Assembly (NCBI GenBank): GCA_947378425.1 | Contig: CANCJV010000019.1 | Location: 1 to 64,000, forward strand | From: Synechococcaceae cyanobacterium | Lineage (GTDB): Bacteria > Cyanobacteriota > Cyanobacteriia > PCC-6307 > Cyanobiaceae | Reading direction: 5' to 3' | Length of the DNA: 64,000 nucleotides | Shown: one piece after another, positions 1 to 64,000 of the stretch | Position numbering within the stretch: position 1 is the stretch's first letter | Layout: each line of letters opens with the position of its first letter | Position numbers and translations under genes: made by a program | The notes under the pieces: model-generated | Seen by the model: the letters and a program-made list of their open reading frames with translations, nothing else | Told to the model about the DNA's origin: nothing | The model's database searches: none

Positions 1-357
1 TCCGCCGCCTCGCTCTCCGCCTCCGGGGCCGGCCTCTGGGCCTCCGGTCGCACCGAATCCGGCGCCGGGCTGATGGCCCGCCAGCGCTCCTTCTGGCTTG
101 TCGCCGACGCCGAGCTGATCGTCTACGGCGCCACCGATCCCGCCGCTCGCCTCTCGATCGGCGGCGAAGAGGTGCCCCTCTCCGCTGACGGCACCTTCCG
201 CATTCAGGTCCCCTTCCGCGACGGTCAGCAGCTCTATCCGATCGAAGCCCTCGCCGCCGACGGTGAGCAGCGCCGCAACATCACCCTGGAGTTCCAGCGC
301 ACCACCCCGGAAGCCAACGTCAACACCAAGGAAGCGGCCATTCCGGACTGGTTCTAA
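1..357 (+). CDS. DUF4912-type protein, C-terminal part (5' end outside window)
   Basis: The reading frame is open from base 1 and ends at TAA 355-357, so this is the 3' part of a longer gene. About 118 residues are visible. The core (SFWLVADAELIVYGATDP, then SIGGEEVPL and DGTFRIQVPF) matches my memory of the C-terminal beta-sandwich part of cyanobacterial DUF4912 proteins, whose function is not known. The ATG at 73 is internal and is probably not the real start. Its stop codon overlaps the stop of the convergent gene on the minus strand. The family call is from memory of motifs; coding status is secure. Confidence 0.75.
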   Translation, partial: SAASLSASGAGLWASGRTESGAGLMARQRSFWLVADAELIVYGATDPAARLSIGGEEVPLSADGTFRIQVPFRDGQQLYPIEALAADGEQRRNITLEFQRTTPEANVNTKEAAIPDWF

Positions 358-1982
358 CGCCCGGCGGCGGCGCCGTTGCCCAGAGCAGCGGCGAGCCGCC
401 CCAGCAGGGCCTCGTCCCCGCAGCCCGAGCCAACGAGCCGATCGGGTTCATCAGCATCGCTGGCCTCAGCCACCAGGGTTGAGGCCATCTCGCTTGTGTC
501 CAGCGGATCCCGTTGCTCGAGCTGTCGCGCCAGTACCGCCAGATCGGCGTCGGAGGGGTCCAGGCCCACGGCCTGACGGGCGCTGAGGCGCCGGCGGGCC
601 AGCTCGGGCGGACAGCGGCAGTCGAGAATCACGAAGCGGGCGCCGCAGTGCTCAGCCAGATCGGCGAAGTACTGGCGATGGCGGCGTTGCAGAAAGGTGG
701 CATCGACGATCAGTGACAGACCGGCTGCCAGGACGGCCTCGGCACACTGGGGCAGATGGTCGCGGAACAGTTGCTCCGTGACCTCGGCGGCATAGAGATC
801 GCCGCTGCGGACCTCCCGGACGGCGAGCCCCCGGACGGGAAGACCCCGGAGCCCGAACAGACGCTTGCGCTCCACATCGGAGCGCAGCTGGATCCAGCCG
901 AGACGGTGGGTCAGGCGGCGGGCCAGATGGCTCTTGCCACTGCCCGAGATCCCATGGGTGATCACCAGCACGGGGGTGGATTCGGCTGTGGTGGCGTCAG
1001 CCAGGGCCAGATAGGACTGGATCACCAATTGCTGCCTGGCGACCTCGGCAGAGCTCAGATCAGCCTGCTGGAGCCTGAGGGCGGCCACCTTGGCTCGCAC
1101 CAGTGCCCGGTAGGCCAGGTACCAGCGCCAGCCCCGCAGCCCGGCGTAATCGCCGTTGAGCTCCAGCCAGCGGTTCAGCACCAGGGCGGCCAGGTCGCCG
1201 CGCTGGCGCTGGCGCAGATCCATCACCAGAAAGGCCAGGTCGCTGCTGGGGTCGATCCAGCGCAGAGGCGGGCTGAACTCAAGGCAGTCGAAGACGACGA
1301 TGCGCTCCTGCCACAGGGCCATATTGCCCAGATGCAGATCGCCGTGGCCTTCGCGAATCCAGCCGCTCTGCCGGCGGGACTCAAACCAGGGAGCCAGCCG
1401 CTGCGCCTGGGCTTCGCTCCAGCGGCGCAGGCCCTCCAGGCGGGGATCGGCAGGGAGAACCCGTTCGAGCACGTCCAGGTTGGCGATGGCGGGGGCGCGA
1501 ACCTGCTGGGCCGAACCGAATGGCTCCTGGCCGCTCGCCACGGCCGCGCTGGCATGGAAGAGGGCCAGGGTGTCCGCCAGCTGCTCGAACAGCTCCTCCA
1601 GGGTGCCTGCGGCCAGATCCTGCCGCTGCAACACCGCAGGCAGCAGATCCCGGTGCCCGAACTGGCGCATCTGAACGGCCATCTCGATGATCGGCCCGTC
1701 GCCGCGAAAGCTGGCGGCAGAGGCCGGTCCATGGATCGGGCAGAGGCCCAGATAGAGCTCCGGCGCCAGCCGGCGATTGAGACGCAGTTCCTCCTGGCAG
1801 AACTGCAGGCGCCGTTGGGGGGTGCTGAAGTCGACGAAGCCCAGATTGACCGGCTTTTTGATCTTGTAGGCGTAGGTACCGGTGAGCAGCACCCAGGAGA
1901 TGTGGGTTTCCAGCAGCTCGATCTCCCCCACCGGGTGGTCGTAGGCCCCGGGACGGAGCAGGGCGGCGATCAGAGGCTCCAT
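354..1982 (-). CDS. Bifunctional APH-like phosphotransferase / P-loop ATP-binding kinase
   Basis: A 542-residue two-domain protein. The N-terminal half (about 1-330) is an aminoglycoside-phosphotransferase-like kinase domain with the catalytic-loop signature EGHGDLHLGNMAL (HxDxxxxN) and a following D in VVFDCLEFSPP. The C-terminal half begins with a Walker A motif, THGISGSGKSHLARRL, followed by LRSDVERKRLFG, as in small-molecule P-loop kinases (COG0645-like). Fusions of these two domains are known across bacteria, but the substrate is generally unknown. The ATG at 1982 gives a natural N-terminus. It is convergent with the DUF4912 gene. I infer a small-molecule kinase and cannot name the substrate. 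Confidence 0.85.
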   Translation of the reverse strand: MEPLIAALLRPGAYDHPVGEIELLETHISWVLLTGTYAYKIKKPVNLGFVDFSTPQRRLQFCQEELRLNRRLAPELYLGLCPIHGPASAASFRGDGPIIEMAVQMRQFGHRDLLPAVLQRQDLAAGTLEELFEQLADTLALFHASAAVASGQEPFGSAQQVRAPAIANLDVLERVLPADPRLEGLRRWSEAQAQRLAPWFESRRQSGWIREGHGDLHLGNMALWQERIVVFDCLEFSPPLRWIDPSSDLAFLVMDLRQRQRGDLAALVLNRWLELNGDYAGLRGWRWYLAYRALVRAKVAALRLQQADLSSAEVARQQLVIQSYLALADATTAESTPVLVITHGISGSGKSHLARRLTHRLGWIQLRSDVERKRLFGLRGLPVRGLAVREVRSGDLYAAEVTEQLFRDHLPQCAEAVLAAGLSLIVDATFLQRRHRQYFADLAEHCGARFVILDCRCPPELARRRLSARQAVGLDPSDADLAVLARQLEQRDPLDTSEMASTLVAEASDADEPDRLVGSGCGDEALLGRLAAALGNGAAAGR

Positions 1983-2055
1983 GGCAGGCCTGGTCAGGGA
2001 AGGGGACGGCAGGAGGCCGTGGGCAGCGGCGCGCCGGCGGGCGTTGGCTGGATGC

Positions 2056-2508
2056 TCAACAGCCGGGGTTGAGCCGGCGCATCTGCCAGGTGATCAGGGC
2101 TTCAAGCGGACTCCAGCACAGGAAGGGCAGCAGCAACAGAGCGGATGGGGTGGAGATCGAGAGCAGCAACAGGGTGAGGATGAGCCCATAGCTCCAGCCG
2201 ACCAGGCAAAGAATCGTGCCGGCCGACAGGCGGCGGGATCGGCACATCAGCCAGGTGTAGCTCTCGACAAGGGCCAGCAGCAGCACATAGGCCAACACCA
2301 GGTTCCAGCTGCTGCGCACGCTCCAGCTGATCAAGGCCGACAGGTAGAAGCAGGCGTGGATCAGCAGCCAGATCATGGGGATGGACGCCGAAAAGGTGAC
2401 CCAGCTCGGACGGCGCAGGCCCTGATACCAGGCGAAATCCTTGCGGGTGGGGTTGATCAGCAGGATCACCCCCTCCATCAGGATGAGGATCAGCAGCCAG
2501 GGAGGCAC
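2056..2508 (-). CDS. TspO/MBR-family tryptophan-rich membrane protein
   Basis: 150 residues with five hydrophobic segments, the usual size and topology of TspO/MBR (peripheral benzodiazepine receptor) proteins. Family marks seen are YQGLRRPSW near residue 30, and a tryptophan- and tyrosine-rich helix NLVLAYVLLLALVES. The start is GTG at 2508 (VPPWLLI). TspO proteins bind porphyrins or sterols and affect tetrapyrrole and stress responses. In a chlorophyll-making cyanobacterium a tetrapyrrole link is plausible, but this is inference. It lies 73 bases from the upstream end of the APH-like kinase gene on the same strand, so co-transcription is possible. Confidence 0.8.
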   Translation of the reverse strand: MPPWLLILILMEGVILLINPTRKDFAWYQGLRRPSWVTFSASIPMIWLLIHACFYLSALISWSVRSSWNLVLAYVLLLALVESYTWLMCRSRRLSAGTILCLVGWSYGLILTLLLLSISTPSALLLLPFLCWSPLEALITWQMRRLNPGC

Positions 2509-2907
2509 GGCTTGCGATTCGGCGAGAGGTCGCTGCAGCCAGCCGTAAGCGCTGTGAGCAGGGTGGCGGGGAGCTGGAGAGCGCGGCCTGGGTGGCTCAG
2601 GATCCAGTGGATTGGTATCGGTTCAAGCTCTTCCCTGATCAAGCCAGGCCAAGGCCGGGCATGGACGCTGCGGGCTGCTGCGGCCTGAGAAACCATCGGC
2701 GACCGGGCCTTGCGGGCACGACGCGCAACCGGTGACTGCGGGTCGACACAGAAAACGGGTTTGGCCAAGAAAGGCCTGACCATCAACATGAAAGCGTCGA
2801 CGCAATTCACTCTGACACCACCAGGGCAAAAGAGGAGACATCACTGGCGGGAAGCAACTTAAGCGATGCTGAATATTTCAATCGCGACCTGTCAAAGTTG
2901 GTGCAGA
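2509..2907. other. Intergenic stretch, no gene recognised
   Basis: About 400 bases upstream of tspO. Short overlapping ORFs occur on both strands, but none has a recognisable motif or a convincing start. It probably holds the tspO promoter; I could not place -35/-10 boxes with confidence. Confidence 0.4.
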
Positions 2908-3585
2908 TCATAGGAGATTGGCGCGATCGGCGGCCATCAAAGGCATAGTCACTTCGACATCAAAACCAGTCGGATCCGGCTGGTTTTGATGTGACTGGTT
3001 TGTTAACTCCTCCGTCAGCAAAGCCGCTCCCGCCGGTTCCGTGCTGCCGAGCGTGGGGACGCTGGGCCTCGCCTGCCCCAGGCGCCCTCGCGGGGCCATG
3101 GGGGCTCGGGACGTCGGCCTGCATGAAGCTGGCCTGGGGCAGTCTTCAGGCTTGTGCTGGGTTGGCTGTAGCAGGGTCTTCAACGGCTGCCCGGGGCCCA
3201 GGCCCGACCAACCGCAGCCGTCTTCGCCATCGCCACAACCGAAACGCTCCCAACTGCGGATGACCAGGCTGACGCCATCGCGGCAGACCAGGCGGTGCCG
3301 ATAGCGCAAGCCGGCGATGAGGGACGGATCGTTAACGGCCGTGACGGGATCGAGATCGCTCTGGGCACGCAGCAGCGCGGTCAACAGGCGACCGGCGGGA
3401 ACCCCATCACCATCAACGGGCAGGGCCGCCGCATGCAGGGACTGGCGCAGGCGCGAAGCGAGCTGAACACGATCGCCGCGCTGCTTCAGCAGCCAGTGCA
3501 AGGGTCCCCAGCCAGGCACCCCCAGAACGGACAGCAGGGCCCAGGCGGGCGCATCGGAGGGAAGCACAGGGGTTGGGGACCACAC
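2908..3585 (-). CDS. Hypothetical protein
   Basis: A 225-residue frame starting at GTG 3585. The first ~110 residues look protein-like (hydrophobic helix APAWALLSVLGVPGWGPLHW, then RHRLVCRDGVSLVIRSWERFGC). The remainder is rich in Pro, Arg and Ser and low in complexity. A long palindrome (2957-2992) lies inside the last codons, which is odd for a coding end and suggests that the C-terminus is recently extended or that the true gene is shorter. No family recognised. It is divergent from the small membrane protein at 3603. Confidence 0.45.
   Translation of the reverse strand: MWSPTPVLPSDAPAWALLSVLGVPGWGPLHWLLKQRGDRVQLASRLRQSLHAAALPVDGDGVPAGRLLTALLRAQSDLDPVTAVNDPSLIAGLRYRHRLVCRDGVSLVIRSWERFGCGDGEDGCGWSGLGPGQPLKTLLQPTQHKPEDCPRPASCRPTSRAPMAPRGRLGQARPSVPTLGSTEPAGAALLTEELTNQSHQNQPDPTGFDVEVTMPLMAADRANLL
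2957..2992. repeat. 36-base near-perfect palindrome
   Basis: The arm CATCAAAACCAG (2958-2969) pairs perfectly with CTGGTTTTGATG (2980-2991). The outer A2957:T2992 pairs, and the centre TCGGATCCGG is itself almost self-complementary. The whole is a 36-base palindrome with at most one wobble. It could act as a transcription terminator for the minus-strand gene above it or as a dimer-binding operator. No long T tract follows on either strand, so simple rho-independent termination is not certain. Confidence 0.6.
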
Positions 3586-3602
3586 CCCCTGTCAGTGCCA
3601 CC

Positions 3603-3761
3603 ATGCGTCCCATCCACCGCCGCGGCCCCCGTCCGCCCCACAGCGCCATGGCCTTGCCCGACCGCCCCAGACCCGCCTGGCTCAACTGGCTCATCCTGCT
3701 GGCCTTCCTCTGGTCCTCCTGGCAACTGGCCGGCCTCTGGTTGCAGCGTTTTCACGGTTGA
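3603..3761 (+). CDS. Small single-pass membrane protein
   Basis: 52 residues from ATG 3603 (an ATG at 3573 in the same frame would add ten residues). A basic, proline-rich N-terminus is followed by one hydrophobic helix, WLNWLILLAFLWSSWQLAGLWL, and a short tail ending RFHG. That pattern of positive N-terminus, single helix and short tail suggests a small inner or thylakoid membrane protein. No family recognised. It diverges from the hypothetical gene at 2908-3585. Confidence 0.45.
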   Translation: MRPIHRRGPRPPHSAMALPDRPRPAWLNWLILLAFLWSSWQLAGLWLQRFHG

Positions 3762-3883
3762 GATTCCGTACCTCGACCCCGGATTGGGCGAGACGTCACG
3801 GCCTCAGGTGCCAGTGAATCAAGGCAGCACCGCTCAAGGCTGCAGGGATCAAGCTGCCGGTGAGCCGGCTGCCGGGTCGGGTT

Positions 3884-4123
3884 TCAGAGCTCGAGTTGGT
3901 AGCCGGCTCCACGCATCCAGCGCTCGAATTCGATCACCACCAGCTCATTGGGGCAATCAATCAGCGAGAGGTTTCGGACCGTGCAATCCCCGTGGCCGCC
4001 GTGGTGGAGGGTGAGCAGGAAATGCTCGCCGCTGAGGCCGCAAACCTCGGGATCACTGCGCACCACGACATCCAGCGCTGCCCCCAGCCGCGCCACACGG
4101 CGGCGCAGATCTGACCAAGTCAT
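3884..4123 (-). CDS. Hypothetical protein, 79 aa
   Basis: I place the start at ATG 4123 (MTWSDLRRRVARLGAALDV). An in-frame extension to 4213 is arginine- and proline-rich and unlike a protein N-terminus. The product has a short helix and then strands (EHFLLTLHHGGHGDCTV, PNELVVIEFERWMRGAGY), suggesting a small alpha/beta fold. I do not recognise the family. Codon use matches the GC-rich neighbours. Confidence 0.5.
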   Translation of the reverse strand: MTWSDLRRRVARLGAALDVVVRSDPEVCGLSGEHFLLTLHHGGHGDCTVRNLSLIDCPNELVVIEFERWMRGAGYQLEL

Positions 4124-4227
4124 CGGCTTTCTCCCAGGCCCGATCCATGGGCCCGGTTCCACTCTCTCATCAGGACTTGCTGATCGAGGTCGAAGCCAGG
4201 CGCCTCGCCTCAACGCGGCCTGCTGGT

Positions 4228-4839
4228 TCAGGGTTTGCCGGCCGTGGCCTGAGCCGTGGGGGCTGGCGCTGGCGGGGGCGGCGGCACGATCAGAGCCACA
4301 GCGGCCGCGGCCGCCAGGGCCGCCAGGCCGGCCACCGGTGCCGCCAGGCGGCGCCGCAGCGGCAGCCGCTCAGCCAGCTCCCGCTGCCGCAGGGGCACGG
4401 GCTGGGGCACGGCCAGCTGAAGCTGCAGCCTGGGGTCCAGCCGCAGAGCATCCAGCACCCGCACCAGATCGGCGAGCTCGGCATCATCGAGCACCACCTC
4501 CAGGGAGGGGTTGCCGGCCTGGCGACTGCGCAGCTCCAGTCGATGGCCACCAGGGCCGTTGGGCTCGATCTGAACGGGTTGATCCTCGCTGCCGAAGCGC
4601 CGGCCGACGCCACTGATCAGATGGCGGGCATAGGGAAGCACCACCTCCATCAGCGCCAGCAGATGCTCCCGTTCCCCCTCCAGTTCGGGACGGCCCATCC
4701 ACTCCAACCGCCAGCCCGTGATGATCCCCACCGTGCCCGGAGCCTGGCCGGCGGAGACATCGGGGAAACCATCGACCTGAAGCCGACAGCTGAGCTGATC
4801 GTGGCGGAGGGTCTGTTTCATCAGGACACTCTGAAGCAT
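4228..4839 (-). CDS. DUF4335 domain protein
   Basis: I start at ATG 4839 (MLQSVLMKQTLRHDQL). A second ATG at 4821 is also possible, and the longer frame to 5013 overlaps the upstream gene deeply. About 203 residues. The N-terminal ~140 residues fit the cyanobacterial DUF4335 family (CRLQVDGFPDVS..., LALMEVVLPYARHLISG, VVLDDAELADLVRVLDALRLDPRL). The C-terminus has a hydrophobic Ala-rich helix followed by a proline-rich tail. It lies directly downstream of DUF3038, its usual partner in cyanobacteria, with about 40 bases between them. Function is unknown. Confidence 0.75.
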   Translation of the reverse strand: MLQSVLMKQTLRHDQLSCRLQVDGFPDVSAGQAPGTVGIITGWRLEWMGRPELEGEREHLLALMEVVLPYARHLISGVGRRFGSEDQPVQIEPNGPGGHRLELRSRQAGNPSLEVVLDDAELADLVRVLDALRLDPRLQLQLAVPQPVPLRQRELAERLPLRRRLAAPVAGLAALAAAAAVALIVPPPPPAPAPTAQATAGKP

Positions 4840-4879
4840 TGGATTGGCCGGATCGGCGGCGGAGTCAGATCGAGCGCAC

Positions 4880-5422
4880 CTAGGCGGCGGCATCCAGCAG
4901 GCTGGCCCGGAGGCGCTCAAAACCACCCTCGCCGGCCGCCAGGGAAAGGCTGCGCACCATGTGGTGCCGTTCGGCGGCACCGAGTTCGGGATCAAGCAGC
5001 AGTTGCACGCCACTGCGACGGGGATTCATGCGCTCGCGGATCAGCTCGGCGAGGCGATCCTGAAACAACTGCCAGCGCTGGGCCAACAGCTCCGGTGCCT
5101 CGCTGTTGGAGAGCAGGGTGCGCAGCATCGGGTAGAGACGATCGGCCATCTGGCAGAGAATCCGGATCAGGGCGTCGGTTTCGCTGACGGAGATCGGACC
5201 GCGACGGCAGGCGCGCCGCAGGGGATTGTGACAACGCCGTTTCCAGAGCTCGACCCGGTTGGGGAAGAGTTCGCCAAAGCCAAGTTGCTGGGACATCCAG
5301 ACCATCGCTTCGCCGCCGTTGAGATCCAGGGCCTCAAGCGCCAGGAGCAGCAGATCAAGGCGTTCCAGCCCCCGTCGAGGCAGGGGACGGGAGGGATGGG
5401 TCTGGGTTGGAGCCTGGGTCAT
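4880..5422 (-). CDS. DUF3038 domain protein
   Basis: 180 residues, a normal length for the family. The signature LDLLLLALEALDLNGGEAM is at residues 22-40, followed by the basic segment RRCHNPLRRACRRG. This family is confined to cyanobacteria and plastid-containing relatives and is typically encoded next to DUF4335, as here. The pair is probably one transcription unit reading leftward. Biochemical function is not known. Start at ATG 5422. Confidence 0.8.
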   Translation of the reverse strand: MTQAPTQTHPSRPLPRRGLERLDLLLLALEALDLNGGEAMVWMSQQLGFGELFPNRVELWKRRCHNPLRRACRRGPISVSETDALIRILCQMADRLYPMLRTLLSNSEAPELLAQRWQLFQDRLAELIRERMNPRRSGVQLLLDPELGAAERHHMVRSLSLAAGEGGFERLRASLLDAAA

Positions 5423-5549
5423 GGCTGCGATGATGCCAGCAGCGGGGGTGTTCCGTCACGTCCAGGCGCCGGCTGGTATCCCGTCCGTGTGCTGATGCCC
5501 CAGCCAGTGCGTCCCACGACGCCCTTCTCATACCTCCCAGCCGCCAGTC

Positions 5550-6116
5550 ATGAGCATCGAGCCCACGCCGACCGTCACCCCTGGCCCTGAACAGGAACTC
5601 GAACTCAGGCAGTGGATTCAGGAGCACCCCGACTTCCCCAAGCCGGGCATCCTGTTCCGCTGCATGATGCCGATGCTGCGCGATCCGCAGGGCTGGCAGG
5701 AGATGGTGCGGCAGATGGGTGGAATCTGCGAGCGGCTGCAACCGGATCTGATTGTGGGCATCGAATCGCGCGGTTTCATCGTCGGCACGGCGCTGGCGAC
5801 GGCCCTGTCGCTGCCGTTCGCGCCGGTGCGCAAACGCGGCAAGCTGCCCGGGGCGGTGCATGGCGTCGACTACACCCTGGAATACGGCAGTGACCGGCTG
5901 GAGATCCATGTCGATGGCTTTGAACAGCAGCCTTCAGTTCTGGTGGTCGACGATCTGCTGGCCACTGGTGGCACCGCCGCCGCCGCCGGGGAGCTGGTGA
6001 CGCTGGCGGGGGGGAGCCTCTGCGGCTTTGCCTTCGTGATCGAACTGGCTGAGCTCAACGGCCGCCGGAAGTTGCCGGCCGGAGTGCCCGTGGAGTCGCT
6101 GGTGGTCTACACCTGA
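5550..6116 (+). CDS. apt: Adenine phosphoribosyltransferase
   Basis: Converts adenine and PRPP to AMP plus pyrophosphate (purine salvage, cytosol). 188 residues. The PRPP-binding loop [18 protein letters not shown] is at about residues 130-147. The upstream part carries [14 protein letters not shown] and the substrate-side [14 protein letters not shown] typical of Apt (PDFPKPGI...F.D, ESRGF). It lacks the usual D at the end of the PGI..RD motif (CMMP instead). The start ATG 5550 fits; the N-terminal ~20 residues are an extension. It stands alone, convergent with the DUF2949 gene 12 bases downstream. Confidence 0.92.
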
Positions 6117-6128
6117 AAGCCAGAGGCC

Positions 6129-6344
6129 TCAGGGCCGCTGATCCTGCCAGTCGAGCACCTGGCCCAGCTGCTCCAGGGTGATCAGCCCGTAGCGCCAGAG
6201 CACCACGGGCAGGGGGGCCTGCTCGAGCTGGGACTGCTTGAGGCCCAGATCCAGGGCGCTGTCGCTGAGGCCGATCTGATGGCGCAGATACTGCAGCAGC
6301 GCTGCCGGCGGCAGGGACTGGGGGGAGGAGCTGATCACCATCAT
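6129..6344 (-). CDS. DUF2949 domain protein
   Basis: About 71 residues from the ATG pair at 6344/6341. The longer frame to 6407 overlaps the upstream FAD hydroxylase. The body LLQYLRHQIGLSDSALDLGL then VVLWRYGLITLEQLGQVLDW fits the small helical DUF2949 family of cyanobacteria. Function unknown. It lies 34 bases downstream of the hydroxylase stop, same strand, so it is probably co-transcribed. Confidence 0.7.
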   Translation of the reverse strand: MMVISSSPQSLPPAALLQYLRHQIGLSDSALDLGLKQSQLEQAPLPVVLWRYGLITLEQLGQVLDWQDQRP

Positions 6345-6378
6345 CCCGGCTGTGATCGCCACAGGCTGAGCCGACCTT

Positions 6379-7587
6379 TCACTCTGGCGGGCTGCCCTGG
6401 ATCGCACAAGGGCCGCTGGTCATCACGGCCAGGGCGAGGCGCCGCAGCGGCCGGAAGCGGGCCAGCAGGCCCAGGGCCAGGCGGCGCAGCGGCAGCAGGG
6501 CCGGGAAGCGGTTCGAGAAGATCCGAACCATCAGATCGGTGACCAGCAGGGTGAGCAGCAGATCGGGCCAGCGGCGGCGCCCGTAGGCGGCGCCCAGGCG
6601 GCGGGGATCGAGCTCCCCGCGGGCGGCCCTGCGGGCCAGACGGTGCAGCACCGCCACATCGCGCCAGCAGAGATTGAGGCCCTGGCCGCCGACCGGATGG
6701 CAGCGATGGGCGCTCTCTCCCACCAGCAGGGTGCCCTGGCGATGCAGGCGATGGGCAATCAGCAGCTCCACTGCAAAGGCCCGGGGTTGATCGAGCAGGG
6801 CATCGGGCTGGAAGCGATCCGGCAACACCCCCGCCAGGCGATCGAGGAAGGCACCGGCCGAGAGGCTTTCCAGCTGGCGGCAGCGGGCAGCGGGGGCACT
6901 CCAGACCAGCTGGAAGCGACCCTCGGCCAACGGCAGGACCGCAAAGGGGCCTTCCGGTCGCAACAACTCCCAGGCCTGGTGCTCCCCTGCCCCCCGCAGG
7001 GCCACGGCCGCCGTCAGGCAGGCCTGCCCATAGGAACGGCGCCAGCAGCCGATGCCGAGGCGGCGGCGCGTGGGCGAATCGGGTCCATCGGCAGCAATCA
7101 CCAGATCGACCGGCCGCTCCACCGCCGGTTCGGGTCTCGCTTGCGGGCCCAGCTGCAGGCTGACGGAGGCCGAGCCCTGCAGGCACCGCAGCAGCACGGT
7201 CATCAAGTCGTCGTGGCGACCGATCCAGCCGATGGCGGGAGAGGCGCAACGGGCCTGGCGTGGCGCCAGATCGGCCAGGCCGAAGGCCAGCGATTGCTCC
7301 GCGCCCAGATCCCAGAGCTGGAGCTCGTCAAAGGGAATGAGCCGGGGCTCGATCAGCGACCAGAGATGCAGGCGTTCCAGCAACACGCGGCTGGACTGGC
7401 TGAAGGCGTAGGCCCGCTGGCGTCGGCATAGGGCCTCGGCGTCGAGGGGATCGCAGAGTTCCACCGCCCAACCTGCATCCACCAGGGCCAGGGCCGCCAG
7501 GGCGCCGGTGGCGCCTGCACCCAGCACCCTGGCGACGAGGCCACCGGCGGGAGCCCGGCGAACGGACCGGGGGGGAGCGGCAACCAC
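6379..7587 (-). CDS. FAD-dependent hydroxylase of the UbiH/UbiF type
   Basis: Aromatic-ring hydroxylase family, likely in quinone or related aromatic metabolism. Seen: the dinucleotide-binding VLGAGATGALAALAL near the N-terminus, the DG motif VIAADGPDSPTRRRLGIG, and the GD-like motif GESAHRCHPVGGQGLNLCWRD. The longest frame reaches 7728, but a rho-independent terminator for the upstream hli gene lies inside it (7616-7649). I therefore start at GTG 7587 (VVAAPPRSV), giving ~402 residues, the usual length. Cyanobacterial plastoquinone and tocopherol pathways use related enzymes; the substrate is not decided by sequence. Confidence 0.8.
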   Translation of the reverse strand: MVAAPPRSVRRAPAGGLVARVLGAGATGALAALALVDAGWAVELCDPLDAEALCRRQRAYAFSQSSRVLLERLHLWSLIEPRLIPFDELQLWDLGAEQSLAFGLADLAPRQARCASPAIGWIGRHDDLMTVLLRCLQGSASVSLQLGPQARPEPAVERPVDLVIAADGPDSPTRRRLGIGCWRRSYGQACLTAAVALRGAGEHQAWELLRPEGPFAVLPLAEGRFQLVWSAPAARCRQLESLSAGAFLDRLAGVLPDRFQPDALLDQPRAFAVELLIAHRLHRQGTLLVGESAHRCHPVGGQGLNLCWRDVAVLHRLARRAARGELDPRRLGAAYGRRRWPDLLLTLLVTDLMVRIFSNRFPALLPLRRLALGLLARFRPLRRLALAVMTSGPCAIQGSPPE

Positions 7588-7615
7588 GGACGGGGAGGAG
7601 ACGAAGGTCGGGGGC

Positions 7616-7649
7616 AAACACAAAAAGCCGCAACAGAAACTGCTGCGGC
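7616..7649 (-). terminator. Rho-independent terminator of the hli gene
   Basis: On the minus strand GCCGCAGCAG and TGTTGCGGC form a 10-bp stem with one mismatch and a three-base loop, followed at once by TTTTTGTGTTT. It sits about 100 bases past the stop of the Hli gene and just upstream of the hydroxylase, so it ends hli transcription and helps to set the hydroxylase start. Confidence 0.8.
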
Positions 7650-7745
7650 GCGATGGGTTGAGGGTCGGCTCACAGCCGGGTTGAAAGAGCTCGCCCTGAA
7701 CGGGTCGCCACCCTCCGGGGCGCTCCATTCAGGGCCGGGCCGGAT

Positions 7746-8015
7746 TCAGCCGATGCCGAGCAGACCGCGGGTGAAGGCTTCGCCGCCCAGGGCGAATTCG
7801 GTGGCCAGCAGGGCGATGAAGCCGAGCATGGCCATACGGCCGTTCAGCTTTTCGGCGCGCACATGGAAGCCCCAGCCGCTCTCGGCACTCACGACTTCCA
7901 TGCGGGGCTCGGTGGCGAAGGCATTGAGGCGGCCGCCGTCTTCGGTGGTGACGGTGGCACCACGGATCGTCGCGGAAGCGGCAGCGGTGGGGGCGGTGGT
8001 AGTGGCTTGAGCCAT
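7746..8015 (-). CDS. High-light-inducible / chlorophyll a/b-binding-like protein (HLIP)
   Basis: 89 residues from ATG 8015 (MAQATTTAP). The chlorophyll-binding helix reads [20 protein letters not shown], with the ELIP/HLIP signature ExxNGRxAMxG, and ends shortly after in a glycine-rich tail. HLIPs are single-helix thylakoid proteins that bind chlorophyll and carotenoid, protect photosystem II under excess light and assist chlorophyll-protein assembly. The N-terminal soluble stretch of ~50 residues makes this a longer family member. A good terminator follows. The upstream 550-base gene-free region may carry its stress-responsive promoter. Confidence 0.92.
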
Positions 8016-8569
8016 GGAGAACCTTGCGGTGTGTGAAGTGACTGTAACGCAATGTTGCGGGTTTTGGCGCAAGCTGCTCGCAATCCGCTGATTCAAGGTG
8101 CAGAACCCTTCCCGCTACTGGCCTGGCCTCCCATTGGGCCCAGGTGGGCCGCGGGGGGGCAGGTCACGGAGCCCGCACCTGGGGCACCGGATCTCGGGGT
8201 CCGGACCGCGATCGCGGGCTCTTCCCGTTCCCATTCCCCCGGCTCCTGCGACCTGGAATCTGCGGGCTCCCATGGCGTTGGCGGTTCGAGCGCCTGTGCG
8301 CCTTCGCCGCCTGTATCCCGCCCAGCTCAGGCCGAACGCCGCTCTGCCGCGCAGCAAAGGCCTGCAGGCCCACCCGACCACCGGCGCCGCCGCTCCAGGT
8401 TTTCAGGCGATGAGGTCGATCACGCCGTGATGGGGCGAGACCCCCCAGGTCTCTCCTGCCGGTTCTCGCTCTCACGGGTTGGCGCCCGGCGGCTCAGGAG
8501 CGGTGGAGCCTTCTGGATTGGGAAGCGGTTTCACGTCGCTGCCAGCACCAGCTCCAGATCGATGCCACT
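8016..8569. other. Gene-free region upstream of hli
   Basis: About 550 bases between the divergent hli start and the stop of the next minus-strand gene. Several short overlapping ORFs exist in the GC-rich sequence, but they are Pro/Arg/Ala-rich in all frames and show no motif. I see no strong hairpin or repeat. It presumably holds the hli promoter and leader. Confidence 0.45.
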
Positions 8570-9220
8570 TCAGCGCAGCCGCAGCAGACAGAGCTCTTCA
8601 AAGGCCGGCCGCAACAGGAAGGGGTACTCCCCCACCCAGAGCTTCAGCTGGGGCAACCAGGCATCGGTGAGGGCGCCAATGCGCGAAAAATCCTTGCGCT
8701 CACTGAGCACCAGGGTACGAATCACCATGCCGCGGCGGATCTTCTCGTGCTTTTTCTTGTCCAGGGGGAAGCGCACCTGGCCCAGATAGCCGTCCTCATC
8801 CTCAAGCTCCAGGCACAGCCAGGTGCGGTGGTTCTCCACCAACTCCAGCCGGCCATCGTCATTGGCCTGCTCGCGGCGGGATTCGACCACATCCCGGGTG
8901 AACAGATCCGCCACCGTGCCCTCGAAGATCGCCGCCGCCGGATAGCGGCGCAGGGCCGCATTCTTCTGACCCGCCTCCAGAATCGGCCCCCACAGGATGT
9001 AAAGCAGAAACACCACCCCGACCACCAGCATCACCGGGGCGAACTGGCTGTTCATCGACAGCGCCTGGCTCACCAGCAGGGTGAGAACCCCGCCGATCAC
9101 CGAGATCAGCAGCCGCTGCAGCAATTTGCGCGGGTCACCGCTGCAGGCATTGAACTGGGGCCCCGTGGCCACCGCCGGAATCAGGCGGCTGAACTCGTTG
9201 GGTTTGACCGGAATCAACAT
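8570..9220 (-). CDS. Conserved cyanobacterial membrane protein
   Basis: 216 residues. The N-terminus (RLIPAVATGPQFNACSGDPRKLLQRLL) precedes two hydrophobic helices at about 37-55 and 60-80. The remainder is a soluble domain (WLCLELEDEDGYLGQVRFPL, ERKDFSRIGALTDAWLPQL, WVGEYPFLLRPAFEEL). I recall homologues in marine Synechococcus and Prochlorococcus, often mislabelled as a phosphate ABC transporter permease; two helices and no permease motif argue against that label. It lies 30 bases downstream of dapB, same strand. Function unknown. Confidence 0.7.
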   Translation of the reverse strand: MLIPVKPNEFSRLIPAVATGPQFNACSGDPRKLLQRLLISVIGGVLTLLVSQALSMNSQFAPVMLVVGVVFLLYILWGPILEAGQKNAALRRYPAAAIFEGTVADLFTRDVVESRREQANDDGRLELVENHRTWLCLELEDEDGYLGQVRFPLDKKKHEKIRRGMVIRTLVLSERKDFSRIGALTDAWLPQLKLWVGEYPFLLRPAFEELCLLRLR

Positions 9221-9250
9221 CGCTTCAGGATCGCCCCTGGCGGGCCCCCA

Positions 9251-10129
9251 TCACAACAGCCGCTCCAGGCCGTAAACCAGCCCCTGGAGCGTCCGCACCC
9301 GGCGCACCGTGAGCAGCACCCCGGGCATGTAGGCGCTGCGCTCGATCGTGTCGTGGCGCAGGGTGTAGGTCTCGCCGGCGGCGCCGAACATCACCTCCTG
9401 GTGGGCCACCAGCCCTGGCAGGCGGATCGAATGCAGCCTCAGGCCGCTCTGGCGCTGGCCCCCCCGGCAGCCGGGGAGGGTTTCGTGCTCCTCCACCTGG
9501 CTCGGATTGAAGTTCTTGCCCAGTTCTTCGATCATTTCGGCCGTCTTGATGCAGGTGCCGCTGGGGGCATCGGCCTTGCGGTTGTGGTGCAGTTCGGTGA
9601 GTTCGGCGAAGTCGTAGAAGCGGGCGGCGGCGGCGGCGGCCTGCTGCAGCAGCACCATGCCGACACTGAAGTTGGGAATCACCGCTCCCCCCATCGAGGC
9701 CTTGGCGGCAAAGCCCGCCAGATCCTGCAGATGTGCGGGGTTCAGGCCCGTGGTGCCGATCACCGGATGCACGCCGTAGGCGATCGCCGAGCGGGTGTGC
9801 TCGAACACCACCGAGGGATGGGTGAAATCCACCAGCACCGCGCCGCAGCCGGGTCCGGCGTTGCGCACAGCCTGGCTGGCCTGGCAGAGGCTGGCCTCGA
9901 AATCGGCCGTGATCGCCACCTCCAGTTCGCCGAGGCCCAGCTCCAGGCCGACATCACAGCCCTCCTTGCCAGGCGTGGTGTCGATCGCCCCCACCAGCGT
10001 GGTGTCGGGTGCGGCGAGCACCGCCTTCACCACTTCGGCCCCCATGCGCCCCAGGGCCCCGGCCACCACCACCGGGATCGGCAGCTGCTCAGGGGCAGAA
10101 CGGTTGGGGCTGACGGACGAACTGGTCAT
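9251..10129 (-). CDS. dapB: 4-hydroxy-tetrahydrodipicolinate reductase
   Basis: NAD(P)H-dependent reduction step of lysine/diaminopimelate synthesis. 292 residues. Seen: the nucleotide-binding [18 protein letters not shown] near residue 20, VDFTHPSV, the catalytic-loop family motif [15 protein letters not shown] (usually E.HH..K.DAPSGTA), and a C-terminal region with the conserved GxR-type ending replaced by [15 protein letters not shown]. Start ATG 10129, with a 20-residue extension as often seen in cyanobacteria. The gene lies just after the HD-GYP gene on the same strand. Confidence 0.93.
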
Positions 10130-10161
10130 GGATCGGGGCGCGGGCCTGGGCTGGGCCGAGC

Positions 10162-13137
10162 CTATGAGCCCCCGGCGGCCAAGGGGAGGCCGGCCAGCAG
10201 AGCGTCTTCATCGACCGTGTCGAGCTGCTCGGGGGCCAGATGGCGTTCGGCATAGGTGCGAGGCAGCCCCGCCCGCAGGAACAGCGCGAACAGCGGGATG
10301 TCGAGGTGCCCTTCGGCGGCCATGCGGGCCATGATCGCCAGGGCCTGGGAGAGGGTCTTCCCTGATTTGTAGGGCCGATCGGCGGCCGTCAGGGCCTCGA
10401 AGATGTCGGCGATCGCCATCATCCGCGCCAGGTCGCTCATCTCCTCACCCCGCAGGGCCCGGGGATAACCGTGGCCGTTGATCATCTCGTGGTGGCCGCC
10501 GGCGATCTCGCTGACCTGGCGCAGGTGCCTCGGGAAGGGCAGGGCCGCCAGCATCTTGATCGTCTGGATGATGTGCTCATTGATCTTGAAGCGCTCCTCG
10601 GCGCTGAGGGTGCCCCGCGCCACCGCCAGGTTGTGCAGCTCACCGTGGTTGTAGAGGTGCTCGGGCACCTCCATGCAGAAGCCCCAGGGATTGTCGGCGC
10701 TCAGCAGGTCGCGCTCCTGCCGGGGAATCAGGTGATGGGGGCGGTCCGCCAGCAGGGGCTCCCAGGTCGGCAGGATGGATTGGGGCTCCAGTGCCCGACG
10801 GCGCTGCTGGTCCAGGGAAATGCCGAGGCGATCGTCGAGCGTGCGGCGCCAGCGGCGGCTGGCGATCCGCTCCAGACGCTCCAGCCGATCGGGTGCCATG
10901 AACTCGCCGCCCCGGTTGCAGCCGGCCACGAAGGCGAAGTCGTCGTCGAGCTCCGCCAGGGTCTGCTCCAGCGCTGGGCGCAGGGCCTCGCCGTCGCCAC
11001 CCGTGGCCACGGCTCGCCAGTACTCGCTTTCGGCCTGCTGCTTGAGCAGTTCGAAGCGCATGCGCACCTCATGGATGCGGTCGTGGATGGTTTCGAGCTT
11101 GGTGGCCTTGTCGACCACGTACTCCGGTGTGGTGACTTTGCCGCAATCGTGCAGCCAGGACGCCACATGCAGGGCCTCCCACTGGTGCGGATCGAGGCTG
11201 AAGTCGGCATAAGGGCCTTCCCGGGCCGCGCAGGCCGCCTCTGCCAGCAGCTTGGTGAGCTCGGGCACGCGGGCGCAATGGCCGCCGGTGTAAGGGCTCT
11301 TGGCATCGATGGCGCCGGCGATCAGCTGGATGAAGGCCTCGAACAGCCGTTTCTGGGCGGCGATCAGTTCGCGGGTTTCCAGGGCGACGGCGGCGGAACC
11401 GGAGAGAGCCCGGCAGAAGGCCACCTGGGCCGGCTCGGGCGGCGCTGCGAACCAGAGCACCAGCAGGCCGAGTCGCTCGCTCTGGCGGCGCTCCTGCAGC
11501 GACAGGGCCAGGCAGGGTCCCTGCGGCAGCTGCTCGGTGCTGGGCAATCCGCCGCCGCCGAGCAGCTGCTCCACCGCTGCGGCGGACAGGCTGGGCAAGC
11601 CGCCGGCTTCAGCCCAGCTCCCCCCCTGGTGCAACAGCCTGGGTTCAAAGTCCTGGGACGGCCCCGGGGCTGGGCCCGTCGCCTCGCCCGTCGCCCCGGC
11701 CCCTGGCGCCGCCACGGGCAGAAACAGGGCGCCGGCCTCGGCCTCGGCCGCCGCGATCGATTCGGCCAGCAGCTTCTCCAGCAGGCCATCCACGTCCTCC
11801 TCGGCCGCCAGCAGCGCCGAAATGGCCAGGAAGCGCTGGACGGTGCCGCGCAGGCCATCGAGGGTGAGCGACAGCTCATCGACCTCCTGGATGAAGGAGC
11901 GCAGCGGCGAGCCGGAGTCGAAGTCGAAGCGGCGGATGGCCGCTGCCGATCCCGCCAGGCGCCGCAGCTCGCCGGAGAGGCGCCCCGCCACCAGCACCAC
12001 CACGGGCACCAGCACCAGCATCACCAGGGCCGTCACCAGCAGCCCCTCCTGCTGTTGCCGCCGCGCCTCGGCCAGCAGTTCATCGTCGGGCACCGCCACC
12101 GCCAGATACAGCGGCTTGCTCCGCAGCGGCGAGGGCAGGGGCCACACCGCCGTGCGCCAATCGCTGCCCCGCAGCCGCAGGGGCGCAAAGCCTTGACCGG
12201 CCCGATCGCGCAGCCGGGAGTTGAGGCTGTTCAGGGCCGCTGCCCCCGGGTTCGTCAGAGGTTGCGCAGCTGCCCCTGGGGCATCGGAACCCTGGCCACT
12301 GGCGGCCAGCACCAGCCCCTGGCCATTGACGATCGCCAGCCGGGAGCCAGGGGTGGGGCGATGGCGATCGAGCAGCCCCTCAAGGCTGCCCAGCTCCAGG
12401 GAGGTGGCCACCACTCCCACCCGGCCCGGCAGGCTGCGCGAGAGGGTCAGGCCCAGCTGGTTGCCCAGGGCCAGGCGATACACCGGCGACAGCACGGGAT
12501 CGAGCGACTCCATGGCCAGCCGGTACCAGGGCCGCTGGCGCGGATCGAACTCCGCCGGCAGCAGCTCGACAGGGGCGGCCTGGGGCAGCAGGCGGTCCTG
12601 GCTGTCGAAGACCAGCTGCTGCCGCTGAAAAGCCGGATTGGGCCTGTAGGGCACCACCACCCCCTGGCCCGCCACCACGTCCCTGGCGATGCTCTCCACC
12701 ACCAGGGCGGCGTGGGCAGGCAGGCCGGCCAGGCGGCGGCCGACGGCATCGCTGGCGCGGGCCACCATGAAACTCTGACCATCGGCGTAGCCGATGAAAT
12801 AGGCCCGCAGGTTCGGGGTCTGGGCCAGGGCCTGTTGCACCTGGGGCAGATCGGCCAGCCGTTCGGCCAGGCTGTGGCGACCGGCCAGGGACTGCAGGCG
12901 ATCGAGCTCCAGCCTGACCCGCTGGGGATCGAGGGCCGAGGCCATCGACACCTGCAGCTGCCCGCCCAGTGCCTGGAGCATCTGGTCGCTGGCGCTGCTC
13001 AGCATGGCGCTGCTGCGCCGATAACCGATCCAGGAGATCAGCAGACCACTGCCGAGCACCAGGGGCAGGACCAGGCCCACCAGGGTGATCTGGAAGGGCA
13101 GGCGCAGGGAACGGCGGCGCTCTGGTGGGGGGCTCAT
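10162..13137 (-). CDS. Membrane-bound sensor with HD-GYP phosphodiesterase domain
   Basis: 991 residues. An N-terminal helix (residues ~15-37) and a second one near 365-385 ([20 protein letters not shown]) flank a large extracytoplasmic Cache-like sensor. A HAMP-like linker, a GAF-like region (~430-600) and a C-terminal HD-GYP domain follow. In the HD-GYP part I see [11 protein letters not shown], the HD pair in [23 protein letters not shown], and [16 protein letters not shown] (HHE..NG.GYP). These residues bind the di-iron centre that hydrolyses cyclic-di-GMP. A ~150-residue insertion sits between the HD and GYP parts, as in one HD-GYP subgroup. The GYP motif being intact suggests an active enzyme. 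Confidence 0.88.
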
Positions 13138-13258
13138 TCCCTGCTGGTAGCCGTCCGGAGCCCGGATGGCCAGGTTCGGCCTGTAACAGCCCTCGCGTCG
13201 GTTCTCGCATCAGAACCCCGACCTCCGTAGGCTCCTTCACATTGCTCAATCCGAACAC

Positions 13259-16200
13259 ATGTTCACGCAGGTCCGTTCCGCCAGCCGTCGGGTCAGCCCC
13301 GGCCCCAGCGAGCGCAAGGACCGGGCGGTGATGAAGGCCGTCTACGTGGTGCTCGAACCCCAGTACCAGAACGCTCTGACAACGGCGGCCACCAGCCTCA
13401 ACGACCAGGACGGCCCCCTGGCGGTCGAACTGAGCGGTTACCTGATCGAGGAGCTGCGCGATCCGCAGAACTACGCCGATTTCTGCGCCGACGTGGCGGC
13501 GGCCGATGTGTTCATCGCTTCGCTGATTTTCATCGAGGATCTGGCCCAGAAGGTGGTGGAGGCCGTGGCGCCCCATCGCGATCGGCTGAAGGCGGCCGTG
13601 GTGTTCCCCTCAATGCCCGAGGTGATGCGGCTCAACAAGCTGGGCACCTTCTCGATGGCCCAGCTGGGGCAGAGCAAGAGCGCCATCGCCCAGTTCATGA
13701 AGAAGCGCAAGGAGAAGGGCGGCTCGGCGGGCTTCCAGGACGCCATGCTCAAGCTGCTCAACACCCTGCCGACGGTGCTCAAGTACCTGCCGGTGGAAAA
13801 GGCGCAGGATGCCCGTTCCTTCATGCTCAGTTTCCAGTACTGGCTGGGGGGCACGCCGGACAACCTGCGCAACTTCCTGTTGATGCTGGCGGACAAGTAC
13901 GTCTTTCCCCGCAGTGGCTCGGATCGCCCCGCGGTGACGGTCGTCGATCCGGTGGTCTTCCCGGACCTGGGCCTGTGGCATCCGATGGCGCCGGCGATGT
14001 TCGAGGACCTCAGGGAGTACCTGAACTGGAGCGCCAGCCGCACCGATCTCAGTGAGAAGGCCCGTCAGGGCCCGGTGATCGGCCTGGTGCTGCAGCGCAG
14101 CCACATCGTCACCGGCGATGAGGCCCACTACGTGGCGATCATCCAGGAGCTGGAATACCGCGGTGCCACCGTGATTCCCGTGTTCTGCGGCGGCCTCGAC
14201 TTCAGCAAGCCCGTCAACGCCTTCTTCTACGACCCCCTCAATCCGGAGCAGCAGCTGGTGGACGGGGTGGTGAGCCTCACCGGTTTTGCCCTGGTGGGTG
14301 GGCCGGCGCGGCAGGACCACCCCAAGGCGATCGAGGCCCTCAAGCGGCTCAATCGCCCCTACATGGTGGCGTTGCCCCTGGTGTTCCAGACCACCCAGGA
14401 ATGGGAGGAGAGCGATCTGGGGTTACACCCGGTGCAGGTGGCCCTGCAGATCGCCATCCCGGAACTCGATGGCGCCATCGAGCCGATCGTGCTCTCAGGC
14501 CGCGACGACGCCACCGGCAAGGCCCACACCCTGCAGGACCGGGTGGAGGCGATTGCGGAGCGTTCGATCCGCTGGGCCTCGCTGCGGATCAAGCCGCGGG
14601 CTGAAAAGAAACTGGCGATCACGGTGTTCAGTTTTCCCCCCGACAAGGGCAATGTCGGCACGGCGGCCTATCTGGATGTGTTCGGCTCGATTTATCGAGT
14701 ACTGGAGGAAATGAAGGCCAAGGGTTACAACGTGGCCGACATGCCCCGCGACTCCAAGGCCCTGATGGAGGCCGTGCTCAGCGATCCCGAGGCCCTCGCC
14801 GGCGCACCGGAACTGGCGATCGCCCATCGCATGAGCGTCGAGGAGTACGAGCGGCTGACTCCCTATTCCGAGCGGCTGGAAGAGAACTGGGGCAAGCCGC
14901 CAGGCAACCTCAACTCCGATGGCACCAATCTGCTGATCTACGGCCGGCACTTCGGCAATGTCTTCGTCGGGGTGCAACCCACCTTCGGCTACGAGGGGGA
15001 TCCGATGCGGCTGCTCTATTCGCGCAGCGCCAGCCCCCACCACGGTTTTGCCGCCTATTACACCTACCTCGAGAAGGTCTGGGGCGCTGATGCGGTGCTG
15101 CACTTCGGCACCCACGGCTCGCTGGAATTCATGCCGGGCAAGCAGATGGGCATGAGCGAAGCCTGCTATCCCGATTCGCTGATCGGGGCCCTGCCGAATC
15201 TCTATTACTACGCCGCCAACAACCCGTCCGAGGCCACCATCGCCAAGCGGCGGGGCTATGCCTCCACGATCAGCTATCTCACCCCGCCGGCTGAAAATGC
15301 TGGCCTTTACAAAGGCCTCAAGGAGCTGGGCGAACTGGTGGGCAGTTACCAGCAGCTGCGCGAGAGCTCCCGCGGTGTGCAGATCGTCAATGCCATCGTC
15401 GAGACGGCCCGCCAGTGCAACCTCGACAAGGACGTCACCCTGCCAGAGGCCGATGGCTCCGAGCTGGATCTCGAGGGCCGTGATGGCGTGGTCGGGGCGG
15501 TGTATCGCCAGTTGATGGAGATTGAGAGCCGGCTGCTGCCCTGCGGGCTGCATACCATCGGCAAGCCCCCCACCGCCGAGGAGGCGATCGCCACCCTGGT
15601 GAGCATCGCTGCCCTGGAACGGGAGGAGGAGGGCCTGCGCGCCCTGCCGGGTCTGCTGGCCGAAAGCCGCGGGCGCACGATTGATGAGGTGTACAAGGCC
15701 AACGACGCCGGTGTGCTGGCCGATGTGGAGCTCAACCAGCTGATCACCGAAACCTGCCGGGCGGCGGTGGCCGCCATGGTGCGCGAAGTCACCGGCAGCG
15801 ATGGCCGCGTCAGCCTGCGCCGCAACTTCGGCTGGTTCTTCGATCTGTTGGAGCGCTTCGGCTTCAAGTTGCCGTCTCCCTGGTTGGCGGCCTGCCGCAG
15901 CGCCGGTTTCGGCGAGGTGGACCAGCTGGAACTGGACAAGACCTTCGCCTATCTGCGCTTCTGCCTGGAGCAGATCTGCGCCGACATGGAAATGGAGAGC
16001 CTGCTGCGGGCCCTCGATGGCGAATATGTGCTGCCCGGCCCCGGTGGCGATCCGATCCGCAACCCGGGTGTGTTGCCGAGTGGCAAGAACATCCATGCCC
16101 TCGATCCCCAGTCGATCCCCACCCGGGCCGCCATCGCTGCCGCCAAGGTGGTCGTCGATCGCCTGATCGAGCGCCAGAAGGCTGAACAGGGCGCCTGGCC

Positions 16201-17272
16201 GGAAACGATCGCCTGCGTGCTCTGGGGCACCGACAACATCAAGACCTATGGCGAATCCCTGGCCCAGATTCTCTGGTTCATCGGTGTACGCCCGGTGGCC
16301 GATTCCCTGGGACGGGTCAACAAGCTGGAGCTGATTTCCCTGGAGGAACTCGCCCGTCCCCGCATCGATGTGGTGGTGAACTGCAGCGGTGTCTTCCGCG
16401 ATCTGTTCATCAACCAGATGGGCCTGATTGACCAGGGGGTGAAGATGGCAGCCGAAGCCGAGGAGCCCCTGGAGCTCAACTTCGTGCGCAAGCACAGCCA
16501 GGAGCAGGCCAAGGAGCAAGGTATCTCCCTGCGCGATGCCGCCACCCGCGTGTTCTCGAATGCCAGCGGCAGCTACTCCTCGAATGTGAACCTGGCGGTG
16601 GAGAACAGCACCTGGGAGGAGGAAGGGGAACTGCAGGAGATGTATCTCTCCCGCAAAACCTTTGCCTTCAATGCCGACAATCCTGGTGAGATGAACCAGA
16701 AGCGCGAAGTGTTCGAATCGGCCATGAAAACAGCCGATGTCACCTTCCAGAACCTCGATTCCGCTGAGATCTCACTCACCGATGTCAGCCATTATTTCGA
16801 TTCTGACCCCACCAAGCTGATCGCCGGTTTGCGCGCTGACGGCAAAGCGCCGACCAGCTACATCGCTGACACCACCACCGCCAATGCCCAGGTGCGCTCC
16901 CTGAGTGAAACCATCCGCCTCGATTCGCGCACCAAGCTGCTCAATCCCAAGTGGTATGAGGGCATGCTGGATTCGGGCTATGAGGGTGTGCGCGAAGTGG
17001 CCAAACGGCTCAACTTCACCCTCGGCTGGAGCGCTACCAGTGGTGCCGTCGATAATTTTGTCTATGAGGAGGCCAACGAGACCTTCATCAACGACGCCGA
17101 GATGCGCAAGCGGCTGATGGAGCTCAATCCCCACAGCTTCCGCCGCATCGTCGGCACGCTGCTTGAAGTGAACGGCCGCGGCTACTGGGAAACCAGCGAC
17201 GAGAACATCGCCCAGCTGCAGGAGATCTACCAAGAGATCGAAGATCGCATTGAAGGTGTGAGCCAGGGCTGA
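13259..17272 (+). CDS. chlH: Magnesium chelatase subunit H
   Basis: Porphyrin-binding large subunit of the ATP-dependent Mg chelatase, which inserts Mg into protoporphyrin IX, the first committed step to chlorophyll. 1337 residues, normal for ChlH. Typical segments include [60 protein letters not shown] and [18 protein letters not shown]. The [11 protein letters not shown] stretch carries the conserved histidine/glutamate region of CobN/ChlH proteins. Start ATG 13259, divergent from the HD-GYP gene with ~120 bases between. Two strong hairpins follow the gene. Confidence 0.97.
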
Positions 17273-17445
17273 ACTCCTGGCCCACTGGTGATCACCTGAA
17301 GCTGGAGCCGGCTGTCGGTGGCCTGACCACCATAAGCCTGATTTTAATTAATCCTGATCAGGAGATTGACTTCCATCCATCTCTTGCATCATGTCCATGC
17401 CGGCTTGGCTGCATGGGATTCTCAGTTTAGCGTTCAGATTGCAGG

Positions 17446-17483
17446 TCTGCCCTTCAAGCCACGCTATGGGCTTGAAGGGCAGA
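17446..17483. terminator. Perfect 15-bp hairpin downstream of chlH
   Basis: TCTGCCCTTCAAGCC (17446-17460) is the exact reverse complement of 17469-17483, with an eight-base loop. It lies ~170 bases past the chlH stop and is followed by CAATACTTTTC, so it may end chlH transcription. Being symmetrical, it could also work on the minus strand. Confidence 0.65.
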
Positions 17484-17502
17484 CAATACTTTTCTCCGGA
17501 CT

Positions 17503-17536
17503 CACATCCAGGGCTCGATCAGGAGCCCTGGATGTG
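17503..17536. terminator. Perfect 14-bp hairpin between convergent genes
   Basis: CACATCCAGGGCTC (17503-17516) pairs exactly with 17523-17536, with the loop GATCAG. It sits 20 bases after the first hairpin and just below the stop of the convergent minus-strand gene. Together the two probably insulate chlH from that gene. Confidence 0.65.
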
Positions 17537-17552
17537 TACTCCCCTCCGCTAG

Positions 17553-18341
17553 TTATCTGTTGCCGGCCTTGAGGTTGGTCACGATGCCCTGGCCATTGGT
17601 GTCGCAGGTGCCGATCGGATCTTTGCCCTTGGCATGGCGGGCCGTGAAGTTGTAAGACAGGCCGCGATTGTTGATGTCGGCCAGGGTGATCTGCCCGGCA
17701 TCGATGCTCTGTTTCAAGGTGGCGCCGAGGCTCACATCAATGTCCGCCATGCTCATCCTGGAGCTGCCGTACTTCTCCATGATGGCGTTTTTGCAGTTGC
17801 GGCCCCAGGCTTCGATGCGGGCGTTGATCCTGGCGGTCTCGTTGGCAGGTGCCGGCGTCTGCATGCCGCTGCTGGAGGGCGATGAGGAGGAGTAAGGGGA
17901 GGACGATGGATAGGCGGATGAGTTTCCGCCTCCCCCACCGGCTTCGGTCTTCACCGTCAGGCGACGGGTGCGCTGACCATCGTTCCAGGTGAACACGCCG
18001 CGGGGCCCCTTGTCCTCGTAGAGCACATTGCTTCTGTTTCCATCGCCGCTGCTCAGGCGCAGCGACTGATTGTTGGCCCCGAGGAAGCGGTACGTATCCC
18101 CGTTCTCGAGCTTCACCACGAAGCCGGTGGAGTCGACATCACTCTTCTGTTTGACAGTGCAGTCGCCATCGAAGACGACCGCGCCGTTATCGGTGAGGCG
18201 ACACTGGGCGTCAGCACGAGCAACCGTGTTGGCAGCGGCAGGGGCAATCGGAGCGAGAAAGGCCACCGTCATGGCCAGGATTGGCGCGGCGGCGATAGAA
18301 TTCAAAGAGATCAAGATGGTGGCGATTGAAGTTCGCGGCAT
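17553..18341 (-). CDS. Secreted hypothetical protein
   Basis: 262 residues with a clear Sec signal peptide (hydrophobic stretch ~8-33, likely cut after APAAA). The mature part has a beta-rich domain (CRLTDNGAVVFDGDCTV, KLENGDTYRFLGANNQSLRL), a low-complexity Gly/Ser/Pro linker (GGGGGNSSAYPSSSPYSS) and a C-terminal helical part with two cysteines (WGRNCKNAIMEKYG ... GTCDTNGQGIV). I do not recognise the family. The layout suggests a periplasmic or cell-surface protein of two small domains. Convergent with chlH. Confidence 0.6.
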   Translation of the reverse strand: MPRTSIATILISLNSIAAAPILAMTVAFLAPIAPAAANTVARADAQCRLTDNGAVVFDGDCTVKQKSDVDSTGFVVKLENGDTYRFLGANNQSLRLSSGDGNRSNVLYEDKGPRGVFTWNDGQRTRRLTVKTEAGGGGGNSSAYPSSSPYSSSSPSSSGMQTPAPANETARINARIEAWGRNCKNAIMEKYGSSRMSMADIDVSLGATLKQSIDAGQITLADINNRGLSYNFTARHAKGKDPIGTCDTNGQGIVTNLKAGNR

Positions 18342-18451
18342 GGCATGTTCAGCACCATTTGCAACTCTAGTTCAAGCTGAACCTGATCCTGCGATAACCG
18401 ATCCACCTGCTTCGAAGCTGCATCAATCCCGGCACTGGATGATGGAGGCGA

Positions 18452-19318
18452 TCACGGCCCGCCGGCTCGCATCGCGTCCGCCATGCGCACCACTTGGCAG
18501 ATCGGGGCCACATCGTGCACTCGCACCACCCGGGCTCCGGCCGCCACTGCCAGGGCGCAGACCGCAGCCGTGCCCCAGAGGCGGGCACGGGGGCGAGGTT
18601 CGGCGAGCACGGCGCCGATGAAGCGCTTGCGTGAAGGGCCCACCAGCAGCGGGTAGCCCTCGGTGCGCAGTTCGCCCAAGCCGCGCAGCAGCTCCAGGTT
18701 CTGTTCGGTGGTCTTGGCAAAGCCCAGGCCAGGATCCCAGATGATCTGCTCAGCCCGCACCCCCGCCGCCAGCGCCTGCTGTGTGGCGGCCAGCAGCTCG
18801 GAGCGCACTTCGGCCACCACGCCGCCGTACACCGCCAGGTCATCCATGGACTGGCTGGTGCCGCGGCTGTGCATCAGCACATAGGGGCAGCCGGCGCGGG
18901 CGATCAGCGGCAGCATCTGTGGATCGCGCAGGCTGGCGTCACCGTCCCGATTGGCGCCGCGTACGTCGTTGATCCAGTCCGCCCCTGCTGCCAGGGCGGT
19001 TTCGGCCACGGACGCCTCGAAGGTGTCAATCGAGATCAGGATGCCGGGATGGGCGGCGCGCAGCTCCTGCAGGGCTTCCAGCACCGGCAGCAGCCGCTGC
19101 AATTCCACGGCCGGCCCGACGATCTCGGCTCCCGGCCGGGTGCTCTGGCCGCCGAGATCAAGCAGATCGGCCCCCTGGGCCAGCATCCGCGACGCCGCCT
19201 TCAGGGCTGCCGGCACGCTGTTCAGCCGGCCGCCATCGCTGAAGGAATCGGGAGTGAGATTGAGCACCCCCATCACCAGGGTGCGGCTGCCCCAGGTGAT
19301 GGGGCGAGGCGCTGGCAT
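18452..19318 (-). CDS. folP: Dihydropteroate synthase
   Basis: Condenses p-aminobenzoate with dihydropterin pyrophosphate in folate synthesis. From ATG 19318 (MPAPRPITWG), 288 residues. Seen: VMGVLNLTPDSFSDGGR, LLDLGGQSTRPGAE, ISIDTFEASVAETALAAGADWINDV, LMHSRGTSQSM, WDPGLGFAKTTEQNLELL, and GPSRKRFIGAVL. These are the standard pterin- and pABA-binding loops, all intact. The longest frame (to 19375) would run into tpiA, so the later ATG, 25 bases past the tpiA stop, is preferred. tpiA-folP is likely one transcript, an arrangement I recall from other cyanobacteria. Confidence 0.95.
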   Translation of the reverse strand: MPAPRPITWGSRTLVMGVLNLTPDSFSDGGRLNSVPAALKAASRMLAQGADLLDLGGQSTRPGAEIVGPAVELQRLLPVLEALQELRAAHPGILISIDTFEASVAETALAAGADWINDVRGANRDGDASLRDPQMLPLIARAGCPYVLMHSRGTSQSMDDLAVYGGVVAEVRSELLAATQQALAAGVRAEQIIWDPGLGFAKTTEQNLELLRGLGELRTEGYPLLVGPSRKRFIGAVLAEPRPRARLWGTAAVCALAVAAGARVVRVHDVAPICQVVRMADAMRAGGP

Positions 19319-19343
19319 GGCAGCGAGGGTCAAGCCGGTGGCC

Positions 19344-20084
19344 TCAGGCCCTGACGGGCACCTGGTAGTTGGCAATCCGGGCGAAGCTGATCGGATCGAG
19401 GGAGGCTCCCCCCACCAGCACGCCGTCGATGTCCGACTGGGCCATCAGGTCATCGATTGTGGCCGGATTCACCGAGCCGCCGTACTGCACGGTGACGTCG
19501 GCATTGCCAACCCAGCCGCGGATCAGGCCGCAGATGCGGTTGGCCTCCTCGGCGGCGCAGGTCTTGCCCGTGCCGATCGCCCAGATGGGCTCGTAGGCCA
19601 CGATCACCCGCAGCGGATCGAGACCCTCCAGCCCCTGCTCCACCTGACGGTGGATGACCCGCTCGGTTTCGGCGGCCTCCCGTTGATCAAGGCTTTCACC
19701 CACGCACAGGATCGGCATCAGGCCGGTGCGCTGGGCGGTGCGGGCGCGCAGGTTGATCTGTTCGTCGGTTTCGCTGTAGTACTTGCGCGGCTCGCTGTGT
19801 CCGACGATCGCGTGGCTGACCCCGTGTTCGATCAGCATCGGCGCTGAAATCATGCCGGTGTAAGCCCCCTGCTCTTCCCAGTGCACGTTCTGGCCGGCGA
19901 TGTACACGCCGGCCCCCTCCAGATGGCGACAGAGGGTGGGGATCGAGGTGAACGGCGGCGCGATCACCACCTCCCGATCGGAGGGCAGATCCGCGATCAG
20001 GGGACGGAAAACGGCGGCGAAATCCCGCGTCTCGGCACAGGTCATGTGCATCTTCCAGTTTCCGGCGATGACGGACTTCCGCAC
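19344..20084 (-). CDS. tpiA: Triosephosphate isomerase
   Basis: Interconverts dihydroxyacetone phosphate and glyceraldehyde 3-phosphate (glycolysis and Calvin cycle, cytosol). 246 residues, normal length. Seen: AGNWKMHMT near the N-terminus (catalytic Lys), the catalytic-His segment [14 protein letters not shown], the catalytic-Glu segment [17 protein letters not shown], and the phosphate loop [12 protein letters not shown] followed by [12 protein letters not shown]. Start is GTG 20084. Upstream of folP. Confidence 0.97.
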
Positions 20085-20116
20085 CAGTGGGACCTCGCTA
20101 CGACGTTAGAGCCAAG

Positions 20117-20320
20117 TTAAGGCTTGGTGGCGCCACCCCCCCGGGGCATCACGATCAACTCGTGGCCGTCGATCGCCACCGCATCACCGCTCGCCAGCTG
20201 GCGGCCACGGCGGGTCTCGATCACGCCGTTGACCCGCACATCCCCCCGCTGAATGCGTTGTTTGGCCTCGCCACCACTGGCGACCAGAGCCTGCCATTTC
20301 AGGAACTGATCCAACTTCAC
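20117..20320 (-). CDS. S4-domain RNA-binding protein
   Basis: 67 residues if started at GTG 20320 (VKLDQFLKWQALVASGGEAK). The longer frame to 20419 lies antisense to the start of the ABC transporter and has no motif. The body fits a stand-alone S4 domain (KLDQFLKW, then AKQRIQRGDVRVNG, GRQLASGDAVAI) of the YaaA/RqcP-like group, which binds structured RNA; some members act in ribosome quality control. It ends in a Gly-rich basic tail. It precedes tpiA by about 30 bases on the same strand. Confidence 0.75.
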   Translation of the reverse strand: MKLDQFLKWQALVASGGEAKQRIQRGDVRVNGVIETRRGRQLASGDAVAIDGHELIVMPRGGGATKP

Positions 20321-20362
20321 AGCACCATCTCCGGCCCCCCAGGAGGGGCGTAAGGTGCCCCG

Positions 20363-22111
20363 ATGCTTGCACCCTCGCCGGCCGGCTTCCGCAGGCTGTT
20401 GCCCCTGCTGAGGCCCCATCGGCGCCGCCTGGGAGCCGGATGGCTCTGCACGCTGGTGTTCGTGGCCAGTTTTCCGGTTCTGGCCTGGTTGGCCGGCCAG
20501 TTGATCCCCGCCATCGGCGCCGGCGACATTCCCCGGGTTCTGCGGGCCGTGGCGGCGGCGCTTGGGGTGTTTCTGCTGCAGAAACTCGCCCAGTTTGGTC
20601 AGGACACCCTGCTGGCGGGGCCGGCGCTGCAGGTGAGCCAGGAGCTGCGCCGCCAGCTGTTCGCCAGGCTGCAGCGGCTGGATTTCGGCGCTCTGGAGAA
20701 ACTCTCCGCCGGTGATCTCACCTACCGGCTCACGGAGGACGCCGATCGGGTCGGCGAGGTGATCTACAAATCGATCCAGGACACCACCCCCAGCGCTCTG
20801 CAGCTGGTGGTGGTGCTGGGTTACATGCTCTGGCTGGACTGGCCCCTAGCGGTGGCCACCCTGCTGCTGGCCCCGATCGTGGCCCTTCTGGTCAGCGCCT
20901 TCGGGGCCCGGGTGATGAGCGCGGCTGAGCGCAGCCAGAAGCAGGTCAGTGATCTGGCGGCCCTGCTCGCCGAGGCGATCGGTGGCCTGCCCCTGGTGCG
21001 GGCCTATGCCGCTGAACCGTGGCTGCAGCGTCGCTTCGACATCGAGATCGACCTGCATCGCCGGGCCCGTTACCGCACGATGACCTTGCTGGCCCAGCAG
21101 CATCCGGTGGTCGGCTTCATCGAGGCCTTCGGCATCCTGGCGGTGCTGGTGATCGGAGCCGTGCGCATCCAGGCCGGGGGGCTCAATGCCCAGGGCTTCG
21201 CCACCTTCATGACGGCCCTGTTGATGCTGATCGATCCGATTTCTCACCTCACCACCAACTTCAACGAATTCCAGCAGGGTCAGGCCTCCCTGCGGCGGCT
21301 GCGGGCGATTGAATCCGAGCCGATCGAGCCTCCGGATCGCCCCGGTGCCAGGCCCCTCGGCCAGGTGCAGGGACGCCTGGAACTGCAGGGTGTGAGCTTC
21401 GGCTACGCCGCTGACCAGCCGGTGCTGCACGATCTCAATCTGGTGATCGAGCCGGGTCAGATGGTGGCGCTGGTCGGCCCTTCCGGTGCCGGCAAGAGCA
21501 CCCTGTTCTCCTTGCTTCTGCGGTTCAACACGGCCCAGCGCGGCCGGGTGCTGCTCGACGGCCAGGACCTGGGGGAACTGCAGGCCCGGGAGCTGCGCCA
21601 GGCCATCGCTCTGGTGCCCCAACAGAGCAGTGTCTTCTCCGGAACCGTGGCCGAAGTCATCGCCTTCGGTCGGCCGGCGAGCCGCGATCAGGTCATTGCG
21701 GCAGCTCGTCTGGCCAATGCCTCCGCCTTCATCGAAGCCCTGCCCCAGGGCTATGACAGCCGCATCGAAGAGCGGGGCAGCAATTTCTCCGGCGGCCAGC
21801 TGCAGCGGCTGGCGATCGCCCGGGCCGTGCTCGGCAACCCGGCGATTCTGTTGCTGGATGAAGCCACCAGCGCCCTTGATGCCGAAGCGGAGGCGGCGGT
21901 GCAGCAGGGCCTGGATCAGGCCATGGACGGCCGCACGGTGCTCGTGATCGCCCACCGGCTTTCCACGGTGCAGGAAGCAGATCGCATCCTGGTGCTCGAG
22001 GCCGGCCGGATTGTCGAGCAGGGCAGCCATGGAGAATTGATGGCCGCCGGCGGCCGATACCGCGACCTCTGCGAGCGCCAGTTCATCCAGATGGTGCCCC
22101 AGGCCGGCTGA
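20363..22111 (+). CDS. ABC transporter, fused permease and ATP-binding protein (exporter type)
   Basis: 582 residues, a half-transporter. The N-terminal ~310 residues hold the six-helix exporter membrane domain (e.g. WLCTLVFVASFPVLAWLAG, VVVLGYMLWLDWPLAVATLLLAP). The ATPase domain follows with Walker A GPSGAGKSTL, Q-loop LVPQQSSVF, signature SGGQLQRLAIARA, Walker B ILLLDEATSALD and the His switch VIAHRLST. It would act as a homodimer, likely exporting lipid, peptide or drug-like substrates; sequence does not tell which. No partner gene nearby. Start ATG 20363. Confidence 0.9.
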   Translation: MLAPSPAGFRRLLPLLRPHRRRLGAGWLCTLVFVASFPVLAWLAGQLIPAIGAGDIPRVLRAVAAALGVFLLQKLAQFGQDTLLAGPALQVSQELRRQLFARLQRLDFGALEKLSAGDLTYRLTEDADRVGEVIYKSIQDTTPSALQLVVVLGYMLWLDWPLAVATLLLAPIVALLVSAFGARVMSAAERSQKQVSDLAALLAEAIGGLPLVRAYAAEPWLQRRFDIEIDLHRRARYRTMTLLAQQHPVVGFIEAFGILAVLVIGAVRIQAGGLNAQGFATFMTALLMLIDPISHLTTNFNEFQQGQASLRRLRAIESEPIEPPDRPGARPLGQVQGRLELQGVSFGYAADQPVLHDLNLVIEPGQMVALVGPSGAGKSTLFSLLLRFNTAQRGRVLLDGQDLGELQARELRQAIALVPQQSSVFSGTVAEVIAFGRPASRDQVIAAARLANASAFIEALPQGYDSRIEERGSNFSGGQLQRLAIARAVLGNPAILLLDEATSALDAEAEAAVQQGLDQAMDGRTVLVIAHRLSTVQEADRILVLEAGRIVEQGSHGELMAAGGRYRDLCERQFIQMVPQAG

Positions 22112-22292
22112 TCGGCCCTGACTCAGGAGCCCGTCCTCGACGCAGTCTGATCGCCCGTCCTGCTGTGTCACTGGGCTGGGCCTGATACACCCCGGGTGAG
22201 CGCTCCAAACCAGCAGAAGTTGTCCTGCCTGGTGTTCAGGGCTCGCAGGGAGCACTCAGGGGACAGGCGCAGCTGTCGGCGGACCCTTAGTC

Positions 22293-22541
22293 TTGCCGCT
22301 GATGCCAGGCGATGCCTTGAACACTCCCGCTCAACAACCCCCCGTTCTCACCTTCGAAGGCAAGCGTTACAGCCTGAATGGTCTGCCCGAAGACATCCAG
22401 GAACTGGTGCGGGGCATGCAGGTGGCCGATGCTCAGTTGCGCTTTCAGGAAGACACCCTCAAGGTGCTGGCCATCGGTCGGCAGTCGATGGCCATGCAGT
22501 TGAAGCAACGCCTCGACGACGTCCCGGCGCTCGAGGATTGA
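22293..22541 (+). CDS. DUF6447-type small protein
   Basis: 82 residues. VLTFEGKRYSLNGLPEDIQELVRGM is followed by an amphipathic helix VADAQLRFQEDTLKVLAIGRQSMAMQLKQRL. This matches my memory of the small DUF6447 family found in marine and freshwater Synechococcus, function unknown. ATG 22293 or the next ATG (22302) could be the start. A long inverted repeat that probably ends transcription lies 22 bases downstream. Confidence 0.65.
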   Translation: MPLMPGDALNTPAQQPPVLTFEGKRYSLNGLPEDIQELVRGMQVADAQLRFQEDTLKVLAIGRQSMAMQLKQRLDDVPALED

Positions 22542-22563
22542 TCCGGGATCGCTGGATCAGGAC

Positions 22564-22623
22564 GGAATGAATCGTCCGGAGCGGATGTTCCACACCTCTG
22601 GTGCGCTCCGGACGATTCATTCC
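22564..22623. terminator. Perfect 20-bp inverted repeat, likely two-way terminator
   Basis: Bases 22564-22583 are the exact reverse complement of 22604-22623, with a 20-base loop. It lies between the convergent DUF6447 gene (stop 22541) and the ABC substrate-binding gene (stop 22646). Symmetry and position fit a bidirectional terminator. The stem is longer than most and there is no clear T tract. Confidence 0.65.
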
Positions 22624-22645
22624 TGAGATGAGGGTGGTTCGCGAC

Positions 22646-23665
22646 TCAGTCGACCACCTCATTGGCCGACTTGAGCACCGGATCCGGGATGGTCAGACCG
22701 ATCTCCTTGGCTGTGGTCTTGTTGAGTCGCACGTCGATCTTGGTGAGCGGCAGGAAGGCCATCTTGGCCGGGGACTCACCTTTGAGCACCTTCACCGCCA
22801 CCTCACCGGCCGCATAGCCGTCGTCGTAATAGGACCAGCCCAGGGTGGCCAGGGTGCCAGGCAGTTTGATGTCATCGGCATCCACGGAGATCACGGGGAT
22901 CTTCTCCTTCAGTCCCACCTTGGCGATGGACGCAAAACCCTGAATCGTGGCGTAATCGCCGATTTTCACAAACGCCTGCACTTTCTTCTGGGCCAGGGCT
23001 TCCGCTGCCTGCAGCACTTCGCCGGAGTTGGCCACCGACTGCTCTTCCACCGTGATGCCCCGCTTGGCGGCTTCTTCCTTGAGCAGCTTGGCCTCGAACT
23101 CGGAGTTGGGTTCGCCGGGGTTGTAGATCAGGCCGACGGTCTTGAGCCCAGGCACCAGCTCACGGGCCAGATCCAATTCCTTGCCCACCGGGCTGGTGCC
23201 GATCGTGCCGATCACATTGGCCCGGTGCTGACCGACGCCGCCGGGAGGGGTGCCGGCCCCGGCGCCCCAGGGGTTGGAGGTGTAGGCGAACACCACGGGG
23301 GTCTTGCCGGGGATCTCCTTCATCGCCGCCTGCAGCGGCGGGGTGCCGATCGCGAAGACCAGGGAGGGATTCTCGCCGGCGAACTGCTTCATCACCAGGG
23401 TGGCGTTGGGAATCTCGCCGGCGGCATCTTTCTGGATGAAGTTGATGCTCTTGCCCTCGCTGTAGCCGGCCTTGGCCAGAGCTTCGATGAAACCGCGGCG
23501 CACCTCATTCGGGGGCGGAGCGTCGACCATCTGCAGCATCGTGATCGTCGGCCCCTTCACCACGGCCCCTTCACCGCCCCCTTTGCGACCGCAGGCGGCA
23601 AGCACCACGGTGCTGCCCAGACCGGTACCCATCAGGGCGAGAAAACTGCGGCGGTCCAGGGTCAT
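22646..23665 (-). CDS. ABC transporter substrate-binding lipoprotein (PF04392 / TrpX-like)
   Basis: Start ATG 23665 (MTLDRRSFLALMGTG), 339 residues. The N-terminus combines a twin-arginine-like signal (DRRSFLALMG) with a lipobox LAAC, so it is an exported lipoprotein. The body fits the ABC_sub_bind family (PF04392): ITMLQMVDAPPPNEVRRGF, FAIGTPPLQAAMKEIPGKTPVVFAYTSNP, VGLIYNPGEPNSEFEAK, GWSYYDDGYAAGEVAVKVLKG. Family members include Gram-positive TrpX for tryptophan uptake; substrate here is undecided. Third gene of a permease-ATPase-binding protein operon, 10 bases after the ATPase stop. Confidence 0.88.
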   Translation of the reverse strand: MTLDRRSFLALMGTGLGSTVVLAACGRKGGGEGAVVKGPTITMLQMVDAPPPNEVRRGFIEALAKAGYSEGKSINFIQKDAAGEIPNATLVMKQFAGENPSLVFAIGTPPLQAAMKEIPGKTPVVFAYTSNPWGAGAGTPPGGVGQHRANVIGTIGTSPVGKELDLARELVPGLKTVGLIYNPGEPNSEFEAKLLKEEAAKRGITVEEQSVANSGEVLQAAEALAQKKVQAFVKIGDYATIQGFASIAKVGLKEKIPVISVDADDIKLPGTLATLGWSYYDDGYAAGEVAVKVLKGESPAKMAFLPLTKIDVRLNKTTAKEIGLTIPDPVLKSANEVVD

Positions 23666-23675
23666 GGGAAGACGA

Positions 23676-24467
23676 TCAATCGGTCTGGCGAACTCTGGCA
23701 GCCCCGTACATCTCCCGCAAGGCATCGGGGGTCAAGTGTTGTCGTTCGCGGGTGTTCCAGTCGCCCAGAATCCGACCCTCGTGCAACATCACCAGTCTGT
23801 CGCCGTAGCGCAGGGCCTGGCTGAGGCTGTGGGTGACCATCAAGGTGGTGGTGCCCAGCTGATGCACCAGCCGGTCGGTCAGATCCATCACCATCGCTTC
23901 GGCCTTGGGATCGAGCGCGGCGGTGTGTTCGTCGAGCAGCAGCAGTTGCGGATTGCCGAGGGCGGCCATCACCAGGCTGATCGTCTGGCGCTGGCCGCCG
24001 GAGAGCTGGCCCACCAGGGTGTCGATGCGGTCCGCCAGGGGCAGACCCAGCTGCTCCAGCAGTTCCCGATAGCGGCGCCGGTCCGCCTGGTTGGGGTGGA
24101 TGCCCCGCAACCCCTGCCAGCCGATCACGCTGCGACGGCGTCCTTCCGCCAGCCGCAGATTTTCGGCGATGGTCAGACCTGGAGAGGTGCCCTCCAGGGG
24201 ATTCTGCATCACGCGACCGATCCGCCGGGCACGGGAATAATCCGGCAGCTGTTGCAACGGTTGGTCATGGAGCCGGATGCTGCCGGAACCGCTGCGCAGG
24301 GTGCCGGCCAGCAGATTGAGGAAGGTGGATTTGCCGGAGCCATTGCTGCCGATCACCACCGTGAATTGACCGGTGGGGCTCTGAAACTCGAAGTTCTGAA
24401 ACAGCTGCCTCCAGCCCCCCCCGGGCACGGCATGGCCCCAGCAGAGCTTGTCGACCAGAAGGCTCAT
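23676..24467 (-). CDS. ABC transporter ATP-binding protein (TrpZ-like)
   Basis: 263 residues. Walker A VIGSNGSGKSTFLNLL, Q-loop RVMQNPLEG, signature LSGGQRQTISLVMA, Walker B LLLLDEHTAALDP and switch MVTHSLSQA are all intact. The Q-loop form (RIGRVMQNPLEGTSPGLTIAENL) and DEHTAALDP are typical of the ATPase of PF04392-type importers. The start overlaps the permease stop by four bases (ATGA), so translation is coupled. Energises the importer formed with its neighbours. Confidence 0.9.
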   Translation of the reverse strand: MSLLVDKLCWGHAVPGGGWRQLFQNFEFQSPTGQFTVVIGSNGSGKSTFLNLLAGTLRSGSGSIRLHDQPLQQLPDYSRARRIGRVMQNPLEGTSPGLTIAENLRLAEGRRRSVIGWQGLRGIHPNQADRRRYRELLEQLGLPLADRIDTLVGQLSGGQRQTISLVMAALGNPQLLLLDEHTAALDPKAEAMVMDLTDRLVHQLGTTTLMVTHSLSQALRYGDRLVMLHEGRILGDWNTRERQHLTPDALREMYGAARVRQTD

Positions 24468-25453
24468 GGCTGCTCTCCTGACGAGGCCGAGGCGCCGGCC
24501 TTGGCGATGCCGGCCGACTGAGCTGTGGCAGCGGACGGGGCTTCGTCCTGGGGGGTGGCCGCTGCATCGGGCCCATCCACCTGGGTGTTGGCGTTGACCC
24601 CGGGCAACTTGATGTGGCCCAGGGACATGGCCACCAGCAGCAACACCGCTGTCGTGAGCTTGAGATCGACCGGTTCCAGGCCCAGCTGCAGGGCGATGGC
24701 AATCAGCAGACGGAACAGGATCGCCCCGACCACGACGGCCACCAGGGCCTTGCGGACGGAACGGGGACGCAGCACCGATTCGCCGATGATCACCATGCCC
24801 AGACCCAGGATCAGTGAGCCGATCCCCATGGTGACGTCGGCGAAGCCCTGGTACATCGTCACCAGGGCACCGGACAGGGCTACCAGCGCATTGGCGGCCG
24901 CGATCCCGAAGGTCAGGCCCAGCCCCTGCGGAATGGCGTTGGCCCTGGCCATGGTGGGGTTGTTGCCGATCGCCCGCAGGGCCAGGCCGAAATCCGTGGC
25001 CAGGAACAGGGCGATCAGACCGACCAACCCGAGCACCACCGTGGTCAGGGCAAGGGCCCAGCGGCCATCGTCCCCCATGCCGAAATCCGGCAGGTTGATC
25101 ACGGGATTGAGGTCGGTGATCGGGATGTTGGAGCGGCCCATCAGCCGCAGGGTGATCGTGTAGAGCCCGGTGGTGGTGAGGATGCCGGCGAACAGATCAT
25201 TGACCCCCAGCTTCGTGTGGATCAGGGCCGTGACCGTCCCGGCGAGGGAGCCCAGCACCAGGGCGGCCAGCAGGGCGAAGGGAATCGGTACTCCGTTGGT
25301 GATCAGCACCGCCGCCGTACCGCCCCCGAGGGCAAAGGAGCCGTCGACGGTGAGATCGGCGAAGTTGAGAACGCGGAGCGTGAGATAGGTGCCCAGGGCC
25401 AGGCTGGCATAGGCCAGTCCCTGGTCGTAGGCACCCAGCCAGAGGGAAAGCAT
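24464..25453 (-). CDS. ABC transporter permease (LivH-like, TrpY type)
   Basis: 329 residues with about eight membrane helices, of the branched-chain amino acid/sugar permease superfamily. Seen: GLAYASLALGTYLTLRVLNFADLTVDGSFALGGGTAAVL (only part quoted would be diagnostic: LRVLNFADLTVDGSF), RAIGNNPTMARANAIPQG and GLGMVIIGESVL. The C-terminal ~50 residues are an Ala/Pro-rich tail not usual in the family. First gene of the three-gene importer operon; the promoter should lie in the 80 bases before ATG 25453. Confidence 0.88.
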   Translation of the reverse strand: MLSLWLGAYDQGLAYASLALGTYLTLRVLNFADLTVDGSFALGGGTAAVLITNGVPIPFALLAALVLGSLAGTVTALIHTKLGVNDLFAGILTTTGLYTITLRLMGRSNIPITDLNPVINLPDFGMGDDGRWALALTTVVLGLVGLIALFLATDFGLALRAIGNNPTMARANAIPQGLGLTFGIAAANALVALSGALVTMYQGFADVTMGIGSLILGLGMVIIGESVLRPRSVRKALVAVVVGAILFRLLIAIALQLGLEPVDLKLTTAVLLLVAMSLGHIKLPGVNANTQVDGPDAAATPQDEAPSAATAQSAGIAKAGASASSGEQP

Positions 25454-25534
25454 CGGGGCATTGTGCCCTGTCGTCGCCGGATTGCACGGCCTCCACCGAA
25501 ACCCCTGGGGCCGATCAGGCCATCTGGTCGGCCC

Positions 25535-26260
25535 TCAGGCGAGCGCTGCCAGATCCTCAAACCGGAAGGTCTGGGTGGTGCTGCCAGTGGCTGTTTCTCC
25601 AGCCGCGGCCTCGCCAGGGGCAGGTTCTGTGACCACCACCCGCTCCGCCAGCACCCAGGGACCACCACCCGGCAGGGCGACGAAGGTGTCGGTGAAGGAG
25701 CTGGTGCCACCGCGGGCCTCGCCGCTGGCTGGATCGCTGTACCGGCTGGTGTAGGTATGGCTCAGGTAGCCGGCGCCGGTGTCGGTGATGGCGGTGGTGA
25801 AGATCGTCACCACCGTGCCGTGGATGTGGCGATGCACCATCGTCACCACGTCATCCTTGATGCGGTAGCGATCCCCCTCGCCCTTGCCGCCGACGATCAC
25901 TTCGGTGCCGACGGCGTCGGTGTCACCGGCGCTGAAGGTGTTGGCGCCGTGGGTCTGCTCGAAGGGGCGGCGGACGCGGTGGATCGCCACCTCCCACAGC
26001 TGGGAGGCGATCGCCTTGTGGACCTCGGGATCGTCGATGCCTTCCACGTGGGCCTTCAGATCGGCGCCGACCTGGAAGCTGCCCTCAAGGCGCCGATCGC
26101 CCTGCAGCCAGACGCAGCGGCCGCTGTAGCCGCCGAAGCCAGGCTCCCAGGTGTAGCGGTTCTCGTAAGCAGCGCGGAAGGTCTGGCGCAGATCGGTGCC
26201 GGGGGCGGGGGCTGCGTCCGTGACGGCAGAACCGGCTGAAGCAGTGGAGGCGACGGTCAC
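25535..26260 (-). CDS. DUF3386 domain protein
   Basis: 241 residues from GTG 26260. LRQTFRAAYENRYTWEPGF followed by GYSGRCVWLQGDRRLEGSFQV, and later TDTFVALPGGGPWVLAERVVV, fit the cyanobacterial DUF3386 family (beta-rich, function unknown). No signal peptide. The last ~25 residues are Ala/Thr-rich then FRFEDLAALA. It precedes the ABC importer operon by 80 bases on the same strand and may be transcribed separately. Confidence 0.75.
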   Translation of the reverse strand: MTVASTASAGSAVTDAAPAPGTDLRQTFRAAYENRYTWEPGFGGYSGRCVWLQGDRRLEGSFQVGADLKAHVEGIDDPEVHKAIASQLWEVAIHRVRRPFEQTHGANTFSAGDTDAVGTEVIVGGKGEGDRYRIKDDVVTMVHRHIHGTVVTIFTTAITDTGAGYLSHTYTSRYSDPASGEARGGTSSFTDTFVALPGGGPWVLAERVVVTEPAPGEAAAGETATGSTTQTFRFEDLAALA

Positions 26261-26526
26261 GCGGTAGCTGGCGGCAGGGATCGCACCCTAAGAGTTCATC
26301 GCCACAACCTGGTCTGAGCCCGGTCCGCTGCCACGGCTGCTGTCCCGGGGCTCGTTGGCCGGGCCTCGCCGCTCCCCAGCGGCGGTGGGTTCAACGCCGG
26401 GGGGGCACCGCTCTCCTGACCATCAGCGGCCGCGTCAGCGACCAGCCGATGTTCCCTGTCGGGGGACCATGCGGCCAGGGGTCCTGGCGATTCCAGGCCA
26501 GGCCGGGATCCCGGCCCGAGAGCCCT
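26261..26526. other. Intergenic region between carB and the DUF3386 gene
   Basis: 266 bases. I see no gene, hairpin with T tract or repeat. It presumably carries the carB terminator and the DUF3386 promoter. Confidence 0.4.
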
Positions 26527-29844
<3,318 letters not shown>

Positions 29845-29981
29845 GAAGTTTCACTGGCCAAACAGGCCCAGCCTCTCACGGTGGGCGGTCATCGTCCCTG
29901 TCCCGGCTCCGACCGCCCACCGGCGTGATCGCTAATCTGAGTGAATACCCCGCTTCACGGCACACCCGGACGACCCCAGCG

Positions 29982-30617
29982 ATGAGCGAACTCCAGCGCC
30001 TGAAGTGGCTGCTTCCCCCGGAAATGCAGAGCTGGGTGTTCGTGGAAGCCTCGGCCTCGGTCGATCCTCCCCTGATCACGCTCGAGGAGATCGGCCGCGA
30101 TGAAATCGAGATCCAGGTGGATCTGGAGAAGTGGGATGCCCTGGCCCTCGATCACCGCAACCTGCTCTTCTGGCATGAGGTGGGCCGCATCCAGAACGAC
30201 GCCGTGCCCCGGGACGGCTGGGAGATGGCCGCGCTGGCGATCGGTCTGGGCGGCGCCATCGGCGAACTGTGGGTGCAGGACGGCCTGCTGCTGCTGATGG
30301 CGATGGGCCTCTCCGGCTTCGCCGGCTACCGCCTCTACCTCAAGAACAACTCCGAAAAGCGCCTGCAGGATGCGGTGCAGGCGGATGAGCGGGCCATCGA
30401 TCTGGCCTGCCGCTTCGGCTACAGCCTGCCCAATGCCTATAAGAGCCTCGGCGGCGCCCTCAAGGAGCTGGTCGAGCAGACCCGCAAGAAGCGCCGCCGC
30501 GCCTTCTACGAAGACCGGTTGGAGGCCCTGCGCAAGAGTGCCGGCAAGGCCCGGGCCGAGATGGCCCAGCAACAGGGCTCCCGCCAATCCGTGAGCAGTG
30601 AGAACGTCTATGGCTGA
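29982..30617 (+). CDS. DUF3318 domain protein
   Basis: 211 residues from ATG 29982 (MSELQRLKWLLPPEMQSWV). The N-terminal soluble part (ITLEEIGRDEIEIQVDLEKWDALALDHRNLLFWHEVGRIQ) is followed by two hydrophobic helices around 90-130 and a basic helical tail. It fits the cyanobacterial DUF3318 family; HEVGRIQ in place of a zinc-peptidase HExxH is notable but I do not claim activity. First gene of a tight cluster with rsfS, CGLD27 and asparaginase. Confidence 0.75.
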   Translation: MSELQRLKWLLPPEMQSWVFVEASASVDPPLITLEEIGRDEIEIQVDLEKWDALALDHRNLLFWHEVGRIQNDAVPRDGWEMAALAIGLGGAIGELWVQDGLLLLMAMGLSGFAGYRLYLKNNSEKRLQDAVQADERAIDLACRFGYSLPNAYKSLGGALKELVEQTRKKRRRAFYEDRLEALRKSAGKARAEMAQQQGSRQSVSSENVYG

Positions 30618-31146
30618 TTCAGGTTTCTCGATCTCTCAACCAGGCCTGGGTGCTTCCGGCATGCCTGAATCCGCCATGGCGGAGGGCGAGTCCTCCGCGG
30701 CCGAGGCCCCGATCAGCGAGCGCTCCCCGGAGCGCCTCAGGGCCGATGCCGACAGCCGCGCCCTGGCCCTGCTGGCGGCCGAAGCCTGTGACGACCGCAA
30801 GGCCGTCGACATCCGCCTGATCCGGGTCGACGAGGTGTCATCGCTGACCGACTGGTTCGTGATCTGCAGCGGCCTCACCGATGTCCAGGTGCGGGCCATC
30901 GCCCGCTCCGTGGAGGACAGCCTGGAACTCGAGACCGGCCGCCTGCCGCTGCGGCGCGAAGGCCAGAGCGAAGGGCGCTGGGTCCTGCTCGATTTCGGCG
31001 AACTGATCGTGCACGTGCTCACGCCCCAGGAACGCAGTTACTACGACCTCGAATCCTTCTGGGGCCACGGCGAACAGGAGCGCTACATCAGCCCCGTGCA
31101 GGCCAGCCCGGCCGACCAGAGCGCCGCGCCCACCCCGAGCGCATGA
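30610..31146 (+). CDS. rsfS: Ribosomal silencing factor RsfS
   Basis: Binds L14 on the 50S subunit and blocks subunit joining when nutrients run low. I use ATG 30610, overlapping the DUF3318 stop by eight bases; a GTG at 30598 is also in frame. 178 residues with an N-terminal low-complexity extension of ~45. The core is typical: CDDRKAVDIRLIRVDEVSSL, TDWFVICSGLTDVQVRAIA, GRWVLLDFGELIVHVLTPQERSYYDLESFW. The overlap on both sides indicates translational coupling. Confidence 0.92.
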   Translation: MADSGFSISQPGLGASGMPESAMAEGESSAAEAPISERSPERLRADADSRALALLAAEACDDRKAVDIRLIRVDEVSSLTDWFVICSGLTDVQVRAIARSVEDSLELETGRLPLRREGQSEGRWVLLDFGELIVHVLTPQERSYYDLESFWGHGEQERYISPVQASPADQSAAPTPSA

Positions 31147-31673
31147 CGATCGAGGCGGCTGCCGGCGATCCCAATCAGGTGCAGGCCTCGATCCCATGCC
31201 CTGTGCCCCCGGAGCAACGTCCCCTGCGGGAATACGACCAGTTGCTGCGCTCCTGGTTCTTCGTCTGGCCCTCCGGCCAGCCCCGCGCGCTGTTCAGGCC
31301 GCTGCTGATCAGCTGGTTGCTCGCCCTGGGGCCAAGCCTGCTGGTGTCCAGCGGCAGCCTCAGCCTGCGCCATGATCCGCCGCGGCTGCTGCTGGCCGCG
31401 GCCGCGGCCGCCTTGCTGTTGCCCTTGTTTCTGCTGCTGCGCCAGTGGCTCGGCTGGAGCTACGTGCAGCGGCGCCTGGTGGCCATTGAGGTGGCCTACG
31501 AGGAATCCGGCTGGTACGACGGTCAGATCTGGGAAAAGCCCGTGGCCTGGCGTCAGCAGGATCTGCTGGTGGCCACCCACCAGGTGAATCCGGTGTTGCG
31601 GCGCCTGCGGCGGGTGATCCTGTTCACGGTGGCCCTGCTGCTGGCCGGTACGGGACTCTGCCAGGCTTTCTGA
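31143..31673 (+). CDS. CGLD27-family membrane protein
   Basis: 176 residues. PLREYDQLLRSWFFVWPSG at the start and two or three hydrophobic helices (FRPLLISWLLALGPSLLV, LLLAAAAAALLLPLFLLLR, VILFTVALLLAGTGLC) fit CGLD27, a family conserved from cyanobacteria to green plants and diatoms; the plant homologue is linked to iron deficiency and chloroplast function. WYDGQIWEKPVAWRQQDLL is the conserved soluble loop. Starts within the rsfS stop (ATGA overlap). Confidence 0.85.
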   Translation: MTIEAAAGDPNQVQASIPCPVPPEQRPLREYDQLLRSWFFVWPSGQPRALFRPLLISWLLALGPSLLVSSGSLSLRHDPPRLLLAAAAAALLLPLFLLLRQWLGWSYVQRRLVAIEVAYEESGWYDGQIWEKPVAWRQQDLLVATHQVNPVLRRLRRVILFTVALLLAGTGLCQAF

Positions 31674-31703
31674 GCCCGAACGGCGCCAGCTCCCGATACC
31701 GCC

Positions 31704-32678
31704 ATGGCCCAGACGACCCCCAGCTTCCCCGGTTCCGGCCGTCTGGTGATTCCACCGCTGGAGGTGAGGCTCCTGCGCAATGGCATCGTCGAATCCCAGC
31801 ACCGGGTGCACGCGGTGGTCTGCGATCAGCGCGGGCGCGTGCTGATGCGCTCCGGCGACCCCCAGCAGCTGAGCTTCATCCGCTCGGCGCTCAAGCCTTT
31901 CCAGGCCACGGTCTTCGTCAGCAGTGGCGCCATGGAGAGGGGCGGCTGCGGCGATCGCGGCCTGGCCATCGCCTGTGCCTCCCATGCCGGTACCGCCGCC
32001 CATGCCCGGGAGGCCTTCCGTCTGCTGTGGGGGGCGGAACTGGACGCCGAGCGACTCCAGTGTCCGATCCCCCCAGGGGGCCACAGTCCCCTGGAGCACA
32101 ACTGCTCGGGTAAGCATGCCGCCTTTCTGGCCACCTGCCGTCAGATGCACTGGCCGCTGGAGAGCTACCTGCAACTCGCTCACCCCCTGCAGCAGGAGGT
32201 GATCAAGCGGGTGGGTGAACTGCTGGGGCTGCCGGCGGCGGAGCTGGTCAGCGCCCGAGATGACTGCGGTGCGCCGACGTTGCAGCTGCAGCTGGCCCAG
32301 ATGGCGCTGCTGTACGCCCATCTGGGTGCCAGCGCCCAGGCGGATCTCGAACAGATCAGCCGGGCGATGTTGGCCCATCCGGCCCTGATCGCCGGCCCGG
32401 GGCGTTTTGACACCGAGCTGATGCGCCTCGGCCACGGCCAGGTGCTCAGCAAGGGGGGCGCTGAGGGCATTCAGTGCCTCAGCCGCATCGGCGAAGGCCT
32501 GGGGGTGGCGATCAAGGTGGAAGACGGGGCCAGCCGCGCCAAACATGCCGTGGCCCTGCACCTGCTGGAGCAGCTGGACTGGCTCACCCCCGCCAGCCTC
32601 GAGGAGCTGCGCCAGCACCATCTCAGACCCGCCGATCATCTGCGGCTCGATGTCCTCGGTGAACTGCGCTTCACCTGA
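31704..32678 (+). CDS. Asparaginase (asparaginase II / COG4448 type)
   Basis: 324 residues. Seen: PLEVRLLRNGIVESQHRVHAV, SFIRSALKPFQA, ACASHAGT, CSGKHAAFLATC, and DDCGAPTLQLQLAQMALLYA. These match the asparaginase II (AnsA2/COG4448) family, unrelated to the E. coli EcA type, and hydrolysing L-asparagine to aspartate and ammonia. Start ATG 31704, 30 bases after CGLD27. Ammonia release beside nitrogen-linked carB is suggestive only. Confidence 0.88.
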   Translation: MAQTTPSFPGSGRLVIPPLEVRLLRNGIVESQHRVHAVVCDQRGRVLMRSGDPQQLSFIRSALKPFQATVFVSSGAMERGGCGDRGLAIACASHAGTAAHAREAFRLLWGAELDAERLQCPIPPGGHSPLEHNCSGKHAAFLATCRQMHWPLESYLQLAHPLQQEVIKRVGELLGLPAAELVSARDDCGAPTLQLQLAQMALLYAHLGASAQADLEQISRAMLAHPALIAGPGRFDTELMRLGHGQVLSKGGAEGIQCLSRIGEGLGVAIKVEDGASRAKHAVALHLLEQLDWLTPASLEELRQHHLRPADHLRLDVLGELRFT

Positions 32679-32740
32679 ACCCCATCTCCCTGGCGTCCGC
32701 CAGGGGGGGTGAAGGCCGGCTGGTACAGTAAGCGGGTCGA

Positions 32741-32817
<77 letters not shown>

Positions 32818-32851
32818 ACTCCAGAGCTCCTCAACTATGAGGTGATCAGGC

Positions 32852-32886
32852 AACCCTCAGGTGAACAACCTGGGGGTTTCTTGTTA
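32852..32886 (+). terminator. Rho-independent terminator after tRNA-fMet
   Basis: AACCCTCAGGT (32852-32862) pairs with ACCTGGGGGTT (32868-32878) with one G:U, a five-base loop, followed by TTTCTTGTTATT. About 35 bases past the tRNA end. Confidence 0.85.
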
Positions 32887-33147
32887 TTGGGCTGCCGTGG
32901 CTGACGCCGCCATAGCGGCTCGCAGCTCCATGGTTCGATTGGGCGCTTCAGCCAGGGTGCCCTGGCCTGCGGAGGAGCTGGTCTGCGCAGGCTGCTCCCA
33001 CTAGGAGAGGCCCGCCAACGGGGCCGAGCTCCGGGGGCCTGGCAACCGGCTGGGTTGGCCTGCCAGGGCCTGGGACTGATCGGGCCCGCCGGGCCAACGC
33101 CTGAGCCGGGTCGGCCGATAGCGTGCCATCCAAGCCGCCTGTCTGCC
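32887..33147. other. Intergenic region after the tRNA terminator
   Basis: About 260 bases, GC-rich. I recognise no gene or repeat; a promoter for the downstream SnoaL-like gene is expected here. Confidence 0.4.
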
Positions 33148-33567
33148 GTGGATGCCGCCAGCCTGAAGGACCTGTTTACCAAGCCCTACGGCGCGCCGGC
33201 ACCGACGGAGGCCCAGTGGCGTGAAGCTTATGCCGAGAATGTGCACTTTCAGGACCCCACCCAGGAGCACAGCGGTCTGGCGGCCTACATCAAGGCCCAG
33301 GAGGGCCTACTCCAGCGCTGCGATGGGGTGTATCTGACGCCGGCGGCGATCGCAATCGAGGGCAACACGGCGTTTGTGGAGTGGGAGATGGGCATGAAGA
33401 TCAAGGGTCTTCTGTTCATCTATCCCGGCACGACCCGCCTGAAGTTCAACGACGACGGCAAGATCTGCGACCATCGCGACTATTTCGATTTCGTCGGCCC
33501 CACCTTTGCGCCCGTACCGGTGCTGGGTGGGTTCGTGCGCTGGCTCTACGGCCGCTTCGTGGGCTGA
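33148..33567 (+). CDS. NTF2-like / SnoaL-like domain protein
   Basis: 139 residues if started at GTG 33148 (VDAASLKDLFTKPYG); the frame opens earlier but the upstream 31 codons are not protein-like. WREAYAENVHFQDPTQEHSGLAAYIKAQ, then GNTAFVEWEMGMKIKG and TRLKFNDDGKICDHRDYFDF match the cone-shaped NTF2-like fold used by SnoaL-type proteins. Such proteins bind small hydrophobic molecules or act as isomerases; role here unknown. Confidence 0.8.
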   Translation: MDAASLKDLFTKPYGAPAPTEAQWREAYAENVHFQDPTQEHSGLAAYIKAQEGLLQRCDGVYLTPAAIAIEGNTAFVEWEMGMKIKGLLFIYPGTTRLKFNDDGKICDHRDYFDFVGPTFAPVPVLGGFVRWLYGRFVG

Positions 33568-33598
33568 GCCGGGTCCGCCGCTGCTGCTCAATTGAAAC

Positions 33599-34562
33599 TC
33601 AGTTGAAGCTCAGCTTGCCTTTCGGCTTGTCGCAACGGGCCGCGCGCTCGCGCACATCGGTGCTTTCGTTGGCCACCAGCCGCTTGTCGCTGAACGGCAG
33701 TGGCGCCTCGGCCACCTCGCCGGGGCTGATGCCGTGGGATCAGTCCGCTGGACAGATGGCGGTGAAGCTGGCGAAACCACCGGTGCCGCCTTTCCAGCGC
33801 GGAAAGCCGATGGCGATCAGCGCCCCCGTCTATGGCACCTGATCGGGATTGGTGACCCCTTCGGCCTGCATGCAGCCGTTGTTCATCAGCCAGTCCTCGC
33901 CGATCAGGGTGGCCGTGGAGTCGGTGTCCAGGGGTTCATGGCCGTTCAGCAGGATCCGGCGCTCAAGATGCAACAGCTTCAGCGCCTCCAGTGTCACCCC
34001 GGAAATCTGCCGTCAGCCGGCTGGATCTGGGCAGGGTCGGCCCAGCGCTTCGACCAGTCCGAGCGCACCATGACGACGCTGCCTGCCGGGATCCGGCCGT
34101 GCCGACGCTCCCAGCTGCGCATATCGGCGGCGGAGAGCTGATCGTTGACGTTCGTGCTGACCTGGTCGGCGATCGAGATCACGGCCAGTTTGCGCAGGGC
34201 CAGTGTCGCCGGCAGCTCATCGATGGCCGGGAAGCAGGGATGCCAGTGGGCCGGAGGGTCGAGCTGGGTGCCGAACTGGTCCGTCGCCAGGGAATTGGCC
34301 GTGGTGACGAAGCCGCTTTTCTCGTAGGTCAGGACTCCGTAGTCGGCCTTGTCATCGAGGCGGCCGCTGCCGGGCCGAAACCGGGCGTCGGCGGAAAGCC
34401 CTTCCAGACCGGGGTATCGGGCGAGAGCACATGGGACAGGGACACGAAGCGCGCCCGTGCCATGGCCTCGTCCCAGACGCCCCACAGTCCGGCGGAGGCG
34501 GCTGGGCTGTGCTCGCGGCCGCCGGCCATCGCCGGCAGGGCGGCAGCTCCGGCGATGGCCAC
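33599..34562 (-). pseudogene. Cyclase-family (kynurenine formamidase-like, PF04199) pseudogene
   Basis: Pieces of one protein lie in order on the minus strand. The N-terminal part (GTG 34562) reads FVSLSHVLSPDTPVWKGFPP. After a frameshift near 34350-34380 a second frame gives GFVTTANSLATDQFGTQLD and PPAHWHPCFPAIDELP, then VSTNVNDQLSAADMRSWE. After another shift near 34000 the third gives VTLEALKLLHLERRILLNGH and ATLIGEDWLMNNGCMQAEGV. An in-frame TAG (after NPDQVP, about 33838) and a TGA (after AICPAD, about 33743) interrupt the end, which finishes at TGA 33599-33601. The metal-binding HxGTHxDAP motif of the family is recognisable as FGTQLDPPAHW, so a key His is also lost. Clearly dead. Confidence 0.88.
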
Positions 34563-34797
34563 ACTGGTGAGCCCCTGAGCCTCTGGCGACGTTCCATGGC
34601 GGCCTCCCGGGCTGTGGGGCCGGCCGCTGGAGGGTGCCGAGCCTGGATGGGGGCATCCTGGCGGATGTACTTGCCGTGGACGTTTCGATCAGGTGGATTG
34701 GCTGGATCAGAGCGGGAATGGGTCCGGATCCGGCCATGCAGGCGCAAGCCAGATCGCGGTCAGCGCTTAGGTTGCCAGGCGTCCATGAGGTGATCGT

Positions 34798-35892
34798 TTG
34801 GATCCCGACTTCCTCTCCCCCGCGGCGGTCAACACGGTCAAGCTGCCGGAAGCCGGTTGGATCGGCGACGTGCTGGGGACCACCATTGCCAGCCTCGAGA
34901 TCCAGCCGATGGGACCGAGCCGGGGCTTCCAATCCACCACCTGGAAGCTGCATCTCACCTGTGAGCCCGCTGGCAGTGCTCCCGCCACGGTGGTGCTCAA
35001 GAGTGAGACCTCCAATCAGGCCTTCAATGAGCTCAGTCGGCTTCACAATGCCTTTGGCCGTGAAGTCGGCGTTTATACCCACTGTGTGCCGCGGCTGAAG
35101 AATCACCAACCGATCATCTATGCCAGCCAAGGCAGTGAGCCGTGTTGGTTGCTGATGGAGGATCTCACCCACCTGCGCGCCGGTGATCAGCTGCTGGGGC
35201 TCTCGCATGCGGAAACGCTGAGGAGCGTGCAGCGGATGGCCGCCCTGCATGCGGAGTTCTGGATGGATCCCCACCTCGAGCAACAGCCGTGGCTGCCGCT
35301 GCACAGCTTCTGGTTTCAGAATCCCAGGCCCGATCTGGTGGAGTCGTTTTTCCAGACCTACAGCGTTCGATTCGGCCCCAGGGTCACCCAGCTGGTGCGC
35401 GCGGTGCTGGAGCAGGGGCCGGCCATCGACGCGGCCCTCGAGCGGCGCCCCTGGACGCTGGTGCATGGGGATCTGCGCGCCGACAACCTGTTGTTCGACG
35501 GTCCGGAAGCCGTTCCGGAAGCCATCATCCTGGACTGGTCCTGGGCCTGCCGCAGCCTGGGCAGCATCGACCTGGCCTTTCTGATCGGCGGCAGTGCGCC
35601 CGTGGCCCAACGGCGTGGTCGCCATGAGGAGCTGCTGGGTGCCTGGCATCAGGAGCTGGTCGCCCGGGGAGTACGGGATTACCCGTTGGCCGAGGCGCGC
35701 CGCGATCAGCAACTGGCCGCCCTGCGCTGCATCACGGCGGGTGTGGCGATGCACGGCTTCCTGCAGGATCCCGACACCACGATCCGCACCGCCCTGTTCA
35801 TGGATCAGGCCATCCAGCGCCACGCGGCCCTGGCTGAAGAACTGGAGGCCTGGGAAGCGCTGCCGGATTCGAGTGGCTTCACCGTTGTGTAA
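34798..35892 (+). CDS. APH/ecdysteroid-kinase-like phosphotransferase
   Basis: 364 residues. The start is unusual: TTG 34798 is the only good one before GFQSTTWKLHL. An N-lobe with a lysine in ATVVLKSE is followed by hinge CWLLMEDL, catalytic loop LVHGDLRADNLLF and metal-binding ILDWSWACRS, all intact. Resembles the EcKinase/DUF1679 and choline-kinase-like groups, which phosphorylate small alcohols; substrate unknown. Lies between a pseudogene and an 18-base repeat at the edge of the accessory region. Confidence 0.8.
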   Translation: MDPDFLSPAAVNTVKLPEAGWIGDVLGTTIASLEIQPMGPSRGFQSTTWKLHLTCEPAGSAPATVVLKSETSNQAFNELSRLHNAFGREVGVYTHCVPRLKNHQPIIYASQGSEPCWLLMEDLTHLRAGDQLLGLSHAETLRSVQRMAALHAEFWMDPHLEQQPWLPLHSFWFQNPRPDLVESFFQTYSVRFGPRVTQLVRAVLEQGPAIDAALERRPWTLVHGDLRADNLLFDGPEAVPEAIILDWSWACRSLGSIDLAFLIGGSAPVAQRRGRHEELLGAWHQELVARGVRDYPLAEARRDQQLAALRCITAGVAMHGFLQDPDTTIRTALFMDQAIQRHAALAEELEAWEALPDSSGFTVV

Positions 35893-35916
35893 GACAATCG
35901 TTGTGCGGGGAGCTGG

Positions 35917-35970
35917 TTTCGATCAGGGAGCTGTCTTCGATCAGGACGTTCATTTCGATCAGGAAGTTGG
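35917..35970. repeat. Three copies of an 18-base tandem repeat
   Basis: TTCGATCAGG recurs at 35918, 35936 and 35954, exactly 18 bases apart, with the spacers varying. A partial fourth copy, GGCTTCAGGATG, follows. An 18-base unit keeps reading frame (plus frame reads FDQGAV FDQDVH FDQEVG), so it may be the remnant of a hexapeptide-coding repeat, or an operator array. It sits just after the kinase stop. Confidence 0.7.
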
Positions 35971-36014
35971 CTTCAGGATGGGATGACCAGACGAATCCTG
36001 GGTGTTGAAACACC

Positions 36015-36797
36015 CTATTGGCGAACGTACAACGAGAACTCATCCACCGGTCTGTAGCCCATCCTGATGTAGGTGGAGTAACCGTCCGCCGTCGCATGCA
36101 GTGCGGTTCGCGTGATGCCCGTTTCCTGCGTCGCCTGGTCCAGGCAGCGGCGCATGACGAGTTCAGCGAGGCCTCGGCGGCGCTGGGCGGTCGCTGTGGC
36201 CACATAGGCGACGTAGAGGACGCCGGAGAGTGCCACGGCGAAGGCCGTCGCCACGGCATGGCCGTCCAGATACGCGTTGTACCCGTACAAGGGTGTGCGC
36301 CACAGGGATTCCGCCGCGACCGCTCCACGCATCCACTGGCACGAAATGGCGTAGGCATCGGCATTGAGATCCGCAAGGGCCTGCCGGCTCTCCTCGTCGT
36401 CGATGCGGCGCGTTTCCACCTCCGGCAGGGGCCGAACCGGTGGCATGAGCCGCTCCGTGACCATGCCGACGACGCTGAGTGCCCTGGTGAAACCAAGGTG
36501 TGACAGCGTCTCGGCGGCGCCAGCGCCCAGCCATTGCTGACTGCCAGCGAAGAACCACGGGCTGGATTCGCGATCGAAATAGGTCATCGCCGCTTCGGCG
36601 CGTGCCGCCAGATCCGCCTGGGAAGTGACGGGCTGGGTGAGCAGAGCTGCATTCATGATGAACCACGGATGGCGAGTGTTGGCGATGTGCACGCCCTCCA
36701 TCGCGAGCGCCTCTCCAGTGGCACTGCAACCGGCATAAAGGGACCATGCGGCGCAGAACTGTTCGTGAGATTCCTTGACTTCCGCCTGCGTGATCAT
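36015..36797 (-). CDS. GNAT-family N-acetyltransferase
   Basis: 260 residues. The C-terminal half is the GNAT domain: VLYVAYVATATAQRRRGLAELVMRR contains beta-4 and the acetyl-CoA pyrophosphate loop (QRRRGLA, the R/QxxGxG/A motif), and STYIRMGYRPVDEF is the usual ending. The N-terminal half looks like a degenerate second GNAT fold. Acetyl acceptor unknown. Start ATG 36797. It marks the left side of the accessory island. Confidence 0.85.
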   Translation of the reverse strand: MITQAEVKESHEQFCAAWSLYAGCSATGEALAMEGVHIANTRHPWFIMNAALLTQPVTSQADLAARAEAAMTYFDRESSPWFFAGSQQWLGAGAAETLSHLGFTRALSVVGMVTERLMPPVRPLPEVETRRIDDEESRQALADLNADAYAISCQWMRGAVAAESLWRTPLYGYNAYLDGHAVATAFAVALSGVLYVAYVATATAQRRRGLAELVMRRCLDQATQETGITRTALHATADGYSTYIRMGYRPVDEFSLYVRQ

Positions 36798-36859
36798 CGT
36801 TGATTTGTCTCCTCTGGGTGACGCCCTGGCTGGATAGAGCCTGGAGCGCCGATCAAAGC

Positions 36860-37216
36860 CTACGTTTCTGTCGCGGACTTGTGGTCGACGATGTTGAAAC
36901 GGATACCCAGTTCGCTACAGAAAGCTTCTTGCTTGTCGAATAAGACAGTTTTCAGGATAACCAACAGGTCATATTATCCGCCTGGATGCTCCACCTTTTG
37001 GCCCATGCGTGTCGTTGGATTTAATCCGATCCATAGGACCCACTTGCCACCTTCAGGTCTTGTGCCAATACCAGACAGCGGCCGGACCTCAGCCTTTGAG
37101 ATTGCGTCAACTGAGGAGCGGCCATGGGTGAGTCCCTCGAGACCTTCTGGTACTTCGATAAGACAACGCCGTGCTTTCTCTTGCGCACACGCAAGTGTGA
37201 AATTCAACTCTCGCAT
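36860..37216 (-). pseudogene. Hypothetical gene interrupted by one in-frame stop
   Basis: From ATG 37216 the frame reads MRELNFTLACAQEKARRCL and RPEGGKWVLWIGLNPTTRMG up to a TAA at 36974-36976. Past that stop, the same frame continues as convincing protein (YDLLVILKTVLFDKQEAF, GIRFNIVDHKSATET) to a TAG at 36860. No frameshift is needed: one stop codon splits a ~118-residue gene. I do not recognise the family. It could be a recent pseudogene or, less likely, a readthrough case. Confidence 0.6.
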
Positions 37217-37423
37217 GTGCAACACTGAGTATTGTATCTACATGGCACAAATCAGTGCCTGCTCACTCCAGGCTTGCGCGACTACTGGCTAACCAAGCCA
37301 TTTTCAGAGGAATCAAAGTGGCAAGGCAGTGCATTAGAACATACCCAGAAGACTGGAGGAAGCGTGGCTATTCAAATGGCTTGCAGCAAGACTCCCCGGC
37401 TGAAGTGCTAGGTGTGAGGACAG

Positions 37424-38275
37424 CTACTTGCCAGAGGGTCTGTCCAGAAGCTCGCGATAACCCTTAAGCAATTCATTGTATGTCGTGGCCATGACCTTTT
37501 GGTGCGCTTCATCTTGCTCGAGGAGATGAATCAGTCTTTGATCGAGCCTATCCTGCTGCTTGTCAACCGAGTAAATCAGCAGAAAAGCCCCAAGAAGTGC
37601 CGCAAATGATGGCACAACCAGAGAGGTATTGGCCAGTATCCACATCCATTCGGCACGACGCAAGGCCAGAGACGGCAGACTTTGACGTTGATTATTTTGG
37701 GCTTGGAGAGAATTAAACGTTTTTCTGATTGTAGAATCTGGTTTTAAAGTATACTCGGCAGATCCTTCCCATTCGCCAAAGGTTGCCAAGAAAGCCTCCG
37801 GGATGTATTGATCCAGGAAGAACTCGAAAGCCTCGTAGCTACCATCGAATAGTTTTGCAAGGAATTCTAGGCTCGATATGTCAACCCCAAAGACAAGACT
37901 GGAATACCGCCTGATTCTTGCCTTGAATAAGATTCTAGGGAGAAGTCGGGCGTAATCTTGTTCTTGTTGAGCATCACCGCGTAGCTTGCCTGAAGTATTT
38001 CTGAGAGTCTGCCCGCCATGTTCACTCGAATAATTTATTAGGAAGTGCTTAACAAGAAGAGCGTGGAGTTCAAGGCCAAATTTCTGTTCCAGCATCACCT
38101 CAAGCTGCCTCGTGGTCTTCTCTTTGACGTCGGCTACGCCATATCCGGAGGTTGCCCTGAGGTATGCCCAGAATTGCTCCCGCTTCGTTGACTCACCATT
38201 CGGTTCGTTGATTTCTTGTTGATTTTGACTCCCTTCCAGGAGATCAACCTTCACCTCGATGGATGCTAATTGCAT
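37424..38275 (-). CDS. Hypothetical membrane-anchored protein
   Basis: 283 residues. The N-terminal ~205 are soluble and charged (EQFWAYLRATSGYGVADVK, LEVMLEQKFGLELHALLVKHFL). One hydrophobic segment near 215-240 (WILANTSLVVPSFAALLGAFLLIY) is followed by a helical tail (QDRLDQRLIHLLEQDEAHQKV) that may form a coiled coil. So the bulk is probably cytosolic with a C-terminal anchor. No family recognised. Lower GC than the core genes, consistent with transfer. Confidence 0.6.
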   Translation of the reverse strand: MQLASIEVKVDLLEGSQNQQEINEPNGESTKREQFWAYLRATSGYGVADVKEKTTRQLEVMLEQKFGLELHALLVKHFLINYSSEHGGQTLRNTSGKLRGDAQQEQDYARLLPRILFKARIRRYSSLVFGVDISSLEFLAKLFDGSYEAFEFFLDQYIPEAFLATFGEWEGSAEYTLKPDSTIRKTFNSLQAQNNQRQSLPSLALRRAEWMWILANTSLVVPSFAALLGAFLLIYSVDKQQDRLDQRLIHLLEQDEAHQKVMATTYNELLKGYRELLDRPSGK

Positions 38276-38699
38276 GGTGTTTGACCGAATAAGATGATCT
38301 TTACCCTTGTCGCTATGTCATGGGCTAGTCCTGTAAATCACGCCATCAGTACGTTGGTCCATTCGTCAACAAGCCAGAGTGAAGCTGCGGATCTGAACCT
38401 GATCTCAGAGCTGGAAGCTGCTCAGGCTAATCGATGCAACGTTCACCATTAGCAGTGATTTACACATCTGAGTACCACAGCTTGATGCAGATCAGGATCT
38501 CATTAACCTCATGCTGGAATGCAAAGACCGATTCAAAGGATCCGGCGGGGTTGACTGTATAGCCATGTATCGTAGTCCAAAGATTCGTTGCCAATCTTGG
38601 TTCGTAGTTGCGCTGACTCGTAGGTTGAAAAGTATGGGAACGACAGGCTGAGTTGGCTCATCCTGAATTTCCATTCATTCATTTCAGTGAGTTTTCACT
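38276..38699. other. Gene-free region upstream of the MNIO operon
   Basis: 424 bases between divergent genes. I see no convincing ORF, hairpin or repeat. It must hold the promoter of the operon beginning at 38700 and of the minus-strand gene. Confidence 0.4.
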
Positions 38700-38957
38700 A
38701 TGACCACCGCAGAATCCAATGTTCAGCGCAAAGCACAGATCTTTATTGGCGGAAAGGAATCTAATCGGGCGGTAAGGGTTCAGCATCCTGGTAAGCTGAC
38801 GCCAGAAGATATCAAGGCAATCGACGAGATTCTGGTTAACAAGGTTATCAAGGATCTTACTGGTTGCTCGTGTCTCTCGGGAATCATTGACGTTATTTGG
38901 GAAAGAAACTTTGAGCGAGTTATCGATGTAAAGCTTGGTGCCCCTTTTAGAGGATGA
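38700..38957 (+). CDS. Small protein with CSC motif upstream of a DUF692 enzyme; candidate precursor or partner
   Basis: 85 residues. Its only two cysteines are Cys56 and Cys58 in DLTGCSCLSGIIDVIW, two thirds along. The first half is hydrophilic (QIFIGGKESNRAVRVQHPG, then a helix LTPEDIKAIDEILVNKVIK). The stop codon overlaps the start of the DUF692 gene (ATGA), so it is translated together with it. Known MNIO systems place a small Cys-containing precursor gene next to the enzyme and modify its cysteines, so I infer a possible substrate. The predicted globular look and mid-chain cysteines also allow a helper protein. I do not recognise the family. Confidence 0.7.
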   Translation: MTTAESNVQRKAQIFIGGKESNRAVRVQHPGKLTPEDIKAIDEILVNKVIKDLTGCSCLSGIIDVIWERNFERVIDVKLGAPFRG

Positions 38958-39838
38958 AACCACTGGTTGGTCTCCTATACAATCCAGCGATTCCGGGGGT
39001 GCTTGATGCCATTGGCTCAAAAGTTGACCATATCGAAGTGGTGCCAGATCGGCTTTGGTTTGATAACGGCTTCGGTTCCCCCAATCGTTTCAGCTTGGCA
39101 ACTGAGGCCATCCATGAGCTCAAGCGTTGCTGCGAAGGTCGCCAGGTGATCGGTCATGGCATTGGTCTGTCCTTGCCAAGCGCAATGCCTCTTGATGAGG
39201 CCTTGCTTCAACAAGTAGCCGACATTCATCAACTGTTGGATTTTAGTTGGTACAGTGAGCATCTCAGTATGTTCCTTGTACCAGGAAGATCGGTCCCGAA
39301 CGCCCAGGCTGGCCTTGGCTTGCCCGTCCTCATGAATCAAGAAGTTCTGGGAATTATGGAAGCTAAGATTATTCGAATGAAAGAAGTTTTGATGACAGAT
39401 ATACTGCTTGAGAATCCAACGATATTCACTGAGGTTCCCGATCAGCAATTGACGGAACCCGAGTTATTTGGAGTATTGCATGCTAGAACCGGGAGCGGAG
39501 TGTTGCTTGATCTTCACAACCTCTATGCAAATACCATAAATTTGGGTATTTCAGCCCATGCTTACTTGCAGCAGCTCAACCCAGAACTCGTGTATGAGAT
39601 CCACTTAGCGGGTGGGGATCGCTTGCATGGCTTTCATACGGACTCCCACTCACAGCTCACCCCCATGAAAGTTTGGGAATGGGCTTACGAGTGGATGCCA
39701 CGTTTCAAGAACCTTAGAGCGATTACATTTGAGTATCATGAGTCATATCACTATCGCTTTGGCATTAACGGTATCTCTGAGGAGCTGGATCGCATGCATG
39801 CGTTGGCTGAGGAGTCTGTGAACTGCTTTGGTGGTTGA
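38954..39838 (+). CDS. DUF692 / multinuclear non-haem iron oxidase (MNIO)
   Basis: 294 residues, usual length. TIM-barrel family that includes MbnB, TglH and ChrH, iron enzymes that oxidise cysteine or other side chains in ribosomal peptides. Likely metal-ligand segments are all here: H68 in GHGIGLSL, E102-H103 in SEHLS, E153-N154 in LLENPT, D186-H188-N189 in LLDLHNLY, E215-H217 in EIHLAG, D230-H232 in HTDSH, and E260 in TFEYHE. The DLHN form differs from the usual D[VL]NN. Translation is coupled to the genes on both sides. Function inferred from family; substrate unknown. Confidence 0.88.
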   Translation: MKPLVGLLYNPAIPGVLDAIGSKVDHIEVVPDRLWFDNGFGSPNRFSLATEAIHELKRCCEGRQVIGHGIGLSLPSAMPLDEALLQQVADIHQLLDFSWYSEHLSMFLVPGRSVPNAQAGLGLPVLMNQEVLGIMEAKIIRMKEVLMTDILLENPTIFTEVPDQQLTEPELFGVLHARTGSGVLLDLHNLYANTINLGISAHAYLQQLNPELVYEIHLAGGDRLHGFHTDSHSQLTPMKVWEWAYEWMPRFKNLRAITFEYHESYHYRFGINGISEELDRMHALAEESVNCFGG

Positions 39839-40279
39839 GTGAAAATCATGCTTATCGACTTTCAACGCGCTCTGGCTGATCTGACAGCTTCGCCAGAATT
39901 AACGCAGAAAATAAGGATCGACCCTATTGATCTTCGCGAACGATACGAGCTAGATGATCAAGAGTTTCATCAACTGGTCGCCATCGTTCAAAGTCCAGGC
40001 ATGAGAGCCAACTGCATCCTCTACCGAGCCAATCGCCTAGCACCCATCGCTATCAACCTTCCAGAAACGTGCCGCCTGCTCGGTGATCGGCTTGAAGAAT
40101 TAGTCTCCGAATACTGGCGCTCGCAACCGATCACAAATGTTCATTTTTTAGTGGAGACAGATTTGTTCTGTAAATTTCTTCATTCGCAAGAGATTCCTGG
40201 TAAGGCTGCCAGAGCACTTCGGAACGAATCCGCTCTGGTACAAGCCAAAATTAATTATAGCCGAATTGAAAGACGATGA
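39839..40279 (+). CDS. HvfC/DUF2063-like MNIO partner protein
   Basis: 146 residues from GTG 39839, which directly follows the MNIO stop (an ATG lies at 39848). The first part (FQRALADLTASPELTQKIRIDP, then LRERYELDDQEFHQLVAI) is like the helical LigA/DUF2063-type N-terminus. CILYRANRLAPIAINLPETCRLLGDRLEELVSEYW resembles the HvfC pattern YR.N......L...FP....LLG..F..L...Y (quoted here only as pattern). Such partners bind the precursor and present it to the MNIO. The match is from memory and moderate. Its tail is basic and AT-richer. Confidence 0.65.
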   Translation: MKIMLIDFQRALADLTASPELTQKIRIDPIDLRERYELDDQEFHQLVAIVQSPGMRANCILYRANRLAPIAINLPETCRLLGDRLEELVSEYWRSQPITNVHFLVETDLFCKFLHSQEIPGKAARALRNESALVQAKINYSRIERR

Positions 40280-40303
40280 AGCTGGCCTTGCCATCTGTTT
40301 CGA

Positions 40304-40516
40304 TCAGTCTAGCCTGAGAGCCTTTTTATTGCTGAAGCTTCTTTTCACTTGTTGTTCCATAATCGTATTGCATTGATAGGCTTCAGGCCTGGCTCCGAGA
40401 ATGATCCTTATGTCCATAGCTTGCTTCCCGCTATTTTCCAGTCCCAGCACCGTCATCTCCGAGAGGCTTGAGTGGTGGGGTGGTTGATGTACCTCAAGAA
40501 AAAGATTGTCTTTCAA
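40304..40516 (-). CDS. Possible small hypothetical protein
   Basis: 70 residues from a TTG at 40516, convergent with the MNIO operon. EMTVLGLENSGKQAMDIRII reads like beta strands, and codon choice is even, but there is no known motif and the start is weak. The remainder of 40280-40780 holds no other feature I can support. Confidence 0.3.
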   Translation of the reverse strand: MKDNLFLEVHQPPHHSSLSEMTVLGLENSGKQAMDIRIILGARPEAYQCNTIMEQQVKRSFSNKKALRLD

Positions 40517-40780
40517 TCCTCAGAGGTATTCGTGATTGGATGCGTTGCACGTGCTTTGAGCTGGCTTGAATTCTTGCCATGGATGCTCAGTCCGCAACGT
40601 TGGGGTACTTAGAGGCGTCGTCTGGAACAAGCCTAGGGATGAGCAGGCCACTGATCTTCCCCTTCTTCTCTCCATACTCTCTGCCTGGCAGACAGGGACT
40701 GGGTTAGTCGGATCCGTGGGCGACTCCATGAGATGGCTGCAACACTACGTCAGAAAGCGAATGTGGCTCGATGCTCTATC

Positions 40781-41810
40781 TTAATTGCCCAGCTCACTCC
40801 GCGCAGGGCGGGCTGGGCGCATAGGCTGGTACGCATATACCAGTCTGGTCGTGTCGCGCAGTGCCATCCAGTTCCGCAAGGGCCTCTCCCTGCCTGAATT
40901 CCAGCGGCTCTACGGAGCCGAGGGGGCAATGCGAGGCTGCTCTGGAGAAGGCCCGCTGGCCTCATGGGTTCCGGTGTCCGCGTTGCCAAGGCCACGAGCA
41001 TGGGCTGGTCTATGGCCGGTGGCTCAAGCGTTATCAGTGCCGTACCTGCGGCCATCAGGCCATCCTCACGGCCGGCACCGATCATGCAGGCCGCCAAGTT
41101 GCCGCTGACAGCCTGGTTGCTGGCTTTCTATCTGATTGGCCAGGCCAAAACCGGGATCTCCTCGCTGAAGCTCTGCCGTCACCTGGGCATCAACTACGCC
41201 ACGGCCTGGCTGCTGCACAACAAGATCCTGCACGCAATGACTGAGCGGGAGGAGGCTTACCTGCTGCTGGGAAAGATCCAGATGGATGATGCCTACCTCG
41301 TCGGAGAACTGCAGGCCGGCAAGCCGGGTCGGGGATCAGAGGACAAGATTCCGATCGTCGCAGCCGTCTCCTTGAACGAGGCTGGCCATCCGATTCACGC
41401 CAGGATCACAGCCGGGAGCGGCTTCAGCTCAGAAGCGATCTCCGACTGGGCCAAACGCCACCTCGCGCCCGGCAGCCATGTTCTCTCTGATGGACTGGCT
41501 TGCTTTCGTGCCGTGACCACGGCCAACTACCACCACAAGGCTGTCGTCACCGGCGGTAAGCACCCCAACGATCTGCCGCAGTTCCGCTGGATCAACACCC
41601 TGCTGGGCAACCTCAAGACCAGCTTCAGCGGCACCTTCCACGCCTTCAACTTTGACAAGTACGCCAGGCGCTACCTAGGCGGCCACTGCTTCCGATTCAA
41701 CCGTTGTTTCTCGATGGCTGGGATGACCGTATGGATCGCCAATGCGGTCTGCTGCTGCATGCTGCTCACAGAACTGGATCTCAGGGTCGCGGAGGATTAT
41801 GGGTAATCAC
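40781..41810 (+). mobile_element. IS1595-family insertion sequence, inactive
   Basis: About 1030 bases. The ends are imperfect inverted repeats: 40781-40803 (TTAATTGCCCAG...CTCCGCG) matches the reverse complement of 41788-41810 at about 15 of 23 positions, with blocks ATT-CCCA and CTCCGCG shared. It contains one transposase gene broken by two frameshifts. I could not define a target-site duplication, so the borders are approximate. Confidence 0.6.
40851..41806 (+). pseudogene. IS1595 / ISXO2-like transposase, two frameshifts
   Basis: Three frames make up one protein. The first gives SAIQFRKGLSLPEFQRLYG; after a shift at the G run near 40920 the second gives QCEAALEKARWPHGFRCPRC and RYQCRTCGHQAI, the zinc ribbon (CPxC...CxxC). 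A one-base insertion near 41081 moves into the third: KLCRHLGINYATAWLLHNKI, KIQMDDAYLVGE (first catalytic D) and SHVLSDGLACF (second D). The ISXO2-like DDE domain is otherwise complete to the TAA at 41806. Decay is therefore recent. Confidence 0.88.
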
Positions 41811-41984
41811 GTGCTCTATTGATTGATTGCTACAGCACGCGCTGTTTCCCAGGTGCCTGAGGGGCCTGTTGCTCATAACAAGCCAGGACTTGGGCAAGGA
41901 CGAGATCAACCCATGGGTTGAAAGATGAAATGGCAGCCTACAGTTAAGAATAGATTTAGTCGCGATTGTGTGAGAAGATTCTGA

Positions 41985-42662
41985 TTAGCGGGTTAGCCAT
42001 AGGGCTTGGCCGCCAAGGTGATCATTTTTCGTCGTGTTGATATCAATATTGATGCCATGCACTGTGGCATCAATTGTTGATTGGATCATCTGAAAGCCCC
42101 GGATAGCCACGTCTGGTACAAAGCTTGGCGATTTCCAGTAATGTTGGCAGCTTAATGAATGAAAGAGCTGATCTCCGGTAAGCAATTCGTCAAAGCCTAA
42201 GTAGATGCCAGGGACATAGCCTACTGCGCTAACTTGTGCAAACCAATTATTGCAATAATCTATGATGTCGATGGCGGGTGTGCCAACGAGAACACCTTCA
42301 AGATCTAGCCAGATATTAATCCCAGCGGGTAGTCCTGCGAAGATTGCATTGTTTGCGGCGTGGTTGCCAGTCTGAGTTCCCTTGGATGCTGTAGGCACCC
42401 ACCCCGGATTCCTGACATGTTGGACTGCCATGAGTGCTAGTCCTGAATCCAGAATATCATCCGCCTCCTTTCGGGTAAGGTCGCCATCATTCACTTCATC
42501 GTCTTTCGAAAAAAGAGAGAGATATCTAATGCAAAAGCTATATCCGTCAGCTTTGAAGTGATTGGCAACTGCTCTAGACACAATACTGCTTGTATCAAAT
42601 CCTTTGGAGTTGGCCGGTGCTTTTCCGATTGCTCCCACAAGTGTAGCCATTTTGATGCTCAT
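41985..42662 (-). CDS. DUF1906 (Rv2525c-like glycoside-hydrolase-like) protein
   Basis: 225 residues. SKGFDTSSIVSRAVANHFKA, GLPAGINIWLDLEGVL, FAQVSAVGYVPGIYLGFDEL and KNDHLGGQALWL fit DUF1906, a TIM-barrel glycosidase-like family found in phage endolysin contexts and secreted actinobacterial proteins. No signal peptide is visible. D/E pairs in the LDLEGV segment could be catalytic. Its substrate is unknown; cell-wall glycan is a reasonable guess from the family. Start ATG 42662 or 42650. Confidence 0.8.
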   Translation of the reverse strand: MSIKMATLVGAIGKAPANSKGFDTSSIVSRAVANHFKADGYSFCIRYLSLFSKDDEVNDGDLTRKEADDILDSGLALMAVQHVRNPGWVPTASKGTQTGNHAANNAIFAGLPAGINIWLDLEGVLVGTPAIDIIDYCNNWFAQVSAVGYVPGIYLGFDELLTGDQLFHSLSCQHYWKSPSFVPDVAIRGFQMIQSTIDATVHGINIDINTTKNDHLGGQALWLTR

Positions 42663-43092
42663 AGGGTGGTATACTCAATTGTTGTCCATGTTTTATGGCT
42701 CCGACAACTACGTGAACATATTTTTACACTCTTACAGCGATTGCCAGGCTCGGCCAAGCCTGCTTTGCATCCGGTCGTTTGCCGCTGGCTGCTGCCATGA
42801 TGTCCAGCGTTGCCCTTGAGTTGCAGGCAGAAAATGTACAATGGACGCCAAAGTCCTTGCCAGTCTGTCCACTCGAGGGGTTGGTTGGATTGGCTTTCTA
42901 GAGGTGATTAAAGGTATCCACCCTAGGCTGCGATTGTAGATTATCATGAGCGCGGCTGGCTCACAGGCCAACCAAAGCAGTTTTTCTCCGCAAAGCTTCC
43001 AGCTGCACTTTCTATTGCGTCAAAATGAGTACTAGGGGGTCTCTATGTGGTCACAGAGGTCTGAATTAATCCTTCGGCATCTGAAGGGGCGA
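42663..43092. other. Gene-free region
   Basis: 430 bases between two minus-strand genes. Short ORFs on both strands show no motif. I see no hairpin or repeat worth naming; it should carry the DUF1906 gene's promoter. Confidence 0.4.
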
Positions 43093-44076
43093 CTAGCCGG
43101 ATGCCGACTGATCGCCAAGCTTCCGCTTGGCATTCTCGATCATCATCGTTAAGGGACCTGATCTCTGTGGATAAATCTGGAGGATAAAGCGAATAAGATC
43201 ATCAGGCGTGCAGGGCTTGGCATATCCACCATTCCATCCATGAAACTGCTCATGCACTTCTGCGCTGAGCGTGATGAGGTTGTCAACACTCTCGGCAAGA
43301 TGCCTGTAATGCTGTTTGGAATAAAGATGATGAGCAACCAAGACAATCTTATCGTCTTTTACTCTTCTTTTCTCAGTTAGTAAGCAGGTCTTCTTGTCGC
43401 GTTGTTTGGCCAACTCACACGCCCTTGTAATTCTCGCCTGCCTCTGATCCTCGGCGCTGGCTAGCATCTTGATTGTCTTGTTACCAGTCATCTTGACTGC
43501 CTGGCACCATAGCTGCCGCTCCTTCGAGGTCAGCTTGCTACCAAGATCCTCGGCCATGCGGCTGACACCTCGTATTGAGTAGAAACGCTTGCCCTCTTCG
43601 TCAAGAAAGTCAACGTTTTGCCTCATCTTACTTGCGGCTTGCAGCTCCTGAAACGAACGATTCAGGCGAGCTGGGCTGGTACCAAGGATCTTGGTTGTAT
43701 CGGGTTTTGAAAGGAAGTGGCGCTTAGATCTCAGAATCAGAGATGAACTATTCTGAACAATATGTGCTGCGACTAGTGATTCTCTGATGCGGGTCTTGTG
43801 TCTTGTCACAAACTCAAGAAAATTCTCCCAGAAAGAGCTTGGCTTAGTGGATCGGATATATTCAGCTATGGCGTGAGCTCCCCGGAGTGAAAATATCCTC
43901 TCACCCAGACTCTTGTTGACGAATATAAAGTGTTCCCCCTCTGCAAGCTCCCACAGATCGTCAGGATCTGAATCGAAGTGTGCCACAATCTCGTCAAGCT
44001 CGTCTTTTGATATCTCCAGGCACTTGGCCACAGCTACTTCTGTTAACGAAAAACCATTGTAGGCAACTTTGGACAT
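43093..44076 (-). CDS. HNH-endonuclease-like protein
   Basis: 327 residues from ATG 44076 (MSKVAYNGFSL), with GGAGG about ten bases upstream; a TTG at 44085 overlaps the previous gene. The N-terminal ~210 residues include two repeats of a KilA-N/Bro-like feel (EHFIFVNKSLGERIFSLRGA and VDFLDEEGKRFYSIRGVSRM). The C-terminal ~70 residues look like an HNH nuclease: Cys, then VAHHLYSKQHYRHLAESVDN and LITLSAEVHEQFHGW (HH, N, H). Nuclease activity is inferred. Encoded with a J-domain protein. The repeats being DNA-binding is a guess. Confidence 0.72.
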   Translation of the reverse strand: MSKVAYNGFSLTEVAVAKCLEISKDELDEIVAHFDSDPDDLWELAEGEHFIFVNKSLGERIFSLRGAHAIAEYIRSTKPSSFWENFLEFVTRHKTRIRESLVAAHIVQNSSSLILRSKRHFLSKPDTTKILGTSPARLNRSFQELQAASKMRQNVDFLDEEGKRFYSIRGVSRMAEDLGSKLTSKERQLWCQAVKMTGNKTIKMLASAEDQRQARITRACELAKQRDKKTCLLTEKRRVKDDKIVLVAHHLYSKQHYRHLAESVDNLITLSAEVHEQFHGWNGGYAKPCTPDDLIRFILQIYPQRSGPLTMMIENAKRKLGDQSASG

Positions 44077-44081
44077 AATCC

Positions 44082-44675
44082 TCAAGCCTCCGCGCTGATG
44101 CTGGCGTACATATTCCTGATGAGATCAAATATTTTAGCGTCTCCTGTCTCTTTGTTGTCAGGGTGATAAACTTTGCTTAGCTCATGGTAGGCATCTTTTT
44201 TGCCCTGGTGTGTAGCCGTAGCCGGATCAAGGCCGAAGACACGCCATGGCCTAAAATACTGAAAAATATTCACTCCCTTAATACAGCCATAGCCTGTCTG
44301 AAACTCCTCGCCCGGGAGATAGCCAACAAACTCTCTGTAGAGCGTCTTCCACCCTTCGGCACTAGTAAGAGGTGGGAGATCCATGCCTTCTGTCTCCATC
44401 AGAAAACGAGAACTCTTGCGGAGGATGGTAGCCGTGCGTTTTTCGCCAACTCCAAAATAGTCAAAGATGGCCGCTTTGATTTCAGCAGACTTCAATGCCT
44501 TTGTCTTAACTGGCTTAGATTCTTTCTTTTTATGATTTGTGATTGCAAAACGCGCAAACTCCTCAAGAGTCCCCTGATTAATCTCCTGAAGGCTGAGGAT
44601 CCTGCGGATTTCAGTCAGAACAAATGAGTTGAGCTTGGCTGTTGTTACAGTGGTGTCCGTTGCAATAGAGGTCAT
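44082..44675 (-). CDS. Protein with C-terminal J-domain-like module
   Basis: 197 residues from ATG 44675 (MTSIATDTTVTTAKLNSF). The last ~50 residues read WRVFGLDPATATHQGKKDAY followed by HELSKVYHPDNKETGD and IFDLIRNMYASI, a J-domain pattern with the HPD tripeptide that activates Hsp70 ATPase. The N-terminal part is basic and helical (NHKKKESKPVKTKALKSAEI), unlike classic DnaJ, and no zinc or Gly/Phe region exists. It is the first gene of a pair with the HNH-like gene. J-domain activity is inferred from the HPD. Confidence 0.7.
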   Translation of the reverse strand: MTSIATDTTVTTAKLNSFVLTEIRRILSLQEINQGTLEEFARFAITNHKKKESKPVKTKALKSAEIKAAIFDYFGVGEKRTATILRKSSRFLMETEGMDLPPLTSAEGWKTLYREFVGYLPGEEFQTGYGCIKGVNIFQYFRPWRVFGLDPATATHQGKKDAYHELSKVYHPDNKETGDAKIFDLIRNMYASISAEA

Positions 44676-44965
44676 AGGCACTACTCTTGTGATGTCGCAT
44701 GTTTGCACTGTATATCACAATCTATTTAAACGGCCACAATCGTATCAATTTGGTTGCCAGGTCTGTAGGGCTGAAGGGGCAAGCATTTCAAGTGTGTACG
44801 CAAGCTGTGGAAGAGCCTGGAGGGGCTGTGCGCACAATTTAAGGGACTGTTGAGGTACTTTGATTCTGCTGAATGCTCATGATCAGCGGCTGGAAGATTA
44901 TTGCTGTATTCAAAAGCCATCCATGCTCCCAACCCCTGCATCTTGATGATAAGCTGTTAACAATA

Positions 44966-45705
44966 CTATCTTCTGAGGCGCGACACTTTCTGGGCCATAT
45001 GATACATTGACAAATGCAAAAGGGGCATCTCGCCACCTCATTTCTCTAAGAAATATTGCCTTAGGTCTGCAAGCAAAGCATTCCTCGTGCGGTGATCAAG
45101 CGCTAGGCAGGAGGAGTGCGTCGTGAGAAGAGCTATGTACTGATCACGCGTCTAGGTCAAAGAGGTTTCGACAGGTGCTGTAACCAGGTTTCGGAACCTG
45201 CCAGAGTCAATCATCATTTGGCCAAGGCTAACCAGAATGTCTTCTTGTGTTTGCCTGACTTCCTGTCGGGCAAGAGATGGCGCATATAGTTGGTATACAT
45301 CCAAAAGCGCCTTCTGCATTGCCTAGTAGGGCTGCAGCTCTTTGTTCCACAAGAGTGTAAAATAACCATCTTCTTTCAGTGTACGACTGACCTTCGCATG
45401 GCCAATTTCGGATGGGATCCAATGCATCGAGCTTGCCGCGAGAACGGCATCAATCGCTTCAGACTCCAAATCCCTTTCCTCAATGGGTTTGTTGATCACT
45501 TATGCCGATGAATGCGATTGGTAATTCATGTTTGCGTTTCGCAAAAGTCTTGATTGGGTTCAATGCAGACCATGTGACAGCCGAGTTCCGCTAAAGAGGC
45601 AGTTGCTGTTTCCGGGTCACTCCCAATTGCAAGAATTCTTGAGGACGAAGAAAGCGAGGCTGCGTTGAACGCCTTTCGAGCTAACGAGACCAAGGCCCCT
45701 TGTCA
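44966..45705 (-). pseudogene. Class I SAM-dependent methyltransferase pseudogene
   Basis: Fragments in order on the minus strand give ARKAFNAASLSSSSRILAIG followed by TASLAELGCHMVCIEPNQDF (motif I and the acidic beta-2 end). After a shift comes ESEAIDAVLAASSMHWIPSE and LKEDGYFTLLWNKELQPY, then a stop. The frame continues MQKALLDVYQLYAPSLARQE, SLGQMMIDSGRFRNLV, then another stop, DQYIALLTTHSSCLALDH, and finally a piece ending LSMYHMAQKVSRLRR. This is the normal layout of UbiE-like methyltransferases. Motif I is degraded (AIGSDPET for a GxGxG loop). At least one frameshift and three stops: non-functional. Confidence 0.85.
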
Positions 45706-45903
45706 ATAAAGTTATGCATGCATTGAGGTTGATCATCCGGTGCAGAGATTGCGATTTCGCGTGTAGAGGCAACCCGCAGTAGCCAAAGGCAATCCAAACA
45801 CTATGGCCATCACTTTGGCGCCCCGGTTCGTGATCTTGAGATCTTGGCTGCGGTGGGAGAAGGAGTGAAATTATGGATGAGAATTCCAGCGGCGTGGTGC
45901 TGC

Positions 45904-48504
45904 TCACTCACTGACCGCCTTGGTGCGCATCGCCGCCTCCAGGCTCTTGATGTCTGCAGGCGATAACTGGGGCCGATCAAGCTTGAGCGTGAGCTTGTTG
46001 AGCGTTCCCGTGAACCGGAACGGCGGCTGGTAGTCGGCGTCGTTGACGCCGGTAAGAGTATCGGAGCCGATGTCGAAGCTCTCGTCCCACTGCAGGATCA
46101 TCGGCAGGGTTTTGGCCATGGTTTTGGTGGCGACCACCTTCCCGTCCACCTTGAGGGTGCCGGTCCCAGGGCCGCCGACGCCGCTGAAGTTGTTGAAGGC
46201 CAGGGTGCCCGCCCCCTTGCCGTCGTAGACGAAATCGAACTCCACCTTGTGCTTGCCAGGAGAAAGCGGTTCAGCCCCCTCCCACTTGAGGCGCTCCAGA
46301 TCCACCATGTTCCACAGCCATATCGGCTTGCCGTTCTTCAGGTAGAAGCCGTAGCCCCCGAAGCGGCCGCCCGAGGTGAGCAGCATGCCCTCGGCGCCAC
46401 TGGCCGGCACAGTGATATCGGCGGTGACGGTATAGGAGGTGTTGAGCAACAAGGGCGAATCTCCCTGGGGCAGCCCCACCATCGGATGGGTGTAGGCGAA
46501 CGTGTTGCGGCCGGCGGTGATGTTCGGCCGTGGCGCCACGATGCGCGCCGCCACCGAGGCATCAAGCGGGAACACCTGGTATTTCTTTGCTTCGCTGATG
46601 AAGGCCTGCTTGAGTTCTTTCACCTTCTGCGGGTTCTTCGCGGCCAGGTCGGTGGTCTGGCTGAAGTCACGGTTGAGGTCGTACAACTCCAGAACCTGGT
46701 TGTTGAGCGGATCCGGGTTGGCCGGGCCGAAGGCGTCCCAGGGGGCTCGGTTCACCTTGGTGCTCAGCAACCAGCCATCGTTGTACATCGCCCACTGGCC
46801 GAACATCTCGAAGTACTGGGTTTTGTGGCGCGAGGGCACCTTGGCGTTCTTGGAGTCAAAGGTGTAAAGGAAGCTGGTGCCTTCGATCGGTTTCTGGGGG
46901 ATGCCATCCACCAACTCAGGCGCCCGCAGACCCGCGGCTTCGAGGATCGTCGGCACCACGTCGATGACATGAACGAACTGCTCACGTAAGCCGCCCTTGT
47001 CCTTGATGCGCGCCGGCCACGACACCACCATGTTCTGGTTCACGCCACCGAGCTTGGAGGCGTTCTGCTTGAACCAGCTGAAGGGGGTATCGAAAGCCCA
47101 GGACCAGCCTGCCGACATGTGGTTGTAGGTCTGATCGGTTCCCCACACGTCGTAGAACTTCATCTGAACTTCAACGGGCAGTTTGTTGAGGCCATTGAAG
47201 AAAGCCACCTCGTTGGGCGTGCCCAACGGTCCGCCTTCGGCGCTGGTGCCATTGTCGCCGTTGATGTAGATGATCAGCGTGTTGTCAAGCTTGCCAAGGT
47301 CTTCGAACTGCTGAATTACCCGGCCGATCTCAGCATCGCTGTAGGCGGCGTAGGCGGCAAACACCTCCACCTGGCGGATGAACAGTTTCTGGGCTTCCGG
47401 GCTCAACTTGTCCCAGGGGGTGATCAGCTCGGCGGGCCAGGGTTCCAGCTTGGCGTCCTTGCCAATCACGCCGAGTTTTTTCTGATTCGCGAAAATACGC
47501 TCCCTCAGTTTCTCGTAGCCGTCATCAAACAGGTGCATGGCGTGGATCTTGTCCACCCACTCCTGGGTGGGGTGGTGGGGCGCATGGGTGGCCCCGGGGG
47601 CGTACTTGATGAATAGCGGCTTGCTGGGGTTGGTCTGGTGCATCCGCGTCATGTAGTCGATGGCGTCATCGGCCATCGCCGTCACCAGATTCCAGCTGCC
47701 GGGAGCCTTGCCTTCGAAGGGATAGATCTGGGTGGTGTTGCGGAACAGGTTCGGCTGCCACTGGTTGGCGTCACCGCCCACGAAGCCGTAGAAGTATTCG
47801 AAGCCCATGCCGGTGGGCCACTGATCAAACGGCCCGCTCTGACTGGCCTGGAAGGCGGGCACGTTGTGGTCCTTGCCGAACCAGGCGGTGCTGTAGCCGT
47901 TGTCCTTGAGCAGGCGGCCGATCGTGGCCTTGTCGCGCTCGATGATGCTGTTGTACCCGGGGAAGCCCGTGGACTGTTCCGAGATCACCCCAAATCCTGC
48001 CGAGTGGTGGTTGCGGCCGGTGATCAGGGCGGCCCTAGTGGGGGAACACAGCGCCGTGGAGAACATGCGGTTGTAACGCAGTCCATTTCTGGCAACACGG
48101 TCCATCGCCGGCGTGGGGATCACGCCGCCAAAGGTGCTGGGCACGCCGAAACCGGCGTCGTCAGTGATGATCAGCAGCACGTTGGGGGCCGCTGGCGGAG
48201 GCACGATCCGGGGCGCCCACCAGGGCGTGGACTGCAGGGCCTCGTCCTTGATCGCACCGCCAAAGGGGGGAGCCGGGGCCGGTAGCTGGTTGCCGCTGAG
48301 CGTGGTGGTGGCATTGGCAGCTCCCGGCGTGCCGGTGATCGTCTGGGCCAACACGGGCGCCCAGCCCGCCTGCCAGCCCACCAGCAGGGTCACCAGGACC
48401 AGGGCCCCAAGGCGTCGCAGCAGGCCGGGGACTCCGCTCGCCCCGAACCAGCCGCGAATGTTCCGGACCAAGGTGAACAGAGTGTCGGAGTGGGGATCAG
48501 CCAC
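45904..48504 (-). CDS. Arylsulfatase-type sulfatase (formylglycine enzyme)
   Basis: Hydrolyses sulfate esters; exported. I prefer GTG 48504, which overlaps the FGE stop (GTGGCTGA); an ATG at 48561 would give 885 residues. The N-terminal ~50 residues include a hydrophobic signal/anchor (LGALVLVTLLVGWQAGWAPVLA). The metal site begins NVLLIITDDAGFG and the sulfatase signature is TALCSPTRAALITGRNHH, in which Cys of CSPTR becomes formylglycine. Later HAPHHPTQEW and GDNGTSAEGG supply further metal ligands. A C-terminal beta domain ends KLTLKLDRPQLSPADIK. All catalytic residues are present. Co-encoded with its own activating enzyme. Confidence 0.93.
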   Translation of the reverse strand: MADPHSDTLFTLVRNIRGWFGASGVPGLLRRLGALVLVTLLVGWQAGWAPVLAQTITGTPGAANATTTLSGNQLPAPAPPFGGAIKDEALQSTPWWAPRIVPPPAAPNVLLIITDDAGFGVPSTFGGVIPTPAMDRVARNGLRYNRMFSTALCSPTRAALITGRNHHSAGFGVISEQSTGFPGYNSIIERDKATIGRLLKDNGYSTAWFGKDHNVPAFQASQSGPFDQWPTGMGFEYFYGFVGGDANQWQPNLFRNTTQIYPFEGKAPGSWNLVTAMADDAIDYMTRMHQTNPSKPLFIKYAPGATHAPHHPTQEWVDKIHAMHLFDDGYEKLRERIFANQKKLGVIGKDAKLEPWPAELITPWDKLSPEAQKLFIRQVEVFAAYAAYSDAEIGRVIQQFEDLGKLDNTLIIYINGDNGTSAEGGPLGTPNEVAFFNGLNKLPVEVQMKFYDVWGTDQTYNHMSAGWSWAFDTPFSWFKQNASKLGGVNQNMVVSWPARIKDKGGLREQFVHVIDVVPTILEAAGLRAPELVDGIPQKPIEGTSFLYTFDSKNAKVPSRHKTQYFEMFGQWAMYNDGWLLSTKVNRAPWDAFGPANPDPLNNQVLELYDLNRDFSQTTDLAAKNPQKVKELKQAFISEAKKYQVFPLDASVAARIVAPRPNITAGRNTFAYTHPMVGLPQGDSPLLLNTSYTVTADITVPASGAEGMLLTSGGRFGGYGFYLKNGKPIWLWNMVDLERLKWEGAEPLSPGKHKVEFDFVYDGKGAGTLAFNNFSGVGGPGTGTLKVDGKVVATKTMAKTLPMILQWDESFDIGSDTLTGVNDADYQPPFRFTGTLNKLTLKLDRPQLSPADIKSLEAAMRTKAVSE

Positions 48505-49555
48505 GGACGGGGAGGGCGGTGGTGAGGGCGGAGAGGGTGCCGGTGGCGGCTGGGGCTGCAATGGGGGCAGCCAGGCGGAAGCCGATGTGGGAGGTGCCGG
48601 TATCGGGGCTCTGGGCCTCCCGGGCTGCCGGCCGGTAGCGGCTGCAGTAGTTCTCGGAACAGAGGAACGAGCCCCCCTTGATCACATGCTTGGCGACGCC
48701 CGGATCACGGGGATCGCCCGTCGCCGCTTCGCTGCTGACCATCGGATCGCTGCCATCGGCGAGGGGCCCGTGGCCCACGGCATACCAATCCTGGGTCCAT
48801 TCCCAGACGTTGCCGGTCATGTCGAACAAGCCGTAACCGTTGACTCGGAAGGAACCGACGGGCGCAGTTCCTGAATAGCCATCTTCGGCAGTGTTGCTGC
48901 TTGGAAACAGGCCCTGCCAGGTGTTTGCACTGCGTGAGTTCCAGGTGTTGCCCCAGGCAAAGACGCGATCCTTCAGCCCCCCCCGGGCCGCGAATTCCCA
49001 CTGGGCTTCGCTGGGCAGGGACCCACCGGCCCAGCGGGCGAAGACCTCGGCGTCCTCATAGGCCACCTGCACCACCGGGTGCTGGCCTCGCCCGGCCAGA
49101 TCGCTGCCGGGACCCTCGGGATGGCGCCAGTCGGCCCCTGGAACCCAGTGCCACCAGCTGAGCTCCTCGATCGGCCCGCTTTCCGGCACGGGCTGGAACA
49201 CCAGCGAACCAGGGGCACGCTCGCTGACCTTCAGATCAGGGAACTGTTCGACAGACAGGGGCCGTTCCGCCACCGTGACATAACCGGTGGCCGCCACGAA
49301 GGCCGCGAAACGGTCATTGCTGACCTCCGTGCGGTCCAGACAGAAGGGGCTGATCCGCAGGCTGCGAACCGGCTGTTCCTCAGGCAGCTGTGCCCCGGCG
49401 CCGATGCGGTAGCTGCCGCCGGGAACGAGGGCCATCCCCTCGGGGCAATCCGAGGGGATGGCCCCGGCAGGGGGTGGGACCAGAAGCAGGAGGCCCACTA
49501 GCAGGATGGTCCCAAGGAAGCGGAGATGGAAACGCAGCATCAACCGAATTGACAC
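48497..49555 (-). CDS. Formylglycine-generating enzyme (FGE / SUMF1 family)
   Basis: Oxidises the sulfatase cysteine to formylglycine. 352 residues from GTG 49555 (ATG 49540 also possible). An N-terminal hydrophobic segment (TILLVGLLLLVPPPAGA) suggests export or membrane anchoring, matching an exported sulfatase. Family marks: MALVPGGSYRIG, LDRTEVSNDRFAAFVAATGY, LPSEAQWEFAARGG and GNVWEWTQDWY. The active-site pair Cys299/Cys304 lies in KGGSFLCSENYCSRYRPAAR, five apart as in human FGE (Cys336/341), so it is probably copper-dependent and active. Directly upstream of and overlapping the sulfatase gene. Confidence 0.94.
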   Translation of the reverse strand: MSIRLMLRFHLRFLGTILLVGLLLLVPPPAGAIPSDCPEGMALVPGGSYRIGAGAQLPEEQPVRSLRISPFCLDRTEVSNDRFAAFVAATGYVTVAERPLSVEQFPDLKVSERAPGSLVFQPVPESGPIEELSWWHWVPGADWRHPEGPGSDLAGRGQHPVVQVAYEDAEVFARWAGGSLPSEAQWEFAARGGLKDRVFAWGNTWNSRSANTWQGLFPSSNTAEDGYSGTAPVGSFRVNGYGLFDMTGNVWEWTQDWYAVGHGPLADGSDPMVSSEAATGDPRDPGVAKHVIKGGSFLCSENYCSRYRPAAREAQSPDTGTSHIGFRLAAPIAAPAATGTLSALTTALPVRG

Positions 49556-49656
49556 GCTTACCAGTCAACCTGAGGGAATCTCTGGAAGGGTGGTCAAAGA
49601 AAAACCGGTTCGTTACTGTTACGCGGACCAGTCCGCGATGAGCGTTCTGCTGCCCA

Positions 49657-50640
49657 ATGCTCTTAAGAATTCTTGCCACGGGCATGGGTTGCCTGTTCCC
49701 CCTCCTGGGGCTCAGGGCATGGGCGGCCGAGACCGGAACGGTCCAGGCGCCTGAGGTCGAAGTGCCCGGACGGGCCTCCCTCCCCTCCAGCAGCCCACCC
49801 TTCTCTCCCCTCGCCCAGCAAAGCGAAGCGATCCCCGCGGAGCCCCTTGCCCCAGCGGCGGGGACAACGGAAGAATCCCCCTGGGCCGGCAGCCTTGAAC
49901 TCTATGGATTCGCGCCACTCCGGGTCACCAACACCACCACGATCAACGGCTTCAGCGCCACGACCGATATGGGCCTGGGCTCCCTTCTGGAGCACCTCAG
50001 CGACATCTTCTATCTCCGCGGCAGCGTCGAATACAACCGGATCGGTTTACTCACCGATCTGAGCTACGTCGGGCTCGGGGCCGAACATTCCCGTCGCTTT
50101 GACTCCACCCGGGCCCTTCTGCCGGAACTCGATCGACCCAGGGCCCGCCGCACCGCAAGCGTGGGCCTCTCCGCCATCCAGGGCATCTATGACTTCGCTC
50201 TGCGCTACCGCTTCGGTGAGCGTGAGCGGCCGATCTCCCACAGCGGGGCGGTGACGGTGATTCCCTATGCCGGGATCAGGCTGCTCAACCTCGGACTGGA
50301 CATCAACACCTCCTTTGAGGGGCCGCTGGTGCAGACCTCGGGCAGTTTCAGCTTCGGCAAGCCGATCGTGCAGCCTCTCCTCGGCTTGCAGGGGCAGGTC
50401 TTCCTCTCGCCCCGTCTGCGCCTCTTCGCCCGAGGGGATCTGGGGGGGTTCGGTGCCAACTACAACGTGGACATGTCGGGCAATGCCCAGGCGGGTGTGG
50501 GCTACGCCATCGGCAACTCCACTCAACTCGATCTCTCCTGGCGCTACCTCTATCTGCTCGGCGATAACGGCGCCTCGCGACCATCTGGCTACACCATCAA
50601 TCAGAACGGGATTGAGATGGGTGTGAAGTTCTTCTTCTGA
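49657..50640 (+). CDS. Outer-membrane beta-barrel protein
   Basis: 327 residues. A Sec signal peptide (MLLRILATGMGCLFPLLGLR, cut near AWA-AE), a Pro/Ser linker, then alternating amphipathic strands (GSLELYGFAPLRVTNTTTIN, FYLRGSVEYNRIGLLTDLSY, YDFALRYRFGER, QLDLSWRYLYLLGDN) and a C-terminal Phe (VKFFF), the classic barrel-assembly signal. The family is unnamed to me. It diverges from FGE with 100 bases between, so the two may share control; a role in sulfate-ester or substrate entry is speculation. Confidence 0.75.
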   Translation: MLLRILATGMGCLFPLLGLRAWAAETGTVQAPEVEVPGRASLPSSSPPFSPLAQQSEAIPAEPLAPAAGTTEESPWAGSLELYGFAPLRVTNTTTINGFSATTDMGLGSLLEHLSDIFYLRGSVEYNRIGLLTDLSYVGLGAEHSRRFDSTRALLPELDRPRARRTASVGLSAIQGIYDFALRYRFGERERPISHSGAVTVIPYAGIRLLNLGLDINTSFEGPLVQTSGSFSFGKPIVQPLLGLQGQVFLSPRLRLFARGDLGGFGANYNVDMSGNAQAGVGYAIGNSTQLDLSWRYLYLLGDNGASRPSGYTINQNGIEMGVKFFF

Positions 50641-50702
50641 TCCTGGGGCGTGTCTGTGGCCTCGGCCTTGTGGAGGACAGGTCTCACCGCCCGCCCGCCC
50701 CT

Positions 50703-50792
50703 GCCGAACGCTTGCCATCACCAGGCCACAGAAAGAAACCGCATTCATCGGCAACTTTATGGTGGTGGTTCTGATAAATGGTGATAGTGGGC
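50703..50792. other. attC-like site, degenerate (distal end of array)
   Basis: GCCGAAC (50703-50709) opens the site and AGTGGGC (50786-50792) closes it; the consensus would be RYYYAAC and GTTRRRY, so both boxes carry changes. Inner arms CCATCACCAGGCCAC and GTGGTGGTTCTG...ATGG pair imperfectly with bulges, as in attC hairpins. It lies 42 bases past the DUF1254 stop. Probably the last, worn site of the array. Confidence 0.65.
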
Positions 50793-50833
50793 GCTCAATT
50801 TGGAGATTTGATGCTACAGCGTGAAAGGATCAA

Positions 50834-52345
50834 TCAATGCTGTAACTCGATTGCACCTGGACGCCAGGTTTTATTGAACCAGGGCTCCAACGGACCATAC
50901 AGGCGCAGTAGCGTGAACCATCCCTTGCCAGGAATCGTCTGGACCCAGTTTTTCTCGAATCCAACAGGGGCCTTAGGACCAAACCAAACATCAACAGATC
51001 CATCGGCATTGGTTTTAATGCCCTTGTCCTGGCTGCTGACACTCGGGGCCTTCTGGTCTGTCTGCAGCATCGAACGCGTCTGGGTGTCATACACGATCAC
51101 AGACCAGAAATCTGCCACTGGGATGTTGGGCGGGAGTCGCAGCCTGTAGGTTTTGCTGCCATCGAGGCGGGCGCCCTTTGAATCCAGCGACGCCCAGGGA
51201 TACTGAGAGCCCTTGCCAACAATCTTTTCTTCCATGGCCGGCGTGACACCGGTTGCAAAGTAATAATAAAAGATGGAGCCATCAAGGTTAGCCACACCTG
51301 GGGAGACTTGGAATTTGTAACCACCAAAGAATGGCAGCCGCCAGGAACTATTGGGGTAGAAGTAAGCTTCTGGCTCGCGAATTTTGAGGGCAAGGGTTCG
51401 CGCAGTCACAGCACCGATGTTGGCGGCGTCCGAGAGGATCTTCTTCATGCGCTCGTCGGGGTTGAATGGCTTGCCCTTGACGATGCCGATCGAGGCGAAT
51501 AGCCCCAACGTCGTCGGGTCAGAGCCGATGGGTGGTTCCTCCTGAATCACCTGGTTAAGCAGTGCCCAGAAGGAAAAGTCGCCGGGGGCAACAAAATTTG
51601 CCGGCACGGCAGAGGCATTGGCAAACTTGATCGCCGGCGGGTTGGCAGCAGCGGAAAGTTGGTAGATCTTCAGATTCGCCTTGACCGACTCGACAGCTGG
51701 CTTGGTGGAACCAGCCACCAGAAAGGAGCGGAAGAACAGCCAGTTGCCGTAGGTTTTTGGTTTGACAACTACATAGCCTTGAGGGATGGTGCCCTGATAC
51801 CCGGGGGGCAGAAATAGGTACTTACCGCCAGCACCTTTATCGGCTCCCGTGATGCCGATGTCGACAACCCAGCGATACCAGAAGTCATTGACAGCACCCA
51901 GCACTTTGGGGGGTACTTCGAGCACCAAGGGACCCTTCTTGGTGTCAAGCCAAATGAAGCTGTACACCGTGTTGTCGTTGGCCGTGAGTTCCACCGTTCT
52001 GGAATCGACCAGGTTCTCCCAGATCACGTTAGTCGTGTTGACTGGGCCGAACTTGCGCAGCGATTCACGCATGCCGGCCTGATTCACGATCGGGATGGCG
52101 AGCAGGTAGGCCTGCAAGGCACGGGACCGATCCAGGTTGTCGTAGTTTTTGTCAATTGTGTCCGTCTTCGGGAAACCGTCGATGAGGTCTAACGTACCGA
52201 TAGAAGTCTCGAGCCGGTCAGAAGTGGCCACCCCAGGTGCTATCGGCGTCGTCATCTTGAACGTCTGAGCCGAGGCAGAAGTGGCAAGATTCGTAACAAG
52301 AGCGGCCACTGCCAGGCCGCTGCGGAGTTGGCATGACGAACTCAT
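50834..52345 (-). CDS. DUF1254/DUF1214 protein, secreted (integron cassette gene)
   Basis: 503 residues with a signal peptide (SGLAVAALVTNLATSASA-Q). The N-terminal DUF1254 part includes DFWYRWVVDIGITGADKGAGG and the C-terminal DUF1214 part FWSVIVYDTQTRSMLQTD, ending GKGWFTLLRLYGPLEPWFNK. Function is not established; these proteins are often near sulfatases and lipid-related genes. It fills the space between two attC-like sites and reads toward the left-hand one, so it is most likely a large cassette, although its contextual link to the sulfatase would fit too. Confidence 0.9.
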   Translation of the reverse strand: MSSSCQLRSGLAVAALVTNLATSASAQTFKMTTPIAPGVATSDRLETSIGTLDLIDGFPKTDTIDKNYDNLDRSRALQAYLLAIPIVNQAGMRESLRKFGPVNTTNVIWENLVDSRTVELTANDNTVYSFIWLDTKKGPLVLEVPPKVLGAVNDFWYRWVVDIGITGADKGAGGKYLFLPPGYQGTIPQGYVVVKPKTYGNWLFFRSFLVAGSTKPAVESVKANLKIYQLSAAANPPAIKFANASAVPANFVAPGDFSFWALLNQVIQEEPPIGSDPTTLGLFASIGIVKGKPFNPDERMKKILSDAANIGAVTARTLALKIREPEAYFYPNSSWRLPFFGGYKFQVSPGVANLDGSIFYYYFATGVTPAMEEKIVGKGSQYPWASLDSKGARLDGSKTYRLRLPPNIPVADFWSVIVYDTQTRSMLQTDQKAPSVSSQDKGIKTNADGSVDVWFGPKAPVGFEKNWVQTIPGKGWFTLLRLYGPLEPWFNKTWRPGAIELQH

Positions 52346-52413
52346 TTCGACTGCTCCTGGCGCTGGGGGAAGATCTAAAGCTTATCTCAGGTTCTCCTGC
52401 CTACGGATGCCCC

Positions 52414-52499
52414 CCACAACGCTGCTATCACCAGGCCGCAGAGAGCCAAGGAGATCAACGACGATCATTGGGTGGCGGTTCAGGTGTATGGCATTGGTA
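52414..52499. other. attC-like site, degenerate
   Basis: CCACAAC (52414-52420) and ATTGGTA (52493-52499) are worn core boxes. Inner arms CTATCACCAGGCCGC and GTGGCGGTTCAGGTG...ATGG pair as in the 57861 site. Separates the DUF1254 gene from the HicAB remnant. Confidence 0.65.
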
Positions 52500-52517
52500 G
52501 CCGATTTAACGCCTGCC

Positions 52518-52729
52518 CTACAGATCACCTGGTTCAAGGATGGTGACCTTGGCGATTCAAGACAGTTTCCTGTGGCCAATCTCCTCGTCATCATGGAATG
52601 CAAAGACATATTTTGGAAGTCCTCTTGTTCGAGGCCCCTGCATGATCCTGGCTGACGCTTAACTCTCAATCCAATGGACAGGACTTCCTCCATGACTTTA
52701 TTCGCTTTGGCAGACGGCCAATTGCTCAT
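52518..52729 (-). pseudogene. HicA-type mRNA interferase toxin, broken
   Basis: Begins MSNWPSAKANKVMEEVLSIG and VKRQPGSCRGLEQEDF, the HicA pattern in which GSHR carries the catalytic His; here it reads GSCR, so that His is replaced by Cys. A frameshift near 52615 moves to KYVFAFHDDEEIGHRKLS, then a TGA, then IAKVTILEPGDL and TAG at 52518. Missing His, frameshift and stop all mean no toxin. Follows the intact HicB-like gene. Confidence 0.82.
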
Positions 52730-52776
52730 GCAGAGAATGGAGGCGAGAATCTGATGCCAACTGGTTCCGATTCACT

Positions 52777-52935
52777 CTATTCAAGCCGTTCAGCGATCAC
52801 GCGAAGGGCCAAGATCTCAGCCTTTGCCATCGCATTAGCAGAGGAACCTCCCCACGCAAGAATACCAGGCAGTTCGGGCAGCTCCGCGTTCCAATGACCA
52901 TCTACCTCTTGTTCGCACTCCAGCGTGAAATCCAT
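52777..52935 (-). CDS. HicB-like antitoxin, small
   Basis: 52 residues from ATG 52935: MDFTLECEQEVDGHWNAELP then ELPGILAWGGSSANAMAKAE and ILALRVIAERLE. This is the partial RNase-H-like fold of HicB/DUF1902 antitoxins with the conserved ELPG turn. There is no C-terminal DNA-binding domain, as in the short HicB type. It precedes the broken HicA gene by 47 bases, so the antitoxin has outlived its toxin. Confidence 0.8.
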   Translation of the reverse strand: MDFTLECEQEVDGHWNAELPELPGILAWGGSSANAMAKAEILALRVIAERLE

Positions 52936-53147
52936 GTCTTCTTACAAGCAGATACCATTGTAGCCAGAATCAAGGTTCGGGTATATCCATTCCTTTTGCA
53001 TAGCCCGGCGTCCACCACATAGATTCCGCTATCGATGCCATTACCCGCCACAGGTCACCGAAATAAAATGCCCAGCCAACTTCGGTGGATGGTGCCCATG
53101 GACGCTGCTAGATAACAGAACCAACTCCGCCCTTTGATGAGTTTTCT
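52936..53147. other. Intercassette spacer
   Basis: 212 bases where an attC for the 2H/HAD cassette would be expected. GCGTCCA...TGGACGC arms are visible, but no pair of core boxes is good enough to call. Confidence 0.3.
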
Positions 53148-54704
53148 CTATTTGGGCCGGAAGATGGCATTCCAGTCGTGCTTCATGTCCACAACGAGCC
53201 AGCCCCTGTTGGGGGCTTGATTGAGGGCTTCGACCAGCTTGCCGGTGCTCTTCGTGTCGGCGTCATAGGCATATTCGCCTTCACTGTCGGTATGGTGGAC
53301 GATGAGGCCGAAACTGGGGCGCGGGTTGTTGATCGTGGTGTACTGCAACATCGCAAGGTCGCCATCACTATTCCCGCAACATATAGTAGGTCGCCGGCCG
53401 ATAAACTGATTAATTCCCACTGGCTTACCCTCCTTGTCGTTGACAAATAGATAGTCAAGAGATTTTATTAGCACCGGTCCGCTGTCGCGTAGCTCAAATG
53501 TCGTCCGCGCTGTCGAGCCGACAACCTGTTCCGGTGGTATGCCGTAGACACGCTCCACCCAGACACGCATGAAGTCCGCACCGCCACCGGAAACAATGAA
53601 GTTCTTGAAGCCATTGGCCTGCAGAAAGCGCAGCAGTTCCTGCATGGGTTGGTAGGTGAGTTCGTCATAGGGCCTGCCAAATCGCGGATGTCTGGCCGAT
53701 CTGAGCCATGCCTCCACGGCCTCACTGAATTCGTCGGTCGTCATCCCAGCATGGGTGAGCGCCAAGATCTGCATCAGGCCATCGAAGTGTTCGCCTTCAA
53801 GGAGTTTTCTAAAGTCGCCTGCCAAGGCGGCTTGCACCATGGGATCCGATGCGAGCCTGGGCTCAGTGAGGATGCGTCGCTTCAGTTCGTCGAAGGCAAA
53901 GGCTGCTTGAAACGGCAACGGATTCTCCGGCCAGAGACAGCCGTCGTTATCGAACACGGCGATGCGTTCTGCCAGTGGCAAGAAGTCGGGTGATTCATCC
54001 TTAGTCACCTTGCCGATGTACGCGAGGATTGCCTGTTTTGCATGGCCATCGTTCCAGGAGGGCAGCGGATCGGCAGCAGTGGAGAGGTCGTAGAGCTTTC
54101 TCTGGGCGACACCGAAATCCCCCACGTGGTAGAGGCTCACGGATTCTGCCCGGAAGGTAAAGGCCTCGAATTCCTCAGCTTTCAGAGCGTCCACAAAGTC
54201 ACGGGTACCGATGCCGACGCTGAGATGAGGGTGGTAGTTCACGCCTGTGCGGGATCCGACGAAGTCGTTCACATAGTCCACTGTCGGCTGGCTGATCGCC
54301 CCGCCGTCGGGGCGGGGTGCAAACGCCTCGCCTGTCCCCTTCTCCACAGCGAAGGGGGCGACGGCGTCGATGATCTTTTGCTGAAGTCGACGCAGCTCCG
54401 GGGTCGGTTTGATGACGATTCCCACCAACCCGAGACTCTTGTAGGCCAGGTCATAGAAGCCAGTCGCAGTGCTTTCCCATTTCATCGGCCGCTCTGTGCG
54501 CAGCACTCTGACCACTGCATTCGCGACTTCGTCCAGATCCACCGTTCGAACGTACCTTTGAAGAATGGTGATATGCGGCGCGTGGTTGGCATCGAGTGCG
54601 AAACCATCTGGATAGTCCTCTCGTAGCCGAGTGTTCACCGCCTCCGCCTTCTCAACCGTTGCAGCATCTGGATCAAGCAGTACGTCGATTGCGATCAAGG
54701 TCAT
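53148..54704 (-). CDS. 2H phosphoesterase - HAD phosphatase fusion protein
   Basis: 518 residues with two enzyme domains. The N-terminal ~210 residues are a 2H (RNA-ligase/cyclic-phosphodiesterase) domain: H44-x-T46 in APHITILQRYV and H160-x-S162 in YHPHLSVGIG. The C-terminal ~280 are a HAD hydrolase: D252/D254 in VFDNDGCLW, Ser372 in FIVSGGG, and GNSDGDLAML near 444-453. All catalytic residues are present. A 2H domain opens cyclic phosphates and a HAD removes phosphomonoesters, so a two-step reaction on one molecule is a fair guess. No helices in the membrane. Starts 40 bases from attC 54745. Confidence 0.88.
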   Translation of the reverse strand: MTLIAIDVLLDPDAATVEKAEAVNTRLREDYPDGFALDANHAPHITILQRYVRTVDLDEVANAVVRVLRTERPMKWESTATGFYDLAYKSLGLVGIVIKPTPELRRLQQKIIDAVAPFAVEKGTGEAFAPRPDGGAISQPTVDYVNDFVGSRTGVNYHPHLSVGIGTRDFVDALKAEEFEAFTFRAESVSLYHVGDFGVAQRKLYDLSTAADPLPSWNDGHAKQAILAYIGKVTKDESPDFLPLAERIAVFDNDGCLWPENPLPFQAAFAFDELKRRILTEPRLASDPMVQAALAGDFRKLLEGEHFDGLMQILALTHAGMTTDEFSEAVEAWLRSARHPRFGRPYDELTYQPMQELLRFLQANGFKNFIVSGGGADFMRVWVERVYGIPPEQVVGSTARTTFELRDSGPVLIKSLDYLFVNDKEGKPVGINQFIGRRPTICCGNSDGDLAMLQYTTINNPRPSFGLIVHHTDSEGEYAYDADTKSTGKLVEALNQAPNRGWLVVDMKHDWNAIFRPK

Positions 54705-54744
54705 TTGGCTTTTACCTTCCTGGTGGTTTATAGTACCTATGTTC

Positions 54745-54831
54745 GGCTAACGGTTCAGATCAGAAGCGGGACAGTGCTGCTTGTGATTGACTGAATCCTC
54801 AACTCCCGCCTGCTGTATCTGGATGTTCGAT
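54745..54831. other. attC site (CAGATCAG type)
   Basis: GGCTAAC (54745-54751) and GTTCGAT (54825-54831). Inner arms CAGATCAGAAGCGGGA and TCCCGCCTGCTGTATCTG pair with the asymmetric bulges that attC sites need. 87 bases. It lies 16 bases past the stop of the SRPBCC gene. Confidence 0.8.
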
Positions 54832-54846
54832 GCTGTGAAATAGCCC

Positions 54847-55263
54847 TCATCTGACCTTTTTAGCCTCGACGTGGCGAGCGAATCTGTCCAGGATAGCTTG
54901 CCATCCCTGCCGTTGCTGCTCACCCGAATTCGTTGATTCAGCATCGAAGCTCTCACGAACAGTCACCGACTCATCACTCTCAGCGAACTCCACTGCTACT
55001 TGCCGCTCGTCTTCTAAAACGAATTCGATGAGCTCGCAGGGGACGACTTTCGTGAAGGTGCCTTTGAGATCAAATCCCATGCTGCCATTTTTGGTCTCCA
55101 TGCGGTATGAGAACTTTCCACCGGGGCTCAGGTCGATCTCTGCACTTGGGCAATGCCAGTCCTCCGAAGCCGCATTCCACTGCTGAATGTCAGCAGGTGA
55201 GGTCCACGCTTTCCACACTTCTTTGATGGGAGCAGCAACGTGGACCATGATGGTGATTCGCAT
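54847..55263 (-). CDS. SRPBCC / AHSA1-family protein (integron cassette gene)
   Basis: 138 residues from ATG 55263 (MRITIMVHVAAPIKEVWKAW). WTSPADIQQWNAASEDWHCP, then DLSPGGKFSYRMETKNGS and FDLKGTFTKVVPCELIEFVL fit the AHSA1/START-like helix-grip fold, which binds hydrophobic ligands. GWQAILDRFARHVEAKK is the usual last helix. Intact and flanked by two attC sites: a textbook single-gene cassette. Confidence 0.92.
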   Translation of the reverse strand: MRITIMVHVAAPIKEVWKAWTSPADIQQWNAASEDWHCPSAEIDLSPGGKFSYRMETKNGSMGFDLKGTFTKVVPCELIEFVLEDERQVAVEFAESDESVTVRESFDAESTNSGEQQRQGWQAILDRFARHVEAKKVR

Positions 55264-55286
55264 GATTCTCCTTGGTTGTGACGTGC

Positions 55287-55377
55287 ATTTACCGCTTGTT
55301 ATCACCTAGCCGCTGAGAGTGCTTGGATCATGAATGGGATTGCTCGGTGGCGGCTCAGGTGAATGGTGATGTTAGAT
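55287..55377. other. attC site (CATCACC type)
   Basis: ATTTACC (55287-55293, one change from RYYYAAC) and GTTAGAT (55371-55377, perfect consensus). Arms TATCACCTAGCCGC and GCGGCTCAGGTGAATGGTG pair. 91 bases. Confidence 0.8.
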
Positions 55378-55439
55378 CTTAAAGTCAAGAGAATTCGCAT
55401 CAAAAATTATTTCTGGAAGCGGTCTGTGGCTAATGTACT

Positions 55440-56774
55440 GTGAATTCAACAAGTTGGCACCCTGATGGGCCCCGACCATCATCGCTTTTAGCACTTTTCC
55501 TGATCGGGGCATGTGGTTCAACACCGATTAGCACAACATCATCCAAGCCTGCCACGGCTTTTGTAGCGACGGAACGTCCGGTATCTCCGGCTGAGCCAGG
55601 TTCCACCTTGCTGGTGGTAGGCAACACGATCCGCACGATCTCCTCGGCGCCCACTATCCCGCCGCCAGGGGAAGCGCTGACCCGGATCGCCGGTGCGGGA
55701 CGTGTGCTGTTGCCGGGCCTGATCGATAATCACGTGCATGTGCTGATGAGTGCCAGCAGCCAGGCGGTCTGCTCGATCCCAAGGTGGAGCCGAAGTTGCT
55801 GTAGGGGAGGGCCACTGCGGAGGCGGGCAGGATGTTGCTGCGGGGCTTCACCAGTGTGCGCGACCTCGGCGGGCCGATGCTGGTCGATCGGCCGGCCATC
55901 GACCGGGTCAGCCTGCCGGGCCCCCGCATCTATCCCACTGGAGCGATGATCTCCCAGACTTCAGGCCATGGCGATTCACGACTCCCCCACGAGCGTTCAA
56001 GGCACTTCTTCGGGGAGGTGTCTCGCGGAGAGAAGCTGGGAGCCAACTTCATTGCCGATGGGTGCGATGAGGTGCTCACCGCCATCCGCGAAAACCTCCG
56101 GGCCGGCGCAAGCCAGATCAAGGTGATGGCCGGTGGCGGGGGGGCCACGGCCTACGACCCCCTCGACGTGACGCAGTACACCCTCTATGAGATGAAGGCC
56201 GCCGCAGAGGCGGCTGGCGACTGGGGCACCTATGTGACGGTGCACGCCTACACCCCGAGAGCGTTGCGGCGCGCCGTGGAGGCTGGCGTGAAGTGCATCG
56301 AGCAAGGCCAGTTGCTTGTATCAAGCCACGATGAAGCTGCTGGGGGAGCAAGGGATCTGGTTGAGCCTGCAGGCTCTCGACGAAGCTTCCCCCACGGCGC
56401 CGGAGAACGTGCGGCAGAAGAGGCACACTGTGGTGAAGGGAACCGACAACGCCTTCCGTTGGGCGAAACAGTTCAGAGTGAAACTCGCCTGGGGCACCGA
56501 CTTCCTGTTCATGCCAGGCCAGAACGTGAAACAGAACTCCGATCTCATCAAGCTGAAGCGATGGATGACACCGGCTGAGGCCCTCAAGTTGGTGACCCAT
56601 GACAACGCTCAGCTCTTGGCACTCTCAGGCCCCCGCAATCCCTATCCCGGCAAGCTAGGTGTCGTGGTACCCGGCGCCCTGGCTGATCTGATCCTGGTGG
56701 ATGGCAACTCGCTGGAAAATTTCAGTCTGATTGCCGATCCTCAGAAGCTCTTCCTTGTGATCATGAAGGATTGA
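55440..56774 (+). pseudogene. Amidohydrolase (imidazolonepropionase-like), two frameshifts
   Basis: The N-terminal part (lipoprotein-like start ALFLIGACGS) reaches LLPGLIDNHVHVLMSASS, with the metal-binding HxH. A shift near 55790-55830 leads to MLLRGFTSVRDLGGPMLVD and ASQIKVMAGGGGATAYDP (the metal-bridging Lys region), VTVHAYTPRALRRAVEAG. A second shift near 56310 gives WLSLQALDEASP, KLAWGTDFLFMPGQN (catalytic Asp) and LTPAEAL-like ending to 56774. All metal ligands were present before decay. It runs opposite to its neighbouring cassettes. Confidence 0.85.
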
Positions 56775-56820
56775 CGCATTTACAAGAACAGCAGCGGGCC
56801 GCACACACCTTCATGAGTGG

Positions 56821-56908
56821 ATCCAACGCTCATCATCCCCCGCCAGCTTACGCTCAAGAGGATGTCCATCTACCCTATGCCGGGTCGAGTAGATAATGAT
56901 GCTGGAAT
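56821..56908. other. attC-like site, weak
   Basis: ATCCAAC (56821-56827) is a perfect RYYYAAC. The closing box is worn (GCTGGAAT at 56901-56908 against an expected GTTGGAT). Inner ATCATC and GATAATGATG can pair. It sits 22 bases past the stop of the next minus-strand gene, the expected place. Confidence 0.5.
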
Positions 56909-56929
56909 GCGTGCCAGAGGCATAATCGG

Positions 56930-57766
56930 TCATTGTACCCAGATCTCAAGTTGCCCCCTAGGGACACGATAGCCCGGTTTAGAAAGGTCAATTAGATCGC
57001 TAATTCGGATATTCGTCTTTGCCTGGATAAACTTCTGTAAATTCTCGGCTGCCGCACGATCTGCAGGTCCTGAATAGCGAATACTAGCCCCACGAATCCC
57101 CTGAACTTGCTCGGTCCCTGGGGCCGAAACGTTCATTTCCTTCAAAGATCCCTGGATCTTCTTGGCAAGATCAGCTTGCTTTCCATATTGAATAAATACT
57201 AGCCTAATACCCTCCAGTGATTGGGGAGTTGCGGATGTAGGGGCTAGAGCTGCTAAGGCTCGCGAAATACTTGCACTTTCAGATACTTGCTCAGGAGTCT
57301 CAGCTGTCCCAGACACACTTGATCTAGCCTTGGTTTGTGCAGATTGCTCGAGGAATCCAAACTCCTTCTTGTAGTATGAAGGATCTGCCCTGTTGGACCT
57401 TGTGAGTATATGCTTGGCAACAGCCAGCTCCCTTGGTTGCTGATTATTCCCTTTGGCTTCTTCTATTGAGCTTCGTATAAGTAATACTGCAATCTGACTT
57501 ACGGGATCATTGTCAGTATCTGGCTTGCATGCAAATAAATATAACCAGCATTTCTCTCTGACTTTAATGGCTTCGTTTAAGGCAACCAAGGATATATCTC
57601 TCTTGGAATCGCGCTCAGATAGTGTTGCTACCAATGACTGAATCAGCTGCCCCCGCTTCAGTGAGTCTGCGACGTTGCTTGCTGCCACTCCAATGACTAT
57701 TGGAATCAGGCCAAGAACTAGGGACTTGAATAGTATATCGAACTTGTCCCAATTGTCTTTTGGCAT
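56930..57766 (-). CDS. Hypothetical membrane-anchored protein (integron cassette gene)
   Basis: 278 residues. One N-terminal helix (SLVLGLIPIVIGVAASNVAD), then a charged helical region, a Ser/Thr/Ala-rich linker near 150-185 and a C-terminal alpha/beta domain (LVFIQYGKQADLAKKIQGSL, GIRGASIRYSGPADRAAAEN) resembling LytR_C/SPOR-like envelope domains. I do not recognise the full family. AT-richer than the core. Start ATG 57766, close to attC 57861. Confidence 0.65.
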   Translation of the reverse strand: MPKDNWDKFDILFKSLVLGLIPIVIGVAASNVADSLKRGQLIQSLVATLSERDSKRDISLVALNEAIKVREKCWLYLFACKPDTDNDPVSQIAVLLIRSSIEEAKGNNQQPRELAVAKHILTRSNRADPSYYKKEFGFLEQSAQTKARSSVSGTAETPEQVSESASISRALAALAPTSATPQSLEGIRLVFIQYGKQADLAKKIQGSLKEMNVSAPGTEQVQGIRGASIRYSGPADRAAAENLQKFIQAKTNIRISDLIDLSKPGYRVPRGQLEIWVQ

Positions 57767-57860
57767 GCTGCGGCCTCATACGCTTTCCAAAAGATAGTGA
57801 GTCTCTCGTCTGCGAGAGCATCTTCTTCATGTTGCGTTAACGATTAGGTTCTGTCGGTCA

Positions 57861-57950
57861 GTCCAACGCTTCCCATCACCTGGCCGCAAATAGCTTCTGG
57901 GCGCGGCAGGCAACATTTGGCGGCGGCACAGGTGGATGGCGATGTTGGGT
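57861..57950. other. attC site (CATCACC type), well preserved
   Basis: GTCCAAC (57861-57867) and GTTGGGT (57944-57950), both perfect consensus boxes. Arms CCATCACCTGGCCGC and GCGGCACAGGTGGATGG pair with single-base bulges. 90 bases. Confidence 0.88.
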
Positions 57951-58289
57951 TGGCTATTTGTTCGGTGAAGGTGGAAAGACATCTTACGTATGTTGTTTGC
58001 TCGCGACCATGGCTTGTTGCAGATTACTATAGCCCACGACCTCTAACTATGCCACTTAGCCCATTTTTCGGGAGACTGCCCCTCAGTGGCGCCAAGGAGT
58101 GCACGGCGGCACAGCAGAGAACTGGATGAGTTGAAAGACAGGCCCAACGAGGCCAGGCCCAAGGTTGCCGAGGCGGACATCACTCAGGCATCACTCAAAC
58201 AAGGCATCACACGATGTAAATCAAGATATATGTAGCTCCATTTTGCAGGAGCCCTGAATAGCTACTCTAAAAATTTAGAGACTAGCGCT
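57951..58289. other. Gene-free stretch with possible coding remnant
   Basis: 339 bases. Bases 58100-58215 on the plus strand read like the end of a protein (RELDELKDRPNEARPKVAEA), without start; probably debris of an older gene. No attC boxes. Confidence 0.3.
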
Positions 58290-59900
58290 ATGGGAGGAAG
58301 GATTACCCCAAAGGCTCCGAAGTCAACCGGCCTTTCACCGCAGAGATTGGCGATGATCTGCCTAGCCACTCTGAACGTATCGATTCAGACCCATGGTGCC
58401 TTGGCCGCTGAGAGCCATTCCTGTGCGATAGAATCCACATCCAAGATTAGCTCAATCGATCAAAGCCGTTGCCTGCTGCGGCCAGTTCTGAAAGGAGCTG
58501 TACTTGGGCCAGTGCGAACCACGTTGCCAGACACCCTGGGCAAGATTCTAGCAACGAGTTCAATGAGCATCAGTCGAGATCAGTATCGGCGTTATCTCAG
58601 TCTCAAGGGGATTTCCGAAGCAGAGATTGGAGGCTCTCTAGACAGTCCTGTTTCACAAGCCAACAACAATGCAGCACAGGGCGAGCCTGTGCGGTATTTC
58701 ATCATCCACGACACCAGTACTCCCAACTATCTGGGAGCACCTTTCCCAGCTGACATTGACGCATCTTCGTGGGAAGGCAACCGTCTCAACCGTTGGCTCA
58801 AAGGTGAGCCTCTGGCCCATGTCTTCATTAGCCGAACAGGGGGATCGATAACCCCTATCGATTTTTCTCAGCCCTGGAGATCGACAGCCTACGAGTCGAA
58901 AGTGTGTGGTCTCCCATGCAAAGGGCTGTTCCTGGGTGTTGAGTTGGTTCAGCCTCGAAGAAGCGATCCGAGCGGTTCCGCAGAGAATGACATGCTCGCT
59001 CCGACCAACGGTTTCACTGAACCACAGCTTGAGAGATTGGCAGTGGTGTACATAGGCGCCAGTGTTCGCCGTGGAAAATGGCTGATCCCGGCATTTCATG
59101 CCGTACTTGATACTGACGTTCCTGGAGGACACGATGACCCACAGAATTTTGATCTGGAGCGTTGGGACAGGCAGCTGGCCAAGGTGATGGCGGCAGTTGC
59201 GGCAACCAAGGAAGTCAACTCTGGCTTCTCCTACCCTGCACCCGATCTCAACACCCTCAGTGCCAAGAATCTGTGGGCAACCTACTATCACATCTGGCCT
59301 GCCAAAGAACAGCCAGCAGGAATACCGCTGCTGGGAACTGACGGGCAGCCCATCAGCCCCCTGATTTCAGCGCTGGATTGGTGTAAGGGTGCCGTCGAAG
59401 GGACTCTGCAGATTAAATCAATCAATGGCGACAAAAAAACATACAATAACAGCGACAAGAATGGGCCATTGCAGGCGGACTGCAGGGGAATTCTGAAAAT
59501 CAATACATCGTGGATCGATGCCACATCGCGAAGCCGCTTTGCGCTAGCCAACGGGGAATACGGAGATGGAGTCAAAAACTATCGCCTTGTACCTTTTCGA
59601 ACCATCGCCGTCGATCCAACCTTCATCCCCTATGGCAGTGCTGTCTATATCCCGAGCTTTCGGGGACAATCTTTCAAACTTCCCAATGGAGTCACGACAG
59701 CCCATGATGGCTATTTCTTTGCAGCCGACACGGGAGGCGGCATCAAACAGAATCATATCGATGTTTTCATTGGCACAGACACAGTCAACCCCTTCCCGCA
59801 GCTCATTCTGAGCAATCCGTCGCCAACTTTCCCAGCATTTATCATCAACACCGAGGGCATCAAGGCTGCAATGGAAAAACTGCATCGTAAACAGCAATAA
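58290..59900 (+). CDS. Secreted amidase-like / 3D-domain cell-wall protein
   Basis: 536 residues with a signal-like segment (LAMICLATLNVSIQTHGALA). The middle domain resembles peptidoglycan amidases of the PGRP type: VRYFIIHDTSTPNY, LAHVFISRTGGSITP, FHAVLDTDVPGGHDDPQNFD. The C-terminal ~100 residues form a 3D (double-psi barrel) domain: FRTIAVDPTFIPYGSAVYIP, then FAADTGGGIKQNHIDVFIG, with the three conserved Asp. Both domains act on murein, so a lytic enzyme is likely. Plus strand, against the array direction. Confidence 0.85.
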   Translation: MGGRITPKAPKSTGLSPQRLAMICLATLNVSIQTHGALAAESHSCAIESTSKISSIDQSRCLLRPVLKGAVLGPVRTTLPDTLGKILATSSMSISRDQYRRYLSLKGISEAEIGGSLDSPVSQANNNAAQGEPVRYFIIHDTSTPNYLGAPFPADIDASSWEGNRLNRWLKGEPLAHVFISRTGGSITPIDFSQPWRSTAYESKVCGLPCKGLFLGVELVQPRRSDPSGSAENDMLAPTNGFTEPQLERLAVVYIGASVRRGKWLIPAFHAVLDTDVPGGHDDPQNFDLERWDRQLAKVMAAVAATKEVNSGFSYPAPDLNTLSAKNLWATYYHIWPAKEQPAGIPLLGTDGQPISPLISALDWCKGAVEGTLQIKSINGDKKTYNNSDKNGPLQADCRGILKINTSWIDATSRSRFALANGEYGDGVKNYRLVPFRTIAVDPTFIPYGSAVYIPSFRGQSFKLPNGVTTAHDGYFFAADTGGGIKQNHIDVFIGTDTVNPFPQLILSNPSPTFPAFIINTEGIKAAMEKLHRKQQ

Positions 59901-59944
59901 CGTTCTTTGGTTATCAGGAAATAACCTCACCCAGCTAAACTGAC

Positions 59945-60856
59945 ATGAAGGACTCAGCAAAAAAAGATTCAAACGCAGAAAGCGCGGGAGTCAGTCGTTG
60001 GCTTCAAGTTCATGACGGCTGGCTCAAGCTGGCTCAGATCATCGTAATCCCGCTCACACTTGGCCTTGCTACGTTTTTTCTAACATATTGCAATAACCAA
60101 GAGCAGCAGCGCCTAGCAGAAGATAAACGCTTTGTTGAAATAATCGACAAGCTCGAGACCACGATCAATACGAATGGGGCACAGAGCATCAGTGTGGATG
60201 CCCATCCGGCAATAGGCCTAACGCAAAAGGGGATCCATGAACTGGATAGCAAAGCAAGAATTTACCTTGCGATGCTTGGAGCCAAGGAAAAACTGAGAAT
60301 GTTGCTGTTTCTCTACAGTACTGGATTTGTAAAGCATAGTGTTGCCGATGCATCGACGTACCCAGGCACCATTGGCCTGTGCAGGTTGCAACCCTTGCCT
60401 CAGGCGACTTTGTATTGCAACATCACAAGTTCAGGCTTGCCGCTTGAGGGGCTAGATGCCTCCGGACAATCGCTGCGACAGATCAAACTTGTCTTCAGTT
60501 CGGCCAATGGTGCTGACTTCCATGACAGCGATCTGTATGGCGCAGAGCTGATGGGGACCAATCTTTTGAATGCCAACTTTAGCAGAGCTAACTTGAAGAG
60601 GGCGTACCTAATCAGCGCAGACCTGAGGAATGCCGACCTAAGAGGCAGTATTCTGTCAGGCGCGTATTTTCATTGCAGCCAACTGGCCAAGGCAGATTTC
60701 ACAGATGCGCAATGGAGCAACGACAACCCACCCAAGTACAACCAACGCACCGACTTTGGTGGCAAATATCCCTGGGAAGGCACCAATCGCGCCCCGTGGA
60801 CACTTGTTGATATCAAGAAGTTCAGGGATTGTCCATACAGTCCTAAGTCTGATTGA
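59945..60856 (+). CDS. Membrane-anchored pentapeptide-repeat protein
   Basis: 303 residues. An N-terminal helix (IIVIPLTLGLATFFLTYC) anchors it. Residues ~190-245 are pentapeptide repeats (ADFHDSDLYGAELMGTNLLN, ANFSRANLKRAYLISADLRN) that fold as a right-handed quadrilateral beta helix. Five to eleven coils; role unknown. Follows the amidase gene by 44 bases, probably co-transcribed. Confidence 0.8.
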   Translation: MKDSAKKDSNAESAGVSRWLQVHDGWLKLAQIIVIPLTLGLATFFLTYCNNQEQQRLAEDKRFVEIIDKLETTINTNGAQSISVDAHPAIGLTQKGIHELDSKARIYLAMLGAKEKLRMLLFLYSTGFVKHSVADASTYPGTIGLCRLQPLPQATLYCNITSSGLPLEGLDASGQSLRQIKLVFSSANGADFHDSDLYGAELMGTNLLNANFSRANLKRAYLISADLRNADLRGSILSGAYFHCSQLAKADFTDAQWSNDNPPKYNQRTDFGGKYPWEGTNRAPWTLVDIKKFRDCPYSPKSD

Positions 60857-60919
60857 GGTGCATTTCAAGGGAGGTGCATATTCACGCTGGCGTCCCCTCA
60901 GAGGTGTAACTGCACCGGA

Positions 60920-60944
60920 CCCACCCCGGCGTATCCGGGGTGGG
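60920..60944 (+). terminator. GC-rich hairpin after the pentapeptide gene
   Basis: CCCACCCCGG (60920-60929) and CCGGGGTGGG (60935-60944) pair perfectly around CGTAT. It lies 64 bases past the gene and may end transcription; only a short T-rich stretch (TTGTC) follows. It could also be the end of the IS256 remnant just below. Confidence 0.55.
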
Positions 60945-60990
60945 GTTGTCCGATGTCCTTGTTCCGAGAACGACCTCAACCAGACGAACC

Positions 60991-61205
60991 ATGCCCAGGA
61001 CCCAGAGTTCCGCTGCCCAGCTGGCACCGCTACTGGATGGCATGAGCGCCGGGGGTTAGCTGATCCCTGAGCTGGCCCGCTACGGCATGTAGAAGCTGAT
61101 CGAGCTGGAGGCAACGGCTGCGGTCAGTGCCGTCCGCCACGAACGCAGCGAGGAGCGGACCAACTACCTCAATGGCTACCTGCTGCGCCACCTGACCACC
61201 CAACG
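60991..61205 (+). pseudogene. IS256-family transposase, N-terminal remnant
   Basis: One frame reads SSAAQLAPLLDGMSAGG, a TAG, LIPELARYGM, a TAG, then KLIELEATAAVSAVRHERSE and ERTNYLNGYLLRHLTTQ. This is the standard start of IS256 (Mutator-type) transposases (ER.....RNGYR-like). Two stops break it and it ends exactly at the attC box (61198), so the rest has been lost. Confidence 0.75.
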
Positions 61206-61257
61206 CTCAGCATCAGCGGCGGCGCTGTGCGCCGTCCGATGCATGCTGATGTTAGGC
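61198..61257. other. attC site, 60 bases
   Basis: ACCCAAC (61198-61204) and GTTAGGC (61251-61257), both perfect consensus. CAGCATCAGCGGCGGCGC and GCGCCGTCCGATGCATGCTG form the compact hairpin with bulges. It is the shortest, most typical attC here. Confidence 0.9.
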
Positions 61258-62103
61258 CTTCTCGTCGAGCTCCTTAAGTGTGATCCCATCTTTGGTCTTC
61301 CATTCTGTAAGTCCGTTAGCGCCGCCTCCATGCACAGTTGCGGCTGCAGCGCTCGGGCTGGAGAACTCAGCGTCCCTGGTGAAGACCAAGAAGCCGTCCT
61401 TCTCAATAAGGACGCCGTCTGCAATGAGCTTCTTGCGAAGGGTGACAACGAATGGGTGCCTCTGTTGTGCAGACGGACGGTCTTTCAGCACGGCTGTCGA
61501 TCCACTGAACACAACGAAACCGTCAGGAGTGCGCTGTCCCCGAGCCTCCGCACCCTTGATGCGGCAGATGAGTTGGCTCTCCGGCTGGCCCGTTGCGGGA
61601 GCCTTCGTGATCGGTGTGAGAAGGTCTGATCCGAGGACGGGCTGTAGTTGACGAATACGGCCAAGGAATACCTCCATGTCTTCTCGATCAGACTCCGGAA
61701 GCTTTGAACCACCGGCCTGATTCTGCTCAATGGAGAAGCGGCCGACCTGAATAGCCTCGGCCAACAGGCGACTCTCTAAGTAGCGCACATGAGCTTTCGT
61801 GAGATTCTCATCCTTGCTAACGAACACGATCGCCGAGACCCAGAACTCTTTCCCTTTGTGCTGCTTAAGCCTGTCACGAATGACCTCTGCCTCCCCAATG
61901 TAGGCATGCGGCGCGTTCGTAGACGGATTGGTACCGGTAAGGACATATACGCCTGCCTTCTCGCACTCTTCACGTGCAACCAAACCGTCCAGCTCAGTAC
62001 GGGGAGCGGCGAGGGCCTTGCCAGTCCAGTTTGAGATCTCCGCTGTGCGAAGCGCCTTCGCATCCCCGTGCGGCAGGAAGAGCTTGATAGTTGCTGATGT
62101 CAC
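61252..62103 (-). CDS. GIY-YIG nuclease domain + DUF4357 protein (integron cassette gene)
   Basis: 283 residues. N-terminal GIY-YIG nuclease fold: GVYVL (51-55), HAYIGEAEVIRDRLKQH (YIG 68-70, Arg77) and LESRLLAEA (catalytic Glu ~110). The C-terminus has the DUF4357 motif FSSPSAAAATVHGGGANGLT and EWKTKDGITL. The TAA stop lies within the attC box GTTAGGC. Such GIY-YIG/DUF4357 proteins are common in mobile and defence regions; target unknown. A DNA-repair or restriction role is possible. Confidence 0.9.
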   Translation of the reverse strand: MTSATIKLFLPHGDAKALRTAEISNWTGKALAAPRTELDGLVAREECEKAGVYVLTGTNPSTNAPHAYIGEAEVIRDRLKQHKGKEFWVSAIVFVSKDENLTKAHVRYLESRLLAEAIQVGRFSIEQNQAGGSKLPESDREDMEVFLGRIRQLQPVLGSDLLTPITKAPATGQPESQLICRIKGAEARGQRTPDGFVVFSGSTAVLKDRPSAQQRHPFVVTLRKKLIADGVLIEKDGFLVFTRDAEFSSPSAAAATVHGGGANGLTEWKTKDGITLKELDEKA

Positions 62104-62116
62104 TTGAGCATCATAG

Positions 62117-62204
62117 GCCTAACGCCCCAGATCAGAAGCGGGCATGGGAATCTGGACTGAAATAGCAAACTAAGCTGCCCGTCTTCTGAACCTGGATGTT
62201 GGGC
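62117..62204. other. attC site (CAGATCAG type), well preserved
   Basis: GCCTAAC (62117-62123) and GTTGGGC (62198-62204), both consensus. Arms CCAGATCAGAAGCGGGC and GCCCGTCTTCTGAACCTGG pair with bulges. 88 bases. Confidence 0.9.
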
Positions 62205-62369
62205 AGCATCGACCAAGAATAGAATTCCAAGTAATTCTTTAGATTGAGGCACGAATATGAAAACAGCGATCTGCCATAATTAGGATTACGAAGAAATCGA
62301 CCATTCACGGGCGAATGGAGAATAGGCTTGCAGATAAGAGATCTCTGGGCTATTGTTAATCGAACTGAA

Positions 62370-62783
62370 TTACTCTGACTTGGATGAGAATGTTGGAAGG
62401 CTGGGCATTCCCATTCTTAGAAGTAACTGAAATGCCTCTTTGCGACTAAATCCTAATCGGACTAATTCATCAAAGTAGTTGCGGCTAAAGGCGGCGAGTT
62501 GGGCCCCAGTCTTCGGTTCAGCTAAGAATTCGAACTGAATCTGCATCATTGACGTCATAAGAGCTCTCATCATTGGCAACATTCCTTCCATTATCTTCTC
62601 CATGCTTGGCTCTGGGTCTTTTTGCTGTTGTTGTTGAGACAACACAAGAGGAGCGGCGGCTGACGGAAGGATTGATGACTGGAATAAAGCCGTAAAAACA
62701 AGCAGAATATGCGCTATAGCAAGATTTGGCTTGAGTGCCTTCGGCTTCTCAATAAAAGAATTGCGAAGCGGATTCGTGGTCAT
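62370..62783 (-). CDS. Small secreted or membrane protein (integron cassette gene)
   Basis: 137 residues from ATG 62783 (MTTNPLRNSFIEKPKALK); the frame opens to 62882 but those codons overlap the attC. A signal or anchor helix (LAIAHILLVFTALFQSSILP) precedes a Gln run (SQQQQQKD) and a helical part rich in Met (EKIMEGMLPMMRALMTSMMQ). The last residues include FSRNYFDELVRLGFSRKEAF. No family known. It is a single-gene cassette between attC 62117 and 62877. Confidence 0.7.
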   Translation of the reverse strand: MTTNPLRNSFIEKPKALKPNLAIAHILLVFTALFQSSILPSAAAPLVLSQQQQQKDPEPSMEKIMEGMLPMMRALMTSMMQIQFEFLAEPKTGAQLAAFSRNYFDELVRLGFSRKEAFQLLLRMGMPSLPTFSSKSE

Positions 62784-62876
62784 TCCGATGTCAGCAAAAT
62801 ACAAGTATATCAAAATCCTGCGGAACTGCCAATCGCCCCTGTTTCGTCTGCTGTTGGTTGAACCCTCGGCATAATC

Positions 62877-62961
62877 GCCCAACGCTCCAGATCAGAAGCG
62901 GGCGAAGATCTCGGCATTTGAACCAATTCATGCTCCCGCCTTCTGCATCTGGATGTTATCC
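62877..62961. other. attC site (CAGATCAG type)
   Basis: GCCCAAC (62877-62883) is consensus; GTTATCC (62955-62961) deviates. Arms CCAGATCAGAAGCGGGC and GCTCCCGCCTTCTGCATCTGG pair. 85 bases, 12 bases past the HEPN-like gene's stop. Confidence 0.82.
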
Positions 62962-62972
62962 GGGTAGTGTTG

Positions 62973-64000
62973 TTATCTAGTGGATCGTCTTGCGCTTCTC
63001 CTGGCCCAAGGAACATACTCTGTTTCACCTTTCCACATCCCTCTTCGAGTTCTACGGCTGTATCTTCCTGTGTAGCCTGATAGCGCAAGAACGAACAACT
63101 CAACATACCATTGCGCAACCAGCCAAGTCTCAGGGACCACTTTGCGTCTGGAGATCGCCAGATATTGTTTAGGGTGAATCAGATCATTTCGCATCTTGTT
63201 TATTGCATCTGGGGTGTCCTTCCAGGCCTTTTTCCGCTTGGCGGTATGAGATGCCGCAAGCTCCTTTGGAATGGAGACTGGAATCTTCAGCATTGTAGCC
63301 GCTTCACGAATGTCATCGGCAGCGTTCGTCTTGCGTTTTCCTCCGAGATAACTCAATGATAAACGATGCAATGCTGCATGAGATAGAATTAGTCCTCCGT
63401 CAATACCATGGCTGGCCCCGCCCACATTGCTCTGGAGGTACCAATAGACTGCCTCTGAGCAGGCCTTGCCAAGCGAGCCAGATTCTGACAACCGATAAAA
63501 GGCAGGAATAAATTCAACTAATGAACTTCCGAGAGACTCGTCTAGCCAACTAAATCTTGCTCGCATTGCCATAGAGGCGGGTACGCTCCATTCACGAAGA
63601 AGTACATCGCCATTTCTGCTTCGACCGATGCACAGGCCAGCGAAGGTTGGCATGCCATTTGCAAACGCAAGTAAAGTCCGAAATGTGCAGAGAAATTCTT
63701 CGGCTTCAGAAAGAGAGAACAGTTTACCGTCTCTCCTTGTTGCAGTGACCAAGTGAGAAAGAGAATACCTACCGGCTCTACGTGACGACTTATTGCCTTG
63801 ACTTGGCTCCTCTATCTGCTTGAAGGCAATCTTCCATTTTTCTGTTTCACTGCAAAGATCGGAAACAGAGAATTTATGAAAGTTGAATACGCTAATATCT
63901 AGGGAGAATAGCTTCTTCCGTTTGTTGGGATATAAGCGAATGCCTCTGCTGCTAAGCCTGAAGGTGGCCTTGACCTCACGAGCATTTGACGAAGGAGCCT
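62973..64000 (-). CDS. HEPN-like protein, partial (5' end outside window)
   Basis: The frame stays open to base 64000 (upstream of the TTG at 63752 it continues KWKIAFKQIEEPSQGNKSS), so 341 residues are visible and the start is outside. The C-terminal region reads KRKKAWKDTPDAINKMRNDL then IHPKQ, an R-x4-H motif like that of HEPN ribonucleases, after a helix-rich block and before VPETWLVAQWYVELFVLALS and GYTGRYSRR. HEPN proteins often act as RNases in defence and toxin systems; here this is inferred from the motif only. It is a cassette gene ending at attC 62877. Confidence 0.7.
   Translation of the reverse strand, partial: APSSNAREVKATFRLSSRGIRLYPNKRKKLFSLDISVFNFHKFSVSDLCSETEKWKIAFKQIEEPSQGNKSSRRAGRYSLSHLVTATRRDGKLFSLSEAEEFLCTFRTLLAFANGMPTFAGLCIGRSRNGDVLLREWSVPASMAMRARFSWLDESLGSSLVEFIPAFYRLSESGSLGKACSEAVYWYLQSNVGGASHGIDGGLILSHAALHRLSLSYLGGKRKTNAADDIREAATMLKIPVSIPKELAASHTAKRKKAWKDTPDAINKMRNDLIHPKQYLAISRRKVVPETWLVAQWYVELFVLALSGYTGRYSRRTRRGMWKGETEYVPWARRSARRSTR

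Follow-up and report, generated by a model that had tools for sequence, protein, structure and literature searches.

A three-gene operon of a Synechococcaceae cyanobacterium, located in the 64,000-nt stretch of DNA analysed here (the window), is an uncharacterised variant of the MNIO-modified RiPP-type systems. We consider it probable that the operon encodes a self-contained maturation system of the MNIO type, in which the MNIO and a TglI-like partner act on a small protein by oxidising its C-x(1,2)-C-x-S-G loop. The ORF listing of the window shows three closely spaced genes, all on the + strand, i.e., a small substrate-type protein of 85 aa (38700-38957), an MNIO (DUF692, PF05114) of 294 aa (38954-39838) and a partner (39839-40279). 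The small gene is joined to the MNIO gene by an ATGA overlap (38954-38957), and the sole cysteines of its product, C56 and C58 (TGC TCG TGT, 38865-38873), lie in the motif C-S-C-L-S-G (residues 56-61, 38865-38882), the putative modification site as judged from its conservation in alignments. Both features had been reported in the first-pass annotation of this DNA and stand, as does the absence of an adjacent transporter or peptidase among the ORFs listed and scanned around the operon. The zero-base junction of MNIO and partner that it described depends on the start codon: it holds if the partner begins with the GTG at 39839 that follows the MNIO stop codon, TGA, without a gap (146 aa), and is replaced by a 9-base gap if the start is ATG at 39848 (143 aa). 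We favour the ATG as the likelier start because the members of the family begin with M-x-x-FQ. The small gene has homologues 59-62% identical in other phyla, with which its third codon positions are 31-35% identical vs 69-80% at positions 1 and 2; judged by this comparison, the small gene is under purifying selection and is a real coding gene.

The MNIO passes the Pfam model PF05114 with 151.4 bits against a gathering cut-off of 25. Its putative iron ligands, H68, H103, E153, D186, N189, H217, D230, H232 and E260, were matched through motif and spacing, rather than by superposition, to all nine ligands of TglH (H71, H107, E151, D184, N187, H216, D229, H231 and E258; PMC10880893), and they are kept in 33-34 of the 34 aligned MNIOs, which bears out the earlier assignment of a full set of likely iron ligands. 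The enzyme scores far below the cut-offs of the five NCBIfam equivalog models considered, i.e., BufB (129/310 bits), HvfB (94/360), ApyH (75/400), ChrH (45/600) and MbnB (22.5/325), among which BufB scores best. Some enzymes of the MNIO family act on Asp, Asn or Phe, not Cys.

The partner matches no Pfam or NCBIfam family, DUF2063 included, and the profile search that had been proposed for the 85-aa and 146-aa proteins returned no such family for either of them. Its AlphaFold2 model is confident (pLDDT 93.7), all helical and devoid of an RRE region. Foldseek by itself gave no significant match to the partner; after re-alignment of 371 Foldseek candidates with VIA-align, the top four chains, the only ones with Z of at least 5, were all MNIO partners. 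The scores were 9.2 over 85 residues for NGO1945 (3dee), 8.3 and 8.2 for TglI (residues 1-157; in the match with Z 8.3, 138 of the 146 partner residues against TglI 2-157) and 5.4 for MbnC, where a Z near 8 by itself can be weak for helical proteins. There is no counterpart of the RRE half of TglI, and relatives of the partner in Chitinophaga, Reyranella and others have an extra C-terminal stretch in the family alignment. The combination of a DUF2063 Pfam match and a fused RRE domain, which marks the PME-type 1 partners (HvfC/BufC), is absent; the helical fold without Pfam signature, encoded after the MNIO in relatives, is that of PME-type 2/TglI-like partners. On the strength of its model, the protein is therefore described here as similar to the TglI N-terminal domain and PME-type 2, in place of the HvfC-like label given to it before.

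Pfam and NCBIfam models recognise neither the small protein of the window nor the scanned relatives of the same folded form. An MNIO alignment scan yielded 46 relatives in named genomes, and in nearly all complete ones the MNIO is directly preceded by a gene for 70-96 aa with the C-x(1,2)-C-x-S-G motif; a profile search with the small protein recovered further upstream small genes at MNIO loci. The homologues span at least five phyla, i.e., Proteobacteria, Acidobacteriota, Bacteroidota, Verrucomicrobiota and Cyanobacteria. The motif is the only near-invariant part of the family in our alignments: its C, C, S and G are invariant in 20 core sequences, and C56, C58 and G61 remain so in 30 sequences that include divergent and GG-leader forms, with S60 kept in at least 90%. 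The suggested alignment of the C-S-C region thus found the cysteines conserved throughout, and C-S-C itself, correctly seen in the window, proved to be a form shortened by one residue of a wider C-x-x-C. The C-x-C spacing is confined to the clade of the window (with L013-L020), and C-x-x-C is found elsewhere. In all members, 20-38 residues separate the motif from the C-terminus, the segment behind the motif is conserved with a V-x-V-x-L/I pattern, and positions outside the motif are also kept. The small protein has neither a signal peptide nor a hydrophobic N-terminus. Its AlphaFold model is of low confidence (pLDDT 54.6) and could not serve for a fold search; the secondary structure, weakly predicted, has a beta-beta-alpha segment before the motif loop.

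A search of the viral collection found no relative of the small protein. Matches of the protein and its profile to PDB sequences were weak, mostly to designed helical proteins, and were not accepted; DUF3658 (E 0.1, below cut-off) was likewise rejected. Profile comparison relates a divergent branch with GC-x-x-C-x-SG-x-DIR to the small family (probability 96%, E 1.5e-9). This branch is represented by L079, L080, L081 and L084, where the MNIO lies directly downstream; in L079, L080 and L084 the MNIO frame runs for about 480-550 codons and is open at the locus edge, which suggests a fused extra domain. Another small protein, GCPHCCSGFDLDF, is encoded upstream of a distant MNIO (the latter about 26-27% identical) in a cyanobacterium of the same genus (L005:1157-1414).

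A single member of the small family, located upstream of the MNIO, is present in 19 of 21 operon genomes, and the other two have a short-peptide form. In 795 genomes sampled from the family of Sphingomonas, the order of Dyella and the family of Chitinophaga (299, 250 and 246 genomes), the family was matched in 6, 4 and 5 genomes. All 13 sampled matches with E <1e-3 have an MNIO directly downstream; 6 of these 13 had already come up in the MNIO scan, which leaves a small independent sample. Two loci of the Chitinophaga family without an MNIO (L085 and L086; E 0.0014 and 0.003) are chance matches and were rejected as members, the former being without the Cys motif and the latter antisense to a long ORF. 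As far as seen, the small family is rare and strictly linked to MNIOs; the gene-neighbourhood survey called for earlier found the small gene upstream of an MNIO at every significant match, and the occurrence without MNIO that would have spoken against a substrate was not encountered. When all ORFs of 120 aa or more surrounding 43 loci and those of the window were compared, only the MNIO and the partner, and ORFs antisense to them, recurred across 21 lineages, and no peptidase or transporter recurs beside the cassette. Because no other neighbour recurs, the cassette appears to act alone in most hosts; peptidases or transporters may act in trans.

On two branches of the MNIO tree, the small protein is replaced by a short peptide, mostly with a double-glycine leader. 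The first is represented by Synechococcaceae bacterium CE-Jul18-108, from the genus of the window, in which the same MNIO-partner pair is preceded by a precursor with such a leader (LNAEELEQINGG; L002:1136-1378 and L022:2101-2343); it carries SCITCVQG and has weak matches to bacteriocin leaders. On the second, Taibaiella (L047) and Bacteroidetes 43-16 (L050) encode a short upstream peptide with two copies of CPxCRSGF. The peptide of Taibaiella sp. KBW10, with two CPACRSG repeats (L047:3668-3892), has a possible double-glycine site (SIIGGDG) and an MNIO downstream; a C39-peptidase ABC transporter is encoded nearby (6084-8336), and the locus looks like a complete secreted RiPP cluster. In the MNIO tree, from which L081 is left out, L022 falls beside the clade of the window (100/100) on a long branch whose exact place is uncertain, and L047 and L050 fall inside Bacteroidota. 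The peptides of both branches keep C-x-x-C-x-[SQ]-G. Since the motif persists where the remainder of the precursor has been exchanged, and is duplicated in L047 and L050, it is best explained, as far as sequence comparison goes, as the site of enzyme action and not as a feature of a helper subunit.

The cassette has probably reached this genome from elsewhere. Its GC content is 47.7% vs 61.5% for the window, an IS1595/ISXO2-type transposase (40964-41806, + strand; PF12762, 103 bits) lies just downstream, the small family was not found in the other 59 relatives searched, and in the MNIO scan and tree the nearest MNIOs belong to Acetobacteraceae, Pyrinomonadaceae, Phenylobacterium and Sphingomonas; horizontal acquisition from other bacteria is therefore likely. 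The low-GC, gene-poor region 36800-45900, with genes for the IS1595 transposase, an HNH-domain protein, a DnaJ-like protein and an Rv2525c-like glycoside hydrolase, is a probable genomic island. Searches against plasmids gave no match to the operon DNA by distant blastn, and two weak matches (30-32%) to the MNIO protein. Beyond the region, at 45904-49555 on the - strand, an apparent arylsulfatase (recognised by eye) adjoins a homologue of the formylglycine-generating enzyme (FGE-sulfatase, 251.6 bits), its likely activator. That the cassette is a non-functional recent import in this cyanobacterium is very improbable: the deviating GC content, the nearby transposase and the absence from the other 59 relatives are what such an import would leave, yet the three frames are intact, ligands and motif are kept and purifying selection is visible on the small gene.

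For the proposed maturation system, we envisage that the TglI-like partner holds the MNIO and that the pair binds the small protein, whose C-x(1,2)-C-x-S-G loop would be oxidised at one cysteine or at both by means of the iron cluster and O2. The model follows the established MNIO biochemistry of TglHI, MbnBC and ChrH. As the partner is without an RRE domain, recognition would probably take place through the conserved N-terminal part of the small protein itself. The position of the loop behind the predicted beta-beta-alpha segment makes a carrier with a modified loop more plausible than a classical leader-plus-core peptide, a folded carrier being suggested by conservation and the weak secondary-structure prediction. 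With neither a transporter nor a peptidase beside the cassette, its product would probably remain an intact cytosolic protein, perhaps with a metal-binding or redox function. The chemistry may differ between the C-x-C clade of the window and the C-x-x-C branches. Going further, we tentatively propose a new oxidative modification, e.g., a Cys-derived heterocycle or a Cys-Cys crosslink, in a loop of a small folded protein of the cytosol, which would stay uncut and function, once modified, as a metal or redox protein, with the enzyme group twice redirected to secreted peptides that carry only the C-x-x-C-x-[SQ]-G loop; this fuller version could be true but is less likely than not.

Two other roles of the small protein have to be weighed. 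It could be a helper subunit of the MNIO, such as an iron or electron carrier or an assembly factor, with the substrate encoded elsewhere, as the first-pass annotation had also considered. The partly folded appearance given by the beta-beta-alpha prediction, the conserved positions outside the motif and the two cysteines, which could bind a metal or form a reversible disulfide, would suit such a subunit, but it is absent on two separate branches, where a short peptide with the same motif takes its place, and the motif duplication in L047 and L050 is typical of a modified core. We therefore regard a helper as unlikely. The substrate role proposed in the same annotation gains from the strict MNIO linkage, the invariant cysteines and the motif-keeping replacements, so far as sequences can tell. 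As in other RiPP systems, the precursor gene lies beside the modifying enzyme and encodes a conserved modifiable motif. The other alternative is a conventional RiPP, with a leader of about 55 residues and a core, from the CxC onwards, that would be cut free by a housekeeping protease or by a transporter-peptidase encoded elsewhere and then leave the cell. The short-peptide relatives, one of them near the C39-peptidase ABC transporter, suggest secretable products, and the position of the motif 20-38 residues from the C-terminus would fit a core; however, no peptidase or transporter recurs in the 21 lineages, the small protein has no hydrophobic N-terminus and the conserved segment behind the motif resembles part of a domain, which leaves the exported core about as unlikely as the helper.

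New enzyme chemistry is emerging rapidly from the MNIOs, and their reach beyond peptides into real proteins is at issue here. With three genes the cassette is minimal; it can pass between phyla and is built around one near-invariant site marked by natural swaps, and it should thus be an easy system for testing both the chemistry and RRE-free substrate recognition.

Compared with known systems, the operon shares its gene order with BufA/BufB/BufC and HvfABC; however, its precursor has only two Cys and lacks the Sec signal peptide, EGKCG, DUF2282 and the 6/12-Cys pattern of bufferins, and its partner lacks the DUF2063 Pfam match of BufC/HvfC. An ordinary bufferin-like operon (Cys precursor with an apparent signal sequence, MNIO and partner) is present in another genome of the genus (L007:987-2990). 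With TglA/TglH/TglI it shares the nine MNIO ligands and the N-terminal domain of TglI, whereas the C-terminal RRE domain and the tRNA-dependent C-terminal Cys scaffold are missing and the motif is internal (PMC10880893). ChrA is oxidised at the second Cys of its CPACGMG, which becomes crosslinked to the first one (PMC10214503), and cyanobacterial ChrH homologues modify proteins >30 kDa (PMC10214503, PMC12636315). The C-x-x-C followed at the third position by Gly, as in CPACRSG of Taibaiella and CPACTSG of Dyella, resembles this chryseobasin motif, but CPACGMG is C-terminal in most members, while the window has an internal C-S-C-L-S-G with C-x-C spacing; its MNIO reaches 45 bits against the ChrH cut-off of 600, and its partner looks soluble and helical, unlike the integral membrane protein ChrI. 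A Cys-Cys linked product, suggested by likeness to ChrA, is one option and a lead only, since the enzyme does not belong to the ChrH subfamily by score and the spacing in the window differs. The closest description is that of Antoine et al. 2025, whose main text presents small signal-peptide-less MNIO precursors, the "adjamnio" families, linked with PME-type 2 partners (PMC12452194), so that the novelty first suggested for the operon is in part anticipated. The adjamnio-7 precursors of that paper carry a CxxC motif and, like the small family, have no signal peptide and are encoded alongside an MNIO, whereas the small protein of the window has C-x-C; by these described traits the two may overlap. 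The main-text sections of that paper do not give the full C-x(1,2)-C-x-S-G motif, the range of taxa that have it or the swaps to short peptides, and our literature search found no description of the motif apart from the adjamnio groups. To these precursors our analysis adds a defined motif, strict linkage to the MNIO, an RRE-less partner in the clade of the window, a spread over several phyla and two short-peptide swaps.
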